From a virus: a DNA stretch of 25,617 bases. The notes below the pieces were generated by a model that made no database searches, was not told where the DNA came from, and saw only the letters and a program-made list of their open reading frames with translations. The translations under genes and the position numbers were made by a program. Positions 1 to 25,617 of this stretch are shown here, in pieces (positions within the stretch are counted from its first letter, which is position 1; every line of letters starts with the position of its first letter). Location: positions 1-25,617 of the IMG/VR virus record IMGVR_UViG_3300028895_000633; one strand, given 5' to 3'.

Positions 1-1
1 C

Positions 2-217
2 CGGCTGAAAACGTCGATCCTCTACTACCTCAACGCGGCCAAGACCTGGGGCCTCGTCGGCCCCGATTACCGCATCATCGGCCGCGCCGGGGCCGCCCAC
101 GAACACGGCGAACGTTTCCGCGGCGACCAGTACCCCGAGCGCCCGTTCATGTCGACTGCCCTGGAGAAGATCCGCCCGCGACTGTCCAAGTTCTGGGCTC
201 GCTCCGTCCGTTACTGA
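2..217 (+). CDS. C-terminal fragment of a phage neck / tail-completion protein (HK97 gp10-like)
   Basis: The reading frame is open from the left edge and ends at TGA 215-217, giving the last 71 residues of a protein whose start lies outside the window. The end carries a RPFMSTALEKI segment followed by a basic tail. A 'RPF-hydrophobic-x-x-AL' motif close to the C-terminus is typical of HK97 gp10 and related virion morphogenesis proteins, which join head and tail. Its place just before the tail tube gene fits that role. The fragment is short, so the family call is tentative; a different tail-completion protein is possible. Confidence 0.6.
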   Translation, partial: RLKTSILYYLNAAKTWGLVGPDYRIIGRAGAAHEHGERFRGDQYPERPFMSTALEKIRPRLSKFWARSVRY

Positions 218-304
218 CCCAAACCACCCAACCGCCGAGAAGAACCGCCCAACCCCGCGTTTTCCCCGCGTTGCTGCCAACCACCTAACACAAGGGGAAA
301 ACAC

Positions 305-724
305 ATGGGATACCGTTTAGGACTCGACTGCAAGCTCTACTGGGGCACCGCCGGCTCCACGGCGGCCAACCTGGTCGACAACGTCCGCAACGTGACGCTT
401 AACCTCGAAAAGGCCGAGGCCGACGTCACCACCCGCGGGGCCAACGGCTGGCGGCAAATGGTCTCCACGCTCAAAGAGGGCAGCGTGGAATTCGAAATGG
501 TCTGGGACCCGGCCAACGCCGCCTTCAACGCCATCAAGGCCGCCTGGTTCAACAACACGGCCGTTGCGTTGGCGGTGCTCGACGACGTCGCCGGCGCGGG
601 CCAAGGCCTGGACGCCGATTTCACGATCTCAAACTTCTCCCGAAACGAGCAATTGGAAGAGGCGGTTACTGTCACGGTTACCGCCAAGCCGACCTACAGC
701 ACCCGCGCGCCGGCCTGGGTCTGA
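305..724 (+). CDS. Phage major tail tube protein
   Basis: A 139-residue protein that most likely forms the tail tube stacked below the head of a long-tailed phage. The C-terminal part (about residues 100-132: DFTISNFSRNEQLEEAVTV and then alternating hydrophobic residues with AKPTYS) resembles the strand pattern of tail tube proteins, in which a 'phi-x-x-F-S-R-x-E-x-L-E' stretch precedes the last beta strands. The start is ATG 305, 4-9 bases after an AAGGGG ribosome-binding site. Position between the neck-like fragment and the chaperone/tape-measure genes is the usual tail tube position. No transmembrane or signal segment is visible. The exact family is inferred from pattern, not from an alignment. 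Confidence 0.7.
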   Translation: MGYRLGLDCKLYWGTAGSTAANLVDNVRNVTLNLEKAEADVTTRGANGWRQMVSTLKEGSVEFEMVWDPANAAFNAIKAAWFNNTAVALAVLDDVAGAGQGLDADFTISNFSRNEQLEEAVTVTVTAKPTYSTRAPAWV

Positions 725-748
725 GCCCCGACATAGGAGGCCCACCCG

Positions 749-1420
749 ATGGCCCACGCCACCCATAACGCGGTAATCGAGATCGGCGGACTCTCGATCC
801 AGTCGTCGATTATCCGGACCGAGTCCGCCCAACTCGCCGCCGCCTTGACGCTGCCGGTCGCCAAGGCGGCCGTCAACTGGACCGCCGCCACGTCGACGAT
901 CACCGTGGCCGACGACGACGCGATCGCCGCCGGCGACTGGGCCGACGTGTTTTGGTATAGCTCCACCAGCGGCTGGGGCTGCCGCTACGGGTGCGACGTC
1001 GTTTCCATCACGCCCAACGGCGACAACTACGACGTCACGCTAGCCAACGGGTCCGGCGACTCGCTGCCGACCCAATACTCCTACGACACCTACGGCATCA
1101 GCCCGATCCTTGCCCCCTGCGCCAACGTCGACCTGGCCTTCGACGGCGACCAAATCAAGGCCGCCGCCGCCCACATCAACCTGGGCGGCCACTGCCTGTT
1201 CAAGTCGTTCGACGGGTCCGGCGACCAGGGGGCCGTCCACAACCGGCTTCTGTTGCCCAACGAGGCCTGGTTCTACGCCGACGAAATGGGCCGGACCAAC
1301 CCGCTGGCCGGCGACGACGTGGTCAACGTGGTCGCCTCGAACCTCTCCACCACCACCACCGCCAAACTCAAGCTGGCCGTCCTGCTCGACAACGACTACG
1401 TCCCGGCCAGCGGCGGATAA
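749..1420 (+). CDS. Phage structural protein, first copy of a tandem pair
   Basis: A 223-residue protein of unknown function, 25 bases after the tail tube gene. An excellent AGGAGG ribosome-binding site (735-740) precedes ATG 749. It shares its whole length with the next gene: both begin with an IEIGGLSIQSxxIRTE-type segment, both carry LAPCANVD near residue 125 and both have a long conserved C-terminal half (GGHCLFKSFDGSGDQG, LLLPNEAWFYADEMG, VVNVVASNLSTT). It has a beta-rich, low-charge composition, and the tail-gene context suggests a virion component such as a tail decoration or a second tube-like subunit. I do not recognise a named family. Confidence 0.75.
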   Translation: MAHATHNAVIEIGGLSIQSSIIRTESAQLAAALTLPVAKAAVNWTAATSTITVADDDAIAAGDWADVFWYSSTSGWGCRYGCDVVSITPNGDNYDVTLANGSGDSLPTQYSYDTYGISPILAPCANVDLAFDGDQIKAAAAHINLGGHCLFKSFDGSGDQGAVHNRLLLPNEAWFYADEMGRTNPLAGDDVVNVVASNLSTTTTAKLKLAVLLDNDYVPASGG

Positions 1421-1444
1421 CCACCAACACAAGGAGCCATCACG

Positions 1445-2092
1445 ATGGCCAATGCCACCATGTCCTCGGTCATTCAGATCGGGGGCCTCTCGATTCAATC
1501 GACGCTCATTCGGACCGAAGGGGCCCAGCAATCGGCCGAACTGACGCTGCCGGTCGCCAAGGAGTCCGTAACCTGGACCTACGGCACCCAGACCGTAACC
1601 GTCGCCACGCAGACCTACATTTCCGCCGGCCAGTGGGCCGACCTGTTTTGGTACGCCGACGGCGTCCTGCAGTGCCGCTACGGCTGCGACGTCGTTTCCG
1701 TTACGCCCAACGGGTCGAACTACGACTACGTCCTGGCCAACGGGTCCGGGACCGCCCTGCCCGCCACGCCCGACGACGCTACGGTCTACCTGGCCCCCTG
1801 CGCTAACGTCGACATGCTCTTCGACGGCGACCAAATCAAGGCGATCGCCGCCCACTGCGACAAGGGCGGCCATTGCCTGTTCAAGTCGTTCGACGGGTCC
1901 GGCGACCAGGGCGACGTCCACAACCAGCTTCTCTTGCCCAACGAGGCCTGGTTCTACGCCGACGAAATGGGCCTGACCAACCCGCTGGCCGGCGTCGACG
2001 TGGTCAACGTGGTCGCCTCGAACCTCTCGACCACCGTCGAGGCCACGTTCAAGTTGGGCATCCTCCTCGATAGCGACTTCATCCCCAGTTGA
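1445..2092 (+). CDS. Phage structural protein, second copy of a tandem pair
   Basis: A 215-residue paralogue of the preceding gene, 24 bases downstream with its own AAGGAG site before ATG 1445. The C-terminal 80 residues are nearly identical to the first copy, and the DNA there (about 1860-2035 against 1190-1360) differs at only a modest number of positions. The N-terminal halves are more diverged (for example TYGTQTVTVATQTYISAGQ here against TAATSTITVADDDAIAAGD). This points to a tandem duplication, with the 3' half kept alike by recent duplication or gene conversion. The function is unknown. The paired arrangement next to the tube gene suggests two related virion subunits. Confidence 0.75.
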   Translation: MANATMSSVIQIGGLSIQSTLIRTEGAQQSAELTLPVAKESVTWTYGTQTVTVATQTYISAGQWADLFWYADGVLQCRYGCDVVSVTPNGSNYDYVLANGSGTALPATPDDATVYLAPCANVDMLFDGDQIKAIAAHCDKGGHCLFKSFDGSGDQGDVHNQLLLPNEAWFYADEMGLTNPLAGVDVVNVVASNLSTTVEATFKLGILLDSDFIPS

Positions 2093-2258
2093 TTTTGGTT
2101 GACTGGTGACCGAACCGAAGCCGGGCCGGTTCCGAAGCCCCGAGCCGCTTACGGCATCCCGCCCGGGTAGTGAATGAGGCCCCGACCGACCAGGGGAGGG
2201 GAAGGACCGGAGAAGAGGCATTTTCCGCCATCCCCACACCTTCAACGAGTTTTGCATA

Positions 2259-2807
2259 ATGTCCAGCTTTACCGACCAAAACGGCCGCCAGTGGACGGTC
2301 TCGATCACCGTGGCCGACGTCCGCCGGGTCCGCGCCCGGCTCGACGTCGACCTGATGGAGGTTTTGACCTCCGACCTGTTGCAGCGTCTCACCCTCGACC
2401 CGGTCGCGTTCGTCGACGTCCTTTGGGTCCTGGTCGAGCCGGGCGTCGGCGAGACGACCGACGAGCAATTCGGCCAGGCCCTGGCCGGCGACGCGCTACA
2501 GGCCGCCACCGACGCCTTTCTCGAGGCCCTCGCGCTTTTTTTCCCGGGCCCCAAGAGGGCCGTCCTGCTGGAGACGATCGCCAAGCACAAGCAGTATCAG
2601 GCGAAGGCTATCGAACTCGCCTCCTCGATCCTCAAGAGCCCGAAGATGGACCAGCGGATGGAGGCCGAGCTAGCCAAGACGGAGGAGGAGATCGACAAGA
2701 TCCTTTCGACCCCTGGCGAATCGTCGCCGAGTGTGCCGGAATCATCGGAGTCGACCCCGCCGGATGGACCTTCCGCGATCTCGTCACCGCCACCAACGCC
2801 CGAGTAG
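2259..2807 (+). CDS. Tail assembly chaperone, short form (gpG-like)
   Basis: A 182-residue, mostly helical protein between the tail genes and the tape measure gene, which is where siphophages encode the chaperones that coat the tape measure protein during tail assembly. Residues 1-150 look like normal coding sequence, ending in a charged helix (EAELAKTEEEIDKIL). The last ~30 residues are low-complexity Ser/Pro/Glu, as expected for a frame read past the useful domain. The -1 frame becomes clearly coding at the same point (see the frameshift product). The start is ATG 2259. Upstream bases 2093-2258 hold no gene, and no strong Shine-Dalgarno site lies next to the ATG. Confidence 0.7.
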   Translation: MSSFTDQNGRQWTVSITVADVRRVRARLDVDLMEVLTSDLLQRLTLDPVAFVDVLWVLVEPGVGETTDEQFGQALAGDALQAATDAFLEALALFFPGPKRAVLLETIAKHKQYQAKAIELASSILKSPKMDQRMEAELAKTEEEIDKILSTPGESSPSVPESSESTPPDGPSAISSPPPTPE

Positions 2808-3007
2808 CCCACGACTGGAACCGGACGGCCCACCTGCTGGCCATGCTCCACAACTGCAATTGCGCGAAGAAAAGCGACTGCGTAACCCCGAGCCAGATGA
2901 ACCCGACGGCCGAACGACCGCAGCCCGACGACTACCACCCGCCCTGCAAGGCCCACTGGGACGTCTTGCGCCGCGTGATGGTCGGAGATAGCCCAGGAAC
3001 GGATTGA
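2259..3007 (+). CDS. Tail assembly chaperone, -1 frameshift product (gpGT-like)
   Basis: The -1 frame relative to the short chaperone encodes an unmistakably protein-like segment from about 2714 to the TGA at 3005-3007: WRIVAECAGIIGVDP, then FRDLVTATNARVAHDW, then RTAHLLAMLHNCNC. This resembles the C-terminal T domain of lambda-type GT proteins, where 'G-I-x-P-x-x-x-T-x-x-E-L' is followed by a helix ending in W/N and a hydrophobic 'A-x-L-x-A-x-x-x-N' stretch. The segment has no ATG or GTG of its own near its start, so production by a -1 ribosomal shift from the upstream frame is the simplest reading. The fusion would be about 249 residues. It would help recruit the tape measure protein during tail assembly. 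Confidence 0.65.
2709..2717 (+). other. Candidate -1 frameshift site for the tail chaperone
   Basis: The zero frame reads ACC-CCT-GGC here, and the coding signal in the -1 frame starts at TGG 2714. A tRNA-Pro in the P site on CCT could re-pair with CCC one base back, giving ...STP-WRIVAECAG. This is not a classical X-XXY-YYZ heptamer, so the exact site is uncertain. It is chosen because the zero frame looks real up to this point and the -1 frame looks real after it. Confidence 0.35.
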
Positions 3008-3143
3008 CGATTGATGATTGCCGATTGTCGATTGACGAAGGAAGAACGCGAAACGCCGCCCTTCCCACTTCAACAATCATCAATCATCAATCGGCCATCA
3101 TCAATCAACCCTTCACCCTTCACCCTTCACCCTTCAAACTTCC
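3004..3143. repeat. Composite heptamer element: inverted TTGNNGA/TCNNCAA arrays plus (CCCTTCA)4
   Basis: Five TTGNNGA heptamers (3004-3038) are followed by a 31-base spacer. Then come five heptamers of the inverse type TCNNCAA (3070-3104; one reads TCGGCCA), four CCCTTCA heptamers (3109-3136) and AACTTCC (3137-3143). The next gene starts at ATG 3147. The TGA that ends the chaperone fusion (3005-3007) lies inside the first heptamer. A 55-base stretch (2998-3052) recurs without a mismatch at 23348-23402. The two arms could fold into a long imperfect hairpin. Confidence 0.9.
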
Positions 3144-3146
3144 GCC

Positions 3147-5468
3147 ATGGTTAGCGCTTCCTCCATCAAGGCCGGGGCGGCCTTCATCGAGTTGTACCTC
3201 AAAGACGGCAAGGCCGCCGCGGGCCTTCGCATGTGGTCCAAGAAGCTCAAGAGCTTCGGGGCCTCGGCCACGGCCATGGGCAAGTCGATGCTGGCCGCCT
3301 CGGCCGCCATGTCGGCCCCGCTGGTAATCGGGGCGAAGGCGTTCGCCGATTTAGAGACGCAAATGGCCGCCGTCTCGACGATGCTGGCCGAGCCGGAAAA
3401 ACACCTCGAACACTTCAAGACGGCCGTTTCCGACATGGCCGTGGAATTCGGCGAATCGACCGAGACCCTCAGCAAGGGCCTTTACGACATCCTCTCCGCC
3501 AGCGTCCCCGCCGAAAAGGCCCTGGCCGTCCTGGCCGTCTCGGCCCGCGCCGCCAAGGCCGGCATGACCGACACGGGGACCGCCGCCGACGCGATCACCA
3601 CCGTTCTAAACTCCTACGGCCTGGCCGCCGAGAACGCCGGCGACGTCTCGGATTGGCTTTTTAGTATTGTCAAGAAGGGCAAAACTACGTTTGGGGAGTT
3701 GGCCCCGTCGATCGGCAACGTCACCACGATCGCAGCCCAGGCCGGCGTGGGGCTCGACGAACTGGGCGCGATGATCGCCACGCTGACCCGCAACGGCATC
3801 AAGACCGACAACGCCCTGACGTCGGTCAACGCCGTGATTACGTCGTTCTTGAAGCCGTCGAAGGAGGCCGCCCAGTACGCCGCCGCGCTGGGGCTGAACC
3901 TCTCCTCGGCCACGCTCGAAAGCGAAGGCCTGGCCGGCGTGATGGCCCGGATTGCCAAACTCCCGCCCGACGCGATCGCAAAACTCTTCCCCAACATCCG
4001 CGCGATCAAGGGTATTTTGCCGGCGCTGAAAGACCTGAAGGGTTTTGCCGCCGACACGGCCGCCATGGCCGGCCGGACCGGGGCGACCGAAGAGGCCTAC
4101 GCCAAGATGGCCGCGACGCTCTCCCACGCCTTCGGCCAGGTCCGCGAGGCCGGCCTGGCCGCCTTCCGGGCGATCGGCGGCGCGCTGGCCAAGCCGCTGG
4201 CCAAGATCGCCGTCTCGGTCAAGAAGTTCGCCAAGGGCCTGGCCGATTGGATTTCCAAGAATCAAGGCCTGGTCGTCACCATCGCCAAGGTAACCGCCGC
4301 GGTCGGGGCGATCGGGGCCGGCCTGGTCGCCCTGGGGACGATCGCCACCGCCGCCGGCTTCGCCCTGTCGGGCCTGGCCACGATCGTCTCGGTCGCCGGG
4401 ACCGTGCTCGGCGCGGTCGCCGCCGCGATCGGCGCGCTGATCTCGCCGGTCGGCCTGGCCGTGGCCGCGATCGTCGGCCTGGGGGTCCATTTCGCCAAGA
4501 CCTCCGGCGTGCTTGGCAAAGCGGTCGATTGGATCTCGGCCAAGTTCGCCGAACTGGCCGGCCGGGCGTCGACCACCTTCGGCGCGATCGGCAAAGCCTT
4601 TGCCGCCGGGGATCTCGGGCTCGCCGTCCGCGTCGCCTGGGCCTACATCAAGATGGAATTCACCGCCGGCATCAACGCCACCAAGGCCTGGCTCACCGAC
4701 TGGAAGCATTTTTTTGCCAATGTGATCACCGAAGCCCATTTCTCGATCTCGTCCCGCCTGGTCAAAATCTGGTATGGGATGCAATCGACCTGGACCACCG
4801 TCTCGGCCAACATGCAAGCCGCCTGGGCTAAGTTCTCCGGCTTCGTGGTCGACAACTGGACGGCCACGCAGCGCTTCATTTCCCACCGGGTCGTTGAATT
4901 AATGGCCCTGGTCGACGACTCCTTCGAGTTGGAAGAGGGCAAGAAGGCCGTCGACGACCGATACGACAGCGCCCGGAAAGAACGCCAAGGCCAACGCAAG
5001 GCCGACCTAAAAAGGATCAAAAAGGACGCCGCCACCCGCCAAGCCGAGATCGAGGCCAACAAGACCGGCGCGCTCGACGCGCTGGAAGACAACCGCCGCC
5101 GCGCCTACGCCCGCCGCCAGACCGCCCAAGCAAAGCAACTCGCCGAACAAGAAAAGGCCCTGGCCGACGCCAAGGCCGAATGGGAGGCCGCCGTCGCGAA
5201 GGCCAACGCGTTGGCCAACGAAGCGCCGAAGGCCCCGGGGTCCGGCGACCCCGCCGGCAACGCCCCCGACGCCCTGGCCGGCGTCGACCAGGCCGTCCGC
5301 CTCGCCGCCGACTCCATCCGCGGATCCTTTTCTATTCACGCGTTCCGCGACCAGTACAAGCCGGCCGCCCAGAAGGCCGCCGAACAGACCGCCAAGAACA
5401 CGGCCGACATCGCCGAGAGTACCCGCGCCATGGCCGAACGCGCCGCCCTGGCCGCCACCTTTGCTTGA
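3147..5468 (+). CDS. Phage tail tape measure protein (TP901 family)
   Basis: At 773 residues this is the longest gene in the window. The tape measure protein sets tail length and is threaded inside the tube, then ejected into the host envelope at infection. Residues about 60-330 have the TP901-type tape measure core (FADLETQMAAVSTML, ETLSKGLYDILSASVP, ADAITTVLNSYGL, FGELAPSIGNVTTIAAQAGVG). Residues about 373-450 form a run of Gly/Ala-rich hydrophobic segments that may insert in membranes. Residues about 600-690 are a highly charged coiled coil. ATG 3147 follows the pyrimidine-rich heptamer array and has no Shine-Dalgarno site, so translation may depend on coupling to the upstream gene. At 773 residues it is on the short side for a tape measure, suggesting a fairly short tail. 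Confidence 0.92.
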   Translation: MVSASSIKAGAAFIELYLKDGKAAAGLRMWSKKLKSFGASATAMGKSMLAASAAMSAPLVIGAKAFADLETQMAAVSTMLAEPEKHLEHFKTAVSDMAVEFGESTETLSKGLYDILSASVPAEKALAVLAVSARAAKAGMTDTGTAADAITTVLNSYGLAAENAGDVSDWLFSIVKKGKTTFGELAPSIGNVTTIAAQAGVGLDELGAMIATLTRNGIKTDNALTSVNAVITSFLKPSKEAAQYAAALGLNLSSATLESEGLAGVMARIAKLPPDAIAKLFPNIRAIKGILPALKDLKGFAADTAAMAGRTGATEEAYAKMAATLSHAFGQVREAGLAAFRAIGGALAKPLAKIAVSVKKFAKGLADWISKNQGLVVTIAKVTAAVGAIGAGLVALGTIATAAGFALSGLATIVSVAGTVLGAVAAAIGALISPVGLAVAAIVGLGVHFAKTSGVLGKAVDWISAKFAELAGRASTTFGAIGKAFAAGDLGLAVRVAWAYIKMEFTAGINATKAWLTDWKHFFANVITEAHFSISSRLVKIWYGMQSTWTTVSANMQAAWAKFSGFVVDNWTATQRFISHRVVELMALVDDSFELEEGKKAVDDRYDSARKERQGQRKADLKRIKKDAATRQAEIEANKTGALDALEDNRRRAYARRQTAQAKQLAEQEKALADAKAEWEAAVAKANALANEAPKAPGSGDPAGNAPDALAGVDQAVRLAADSIRGSFSIHAFRDQYKPAAQKAAEQTAKNTADIAESTRAMAERAALAATFA

Positions 5469-5480
5469 TTGGATGCCCCC

Positions 5481-6287
5481 ATGGCCGTTACGGTTAGCGA
5501 AAAGATCAACAGCCGGTCGACGACCGAATCGTCAGCCATCTACCGCTACAACGTCCACGGGACCAACGACGAGCCGACGGCCCGTTTCGCCCTGCTGGCC
5601 GCCGCCCCGGTCCTGGTCACCGTCGGCGGCCTCTCCTTGGTCCGCCAGAAGGCCAGCCTAGACTACATCGGCGACGGCGGAACGGCTCACCTGTGGAATG
5701 CGGCCGTTTCCTACGGCTACACCGCCCGCAAATCGACCGGCGAATCGTCCTACTCGTTCGCCACCGGCGGCGGGACCGAGACCCGCTTTCAGGCCGACGA
5801 CGAAACGGTCTACGTCCCCGCCGGCGACCCGACACCGAATTTCCAGAAGGCGATCGGAGTTGACGAGGAGGGGAAGGTCCAAGGCTGCGACGTCATCGTG
5901 CCCAAATTCGCCTGGACCGAAACCCACTATATTATCGCCTCGGCCGTCGACGACGCCTATAAGGCCACCCTCTACGGCCTGACCGGCTGCAAGAACGACG
6001 ACACGTTCCGCGGCTTCGACGCCGGCGAGGTGCTCTTCCACGGGGCCGACGGCTCCCAGCGCGGGGAAGAAGACTGGGCCATCAATTTCAGCTTCGAGGC
6101 CAGCCCCAACGTCACCGGCCACACGATCGGGACGGTTACCGGTATCAACAAACTCGGCTGGGACTACCTCTGGACCCGCTACGCGACCGATACCGACGCG
6201 ACCGCGAATATCCTCATCAAGAAGCCGATTGCCGTGATCGTCAACAAGGTGGTCCCCGACGGCGACTTTTCCAACCTGGGGATTTGA
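5481..6287 (+). CDS. Conserved phage tail protein (distal tail/baseplate region)
   Basis: A 268-residue protein starting at ATG 5481, 13 bases after the tape measure stop. A TTG 12 bases earlier is also in frame, but ATG with MAVTVSEK is more likely. The C-terminal part has a segment GEVLFHGADGSQRGEEDW, an NFSFEASPNVTG stretch and WDYLWTRY, followed by KKPIAVIVNKV and a final GDFSNLGI. I associate this layout with a conserved protein directly downstream of tape measure genes in similar phages. It probably belongs to the tail tip or baseplate, but I cannot assign a specific role such as Dit. Spacing of 3 bases to the next gene indicates one transcript. Confidence 0.7.
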   Translation: MAVTVSEKINSRSTTESSAIYRYNVHGTNDEPTARFALLAAAPVLVTVGGLSLVRQKASLDYIGDGGTAHLWNAAVSYGYTARKSTGESSYSFATGGGTETRFQADDETVYVPAGDPTPNFQKAIGVDEEGKVQGCDVIVPKFAWTETHYIIASAVDDAYKATLYGLTGCKNDDTFRGFDAGEVLFHGADGSQRGEEDWAINFSFEASPNVTGHTIGTVTGINKLGWDYLWTRYATDTDATANILIKKPIAVIVNKVVPDGDFSNLGI

Positions 6288-6290
6288 GTC

Positions 6291-7319
6291 ATGGCCCACG
6301 AAGGCAAACGCGTCAAACAAGGCGACAAGCTCGAGATCCCCGCCGACTGCTTCAATACCTGGCAGAAGACGAGCCAAACCGTCCGCCGCCTGACCCGCTC
6401 CCCTTCCTCCAGCCTCCAGCCTCCGACATCCGGCCTCCCCACCACGCTGATCAAAAACGACTCCGGCGCCGACCGCTCCCGTTTTGATGTTCTCGCGATC
6501 GGCCCGACCGTCTCCGCCTCGGCCATCACCCCGCTACACAACCTGCTGGCCTACTGCAATCAGCCGATCCCGACCGGCCACGCCCCGGCGACCCACTACG
6601 GACCGATTGCCGTCCTGGCCGAGCCGATCGCCGACGGCTCGATCGGCCGGGCCTGGTTCACCGGCCCGTGCCCCGTCCGGCTCGATATGACGCCCACCTA
6701 CGCCGCCTACTGCGACCGGGCCCGGTTCGACGGCTCCGACCTCACCCAACTCGTCCCGGCCGAGTACGGCCCCGCCGAGCTTCTTAGTATCGAAATTGAT
6801 GGAACCGGCCAGTATTGGGCGACCGTGTTGCTCAATCAGGGCCGCGCCCAACCGGTCCACTTCGAACTCAAGACGACCTTCACGAGTGGCCAGGCGACCG
6901 CCTACGCCCGCTACCCGAGCGGGGCCGGCTCCTGGACCACCGACACGTCGGAAGAGTTTACCGTCCACGACACCCGCGGCGACCGGGTCGGCCGCGCCCG
7001 GATCTCCGACGCCCTCCACGGAAGCCGCGGCATCGCGCTGTTGTGGCCCGAGGAGGCCGTTTTCGAGATTTTCGACTTCCAAGAGTTGGCCCGGGAGATC
7101 ACCTGGTCGGCCGACGTCGACTTCGACTATTCCGCCTACTTCGCCGCTACCGTAATCGACCACTGGGACGGCCTCCACCCCGACCCGACCGGGGCCGGCA
7201 TCACGATCTACCAGCCAGGCGGGGTTGCCCTGGCGATGTTCCACGGCCTGGCCGGGGCCGGCGGCATCGCCCGCCGCGGCGACGACGGAAAATACCGCAT
7301 CACCCAGCAACACTGCTAA
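6291..7319 (+). CDS. Phage tail-tip/baseplate-associated protein with in-frame heptamer insert
   Basis: A 342-residue protein starting 3 bases after the previous stop. Its N-terminus (KRVKQGDKLEIPADCFNTW) and the central segment YGPIAVLAEPIADGSIGRAW followed by GPCPVRLD match a conserved tail-region protein type that follows the preceding gene in related phages. The specific function is unknown; it may carry part of the receptor-binding or baseplate assembly. Residues about 38-49 (SPSSSLQPPTSG) are low-complexity and are encoded by a tandem heptamer array, so a short repeat has expanded in frame in the linker between the N-terminal domain and the rest. The ORF remains open throughout. Confidence 0.65.
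   Translation: MAHEGKRVKQGDKLEIPADCFNTWQKTSQTVRRLTRSPSSSLQPPTSGLPTTLIKNDSGADRSRFDVLAIGPTVSASAITPLHNLLAYCNQPIPTGHAPATHYGPIAVLAEPIADGSIGRAWFTGPCPVRLDMTPTYAAYCDRARFDGSDLTQLVPAEYGPAELLSIEIDGTGQYWATVLLNQGRAQPVHFELKTTFTSGQATAYARYPSGAGSWTTDTSEEFTVHDTRGDRVGRARISDALHGSRGIALLWPEEAVFEIFDFQELAREITWSADVDFDYSAYFAATVIDHWDGLHPDPTGAGITIYQPGGVALAMFHGLAGAGGIARRGDDGKYRITQQHC
6402..6436. repeat. Tandem heptamer array inside a coding sequence
   Basis: Five 7-base units run without a gap: CCTTCCT, CCAGCCT, CCAGCCT, CCGACAT and CCGGCCT. Because 35 is not a multiple of 3, the array must have arisen with compensating bases, or be exactly tolerated by the surrounding frame. It encodes a Ser/Pro-rich linker. Its unit size matches the intergenic heptamer arrays elsewhere in the window. 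Confidence 0.75.
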
Positions 7320-7323
7320 GGCC

Positions 7324-7851
7324 ATGGCCCAACATCACGGCTGGTATCCCTGCGGCCGACTCTGCCACAACTGTACGTTTCGCTGCGGCCAGCCCCACAC
7401 ATTCGAACTCGACCTGGGCGCGGGCGGCTGGACGCCCGTCAATTGCGCCTACTGCCCCAACGTGGCCGGCCTGTTCGATCTGGCATTCGAGGGATTCAAC
7501 ACCCGGGCGAACGAGTACGCGCCCTGCGTCTGGACCTATTCGGTGGGGTCCGCCTGCACCTGGAACCTCGTCGGGATCAATCGCGTTGCCCACCTCTACA
7601 TCGAACTAAAGGTCGGGGCCGCCTCCCCCTGGTATTGGGAACTGTTGGTTTCCCTGTCCGACGACTGGTATTACCGCCGCTCGATCGCCCGCTACCGCGG
7701 CCCGAGCCGGACCGCCGACGATTGCCTATACGACCTCGACCCGGCGACCAACAAGATCACGCTGACCAAATACGGAGCCGAGAACCACGACGGCTCCGTC
7801 TGCACCGGAACCCTCCCGCCCACGGTAACGATCGAGCCCGTTTACCCATGA
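7324..7851 (+). CDS. Cysteine-rich phage protein, unknown function
   Basis: A 175-residue protein from ATG 7324, 4 bases after the previous stop. The N-terminal 45 residues contain six cysteines (C10, C14, C17, C21, C41, C44) spaced like metal-binding knuckles (CGRLCHNCTFRC and CAYC). The rest alternates aromatic and polar residues (TWNLVGI, WYWELLVSLSDDWYY), which suggests a beta-sandwich like those in tail fibres or carbohydrate-binding modules. The last codons overlap the next start as ATGA. I do not recognise the family. Its position at the end of the tail operon suggests a tail-tip or host-contact protein. Confidence 0.6.
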   Translation: MAQHHGWYPCGRLCHNCTFRCGQPHTFELDLGAGGWTPVNCAYCPNVAGLFDLAFEGFNTRANEYAPCVWTYSVGSACTWNLVGINRVAHLYIELKVGAASPWYWELLVSLSDDWYYRRSIARYRGPSRTADDCLYDLDPATNKITLTKYGAENHDGSVCTGTLPPTVTIEPVYP

Positions 7852-8243
7852 CTCGCTGCCGATACGAACTGCTGCGGACGATCGACGAGCCCAACGCCCC
7901 GCGGCTGTACGCCTTGAGGTGTCCCGACTGCGGCCACACCCGCCTCGGCACCTACCCGCCGGAGAAGGTCTCGCGCCGCTGCCCGGTCAGAAGTTCGAAG
8001 GATGAAGAGGGGGAAAAACGGACGCTGGCCGATTGCGTTGCCGAACTGGTCGCCGACGGGAAGGCGACCCGCTCCAACGGCGAAATCGTCCGGCTGCTGC
8101 AAATCTGCGAACAATGCCCCCGCGACCTGTTCAGCGTCGCCGCCGGCGCCTGCACCGAAACCGGAACCCCCTGCCACTGGCACCAACACCACGCCGCAAG
8201 ACTCTGCCGGGGCACATGCCCCGGGTGGAAGAGTGAAGGGTGA
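7848..8243 (+). CDS. Cysteine-rich zinc-ribbon-like phage protein
   Basis: A 131-residue protein translationally coupled to the gene before it (ATGA overlap at 7848-7851). CPDC at residues 25-28 with C45 could form a zinc site. A second cysteine cluster (CEQC at 87-90, C102, C109, C120, C124), together with histidines in CHWHQHH, suggests another metal site. The stop TGA (8241-8243) falls inside a TGAAGGG heptamer array, so the last residues KSEG come from the repeat; the gene may originally have ended differently. The function is unknown. It closes the tail-gene cluster. Confidence 0.55.
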   Translation: MTRCRYELLRTIDEPNAPRLYALRCPDCGHTRLGTYPPEKVSRRCPVRSSKDEEGEKRTLADCVAELVADGKATRSNGEIVRLLQICEQCPRDLFSVAAGACTETGTPCHWHQHHAARLCRGTCPGWKSEG

Positions 8244-8268
8244 AGGGTGAAGGGTGAAGGGTGAAGGG
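8234..8268. repeat. Heptamer array (TGAAGGG)5
   Basis: Five perfect 7-base units in a row. Read on the other strand this is CCCTTCA, the same unit that precedes several start codons elsewhere. The array overlaps the 3' end of the upstream gene and supplies its stop codon. Confidence 0.95.
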
Positions 8269-8548
8269 TGAAACCTGGTGACCACGCCGGAACCGTAAGT
8301 GTCGGCCGCCACCGACGCCGACGGCGATAGGATCCTACCGCCGAAAACGTCGGGCTGGACGTCCGCATCGCCGGAAATGGCGATCCTGCAGCCCCGCCAC
8401 CCACGGCGATGCCGGCAGCCCCTTCTTCTTTCACCCTTCACCCTTCACCCTTCAAACTTCCTCCTCCCTCCCCCCTACTACCGCCGCCCGATACCGGCTA
8501 TCCTGATCTCGTCTGAACTGGGCCGGGGGGCGACGTGAGGCTTTTGGT
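8269..8548. other. Gene-free stretch between the tail module and the glycosyltransferase island
   Basis: About 280 bases with no convincing gene. The segment 8290-8430 is GC-rich and reads like degenerate coding sequence in pieces of more than one frame (for example DGDRILPPKTSGW, then DVRIAGNGD in another frame), which could be a decayed gene end. At 8434-8454 three CCCTTCA heptamers occur, followed by AACTTCC (8455-8461), which is the inverse of the array at 8234-8268. The two arrays thus bracket this stretch as inverted repeats. Confidence 0.5.
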
Positions 8549-9604
8549 ATGCCCACGCACCGCCCCGTCTTTCTCTTCGGCAGCCCCGGCGACATCGGCG
8601 GGGCCAAGACCGAAATCTGGCACACGCTCCGCCTCTGGCGCGAACACGGCCTCGAGGTCTCCGTCGTCACCGACCAGGCCGCCCCCGCCGTCTGGGTCGA
8701 CCGCCTCCGCGGTATCGGCTGCGAAATCTTCCCGCCGCCGGAGGACCTGAGCGACCTGGCCCACCTGACCGATCTGCACGGCTCGATCGCCGTGCTGTTC
8801 TGCTCCCAACACGCCACCAAGCACTACGCCGCCGATCTGCGCCGCTTCTGGTGCCGCCTGGTGGTGGTCGATTGCATGGGCGAACCGCTGCCCCTGACCC
8901 GCCGAGACGCCAAGCAAAACGGCCCGGCCGACGCCTACGTCTTTCAATCCCGCTTCCAACGGACCACCCACGAAGAAGCACTACGGCCCTACGGCTACAC
9001 CCCCGAACACGGCCACCTGATCCCCGGGGCCTTTTGCTGCGATGATTTCCCGTTCCGTCCGGAAAAACGCTGCGGCCCCAACCACGCGTTCCGTTTCGGC
9101 CGCATCAGCCGCCCCGACCGCCACAAGTTCAGCCGCCACACCTGGCAGATCTTCGACGCGGTGGACAACCCGAAAACGGCCCTGGTCCTCGGCTGGCTGC
9201 CCAAGCTCGAAAAGGCCATAGGAAAACCGCCGACCCACGTCCTGACCTATCCGCCTGGCGGCTTCGGCGCGAACGTCGAGTATTTCCTCTCCACGTTGCA
9301 CGCCTACTGCCAGCCCGGCGGCTCTGCCCTGGAGAACTGGCCCCGCGTGGGCCTGGAGGCGATGGCCACCGGCTGCCCGCTGATCGTTGACAACCGCGGC
9401 GGCTGGGTCGAAATGGTCCGCCACGGCTCGACCGGTTTTCTATGCGACGGCCCCGACGACTTCGTCGCAGCCCTGAACCTCCTCCACCACGACGACGCCC
9501 GCCGGCTCAAGATGGCCCACGCCGCCCGCGCCCGCGTCCAGAAACTAACCGACCCGGGCCCGATCTGGGAAGCCTGGGAGGCCCTATTTTCATCCCTCAA
9601 GTAG
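8549..9604 (+). CDS. GT-B-fold glycosyltransferase (GT4-like)
   Basis: A 351-residue enzyme expected to move a sugar from a nucleotide-sugar donor to an acceptor in the cytoplasm. The N-terminal half opens with a glycine-containing loop (FGSPGDIGGAKTE), as in GT-B enzymes. The C-terminal half has a donor-site segment ALENWPRVGLEAMATGCPLI followed by a glycine pair and FL (GGWVEMVRHGSTGFL), which matches the 'E-x(7)-E' region of GT4 family enzymes. ATG 8549 has a weak GAGG upstream. It is the first of five sugar-modifying genes in the accessory island. The acceptor is unknown: virion glycoprotein or host surface glycan are both possible. Confidence 0.8.
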   Translation: MPTHRPVFLFGSPGDIGGAKTEIWHTLRLWREHGLEVSVVTDQAAPAVWVDRLRGIGCEIFPPPEDLSDLAHLTDLHGSIAVLFCSQHATKHYAADLRRFWCRLVVVDCMGEPLPLTRRDAKQNGPADAYVFQSRFQRTTHEEALRPYGYTPEHGHLIPGAFCCDDFPFRPEKRCGPNHAFRFGRISRPDRHKFSRHTWQIFDAVDNPKTALVLGWLPKLEKAIGKPPTHVLTYPPGGFGANVEYFLSTLHAYCQPGGSALENWPRVGLEAMATGCPLIVDNRGGWVEMVRHGSTGFLCDGPDDFVAALNLLHHDDARRLKMAHAARARVQKLTDPGPIWEAWEALFSSLK

Positions 9605-9627
9605 CATGGGCCCCCGGCCCGTGTAAG
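9601..9627. repeat. Dispersed 27-bp repeat, copy 1
   Basis: A 27-base sequence beginning GTAGCATGGGCCCCCGGCCC recurs exactly at 10626-10652. It contains the inverted core GGGCC-CCC-GGCCC. The stop codon TAG of the glycosyltransferase (9602-9604) lies inside it. Both copies follow the end of a glycosyltransferase gene. Confidence 0.9.
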
Positions 9628-9629
9628 AC

Positions 9630-9657
9630 AACCGCCGCGGCGCAGAGACGCCGAGAA
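9630..9657. repeat. 28-bp inverted repeat flanking a small gene, left arm
   Basis: These 28 bases match the reverse complement of 9919-9946 at 24 of 28 positions. The two arms bracket the 82-codon gene at 9670-9918, like the ends of a cassette. Related sequence (AACCGCCGAGA core) occurs near 230-244, at 10664-10693 and, inverted, near 14165-14180. Confidence 0.8.
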
Positions 9658-9669
9658 AGGAAACCAATC

Positions 9670-9918
9670 ATGCCGGAAGAAACCCCCGCCGAAACCTGGG
9701 CCATTGTCGAAGTGATGGGCCACCAACGCTACGCCGGCCCCGCCTTCGAAAAGCACCTTGGCCCGTCGTCGATTTTCGCGATCACCCCTTGCACCGAGGC
9801 CGTTGCCCGCGCCGCCGCCGTCCAATTCTACGCCCAGCCGACAACGCTGCTGGACCTGCCGACCCGCCACTCGATTGCCTGTTGCGGGCCCCTCGAAGAC
9901 GACAATTGCCCCGTCTAA
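9670..9918 (+). CDS. Small conserved-looking protein, unknown function
   Basis: An 82-residue protein from ATG 9670, preceded by the common GAAAGGAAACC ribosome-binding motif. The N-terminus ETWAIVEVMGHQRYAGPA and the segment SSIFAITPCTEAVAR recall a small protein type I have seen in phage and environmental genomes without an assigned role. It has no membrane segment or obvious catalytic motif. It is bracketed by 28-bp imperfect inverted repeats, which suggests it moves or is exchanged as a unit. The function is unknown. Confidence 0.6.
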   Translation: MPEETPAETWAIVEVMGHQRYAGPAFEKHLGPSSIFAITPCTEAVARAAAVQFYAQPTTLLDLPTRHSIACCGPLEDDNCPV

Positions 9919-9946
9919 TTCTCTGCGTCTCCGCGTCTCGGCGGTT
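9919..9946. repeat. 28-bp inverted repeat flanking a small gene, right arm
   Basis: The right arm starts immediately after the stop codon TAA (9916-9918) and is the inverse of 9630-9657 (24 of 28 matches). Its TCTCTGCGTCTCCGCG core is a periodic GTCTC-type sequence. Confidence 0.8.
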
Positions 9947-9968
9947 CATCCCAACAGGAAAACGCCCC

Positions 9969-10619
9969 ATGCCAATCAATCTCGCCATCACCGTCCTGAC
10001 CTCCCCGCGGCCCAAGGCCACCCTGCAGACCGCCGTCGCCAGCCTGGCCCAGGCCGGCTACGACGGGCCCGAGGTCTGGATCCACGAGGACAGCCCGCCG
10101 TCGGGCCACTACACGGCCTACCTCTCGGCCCTGGCCGCCACGCTCGACGCCCGCCCCAAGGCCGAGGCGATCTTTCTACTGGAAGACGACGTCATCCTCT
10201 GCCGCGGCCTGGCCGACTACCTCGACCGCGAGTTGTGGCCAGCCGAGCCCGACACGATCGGCCTGGTCTCCCCCTACTGCCCGGCCGCCTACGCCCCGCG
10301 CCGCCGGGGCCTCGGCCGCCAATGGCGAACCCAGAACCGCGGCTGGGCCCTGGCCGGTTCCCAGGCCTGGATTTTTCCACGCCTTTCGGCGGAGCGAATC
10401 GTGGAAACGCTTGGCCCGCGCCAGTCCAACTACAACGCCGACGCCGAGATCGGCAAATTCCTGCAAACCGCCGGCCTGGCCTGTTGGTATCACTCGCCCA
10501 GCCTGGTCGAACACATCGGCATCGGCAATTCGGCCCTAGGCGACGACCTGGCCGGCCCCTTGCGCCAGTCCGCCGATTTCATCGGAACGCTGGCGAACCC
10601 GAACGACCTGTTCAAGTAG
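9969..10619 (+). CDS. GT-A-type glycosyltransferase-like protein
   Basis: A 216-residue protein whose fold looks like a short GT-A glycosyltransferase. The N-terminus (NLAITVLTSPRPKATLQTAV) has the 'T-x-x-R-P-x-x-L-x-x-x-L' type of opening strand and helix. A FLLEDDVILC segment near residue 72 provides the acidic metal-binding motif (EDD). A later WALAGSQAWIF, with NYNADAEIGKFL, may form the acceptor side. ATG 9969 is chosen because it follows the cassette repeat and opens the conserved N-terminus. Its neighbours are another glycosyltransferase upstream and a sulfotransferase downstream, which suggests a shared glycan product. Donor and acceptor are unknown. Confidence 0.7.
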   Translation: MPINLAITVLTSPRPKATLQTAVASLAQAGYDGPEVWIHEDSPPSGHYTAYLSALAATLDARPKAEAIFLLEDDVILCRGLADYLDRELWPAEPDTIGLVSPYCPAAYAPRRRGLGRQWRTQNRGWALAGSQAWIFPRLSAERIVETLGPRQSNYNADAEIGKFLQTAGLACWYHSPSLVEHIGIGNSALGDDLAGPLRQSADFIGTLANPNDLFK

Positions 10620-10625
10620 CCGCCC

Positions 10626-10652
10626 GTAGCATGGGCCCCCGGCCCGTGTAAG
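10626..10652. repeat. Dispersed 27-bp repeat, copy 2
   Basis: An exact copy of 9601-9627, placed 6 bases after the stop codon of the preceding glycosyltransferase. It is followed by an AACCGCCGAGA-type repeat (10664-10693) and an ACCACGGAAAACACGGAAAA segment (10694-10714) that leads into the ribosome-binding site of the sulfotransferase gene. Confidence 0.9.
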
Positions 10653-10663
10653 GAAGACGAGCC

Positions 10664-10693
10664 AACCGCCGAGACGCCGAGCCGCCGAGAGAA
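10664..10693. repeat. AACCGCCGAGA-family dispersed repeat
   Basis: About 30 bases built from GCCGAGACGCCGAGCCGCCG-type units. It is related to the 28-bp arms at 9630-9657 and 9919-9946 and to the shorter copy near 230-244. It lies in the gap before the sulfotransferase gene. Confidence 0.65.
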
Positions 10694-10726
10694 CCACGGA
10701 AAACACGGAAAAGAAAGGAACGCCCC

Positions 10727-11350
10727 ATGAACCTCCCCGCCGCCTGCAACTACTCCGACGAATACAACCTGTTATATTTTCACGTCCCACGTACCGGGGG
10801 CAGTAGCTTCGAAGCCCTGGACATCTGGGACCAATGGGCCGGCCACGTCCGCGCCCGCGACGTCCGCCGCCGCCTGACTCCCACGTCCTGGAAGCGATGC
10901 GTCAAGGCCGGCTTCGTCCGCGATCCGCTCACCCGCTTCGCCTCGGCCTACCACTACCTTTTCAATATGCCGCCCGACCACCGTTGGGCGACCGCCAACG
11001 CCGCCATATCCGCCTGGGTCCGCGACTACGCGACGCTCGAGGCCTTTGCCGCCGCGTTTCCCACGATGCCGAAGCGCGTCCGCGACGACGTCCACTTCCG
11101 CCCCCAGCATCGGTTCCTATGTGCCGGCCCGCGAAAAATCATCGTCGATTTCGTCGGCCGCTACGAGAACCTGACCCAGGACTACGCCCGCCTGGCCAAC
11201 TACTGCGGCCTCGATCATCGCGCCCATCCCCTGCCACACAAAAACGCCGCGCAGTACCCACTTGATTTGTCCGCTCTGGCCCTCTCCCTCTCCTCCGCCC
11301 AAGCCCTTACCGACTACTACGCCGCCGACTACGAGGTATTTGGCTATTGA
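10727..11350 (+). CDS. Sulfotransferase (Sulfotransfer_2-like)
   Basis: A 207-residue enzyme expected to transfer sulfate from PAPS to a carbohydrate. Residues 17-27 (YFHVPRTGGSS) form the 5'-phosphosulfate loop of PAPS-dependent sulfotransferases. Residues 62-77 (GFVRDPLTRFASAYHY) match the 3'-phosphate site with the usual R...R...S...Y spacing. FVGRYENLTQDYARLANYC, then LPHKNAAQY and the C-terminal YYAADYEVFGY, complete the family pattern. The start ATG 10727 has a GAAAGGAA site 7 bases upstream. The stop (11348-11350) lies in a TTGATGA heptamer. Flanking glycosyltransferases imply the substrate is a sugar chain. PAPS would have to come from the host. Confidence 0.85.
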   Translation: MNLPAACNYSDEYNLLYFHVPRTGGSSFEALDIWDQWAGHVRARDVRRRLTPTSWKRCVKAGFVRDPLTRFASAYHYLFNMPPDHRWATANAAISAWVRDYATLEAFAAAFPTMPKRVRDDVHFRPQHRFLCAGPRKIIVDFVGRYENLTQDYARLANYCGLDHRAHPLPHKNAAQYPLDLSALALSLSSAQALTDYYAADYEVFGY

Positions 11351-11458
11351 TGATCGGCGATTGTTGATTGCCGAAGGTAATACGCTCCACTTCAACAATC
11401 AGCAATCATCAATCGGCAATCATCAATCCACCCTTCACCCTTCACCCTTCGGACTTCC
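11347..11458. repeat. Composite heptamer element, second copy
   Basis: Four heptamers of TTGNNGA type (11347-11374, one reading TCGGCGA) are followed by a 17-base spacer and five of the inverse type TCNNCAA (11392-11426). Then come CCCTTCA, CCCTTCA, CCCTTCG (11431-11451) and GACTTCC (11452-11458). ATG of the next gene follows at 11460. The layout is the same as at 3004-3143. The TGA of the sulfotransferase is inside the first heptamer. Confidence 0.9.
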
Positions 11459-11459
11459 C

Positions 11460-12275
11460 ATGACCAACTCGCCCCGTCCCGCTTCACCCGGCCCCCATAC
11501 TCCCGGAAGCCCTCGCACGCAACTAAGAATCGCCGCCGTTTGCTGTACGTTCCGCCGGCCGGAGCTACTCGGCCAGATGATCCGCTGTTTCGAGCGCCAG
11601 ACCTACGAAAACCGCCGGCTGGTGATCCTTGACGACGCCGGCCAGTACCCCGACCAGCCGACCGGCGACCGTTGGCGGGTCGTCTCGACCGGTGTCCGCT
11701 TCGACAGCCTCGGCCAGAAGCGCAACGCCGCGGCCAGCCTGATCGACCCCGACACCGACGTAATTGCCCCCTGGGACGATGACGATCTCTATCTGCCCCA
11801 CGCCCTGAAAGCCCAGGCCGAGACGATGGCCGTCTCCGATGCCGACTGGATCCGCCCGTCGGTCGTGCTCGACGTTACCCGCGACGGGTCCGGCGACCTG
11901 ATCCAGATCGCCACCAACACCCCGGCCGACCCGGCCTGGAAATGCTACCACGCCGCCTGGGCCTTTTCCTGCAATGTATTCCGTGAAGCCGGGGGTTACC
12001 CGCCGGACCAAAGCAACGGCGAAGACGCGGCCCTGGCCGCCAAGCTCTCCAACTGCAACACGCCCGAGGCCGACCCCATCGCCTACGGATGGAAACCCTA
12101 CTCGATCCACCGCACCCACACAGGCCACCGCCACCTATCCGGCATGGGCCCCCGGGGCTGGCACCGCATGGGCCGCGGCGCGACGGCCAAGGCCGAGCTA
12201 ACCGTCTACGACCCGCCGGGAATCGACCTCGACAATCCCAACATTCGCCCGGGAGTAACGGCAAGACCGTTTTAG
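11460..12275 (+). CDS. Family 2-type glycosyltransferase (GT-A)
   Basis: A 271-residue enzyme. Residues 21-60 have the GT2 opening (LRIAAVCCTFRRPELLGQMI... and the ILDDAGQ nucleotide-binding strand). SLGQKRNAA at 83-91 and APWDDDDLYLP at 103-113 form the metal-binding DxD region. NGEDAAL further on is the likely catalytic/acceptor acidic motif, and a WHRMGRGA helix follows. The start at ATG 11460 sits directly after the pyrimidine-rich heptamer array. The frame is open further upstream through the repeat, but conserved sequence begins only after it. No Shine-Dalgarno site is visible. It is part of the sugar-modification island; the substrate is unknown. Confidence 0.82.
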   Translation: MTNSPRPASPGPHTPGSPRTQLRIAAVCCTFRRPELLGQMIRCFERQTYENRRLVILDDAGQYPDQPTGDRWRVVSTGVRFDSLGQKRNAAASLIDPDTDVIAPWDDDDLYLPHALKAQAETMAVSDADWIRPSVVLDVTRDGSGDLIQIATNTPADPAWKCYHAAWAFSCNVFREAGGYPPDQSNGEDAALAAKLSNCNTPEADPIAYGWKPYSIHRTHTGHRHLSGMGPRGWHRMGRGATAKAELTVYDPPGIDLDNPNIRPGVTARPF

Positions 12276-12326
12276 TATCCCCACGCCCGCGACCATTCCT
12301 CCGCCGCCAAGAGAAAGGCCCCGTCC

Positions 12327-12581
12327 GTGAAAGCGCCGCCGATCGAAAGCTACGCCGACGCCGTCCGCAACAACGCGGTTGTGGCCGCCTTCCACCGCGC
12401 CGGCCGACCCGCCCACGAGTGTATCGTCGCGCTGGCCAAGATAAACGCCGACCTGATCGCCCAGGTTATGGAACTCGAGGCGATGCGACCCCGCCGCTAC
12501 CGTGTTGGCGACGTCGAGTGGGTATATCGCTGTCCGACTGACGCCATCCCGGTTGTTCAACTTGAGGGCCCCAACCCATGA
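12327..12581 (+). CDS. Small hypothetical protein
   Basis: An 84-residue protein starting at GTG 12327, with a GAGAAAGG ribosome-binding site 8-15 bases upstream. It looks helical in the first 50 residues (YADAVRNNAVVAAFHRAG, ALAKINADLIAQVMELEAM) and beta-like after (YRVGDVEWVYRCP). No family is recognised. Its last codons overlap the next start (ATGA at 12578-12581), so the two genes are co-translated. Confidence 0.55.
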   Translation: MKAPPIESYADAVRNNAVVAAFHRAGRPAHECIVALAKINADLIAQVMELEAMRPRRYRVGDVEWVYRCPTDAIPVVQLEGPNP

Positions 12582-13051
12582 AACTCAGCCGCCGACGGAT
12601 GAAGAAGGCCCGGGCCACGCGGGCCGAAATGGAAAACCAGATCGAGATCGGGGTCCGCCGCGGGGTCTTCGTCCTGGCCCGGCTCGGCCGCCGTTGGCGG
12701 ATCATGCGGCCCGGCCGCCGCGGCTACCTGGTCCCGGTCACCGAGGCCCGTTGTCTCTATAACCCGCTGATCGACCAACTGGCCGCGCTGGATATCATCC
12801 AACGGGCCGGCCTGACCCCCGACCATGCCGCCGCTGCGTTGCCGCTATTGGTGGATACCGCCCGGGTCCAGGACTGCCACGTCTCCTACGTCGCCCAATC
12901 CGCGGCCCGCGCCCTCGAACGATCCACCCTGGCCAGCGTCGACGGCGACTTCTCCCGCAACGTCCGCCGCCTGGCCGAACGAATCGCCGCCTCCGCCTCC
13001 TCCTGCAAAATCACCCCCTCGGTCCGAAAATGCCCTTTCTCCGGACCATAA
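12578..13051 (+). CDS. Basic hypothetical protein
   Basis: A 157-residue, strongly basic protein overlapping the previous gene by 4 bases. Residues 1-45 (MKLSRRRMKKARATRAEME and further arginines) are rich in positive charge, which would fit nucleic-acid binding. The middle (LIDQLAALDIIQRAGLTPDHAAAALPLLVDTA) is helical. I do not recognise the family. The last ~15 residues (CKITPSVRKCPFSGP) look less protein-like, so the true functional end may be earlier. Confidence 0.5.
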   Translation: MKLSRRRMKKARATRAEMENQIEIGVRRGVFVLARLGRRWRIMRPGRRGYLVPVTEARCLYNPLIDQLAALDIIQRAGLTPDHAAAALPLLVDTARVQDCHVSYVAQSAARALERSTLASVDGDFSRNVRRLAERIAASASSCKITPSVRKCPFSGP

Positions 13052-13120
13052 AACCCGACATTTGCCCCCGAAACCCTACCCCGAGGCCCGCAAAAATGGC
13101 CGATTTCGCCCGATGTTTCA

Positions 13121-13148
13121 CCCTTCACCCTTCACCCTTCAAACTTCC
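13121..13148. repeat. (CCCTTCA)3-AACTTCC start-proximal array
   Basis: Three CCCTTCA heptamers and AACTTCC lead directly into ATG 13149 with no spacing. The first codons of the gene again contain CCCTTCACCCTTCC, so the array may extend into the coding sequence. The 70 bases before it (13052-13120) hold no gene. Confidence 0.9.
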
Positions 13149-14048
13149 ATGACCGCCCTTCACCCTTCCACCGTCCGCCTGATCTACTCCCCGCCGGCCG
13201 AAGGCGAGATCCGCCGCGGGCCGGCCGTCGGGATGGCCGGGTTGGTCCACTACCTCGAGAAGTTCGGCCTGCCCGAATGGCTCTCGATCGCGGCCTCCGC
13301 TTGCGATACCGCGATCCCTTGGTATTGGAACGCCGGCCAGGCCCGAGCCGCCGCCCGCGACGCGACCGCCGGCCGGCCGTTCATCATCGGCCCCAACATG
13401 CTCTGGGTGAACCGCGTCCGTCCCAACGCCACCCGCCACGAGCGGACGATCGCCCGGGCCCCGACCTGCCGGCTCATCTTCTGCCATACGCCCGAGTATG
13501 CCGACTGCATCCGCCGGGGCCTGGGCCAACACAACGCCGCGGAGATCTGCCCGGTCCCCTATCCCGTCTGGCCCGAGCCGCCCGACCTGGGAACCCTGCC
13601 GTTCTTCCCCTTGCTGATCTACTACAAATCGGGCCCCTACGACGACCTGGTCACCGCCCTGCGCGACCGCTGGCCCCGGGCCGTGGTGCTGCGATACGGG
13701 ACCCACAGCCGCAACACGCTCTTGACCCTGGCCCGTCAGAGCCGCGCCGCGGTCTACCTCTCCGCCGACGACCACGGCCCCCTGGCCCTGGCTGAGATCC
13801 TGCTGTCCGGCTGCCCCGTCATCGGCCACCGCTCGACCGCCCCCTGGATCGAGCCCGACCAAACCGGCCTGTACATCGACGACCTGGCCGACGCGGCGGC
13901 CGTCGTTTCCGCCGTGGAGGACCTCCACGAGTGGGACCTCAATCCGATCCGCGATCGAGCCCGCGAGTTGTTCGACCCGCGGCTGATTGTGGAGACCGTA
14001 CTCGCCGCCCTTGATCGCGCGCGACGCCACGAGCCAGGAAGAGATTGA
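13149..14048 (+). CDS. GT-B-fold glycosyltransferase
   Basis: A 299-residue protein. The N-terminal domain opens with VRLIYSPPAEGEIRRGPA and has a PFIIGPNMLWVNR strand-loop. The C-terminal domain carries the GT-B donor pattern: AVYLSADDHGPLALAEILLSGCPVIGH, with a 'GLY' (TGLYIDDLADAAAVV) a little later, as in GT4-like enzymes. It is slightly shorter than typical GT4 enzymes. The start at ATG 13149 immediately follows a CCCTTCA array and has no Shine-Dalgarno site. The stop TGA (14046-14048) lies in a TTGACGA heptamer. It is the last of five sugar-modifying genes of the island; the substrate is unknown. Confidence 0.75.
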   Translation: MTALHPSTVRLIYSPPAEGEIRRGPAVGMAGLVHYLEKFGLPEWLSIAASACDTAIPWYWNAGQARAAARDATAGRPFIIGPNMLWVNRVRPNATRHERTIARAPTCRLIFCHTPEYADCIRRGLGQHNAAEICPVPYPVWPEPPDLGTLPFFPLLIYYKSGPYDDLVTALRDRWPRAVVLRYGTHSRNTLLTLARQSRAAVYLSADDHGPLALAEILLSGCPVIGHRSTAPWIEPDQTGLYIDDLADAAAVVSAVEDLHEWDLNPIRDRARELFDPRLIVETVLAALDRARRHEPGRD

Positions 14049-14124
14049 CGATTGATGATTAGCGATTGCTGATTGATGAAGGAAGACAGGCGAGCGAACT
14101 CCCTCGACAATCAATCATCAATCA
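14045..14124. repeat. TTGNNGA / TCNNCAA heptamer element, third copy
   Basis: Five heptamers (TTGACGA, TTGATGA, TTAGCGA, TTGCTGA, TTGATGA; 14045-14079), a spacer and a shorter inverse part (TCGACAA and then two TCAATCA; 14104-14124). There is no CCCTTCA part in this copy. The glycosyltransferase stop codon is inside the first unit. It is followed by an inverted AACCGCCGAGA-type fragment (about 14165-14180). Confidence 0.85.
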
Positions 14125-14261
14125 GATACCCCAGAAAGGATAACGGCGAGAAGCGAGTCCCTTCGCGTCTCGGCGGTTTCCTTCCCCCTGTAGTGCGTTC
14201 GCCCTCACCGGCCGAATTTTCTCGAAAATACTTTTTCGCGTCGCCGTAACCCCTTGCTGCC

Positions 14262-14277
14262 ATACGCTTTAGCGTAT
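14262..14277. promoter_or_regulatory. Operator-like palindrome O1
   Basis: ATACGCT-TT-AGCGTAT is a perfect 7-bp inverted repeat with a 2-base centre. It matches the second palindrome 57 bases downstream at 13 of 16 positions, which is the pattern of a repressor bound at two sites. Confidence 0.75.
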
Positions 14278-14318
14278 CGTCTTTTTTCGCCCCGATTCGG
14301 TTTTTCCTCTTCCTTTCT

Positions 14319-14337
14319 ATACGCTCTGCCGTATAAT
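14319..14337 (+). promoter_or_regulatory. Operator-like palindrome O2 overlapping a TATAAT -10 box
   Basis: ATACGCTCTGCCGTAT (14319-14334) is the second copy of the palindrome. A perfect TATAAT (14332-14337) overlaps its right half. No good -35 box is visible at the proper distance, so the promoter may be weak or activator-dependent. A protein bound here would block it. The gene at 14371 starts 34 bases after the -10 box. The two XRE regulators downstream (15453 and 15901) are the obvious candidates to bind. Confidence 0.7.
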
Positions 14338-14370
14338 AAGAATGTGGGGCGAACGAAAGGAAACGAGCAA

Positions 14371-14853
14371 ATGACCAACACGCGAACCAACGCCATCCGA
14401 AACACGGCCGCCAAGCTGGCCAAGATCCAAAACCGCAAGACGAAGGCCGCCTTCGCCGCCCGGATCGACCGCGAGGCGGCCGGCCTCGGCTGCACAGCCG
14501 ACGAGTTGCTCGATGCCGTCCGCGGCGTGGCCGCCGAGCGAAACGAGCGGCGCAACCGCGAGGCGGCCGGCTGGAAGGCCCGCCAGGCCGAGGAAACGGC
14601 CCTAATGGAAGCCTGGGCCGCCGCCCGTGCCGATCTGCTGGCCGCCGGCTGGGCGCTGACCCACGAATCGGAAAGCGGCTCGGAATACTACCAGCGCGAC
14701 GGCCGAACGCTCCGCCTGGCCGACCACCTGGTCCCCGCCACCCCCGAGCGCGACATGGCCGCCGCCGACCGCGGCAACGCGGGCCCCTGGGATGTCGAGA
14801 TCATCGTCGGTTCGATGGCCTGGCGGTCCCACGTCGCCCAACTCTGCGAGTAA
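14371..14853 (+). CDS. Hypothetical protein, first gene behind the operator/promoter
   Basis: A 160-residue protein from ATG 14371 with a GAAAGGAAACG ribosome-binding site. The N-terminal 100 residues are strongly helical and rich in Ala, Arg and Glu (NTAAKLAKIQNRKTKAAFAARIDREAAGLG, AAERNERRNREAAGWKARQAEE), likely a coiled coil. The C-terminal part has beta-like sequence (SGSEYYQRDGRTLRLADHLVP, WDVEIIVG). I recognise no family. It begins a run of four + strand genes that includes two regulators. Confidence 0.6.
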   Translation: MTNTRTNAIRNTAAKLAKIQNRKTKAAFAARIDREAAGLGCTADELLDAVRGVAAERNERRNREAAGWKARQAEETALMEAWAAARADLLAAGWALTHESESGSEYYQRDGRTLRLADHLVPATPERDMAAADRGNAGPWDVEIIVGSMAWRSHVAQLCE

Positions 14854-14886
14854 ATCCACCAACCCCAATCGAAAGGAAACCGAACG

Positions 14887-15390
14887 ATGAAAACTGCCAC
14901 CGTAGCGACCACGAAGTACGGCGAAATCAAGGTCTACAAGCTCCGCGACCTGGCCGACAATATCAAGCTCGGCGCCGTCGACGGCGTTAGTCTGCCGCAA
15001 TGGCGAGAGAATCCCAACCTGATCCCGCCGATCCTCCTCCCCGGCGACCTGGTCGGCGGCTTCGACGCCTACGCCGCCGTACTCGATTCGCTGGAAATCA
15101 GCCGCGACCACTACGCCGCGCTGGGGCTCGACCAGGTCGACGACGAGGAAGAGGCCGCCCGCGAAGTCGAAGAACTCTACCCCGAGGATTGCCAGCTGGA
15201 CAAGCGCCCATGTATGATTCTCGTCAACGAGGGTGACCAAACGATCTACGAGGGTTCCGCGGCCGACCTGCCAGGCGATGCAGACTCCGCGCTGAAAGAG
15301 GCAGTTGCGTCGGTGGTTGCTGGCAGCGAGGAGGCTTGCGGCCGTGATGCCGAGGGCTGCGAATTCACGGTCACTAGGCTGGACGACTAA
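14887..15390 (+). CDS. Hypothetical acidic protein
   Basis: A 167-residue, acidic protein with a GAAAGGAAACC site before ATG 14887. The start MKTATVATTKYGEIKVYKLRDLA suggests a beta hairpin. The middle (QVDDEEEAAREVEELYPEDCQLD) is very acidic, which might mimic DNA or contact a basic partner. The last 40 residues use less GC-biased codons than their neighbours. No family is recognised. It lies in the same likely transcript as the gene before it and is followed by a strong hairpin. Confidence 0.6.
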   Translation: MKTATVATTKYGEIKVYKLRDLADNIKLGAVDGVSLPQWRENPNLIPPILLPGDLVGGFDAYAAVLDSLEISRDHYAALGLDQVDDEEEAAREVEELYPEDCQLDKRPCMILVNEGDQTIYEGSAADLPGDADSALKEAVASVVAGSEEACGRDAEGCEFTVTRLDD

Positions 15391-15397
15391 CACTCTC

Positions 15398-15443
15398 CCG
15401 CAGCGCCGCCACCAGTCGCACCGTGCGGCCGGCGGCGCTGCGG
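15398..15443 (+). terminator. 13-bp stem-loop between genes
   Basis: CCGCAGCGCCGCC (15398-15410) and its exact reverse complement (15431-15443) form a 13-bp stem with a 20-base loop, starting 8 bases after a stop codon. No long T-run follows (only CCTATTT), so it may act as a weak terminator or as an mRNA processing/attenuation structure. It also argues against a GTG start at 15423 for the next gene. Confidence 0.55.
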
Positions 15444-15452
15444 CCTATTTGC

Positions 15453-15869
15453 ATGGCCATGCCCAACAAACCGCCCTACCAAATCCGACGCTATGGCCAC
15501 CGCGTGATGGTCCACGCGATCCCGGGCCTTGAGGTGTTGGCCGTCTGCCGGCGCGGCACGAGCCGATACCAGGTGGGCGAGTTGCTGCGAGAGATCGACC
15601 ATCGCGTACTGGCCGCGCAGCGGCAAATCCGCGGCCTCGTCCGCGACAAACTCCGCCGGGCCGGATTGTTGGAGCCCGACTTGCCGAGTCGACTCCGCGA
15701 CGCGCGCGAGGCGATCGGCTGGTCGGCAGCCGAGGCCTGCCGACGCCTCGGCATCAGCCGCAAAACGCTGAACCGCTGGGAGTGCGGCCACCTCCGGCCA
15801 ACCGCCGAGTGGATTGAGCAACTGGAGCAACTACTCGGCGTCGAGTTGGAACCGCCGAGCGAAGAATAA
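15453..15869 (+). CDS. XRE-type transcriptional regulator
   Basis: A 138-residue protein. The C-terminal ~60 residues form a Cro/CI-type helix-turn-helix: LRDAREAIGWSAAEACRRLG then ISRKTLNRWECGHLRPTAEW and EQLEQLLGV. The N-terminal 70 residues (basic; REIDHRVLAAQRQIRGLVRDKLRRAGLL) are unusual for this family and may add a second binding or dimer domain. ATG 15453 is chosen; ATG 15459 is as good, and GTG 15423 lies in a hairpin. There is no clear ribosome-binding site. It is a candidate to bind the palindromes at 14262 and 14319. Confidence 0.75.
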   Translation: MAMPNKPPYQIRRYGHRVMVHAIPGLEVLAVCRRGTSRYQVGELLREIDHRVLAAQRQIRGLVRDKLRRAGLLEPDLPSRLRDAREAIGWSAAEACRRLGISRKTLNRWECGHLRPTAEWIEQLEQLLGVELEPPSEE

Positions 15870-15900
15870 CGAGCCACCGAACTCGAAAGGATTGCGAGTA

Positions 15901-16125
15901 ATGCCCCGCAAGAAACGCCCCCGCACGGCCCGCGACCGAGTCGCCGCCAACCTGGCCGCCCTGCGCACCGCGGCCGGGTTGTCCCAGGCCGCCGCCGCCG
16001 AGCGTGCCGGGCTGCGTCAGGCCACCTGGTCCGACGCCGAGACCGCAAGAAAGCTCCCCAGCCTCGAAACCCTCGACGCGATGGCCGCCGCCCTAGGCGT
16101 CGACGTGGCGGAACTACTCCGCTAG
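15901..16125 (+). CDS. Small XRE/Cro-type repressor
   Basis: A 74-residue single-domain helix-turn-helix protein: RVAANLAALRTAAGLSQAAAAERAG, then LRQATWSDAETARKLPSLETLDAMAAALGVDVAELL. This is the complete Cro/C1 fold (five helices) with nothing added. A GAAAGG site lies 12-17 bases before ATG 15901. Size and position next to a second XRE gene recall a phage Cro/CI pair, although here both are on the same strand. Its end overlaps the convergent - strand gene by 12 bases. Confidence 0.85.
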   Translation: MPRKKRPRTARDRVAANLAALRTAAGLSQAAAAERAGLRQATWSDAETARKLPSLETLDAMAAALGVDVAELLR

Positions 16126-16809
16126 CTCCGCCGCGGTGATCCGAAAATGCCAATCAGGTCCGTCCGTCACGTCGTATTGCCGAACGGTCGACCGCTGACA
16201 GACCCGAACGTCAAACGAGGTGGCCGTCGCAATCTTCGGCGTGATCGTCGACGCCAGGTTCACGAACTCGCCTGGCCTAAGTTCCGGGATGCCTCCGCCG
16301 TCGACCAGCTTAACGAAACTCGTGTCACACTGGTTCCCGAAATTGTCATAGGCCAAGAAGAGCGTTTCCGGCTCGAACACCTCCCCTTCGGAAACATTGG
16401 CCAGCCGCCAGAAGACCCGGACCGTTCCATCCTCGGCCCTCTCGGCCCGCTCGAGATCGATCCGGACCGAATCGAGCGTAATCGACCCGCCGAACTCCAC
16501 GCTCGTCTGTTTCTCCCGTAGCGGCGTGATCCCCACCAACCGCTGCGCGGTCTCCGCCGCCCGCCTGGCCGCGTCGTCGGGCTCCTTGGTCTCCGCCGCC
16601 TGCTCCGCCTGGGCCAACTTCGCGCGAACCTCGGCCACTTCCGCCCGAAGCTCCTTGCACCGCGCCTCCGGTCCGGCGACCGCCTCGGCCACGGCCTGGT
16701 CGATCTTCTCCTGATCGGTCGACTCGGTCGCCAGCGCCAAGACCAGCCCCAGAAACAACCCGCCCGCCCCAGACGCCACTCCCACGACGATTACGCCCAG
16801 CTTGCTCAC
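16114..16809 (-). CDS. Membrane-anchored protein with coiled coil
   Basis: A 231-residue protein. GTG at 16809-16807 is chosen as start because a GGGAGG ribosome-binding site sits 5 bases upstream on the - strand. Residues about 4-28 (LGVIVVGVASGAGGLFLGLVLALA) form one transmembrane helix. Residues about 35-85 are a charged coiled coil (EAVAGPEARCKELRAEVAEVRAKLAQAEQAAE). The rest looks like a beta-sandwich (VFWRLANVSEGEVFEPETLFLAYDNFGN), as in domains that fold outside the cytoplasm. It could be a lysogenic conversion or superinfection-exclusion protein, but that is inference. It lies in a - strand pair with the small gene upstream. Confidence 0.65.
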   Translation of the reverse strand: MSKLGVIVVGVASGAGGLFLGLVLALATESTDQEKIDQAVAEAVAGPEARCKELRAEVAEVRAKLAQAEQAAETKEPDDAARRAAETAQRLVGITPLREKQTSVEFGGSITLDSVRIDLERAERAEDGTVRVFWRLANVSEGEVFEPETLFLAYDNFGNQCDTSFVKLVDGGGIPELRPGEFVNLASTITPKIATATSFDVRVCQRSTVRQYDVTDGPDWHFRITAAELAE

Positions 16810-16825
16810 AACGGCCTCCCTTCGA

Positions 16826-16984
16826 TTACCCGACAATCCACCGGATCAACTCCACGATGCCCGCCACGATCGCGACCACGGCCAGGAAGGCGGCATAGCC
16901 GACCAGACGCCCCGGCGGCGGATCGTACATCCACGGCATGGCCCGATCGTACCAACCGACGCCCCGCACTGCAAATCCCGCCAT
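16826..16984 (-). CDS. Small single-pass membrane protein
   Basis: A 52-residue protein upstream of, and on the same strand as, the membrane-anchored gene, with 16 bases between them. It ends in a hydrophobic helix (LVGYAAFLAVVAIVAGIVELIRWIVG) preceded by a polar DPPPGR. The start is uncertain: ATG 16984-16982 is used, but ATG codons 15 and 18 residues further in, or a longer frame upstream, are possible. None of them has a clear ribosome-binding site. It probably acts with the next gene. The function is unknown. Confidence 0.45.
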   Translation of the reverse strand: MAGFAVRGVGWYDRAMPWMYDPPPGRLVGYAAFLAVVAIVAGIVELIRWIVG

Positions 16985-17318
16985 GTAAATGTTTTGTAAT
17001 CTCGGGGGGTTTCCGTCAACAGCCAGCCGGTACGCCTTGCCCGACCGGTCGAGTCGCCGCGGCAATCGCTTGACAAATGCCACGAATCGCGTCAGGATTC
17101 GGGTGTTCAAACTCTCTCAGGCCGGGAGCCTCGGCTCTCGGCGGTTTCGGCGTTCGGTCGCGGCAACGCGGTCGTGTACGGGCAACCGTGCCGGGGTCTT
17201 CCTGAGAGGGCCCGAACAGAGCCGCTGGGAGTCGAGGCTCCCGGCGGTATCCGGCGTTGCAGTGGCATCCTGGCTGGCACCCCCGGGGCAGATTATGCGG
17301 ATTGTGCGGTTTGGCCTC
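16985..17318. other. Gene-free stretch with repeated hairpins
   Basis: I see no convincing gene here. Two related segments, CCGGGAGCCTCGGCTCTCGG (17121-17140) and GGGAGTCGAGGCTCCCGGCG (about 17227-17246), can each fold into a short hairpin and are followed by similar sequence (GCGGTTTCGGCGTT and GCGGTATCCGGCGTT). CTCTCAGG (17113-17120) and its inverse CCTGAGAG (17201-17208) also pair across the stretch. Confidence 0.4.
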
Positions 17319-17348
17319 TTGACATTGTGTACTGTTCATGCGTACACT
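17319..17348 (+). promoter_or_regulatory. Sigma70-type promoter with embedded palindromic operator
   Basis: TTGACA (17319-17324) and TACACT (17343-17348) are separated by 18 bases. The palindrome GTGTAC-N9-GTACAC (17327-17347) fills the spacer and reaches into the -10 box, so a bound dimer would block RNA polymerase. The LexA-type DNA-binding protein encoded at 19835 is one candidate ligand. The downstream target is either the short ORF at 17365 or a non-coding leader. Confidence 0.7.
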
Positions 17349-17364
17349 AATCCTCACAATCACG

Positions 17365-17499
17365 ATGACCGAACCGGCCAGGCGGCCGCCGGTGTCCCGC
17401 TGCAGCCAGATGCACCGTCGATCGGGACGTGGTCCATTCTCCGTGCCATGCGAGGGTTTACAGATCGGTTTTCTCGCCGTATATTCAGGCAAAACCTGA
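17365..17499 (+). CDS. Possible 44-residue small protein behind the regulated promoter
   Basis: ATG 17365 would lie only about 10 bases after the expected transcription start, giving an almost leaderless message. The frame encodes 44 residues ending in CEGLQIGFLAVYSGKT. Its TGA lies in the right arm of a perfect hairpin (ATTCAGG-CAAAA-CCTGAAT, 17483-17501). No ribosome-binding site is present and I know no family, so this may be chance. A + strand terminator follows at 17616. Confidence 0.25.
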   Translation: MTEPARRPPVSRCSQMHRRSGRGPFSVPCEGLQIGFLAVYSGKT

Positions 17500-17510
17500 A
17501 TCCGTTGCGC

Positions 17511-17548
17511 AAAAAAGTGGGCCCCGACTGTTGGAGCAGTCGAGGCCC
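17511..17548 (-). terminator. Rho-independent terminator, - strand
   Basis: On the - strand a 12-bp stem with one mismatch (GGGCCTCGACTG paired with CAGTCGGGGCCC, 6-base loop) is followed by AC and six T. It would stop transcription arriving from the right. No - strand gene ends here, so it may end a non-coding transcript or insulate the region. Confidence 0.7.
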
Positions 17549-17615
17549 GATCCGCAACGCACCACGTGCAGAAGCGACGAAACCCATGCACGGGCCATCC
17601 ACGGATGTATTCTCT

Positions 17616-17645
17616 CGGCGCGTAACGCGCCGCTCTCTTTTTCCC
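17616..17645 (+). terminator. Rho-independent terminator, + strand
   Basis: CGGCGCG-TAA-CGCGCCG is a perfect 7-bp stem with a 3-base loop, followed by CTCTCTTTTTCCCC. It could end the transcript started at the 17319-17348 promoter, giving a ~290-base RNA. Confidence 0.6.
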
Positions 17646-17730
17646 CTGGATTCCCGCCGCGCTGAGCGTCTGCGCGGCTTCACCCCAACGCCAAGACCGG
17701 CGGGGAGGGCCTATGGATTGATCGCGTAGG

Positions 17731-17760
17731 CAAAAGAAAAGGGGGCCGCCGATGGCCCCC
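17731..17760 (-). terminator. Rho-independent terminator of the candidate small RNA
   Basis: On the - strand GGGGGCC-ATCGGC-GGCCCCC forms a 7-bp GC stem, followed directly by TTTTCTTTTG. This is a textbook intrinsic terminator, about 90 bases downstream of the expected start of the - strand transcript. Confidence 0.8.
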
Positions 17761-17852
17761 GCAAACCGTTGCCTGGCCAGGGGTTAGCTTTGCACACCAG
17801 TCCCTGACTCGGCATTTCACAAGGGCCGCCAGACGACCCCGCGTGAGTTGTA
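17733..17852 (-). ncRNA. Candidate small RNA (~120 nt)
   Basis: A - strand transcript from a near-consensus promoter (17859-17887) would run to the strong terminator at 17731-17760. It contains no plausible reading frame. Internal pairing is possible (for example around CCCTGGCCAGG). It starts back to back with the small gene before the integrase, so it could regulate excision or integration genes, or act in trans. This is inferred from promoter plus terminator only; I do not recognise a known RNA family. Confidence 0.5.
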
Positions 17853-17858
17853 CGCGCA

Positions 17859-17887
17859 ATCCTAGTCGGTCTCTGGCGACCTGTCAA
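17859..17887 (-). promoter_or_regulatory. Sigma70-type promoter for the small RNA
   Basis: On the - strand TTGACA (17887-17882) is separated by exactly 17 bases from TAGGAT (17864-17859). The -35 box is a perfect consensus and the -10 box matches TATAAT at four of six positions. The predicted start is near 17852. It lies just upstream of, and divergent from, the integrase operon. Confidence 0.7.
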
Positions 17888-17912
17888 CCCCCTAAAGCAG
17901 ACAGGTAACCAA

Positions 17913-18143
17913 ATGAACTACGACGGGACGATTCACGCCGATCGAGTCTACACCGACCAGCAGATCCTACAAATCCTGAACATCAGTGAGGATCAACTCA
18001 ATGGCTACTACAAGGGCCCCCGGGGGCTCCGCTACTTCCAGAAGACCCGCCAGCAGAAACGCCTGATCTCCGGGGCCGAATTCCACCGTTTCATTGAAAG
18101 GAACCAAGACGAATGGCCAAGCGAAGACGGCGACGACGAGTAA
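17913..18143 (+). CDS. Possible excisionase / small DNA-binding protein
   Basis: A 76-residue protein whose 3' end overlaps the integrase gene by 31 bases. The segment YTDQQILQILNISEDQLNGYY looks like a winged-helix/MerR-type N-terminal helix pair, followed by a basic RYFQKTRQQKRLISGAEFHRFIE. Small DNA-binding proteins directly upstream of and overlapping an integrase gene are often excisionases or recombination directionality factors, which turn the integrase towards excision. I see no diagnostic motif, so Xis is an inference from position, size and fold. It has a weak ribosome-binding site (ACAGGT). Confidence 0.5.
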   Translation: MNYDGTIHADRVYTDQQILQILNISEDQLNGYYKGPRGLRYFQKTRQQKRLISGAEFHRFIERNQDEWPSEDGDDE

Positions 18144-19390
18144 GACGCCGCAAGGGCGTCACTCTCCACCCCGGGGTGAGTCTGCTTCGGCCGACCCGAA
18201 GCCGGCCCTACTACGTCCTACGGTACACGGACGAGGCCGGCGACTCCCACCAGCAATCGACCGGCTGTACGACCGAAGGGCCGGCCCGCGACGCGGCAAT
18301 CGAGCTTTCCCGAAAACTCGGCCTGCTGGGCGAGGATTCGGTCGACGTGACCTGGACCCGATTTTGCGATCGCTACGAAACCGAGCGGCTCGCTTCGAAG
18401 TCACCCGGCTACCGCAACGCCTGGGGCACGGTCCGGGCCCACTACGCCGACCTGATGAAGCCCCAATTCCTGGACGAGGTGAATTCCTCGTCAATTTCCC
18501 GCTTCACGGCGAAGCTCCGCAAGAAGCTCGAGCGGAAGACCGAAATCGTCAGCGACGCGACGATCGCCTCCTATCTCAAGACCCTACGGGTCGCGTTGAA
18601 CTGGGCCCATCGAATCGGCCTGCTATCCCAACGGGTCGCAATCGAAATCGACGGGGGCGACGGCGACGACATGCGGAGCCGCCCGATCACCCTGGAGGAA
18701 TTCGAGCGGATCCTGATGGCCGTCCCGAAGGTACGCACGAGGGACGCCGCCCAGTGGGAGCATTTTCTTCGGGGGCTCTGGGAGTCCGGTTTTCGATTGG
18801 GAGAACTCTGGGAGCTATCCTGGGACGACTCGACGAACGTAAGCTTGTACCTTGGCGGCCGGTACCCGATGGTCCGGTTCGCCAAGCGCGGCCAAAAGCG
18901 ACGGAAGCAGCAATACCAGCCGATCACGCCCGAATTCTGGGCCCTGATCGACGCCACGCCTTACCCGTTTCGCCACGGCCGCGTCTTTCCGCTGCTGGCC
19001 AGCCGCAACAAGAAGGACCGAGGCCGGGCCCGCCAGGTCTCCAAGACCTGGGCCGGCGAGGTGGTAGCGAAGATCGGCGTCAAGGCCGGCGTGATCACCG
19101 CCCTGGAGTCCAGGACCAAGATCGATCCGGAAACGGGCGAAAAGTCCGACGTTCGCAAGAAGGCCACTTCCCACGACATCGGGAAACGTGCCCTGACGAT
19201 GCGTTTGGCCGATCGATTATCCGAAATCGACCTGGCCAAATGGCAACGCCACAAGGACCCGCGGACAACACGACGAAACTACCATCACCGCGAGGCCGAC
19301 GACCTGGCGGCCCAAATCTGGGCGCAAGGTGACGGTTTAGGTGACGGCGGGCCCTCCGACAACGAATCCGAGGAAAATCCGTCAACGTAA
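18113..19390 (+). CDS. int: Phage tyrosine-family integrase
   Basis: A 425-residue site-specific recombinase. Residues 1-15 are very basic (arm-site binding is plausible), about 75-175 form the core-binding SAM-like domain and the rest is catalytic. I see R228 (SGFRLGELWELSW), K258 or K263 (FAKRGQKRRK), H354 (SHDIGKRA), H380 (KWQRHKDPRTT) and nucleophile Y390 (RRNYHH), with H380-Y390 spacing as in the family. The second box reads H-D-I-G-K-R rather than H-x-x-R, so the second arginine is displaced to R359. ATG 18113 has a GAAAGGAA site 10 bases upstream. Its last codons contain two arm-type repeats, and the attachment site follows within 30 bases. Confidence 0.93.
   Translation: MAKRRRRRRVRRRKGVTLHPGVSLLRPTRSRPYYVLRYTDEAGDSHQQSTGCTTEGPARDAAIELSRKLGLLGEDSVDVTWTRFCDRYETERLASKSPGYRNAWGTVRAHYADLMKPQFLDEVNSSSISRFTAKLRKKLERKTEIVSDATIASYLKTLRVALNWAHRIGLLSQRVAIEIDGGDGDDMRSRPITLEEFERILMAVPKVRTRDAAQWEHFLRGLWESGFRLGELWELSWDDSTNVSLYLGGRYPMVRFAKRGQKRRKQQYQPITPEFWALIDATPYPFRHGRVFPLLASRNKKDRGRARQVSKTWAGEVVAKIGVKAGVITALESRTKIDPETGEKSDVRKKATSHDIGKRALTMRLADRLSEIDLAKWQRHKDPRTTRRNYHHREADDLAAQIWAQGDGLGDGGPSDNESEENPST
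19327..19347 (+). other. Integrase arm-type sites, left pair
   Basis: AGGTGACGG occurs twice 12 bases apart (19327-19335 and 19339-19347). An almost identical pair lies on the other side of the tRNA-like core. The pair encodes the GDGLGDGG near the integrase C-terminus, so the site and the gene end overlap. Confidence 0.7.
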
Positions 19391-19416
19391 GTCGAGTTGT
19401 CAAAGAACGTTACAAG

Positions 19417-19463
19417 TCGGGGCGACTGGATTCGAACCAGCGACCTTTTGACCCCCAGTCAAA
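19417..19463 (-). other. Candidate attP core: 3' part of a tRNA-Pro(GGG)
   Basis: On the - strand this is the 3' part of a tRNA. It has an anticodon arm with stem TTTGA/TCAAA and loop CTGGGGG (anticodon GGG, + strand 19454-19456), variable loop AGGTC, T arm GCTGG-TTCGAAT-CCAGT, 3' acceptor strand CGCCCCG and discriminator A. The 5' part is missing: the sequence beyond cannot form the D arm or pair with the acceptor strand. A 3' tRNA part beside an integrase gene is the usual form of a phage attachment core that restores the host tRNA after integration. CCA is not encoded. Confidence 0.85.
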
Positions 19464-19562
19464 TCTGGATGCCCAACTGGGCCCGAACTCGCCAGGAAAC
19501 TCGGCGGGGACGGGCCCTCTCTCTTCTCGCTAAGTGCCTTCGGCGGCTGTTAGTTCCGGCCC

Positions 19563-19583
19563 AGGTGACGGCTAAGGTGACGG
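19563..19583 (+). other. Integrase arm-type sites, right pair
   Basis: AGGTGACGG occurs at 19563-19571 and 19575-19583, with the same 12-base period as the left pair. The two 21-base blocks differ only in the spacer. Confidence 0.7.
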
Positions 19584-19745
19584 CGGCCGATCCGGGCCGA
19601 TTTGGGAATTCTGGAATTCTTCAGATTTTCTTAGATCGCCAGTTTCGCCGACTCGCCGGAAGGTCGCCGAAATGTCGCCGGGGAACTCAAGGGGGCTTTT
19701 GACGCGCCCCGCTCTCAAGTCGTGGGATCATCACGAGTTGCAACG

Positions 19746-19754
19746 CCGTCACCT
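19746..19754 (-). other. Inverted single arm-type site
   Basis: CCGTCACCT is the reverse complement of AGGTGACGG. With the two following bases it matches TAAGGTGACGG of the right pair over 11 bases. Confidence 0.55.
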
Positions 19755-19834
19755 TATTTCGACATCGCCCCGACGGTCTCCCGTAGACTCCAGCACAGTC
19801 GACCACTGAACGCCACTACGCGAGACGATCAAAC

Positions 19835-20065
19835 ATGGCCAGCACAACGATTTCCCCACTGACCGACCGGCAAGCGGAAGTCCTGGAGATCATCCGGGAA
19901 TCGCTCACCGACCGCGGCTATCCGCCGACGATCCGCGAAATCTCCCGCCGGCTTGGGGTGCACATTAGCGCGACCGTCGGCCATCTCGAAGCCCTGGCCA
20001 AGAAGGGCTACATCGAACGCGATGAGGGCGTGACCCGTGGAATTCGCATCCTCCGCTACACCTGA
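19835..20065 (+). CDS. LexA-type DNA-binding domain protein without protease
   Basis: A 76-residue protein that covers only the N-terminal winged-helix domain of LexA: LTDRQAEVLEIIRESLTDRG, YPPTIREISRRLGVHISATV and HLEALAKKGYIERDEGVTRG follow the LexA pattern closely (LTxRQ, GYPPTxREI, HLxALxxKGYI). The autocleavage/dimer domain with its Ser-Lys pair is absent, since full LexA has about 200 residues. It may repress or modulate SOS-type promoters of phage or host, without being cleavable. The ribosome-binding site is weak. It is the first gene right of the attachment site. A palindromic promoter at 17319 is a possible target. Confidence 0.85.
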   Translation: MASTTISPLTDRQAEVLEIIRESLTDRGYPPTIREISRRLGVHISATVGHLEALAKKGYIERDEGVTRGIRILRYT

Positions 20066-20090
20066 CCCCGTTACCTGAAAGGAAACCACC

Positions 20091-20330
20091 ATGGCCAAGA
20101 AACGAACCCGCAAGCCCAGCCCCGCGACGGCCAAGAGCCGCCTGTTGACCGTTGTCCGACAGATCGGCAAGCAACACGACGAGGAGGCCACCCGGCTCTC
20201 CCGGGAGGCGATCCGCACGCAAGACGCGGCCCTCGTGACCGAGGCCGCCGTGGCCGTCGCGAAGGACGATGCGTGCACGGACATGGCCGAGGAGTTGGTC
20301 GGCCAGATCGAACAATACTGGCCCGCTTGA
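20091..20330 (+). CDS. Small helical hypothetical protein
   Basis: A 79-residue protein with a GAAAGGAAACC site before ATG 20091. It has a basic N-terminus (AKKRTRKPSPATAKSR) and then long amphipathic helices (LLTVVRQIGKQHDEEATRLSREAI; ALVTEAAVAVAKDD; MAEELVGQIEQYW). No family is recognised. It lies between the LexA-type gene and the putative replication initiator, so a role in replication or its control is conceivable but unproven. Confidence 0.55.
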   Translation: MAKKRTRKPSPATAKSRLLTVVRQIGKQHDEEATRLSREAIRTQDAALVTEAAVAVAKDDACTDMAEELVGQIEQYWPA

Positions 20331-20391
20331 TCCGCGCTCGCTTCTTCCGGTCCCCATACTCCCGACAGCCGTTGCACGCAAGGAAGACACG

Positions 20392-21363
20392 TTGACTGAC
20401 CTCGACCCACTCCGCCCGCTCTTGGCCTCCCGCTCGATCGGCCCGGCCGTGAAGCTCGCCTTCCTGGACCTTTGGGACCTGGCCGGGGGCCGGCCGGGCC
20501 ATGTCGTGACCACGGCCGCCGCCTGGGCGTCCCGGCTGGGACGGGACGCCCGAACGGCCCGCGACTGGCTCGACGCGCTGGCCGCCGCCGACCTGGTCGA
20601 CGTCGTGGACCGCTCCCGCCGCGGCGTCTACCAGGTCTACGTCTACCAGCCAGCCCCCGGCCAACGCGAGGAACGGCCGGACCCCCAGCAACGGTTGCCG
20701 CTGGCCGTGGAAGAGGACCAACCGGCCCAACGAACTTTCCCCCCGGAGGAGCCGGCCGAAACGACGAAAACCCCCGCGGGGGTTTCTGCGCAAAAACCCC
20801 CGCGGGGGTTTTCGCAAAAACGCGCCAATCCCGAGGAAAACGCAACAAACCCCCCGGGGGTTTTCGTAACTCACCCCCCGGCCAAACGACGAAAACCCCC
20901 GCGATCCCCCATGGACATAGAAAAGGATAATCTTCGATTATCCCATACCCATGGAACCATAGACACCATGGACCATGGGCGCCACGTTCCGGTCCCCTTC
21001 AGCGCAACCGACTGCGCCCGCATCGTCGAAGCCGCCGGAACCAAGGCCGAGCAACTCCGCGGTCAAAAGGAGGCCCTGGTCGACTACCAGGCCCGGGCCG
21101 TGGCCGATTCGGAAACCGACCCGTCCATCTACCGCCGGATCGCCGAGGCCGTCTACGACCACGACGCCGCGCTCGAGGACGTCGAACACTGTGCCGAGTC
21201 CGTCCGGTCCGCCCGCGAGGCCGGCCGGATCCGCGCCTCACCCGGCCGGCTCTATCTCGGCATGATCCGCAAACGTCTCCCCGGGCCGACCCTGGCCCGC
21301 CTCGACCTGACCCCACGCACGAAAAGGACCGCCAACGATGGCCATCAAGCCGTTGAATCTTGA
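20392..21363 (+). CDS. Putative replication initiator with internal origin
   Basis: A 323-residue protein. TTG 20392 is taken as start because AAGGAAG lies 7 bases upstream and no ATG fits. Residues about 10-80 form a winged-helix domain (GPAVKLAFLDLWDLAGGRPGHVVTTAAAWASRLGRDARTARDWLDALAAADLVDVV), as in phage and plasmid initiators and lambda-O-like proteins. Residues about 100-175 are low-complexity and are encoded by a cluster of CCCCC/GGGGG palindromes. Residues 200-320 are helical (AEQLRGQKEALVDYQARA, SIYRRIAEAVYDHDAALEDVEHC) and may recruit a helicase or its loader. DNA-binding head, origin repeats in the middle and partner-binding tail is the lambda O plan. The function is inferred, not proven by a family match. 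Confidence 0.6.
   Translation: MTDLDPLRPLLASRSIGPAVKLAFLDLWDLAGGRPGHVVTTAAAWASRLGRDARTARDWLDALAAADLVDVVDRSRRGVYQVYVYQPAPGQREERPDPQQRLPLAVEEDQPAQRTFPPEEPAETTKTPAGVSAQKPPRGFSQKRANPEENATNPPGVFVTHPPAKRRKPPRSPMDIEKDNLRLSHTHGTIDTMDHGRHVPVPFSATDCARIVEAAGTKAEQLRGQKEALVDYQARAVADSETDPSIYRRIAEAVYDHDAALEDVEHCAESVRSAREAGRIRASPGRLYLGMIRKRLPGPTLARLDLTPRTKRTANDGHQAVES
20761..20903. repeat. Palindromic iteron cluster, candidate replication origin
   Basis: AAACCCCCGCGGGGGTTT (20768-20785) and AAAACCCCCGCGGGGGTTTT (20793-20812) are perfect palindromes 25 bases apart. A shorter variant (C6/G5) lies at 20847-20864 and a half site at 20891-20903. ACGACGAAAACCCCCGCG recurs exactly at 20761-20778 and 20886-20903. 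Repeated sites inside an initiator gene, followed by an AT-richer stretch, are the classical form of a lambdoid origin. Confidence 0.7.
20914..20978. other. AT-richer hairpin next to the iterons, candidate unwinding region
   Basis: Right after the iterons the sequence becomes locally AT-rich, unlike its surroundings. It holds GGATAAT-CTTCG-ATTATCC (20925-20943), a perfect 7-bp hairpin. CCCATGG...CCATGGG (about 20948-20978) forms a second inverted repeat made of CCATGG units. It remains in frame within the initiator gene. Confidence 0.5.
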
Positions 21364-21733
21364 ATCGCTCCACGATCTGGACGGAGGCCGCCCGGCCGCC
21401 GCGTTTCTGCAACGTCTGACCCAGGCGGTACGCGACTGCCAGGACCGACCCGGCGACGACCGCCACCGCAAGGTGGTCATGCAGGTCGAACTTTGGCCGG
21501 TGGCCGACCACGACGAGGAGACCCAGGCCGTCTACCTGGCCGGCGTGAAGGTCGCCTTCCAGTTCAAGACGACCATCCCCACGCAACAGACCCGCGACTA
21601 CACGATGGCCGCCACCCACCAGGGCTTGTTGCAGTTCAATGAGGACGAACTGAAAAACCCCCGACAACGCACCCTGGACGGCCACGCCGCCGTTGACGGA
21701 GCGACCGAGGAAGACGTCCACGACGTCGACTAA
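21338..21733 (+). CDS. Phage early protein, partner of the DUF2303-like gene
   Basis: A 131-residue protein whose ATG 21338 lies inside the end of the initiator gene (26-base overlap in another frame). The core HRKVVMQVELWPVADHDEETQAVYLAGVKVAFQFKTTIPTQ looks like a beta-rich domain. FNEDELKNPRQRTLDGH near the end resembles a short motif (F-N-E-D-x-x-x-N-P-x-Q-x-T-L) that I associate with small phage proteins encoded next to DUF2303 genes. The biochemical role is unknown, perhaps recombination or replication support. Confidence 0.6.
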   Translation: MAIKPLNLESLHDLDGGRPAAAFLQRLTQAVRDCQDRPGDDRHRKVVMQVELWPVADHDEETQAVYLAGVKVAFQFKTTIPTQQTRDYTMAATHQGLLQFNEDELKNPRQRTLDGHAAVDGATEEDVHDVD

Positions 21734-21796
21734 CCCCGACCACCTCTTACACGTTTACACTACCCCACATTTTCCAACCCGTAAGGAATACCAAGA

Positions 21797-22606
21797 ATGT
21801 CCGAACTGACCGAAAAGGCGATCCAGGAAATCGCCGCGATGGAGTCCCGGGCCAAGAAGCCCGAGACGATCCACGCCCTGAGCAACGAACGCCAGCTTGT
21901 TGCCGCCTACAACGGCGAGTTGGTCGGCAACCCCCGCCCGATCCCCGCCCGGGCCCACACGGTCAACGCCCTGTGCGACCTGACCGCCTGGGCCGTCCGG
22001 GCCGCGAAGACCTGCGTTGATGGCCCCGACGAACAGACGCCGGCCCACACCCCGGCGATCTACCACGGGCCCGAGGCCGTGGTCTTGATCCTGGACCACG
22101 ACGGCTACCGATGCGACCGGGTCACGCTCGACTTACCCCAGGCCGAGGTGTTTCAACTCCTCTGCGCCATGGCCTTCGAGCGCAACCGGGCCGCGATGGG
22201 CCAGAAGGAGGTGGTCGATTTCCTCCGCGTCCAGTGCGAGCGGCCCGACCTGGCCGCGCCGTTTCGCTCGCTCACCTGGGCCCGGACCGACCAGACCGCC
22301 GGGACCGTCCAACACGGCCGCGAGTCGTTGGGCCACGGCGTCGAGGCCGAGGTGGCCCAGGCGACCGACATCCCCGAGGAGCTCCGGCTGACCGTGCCCG
22401 TCTACGACGTGGCCGGCGAGCGGAACGCCTACGGGGTGGGCGTGCTGGTTACCCTGGACACCACCGCCCAGACGGTCCGGCTCTCCCCGAGCCAGACCGA
22501 GCTCCGCGCCGCCGTCGACGACCACCAGGCCGACATCCGCACCCGCATCGGTGCCGTGCTGTCCGCCGAAGAGGTCGACCTGCCCGTCTACTACGGCTCC
22601 CCGTAG
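21797..22606 (+). CDS. DUF2303-like (YfdQ-type) phage protein
   Basis: A 269-residue protein with a TAAGGAA site before ATG 21797. The N-terminus is helical. The middle includes FRSLTWARTDQTAGTVQHGRESLGHGVEAEV. The C-terminus, ELRLTVPVYDVAGERNAYGV, a beta segment and the ending DLPVYYGSP, resembles DUF2303 proteins, which end in a '(G/D)-L-P-V-(F/Y)-x-G-S' motif. Such proteins occur in early regions of phages and prophages, and their role is unknown. A strong terminator follows. Confidence in the gene is high; confidence in the family is moderate. Confidence 0.65.
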   Translation: MSELTEKAIQEIAAMESRAKKPETIHALSNERQLVAAYNGELVGNPRPIPARAHTVNALCDLTAWAVRAAKTCVDGPDEQTPAHTPAIYHGPEAVVLILDHDGYRCDRVTLDLPQAEVFQLLCAMAFERNRAAMGQKEVVDFLRVQCERPDLAAPFRSLTWARTDQTAGTVQHGRESLGHGVEAEVAQATDIPEELRLTVPVYDVAGERNAYGVGVLVTLDTTAQTVRLSPSQTELRAAVDDHQADIRTRIGAVLSAEEVDLPVYYGSP

Positions 22607-22617
22607 TCCGCTCACCG

Positions 22618-22660
22618 CCGCGGGGCGCCCAGGGGCAGGGGCGCCCCGCGGAGTTTTGAT
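22618..22660 (+). terminator. Rho-independent terminator after the DUF2303-like gene
   Basis: CCGCGGGGCGCCC (22618-22630) pairs perfectly with 22639-22651 to give a 13-bp GC stem with an 8-base loop, followed by AGTTTTGAT. It starts 11 bases after the stop codon. Confidence 0.85.
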
Positions 22661-22708
22661 ATCCCCTCGGATGCCTGACAACGCCCCAACCACGAAAGGA
22701 AACCAAAG

Positions 22709-23143
22709 ATGCCAAAACGATCCCACGAGGAGGGCCAGCCGACGCTTTCGACGGTCCGGCTCGACCGCGACCAGATCGACCGGACCCGCCGCCGCACGCT
22801 TCGCCGGCTGACCGTCCGCCTCCGGGCCGCCGCCCGCGCGGCGAACGACGCCCGCACACTGGCCCGGCTCGATCGCATCGTCGCCGCCGGCGACCTCCAC
22901 AAGCTCCAGGGTATTTTGACCTGGGCCGCCAACCGCCGCTATCCCGGCTTCTGCTTCACCGACCGCGCCCGATTCGCCGCCACCGTAGGCCGGGAGAACG
23001 AGTACCGCGCCGAGGCGACCGAGCCGACCGAGGCCCAGCCGGGAACCGACGAGAAGATCCGCGTCCTGGCCGCCCGCTACGCCACCGGCCAGACCCTGTT
23101 CGACCCGGCCGACCGCGCCGCCCGCGACGAGGCCGTTGTCTGA
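22709..23143 (+). CDS. Hypothetical phage early protein
   Basis: A 144-residue protein with a GAAAGGAAACC site before ATG 22709. The first 60 residues are rich in Arg and form helices (RLDRDQIDRTRRRTLRRLTVRLRAAARAANDARTLARL). The C-terminal segment TDEKIRVLAARYATGQTLFDP resembles a short 'D-E-K-I-x-V-L-A-x-R-x-x-x-G-x-x-L-F-x-P' motif found at the end of many small proteins of similar GC-rich phages. No enzyme motif is seen and the function is unknown. Confidence 0.6.
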   Translation: MPKRSHEEGQPTLSTVRLDRDQIDRTRRRTLRRLTVRLRAAARAANDARTLARLDRIVAAGDLHKLQGILTWAANRRYPGFCFTDRARFAATVGRENEYRAEATEPTEAQPGTDEKIRVLAARYATGQTLFDPADRAARDEAVV

Positions 23144-23172
23144 ATCCCAACCACCGGAAAGGAAACCGACTC

Positions 23173-23364
23173 ATGCTGATTATCGACCGACGACCTGGCC
23201 AGTCCGTGACGATCGGGAACGCCGTTGTCACTGTGCTGAAACCCCGTAAATCCGGAAAGGTCGCCCTGGCGATCGACGCCCCGCGCTGCGTGCCGATCGT
23301 CCGCGACGACGCCAACCGCAAGGAGCCGAGAGAAGCCGTGAGCCAGAAACGGATTGACGATTGA
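23173..23364 (+). CDS. csrA: CsrA-family RNA-binding regulator
   Basis: A 63-residue CsrA/RsmA homologue, which as a dimer binds GGA motifs in mRNA leaders and changes translation or stability. MLIIDRRPGQSVTIGNAVVT corresponds to the N-terminal strands, with R6 and R7 as in CsrA. The sequence GKVALAIDAPRCVPIVRDD matches 'VRIGVNAPKEVSVHREE', with R44 at the RNA-contacting position. A GAAAGGAAACC site precedes ATG 23173. The last residues (QKRIDD) and the stop come from the heptamer element that follows, so the natural C-terminus was probably altered. It could tune phage or host messages, including the many phage leaders with AAAGGAAA. Confidence 0.88.
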   Translation: MLIIDRRPGQSVTIGNAVVTVLKPRKSGKVALAIDAPRCVPIVRDDANRKEPREAVSQKRIDD

Positions 23365-23446
23365 TGATTGCCGATTGTCGATTGACGAAGGAAGAACGCG
23401 AAGCTCCAACTTCAACAATCAACAATCATCAATCGGAAATCATCAA
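23354..23446. repeat. TTGNNGA / TCNNCAA heptamer element, fourth copy
   Basis: Five TTGNNGA heptamers (23354-23388) are followed by a 23-base spacer and five inverse heptamers (23412-23446). The first 55 bases of the element and its edge (23348-23402) are identical to 2998-3052. The csrA stop TGA (23362-23364) is inside the second heptamer. Confidence 0.92.
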
Positions 23447-23489
23447 TCACGCTTTCTCCCCACCACTTCAAGAAAGGAAACCCCGACCC

Positions 23490-24053
23490 ATGAGTACCGA
23501 TACCAAGACCGCCACCGCCATCGGAAAACCCCGACGCCACCGCCGCCGCACGCCGGCCGCCCCGCTGACGATCTCGCGCGGCCGAAACCGCGGAGGCGAC
23601 TACCTCCGTTTCAATATCGCTCAATCACTTGCGGCCACCTACCACCTCCAGGTCGGCGACTGTCTGAAGCTCGAGTCGATCAACGGCCAGACGCTGCGAA
23701 TCGTCCGCGTGCAGAACCCGATGGACGGTTACCCGCTGAACCCGACCCGCGGAACGATCGCCGACTCGGCCGGTGCCGTGGCCGCCGGCCATTTTCAGCT
23801 TCGCCCGGCCGACGAGACCTGGTTCGCCCGCCTGTTGGCCCCCGGCGACCAGCCCCGCAGCTACCGCCCGGTCGTGAAGCCGGCCGGGATCTATTTTGAT
23901 ATCCGTCCATCCTCGGAGTCGCCCACGATCGCTGGGACGCCGCCGGAGCCCAGCCGGCCTCAGCCGGCCGCTCCGGACCCGACGGCCATTGTGGACGAGG
24001 CCCCCGTGCCCGACCTCTTCCCCGACAACACGGAGGTCGACGACGAGACCTAA
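23490..24053 (+). CDS. Hypothetical phage protein with basic N-terminus and Pro-rich tail
   Basis: A 187-residue protein with a GAAAGGAAACC site before ATG 23490. Residues 10-25 are basic (GKPRRHRRRTPAAP). Residues about 27-80 (LTISRGRNRGGDYLRFNIAQSLAATYHLQVGDCLKLESINGQTLRIVRV) alternate like a small beta-barrel with a 'V-G-D' turn, somewhat like AbrB-type swapped-hairpin DNA-binding proteins, but this is only a resemblance. The C-terminal 50 residues are Pro- and acid-rich and likely disordered. The function is unknown. Confidence 0.55.
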   Translation: MSTDTKTATAIGKPRRHRRRTPAAPLTISRGRNRGGDYLRFNIAQSLAATYHLQVGDCLKLESINGQTLRIVRVQNPMDGYPLNPTRGTIADSAGAVAAGHFQLRPADETWFARLLAPGDQPRSYRPVVKPAGIYFDIRPSSESPTIAGTPPEPSRPQPAAPDPTAIVDEAPVPDLFPDNTEVDDET

Positions 24054-24068
24054 CCTCTGATCGTAGCC

Positions 24069-24128
24069 GCCGGCCCGGGGACCGGTAACCTGTCGCCCCC
24101 ACCCAGGCCCGACCCGGGCCGGCTTTTT
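24069..24128 (+). terminator. Rho-independent terminator with long loop
   Basis: GCCGGCCCGGG (24069-24079) pairs with CCCGGGCCGGC (24113-24123), an 11-bp stem followed by TTTTT (24124-24128). The 33-base loop is long, but can fold further. It begins 15 bases after the stop codon. The following GAAGTTTGAA repeats (24128-24155) are the inverse of the TTCAAACTTCC tail of the CCCTTCA arrays. Confidence 0.7.
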
Positions 24129-24171
24129 GAAGTTTGAAAACGGGAAGTTTGAAGAGTGAAAGGAAACCGCC

Positions 24172-25176
24172 ATGCTCAGCGAAAATGCCACCGCCAAACT
24201 GGAAGCGGCCGCTTTTGTCCCCGTCGAATTCGTTCGGCTCCGCGAAGTGACCGAACAAACGCTCCGCCTGGCCGAAGCCATGGGCGTCGACCCCGAAGGC
24301 GAGATCCCCGACGACCTGATCGACCAGGCGGCCGCGCGGGTGACATGCTACGCCCGGACGTGCAACGCCCTACTGGACGCCGTGGAGATATTAAGCCTGG
24401 ACGCCACGCCCGACGACAACGGACTCGTCGACCCGGCCGACCTGGTCCGCCAACTGGGCGCCATGGTACGCCAGTTGTCCGAACGCAACGACGCCGTGGC
24501 CACGGCCGCCGCGAAGGCCGCCCACCGAGCCCGGGCCCATGCCGGGGTGCTCAGCGCCGCCGCGACCACCCTTGCCGAGGTGGCCGGCCTGGCGAGCCAC
24601 AAAGGCCCGATTGACGTGATGAGCCAGACGGCCGACCTGGTCCGCGAACTACGCGCCCGCGAGAAGCGAGCCGAGCCGACGGACCACCTGGCCGACTGCG
24701 CGATTGCCGCCACCACGCTATCGAATACCGTCATCAACGCCGCCGAGCGAATCGCCGAAATGGCCTGCGCCAAGGCCGCCGGCCTTCACCCTTCACCCTT
24801 CACCCTTCCAACTTCCATGGACCGCCAGCGGGCCGAGGAGATCAACGCAGCCTGCCTGTACCACTCGATGTACGCGGCCGACGACGAAATGCGGCCCGCC
24901 GGCGACCCGCCCGACCTGTCGAAGTACACGCTTCGCGAAATGCTCGACGCCGCCGACGTGATCCGCAACCTGGACGAACGCGACGAAGCCGGCCACAAGA
25001 TCATTCGTACCGTTTGCGATCCCCGCCAGCTTGCCGCGTTGTTCTGTGCCGTGCGATGGACCCCGGAGCCGGCCGGGAAGTGGGCCCACCCGGTTGCCGT
25101 GGTCGGCCGCGCCGCCGTCTGCGTGGTCGATGTGACCGAGAAGGAAGGGGCCGACGACGAACAGCAAACGGATTGA
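24172..25176 (+). CDS. Two-part hypothetical protein joined by a heptamer repeat
   Basis: One open frame of 334 codons with a GAAAGGAAACC site before ATG 24172. Residues 1-203 are helical (VEFVRLREVTEQTLRLAEAMG; RNDAVATAAAKAAHRARAHAG; LSNTVINAAERIAEMACAKAAG). A segment LHPSPFTLPTS, translated from a (CCTTCAC)3 array, follows. Then MDRQRAEEINAACLYHSMYAADDEMRP starts what looks like a separate 119-residue protein (ATG 24817). At other loci the same array lies between genes, so this is probably two genes fused when the array removed the first stop codon. A second start at 24817 may still be used. No family is recognised for either part. Confidence 0.55.
   Translation: MLSENATAKLEAAAFVPVEFVRLREVTEQTLRLAEAMGVDPEGEIPDDLIDQAAARVTCYARTCNALLDAVEILSLDATPDDNGLVDPADLVRQLGAMVRQLSERNDAVATAAAKAAHRARAHAGVLSAAATTLAEVAGLASHKGPIDVMSQTADLVRELRAREKRAEPTDHLADCAIAATTLSNTVINAAERIAEMACAKAAGLHPSPFTLPTSMDRQRAEEINAACLYHSMYAADDEMRPAGDPPDLSKYTLREMLDAADVIRNLDERDEAGHKIIRTVCDPRQLAALFCAVRWTPEPAGKWAHPVAVVGRAAVCVVDVTEKEGADDEQQTD
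24783..24816. repeat. (CCTTCAC)3 array inside an open reading frame
   Basis: Three CCTTCAC units, one CCTTCCA and ACTTCC end exactly at ATG 24817. This is the same arrangement as before the starts at 3147, 11460 and 13149, but here the upstream frame runs through it. Confidence 0.9.
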
Positions 25177-25207
25177 AGATTGCCGATTGCTGATTGCTGA
25201 TTGATGA
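25173..25207. repeat. (TTGNNGA)5 array, single arm
   Basis: TTGAAGA, TTGCCGA, TTGCTGA, TTGCTGA and TTGATGA follow each other without a gap. The stop TGA of the preceding gene (25174-25176) lies in the first unit. No inverse arm is present in this copy. Confidence 0.9.
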
Positions 25208-25239
25208 ATTACCGCTCATGGCCCGAAAGGAAGACGCCA

Positions 25240-25617
25240 ATGGGAGCCAACTCCAAAATCGGCTGGACCGACCACACCTTTAATCCCTGGTGGGGCTGCG
25301 AAAAACTGCCCGGCCGCCGGGGTTGCGAAAACTGCTACGCCGCGGCGACCAGCCACCGCTACGGCCACGACTGCTGGGGCGATTCGCCCCGCAAAATCCG
25401 CGGGCCGGGGGCCTACGCCGAGCCGCTGAAATGGAACCGGTCCGCCGAGGCCGCCGGCCGCCGCGACAAAGTCTTCTTGCAGTCGATGGGCGATTTTCTC
25501 GAGGACCACCCCGATCTGGTCCAGCCGCGCCGCGATACGGTGCGGCTGATCGAGGACACGCCCAACCTGACCTGGTTGATTCTCACGAAACGCCCCGAGA
25601 ACTTTCGGCCGCTGCTG
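25240..25617 (+). CDS. Phage Gp37/Gp68 family (DUF5131) protein, 5' part
   Basis: The first 126 residues of a protein that runs off the right edge. KIGWTDHTFNPWWGC, then CENCYAAATSHRYG, then QSMGDFLEDHPDL and LTWLILTKRPENF are hallmarks of the Gp37/Gp68 (DUF5131) family. Cysteines at 20, 29 and 32 (C-x8-C-x2-C) are placed like those of radical-SAM-related enzymes, which would hold an iron-sulfur cluster. The reaction is unknown. The family is common in phage early or accessory regions. A GAAAGGAAG site precedes ATG 25240. Confidence 0.9.
   Translation, partial: MGANSKIGWTDHTFNPWWGCEKLPGRRGCENCYAAATSHRYGHDCWGDSPRKIRGPGAYAEPLKWNRSAEAAGRRDKVFLQSMGDFLEDHPDLVQPRRDTVRLIEDTPNLTWLILTKRPENFRPLL

Follow-up and report, generated by a model that had tools for sequence, protein, structure and literature searches.

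The DNA analysed, referred to here as the window (25,617 bp in full), is a virus record (IMGVR_UViG_3300028895_000633). Its plus strand encodes a 425-residue tyrosine integrase of lambda-type three-domain layout at 18113–19390 (PHROG integrase, E = 5.9e-19; PF13102). The start of this gene (int) is overlapped by an ORF of 76 residues (17913–18143, plus strand) with an HTH_17-like match (E = 0.028, below the curated cut-off), which is a candidate excisionase (Xis/RDF). On the far side of the attachment region described below, a candidate repressor with a LexA-type DNA-binding domain is encoded at 19835–20065 on the plus strand (PF01726, E = 1.1e-23; PHROG transcriptional repressor).

An exact scan of the 25.6-kb window located five copies of AGGTGACGG and none beyond these: at 19327, 19339, 19563 and 19575 on the plus strand and at 19746–19754 on the minus strand. 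In 40 dinucleotide shuffles, clusters of a 9-mer reached at most three copies per 430 bp and never five. The first two copies form the presumed P-arm pair of arm-type sites (19327–19347, plus strand, 12-bp period), which lies in the 3' end of int and codes for QGDGLGDGG; the next two form the presumed P'-arm pair (19563–19583, plus strand, 12-bp period). Both pairs sit within 32-nt direct repeats of 84% identity, 236 bp apart from start to start. The fifth copy belongs to an extra inverted arm-like site (TAAGGTGACGGCG, 19744–19756, minus strand) that matches the second P' unit perfectly over 13 nt. This inverted site was considered as a family feature and rejected: it is not conserved and has a weak counterpart in only one relative (L053). 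Between the P' pair and the inverted site, five TCGCC(G) units are packed within about 46 bp (19636–19684, plus strand), the densest such cluster in the window; that they serve as excisionase or host-factor sites is speculative. Promoter and terminator scans around the attachment region gave nothing exceeding chance.

The two arms enclose a 47-bp core at 19417–19463, which on the minus strand reads as the 3' part of a tRNA-Pro(GGG) (TTTGACTGGGGGTCAAAAGGTCGCTGGTTCGAATCCAGTCGCCCCGA), starting at the first anticodon-stem base and ending with the discriminator base. It recurs, letter for letter, within complete tRNA-Pro(GGG) genes of Planctomycetota. Since ARAGORN detected no complete tRNA in the window, the core represents the 3' part only, without the 5' half of the host tRNA. 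The int gene runs towards the 3' end of the tRNA and stops at 19390, 26 bp short of the core. An earlier sequence-only reading of this DNA had described the same pair in the end of int, the pair to its right, the single inverted unit and the tRNA-Pro(GGG) 3' part after int; all of these were confirmed, and its spacing of 12 bases is correct as the start-to-start distance of the units.

Because core identity begins at the anticodon stem, the anticodon loop is the natural region for the crossover and the stem supplies the inverted repeat. The presumed crossover region is accordingly placed at 19447–19463 (TTTGA/TCAAA, the anticodon stem), with the anticodon loop CCCCCAG (19452–19458) as the presumed 7-bp overlap. 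Blocks shared in the relatives described below likewise extend from the tRNA 3' end through to the anticodon arm, and an anticodon-centred subsite is known for many tDNA islands (PMC4383910).

The integrase and its planctomycete relatives

The integrase was modelled with AlphaFold2 at a mean pLDDT of 85. The predicted fold comprises N-terminal strands (residues 35–49) and a helix (55–68), followed by a helical core-binding domain and a catalytic domain, and the N-terminal domain is presumed to bind the arm-type sites. The best PDB match is lambda Int (1z1b, E = 2.3e-9), likewise a three-domain heterobivalent integrase (PDB entries 1z1b and 5j0n; PMC4880445). In alignments of 16 and of 30 relatives, the catalytic residues R228 (box I), K262 and H380 (box III) and the nucleophilic Y390 do not vary. 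Box II (window 19172–19189) reads H354-D-I-G-K-R359 (HDIGKR), where nearly all relatives have HDLRR; this is a one-codon insertion unseen among the compared relatives (HDLRR or HDFRR), and two records carry it identically. K358 and R359, either of which may take the place of the usual arginine, align opposite the two arginines of the family, and HxxR is not literally matched. The window integrase is also the sole one of 30 aligned members to lack a PF00589 match. On account of the insertion and the missing match, its activity is not certain.

No match to the integrase was obtained by tblastn against named phage records or by peptide patterns in GTDB contigs. Of 392 Planctomycetota genomes sampled, 21 have relatives at about 30–39% identity, as do 36 virus records besides the window. 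At most of the genome loci int is immediately followed by a complete tRNA (Cys, Arg, Thr, Leu, Lys, His or Met), which in nearly all cases runs the opposite way; this is the arrangement expected at the attL of an integrated element. A distal copy of the tRNA 3' part, 42–56 bp in length, was located 9–45 kb away in 11 of the 13 elements examined; it was exact in ten of them, with a length of 42–53 bp, and 93% identical in the eleventh (L050). Small HTH-type ORFs ending at the start of int also recur in many relatives (L043, L064, L065, L112, L115, L124 and others).

For each mapped prophage the arm on the int side was set beside the arm beyond the distal core. At a strict threshold, the window and nine of the 11 mapped prophages each have an element-specific pair of repeats that occurs once to the left and once to the right of the core, with a spacing of exactly 12 bp. 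A tenth prophage (L060) shows this quartet at a relaxed threshold and L042 fails. Bilateral pairs spaced at 8–11 or 13–19 bp were found in no element, and random placement produced a 12-bp quartet in six of 4000 trials. The repeated motif differs between elements (AGGTAACT, GGTCTACA, AGCTAACA, CTAACACT, GGTACCA in two elements, AGTGGACA, GGTGAC and CACTGACA, with AGGTGACG in the window), following a pattern of about GGTNAC, and each element combines its own motif with its own target tRNA. An intact quartet on one contig is seen in six virus records (L114, L116, L124, L125, L128 and L129), which were picked for showing it and thus serve as illustration rather than as a test. The distance from P to P' is 216–261 bp in the reconstructed prophages and 185–251 bp in the virus records; for the window it is 236 bp.

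Position, bilateral symmetry, element specificity and the precedent of L5, Giles and Pixie (PMC3203893) lead us to infer that the repeats are the arm sites of the integrase. In those mycobacteriophages a lambda-type tyrosine integrase is likewise combined with a core overlapping a tRNA and with direct pairs of arm-type sites flanking it, and Pixie also shares with the window one additional inverted site (PMC3203893). Related mycobacteriophage integrases can differ in their arm motifs (PMC3203893), as they do in the planctomycete family. The mycobacteriophages differ in belonging to another host phylum, and close sequence similarity between them and the window was not seen. The planctomycete elements constitute a lambda-type heterobivalent integrase system and a new subfamily of it.

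Presumed arm sites within the integrase coding sequence

Of 17 cases, 16 have the left repeat pair within the int reading frame. The exception is L050, whose int contains an in-frame stop; the pair comes after this stop, still in frame. An overlap between arm sites and the integrase C-terminus, considered unusual in the earlier reading, is therefore normal for this family. Most cases share one codon phase (GGT|GAC, GGT|AAC, GCT|AAC, GGT|ACC, GGG|AAC), giving protein tails such as GDGLGDGG, GNSSGNS, ANTLANT, KGLQKGLQ and VDSSVDSS, and the tail of the window integrase is predicted to be disordered (pLDDT below 50 for residues 410–418). With the left pair in frame and mostly in one phase, the disordered tail would translate the presumed docking site of int itself.

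The encoded repeat resembles a tetrapeptide repeat (GDGL GDGG), and together with the predicted disorder this would also suit a low-complexity tail whose repeated codons have no role in recombination. The same element-specific motif, however, recurs on the P' side outside the int coding sequence, 9–45 kb away in the prophages, and so the chance that these are codon repeats and nothing else is close to nil. Arm sites are the preferred reading. We consider it probable that in a widespread family of planctomycete integrases the stretch of gene coding for the disordered C-terminal tail also contains the enzyme's own P-arm sites, set exactly four codons apart and mostly sharing a codon phase, with an arm motif and a target tRNA specific to each element. 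The tail would then be a translation of the DNA read by the N-terminal domain, and arm specificity would have to co-evolve with the coding of the tail. No description of such a rule for planctomycete int tails was found in the open-access literature searched, although one may exist elsewhere.

Unlike the window phage, lambda is not known to use a tRNA gene as its attachment site or to arrange its arm sites as a symmetric 12-bp-spaced quartet inside int. Cluster K mycobacteriophages differ in having attP 5' of int, so that no arm sites fall in the 3' end of the gene (PMC3203893). In myxophage Mx8, as cited in PMC4383910, attP lies in intP, and attachment DNA also overlaps the integrase coding sequence. 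According to that citation, the Mx8 core is inside the gene and integration alters the C-terminus of the integrase; in the window the int stop precedes the core, and integration would leave int intact.

Integration state and host target

A sister record (IMGVR_UViG_3300017992_000721, 32,440 bp) is 100% identical to the window over all 25,617 bp and adds 1.3 kb on the left and 5.5 kb on the right; it contains neither host DNA nor a second copy of the core. Two further records (3300017990_000433 and 3300018065_000447) overlap the left end of the sister record at 99.92% identity and extend it leftwards by up to about 10.4 kb, adding genes for the large terminase, the portal and the head protease and major head protein. 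Together the records give a map of about 42.9 kb of the phage, of which about 31 kb precede the core and 11.6 kb follow it. The order is terminase, portal, capsid, tails, int, attP, repressor, replication, and across the whole length of the map neither host DNA nor a second core copy was present. The P and P' arms both adjoin the one core, with phage genes on both sides: int on one, the LexA-type repressor candidate and a replication initiation protein on the other.

An integrase gene beside tRNA sequence is typical of attL, and the locus might on that basis be taken for one end of an ordinary prophage, its attL lying at 19.4 kb and bacterial DNA following on the right. The absent 5' half of the tRNA refutes this, as integrated relatives carry complete tRNAs at this position. 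The phage-type genes to the right, the continuation of the sister record without host DNA and the P' arm adjoining the core also speak against an ordinary prophage, and we regard it as exceedingly unlikely. Metagenomic contigs can be chimeric, and two prophage ends could have been fused in assembly. Two records from different assemblies are, however, identical across the junction, and the 236-bp P–P' distance is within the range of the mapped relatives; the likelihood of a chimera is accordingly negligible.

A host target for the core was sought by scanning GTDB contigs with a relaxed version of the tRNA 3' half. The scan returned 32 stretches, nearly all from Planctomycetota (Pirellulales, Phycisphaerales and Thermoguttaceae), most of which are complete tRNA-Pro(GGG) genes. 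The exact 47-bp core was contained in several of these from Planctomycetota MAGs (e.g. L010, L015, L022, L023, L033 and L037). Other occupants of the same tRNA were considered as relatives of the window phage and rejected, namely a pair of loci about 10.3 kb apart in JAUIHS010000001.1 (L022/L024) and a pair in one Pirellulales MAG (JAFGRD01; L009/L034). In both pairs the 3' part of tRNA-Pro(GGG) is duplicated without the arm repeats of the family; as among them no family integrase was found in G004 and no 12-bp repeat pairs were present, the elements or remnants at these sites are unrelated users of tRNA-Pro(GGG). A tRNA-dependent type of lysogeny (PMC10865867) was also rejected, because the 47-bp core would rebuild the tRNA and the window has no phage tRNA gene.

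Three independent lines of evidence thus support an intact attP in unintegrated phage DNA at 19327–19754: the sister and left-hand records are free of host DNA and of a second core; relatives have a complete tRNA beside int where the window has the 3' part only; and the core has matches in complete host tRNA-Pro(GGG) genes. The sequence-only reading had held that arms on both sides of one core imply an excised, circular or episomal genome, and had named as counter-evidence a bacterial chromosome immediately to the right of 19.5 kb or the lack of a host tRNA matching the core. Phage DNA continues beyond that point in the sister record, and the search it had proposed for a complete tRNA-Pro(GGG) gene with a matching 3' end yielded exact matches. 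The unintegrated state is thereby upheld; the implication as worded is too strict, because a tandem double prophage (attL–phage–attP–phage–attR) gives the same junction in its middle while the DNA is integrated. In lambda double lysogens the junction between tandem prophages has the same sequence as attP. Circular closure was also not found for the window phage: its records showed no terminal repeat, and no circle was formed by adding the records that overlap the far ends. Tandem dimers are uncommon, however, and several relatives likewise show an intact attP in virus records. Moreover, the virus records hold no host-flanked attL or attR of the window phage, the only contigs matched being of the same population; no lysogen of it was found, and the integrated state was seen in relatives only. 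We therefore judge a tandem double prophage improbable.

Very probably, the window comprises all or a large part of the genome of a temperate tailed phage of a planctomycete, in its unintegrated state, and 19327–19754 is its complete attP (P arm, core, P' arm and extra inverted site) for a lambda-type integrase acting at tRNA-Pro(GGG). In the proposed mechanism the N-terminal domain of the integrase would hold the P and P' arm pairs, and strand exchange would take place over the 7 bp that encode the anticodon loop in the host tRNA-Pro(GGG) gene. The phage-borne 3' part would then rebuild the tRNA beside int, leaving the P' arm at the opposite prophage end, and the HTH protein whose gene precedes int is presumed to steer excision. 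Arm binding, the crossover position, the control of direction and a circular or packaged state rather than a tandem junction are thus the presumed elements of this scheme.

The attP itself is of a textbook type, a temperate-phage site with a lambda-type integrase and a tRNA target, and the added value lies in the planctomycete family rule. Genomic islands of the Islander type likewise restore the tRNA with a 3' tDNA fragment, and crossover in the anticodon loop is a common subsite there; Islander maps integrated islands (PMC4383910), whereas the window shows an unintegrated attP directly, together with the arm architecture. By the family rule, the repeat in the int tail and the adjacent tRNA sequence would give the arm motif, the core and the target tRNA from sequence alone. 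The matching P' pair would mark the other end of the element, allowing prophages and islands to be delimited quickly in a phylum with few known phages, and the rule could link viral contigs to planctomycete hosts. The family may also be a source of ready int–attP cassettes with several tRNA targets for laboratory planctomycetes, and, with its many natural pairs, it allows tests of whether integrase arm-binding domains and arm sites have evolved together.

Other features of the phage genome

Several near-palindromic repeats like CGAAAACCCCCGCGGGGGTTTTCG lie at 20752–20903, in a gene that weakly matches phage replication initiation proteins (PHROG 270); they are possibly origin iterons inside the initiator gene, as in lambda O. 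Beside the major tail protein gene, two tandemly duplicated genes (749–1420 and 1445–2092) of about 220 residues share 79% DNA identity, and the first of them (749–1420) had no PHROG match. Short simple repeats (ATTGACGATTGA.. and CACCCTTCACCC..) are dispersed between genes at 3000–3090, 8223–8250, 13117–13160, 23340–23470 and 25171; they are partly common to several places in the phage genome and partly translated in ORFs. A CsrA-like regulator is encoded by the phage at 23173–23364 (PF02599, E = 2.2e-10), and one of the overlapping left-hand records of the same phage (L148) carries a PAPS reductase-like auxiliary gene beside the terminase genes (positions 691–1593 of that record).
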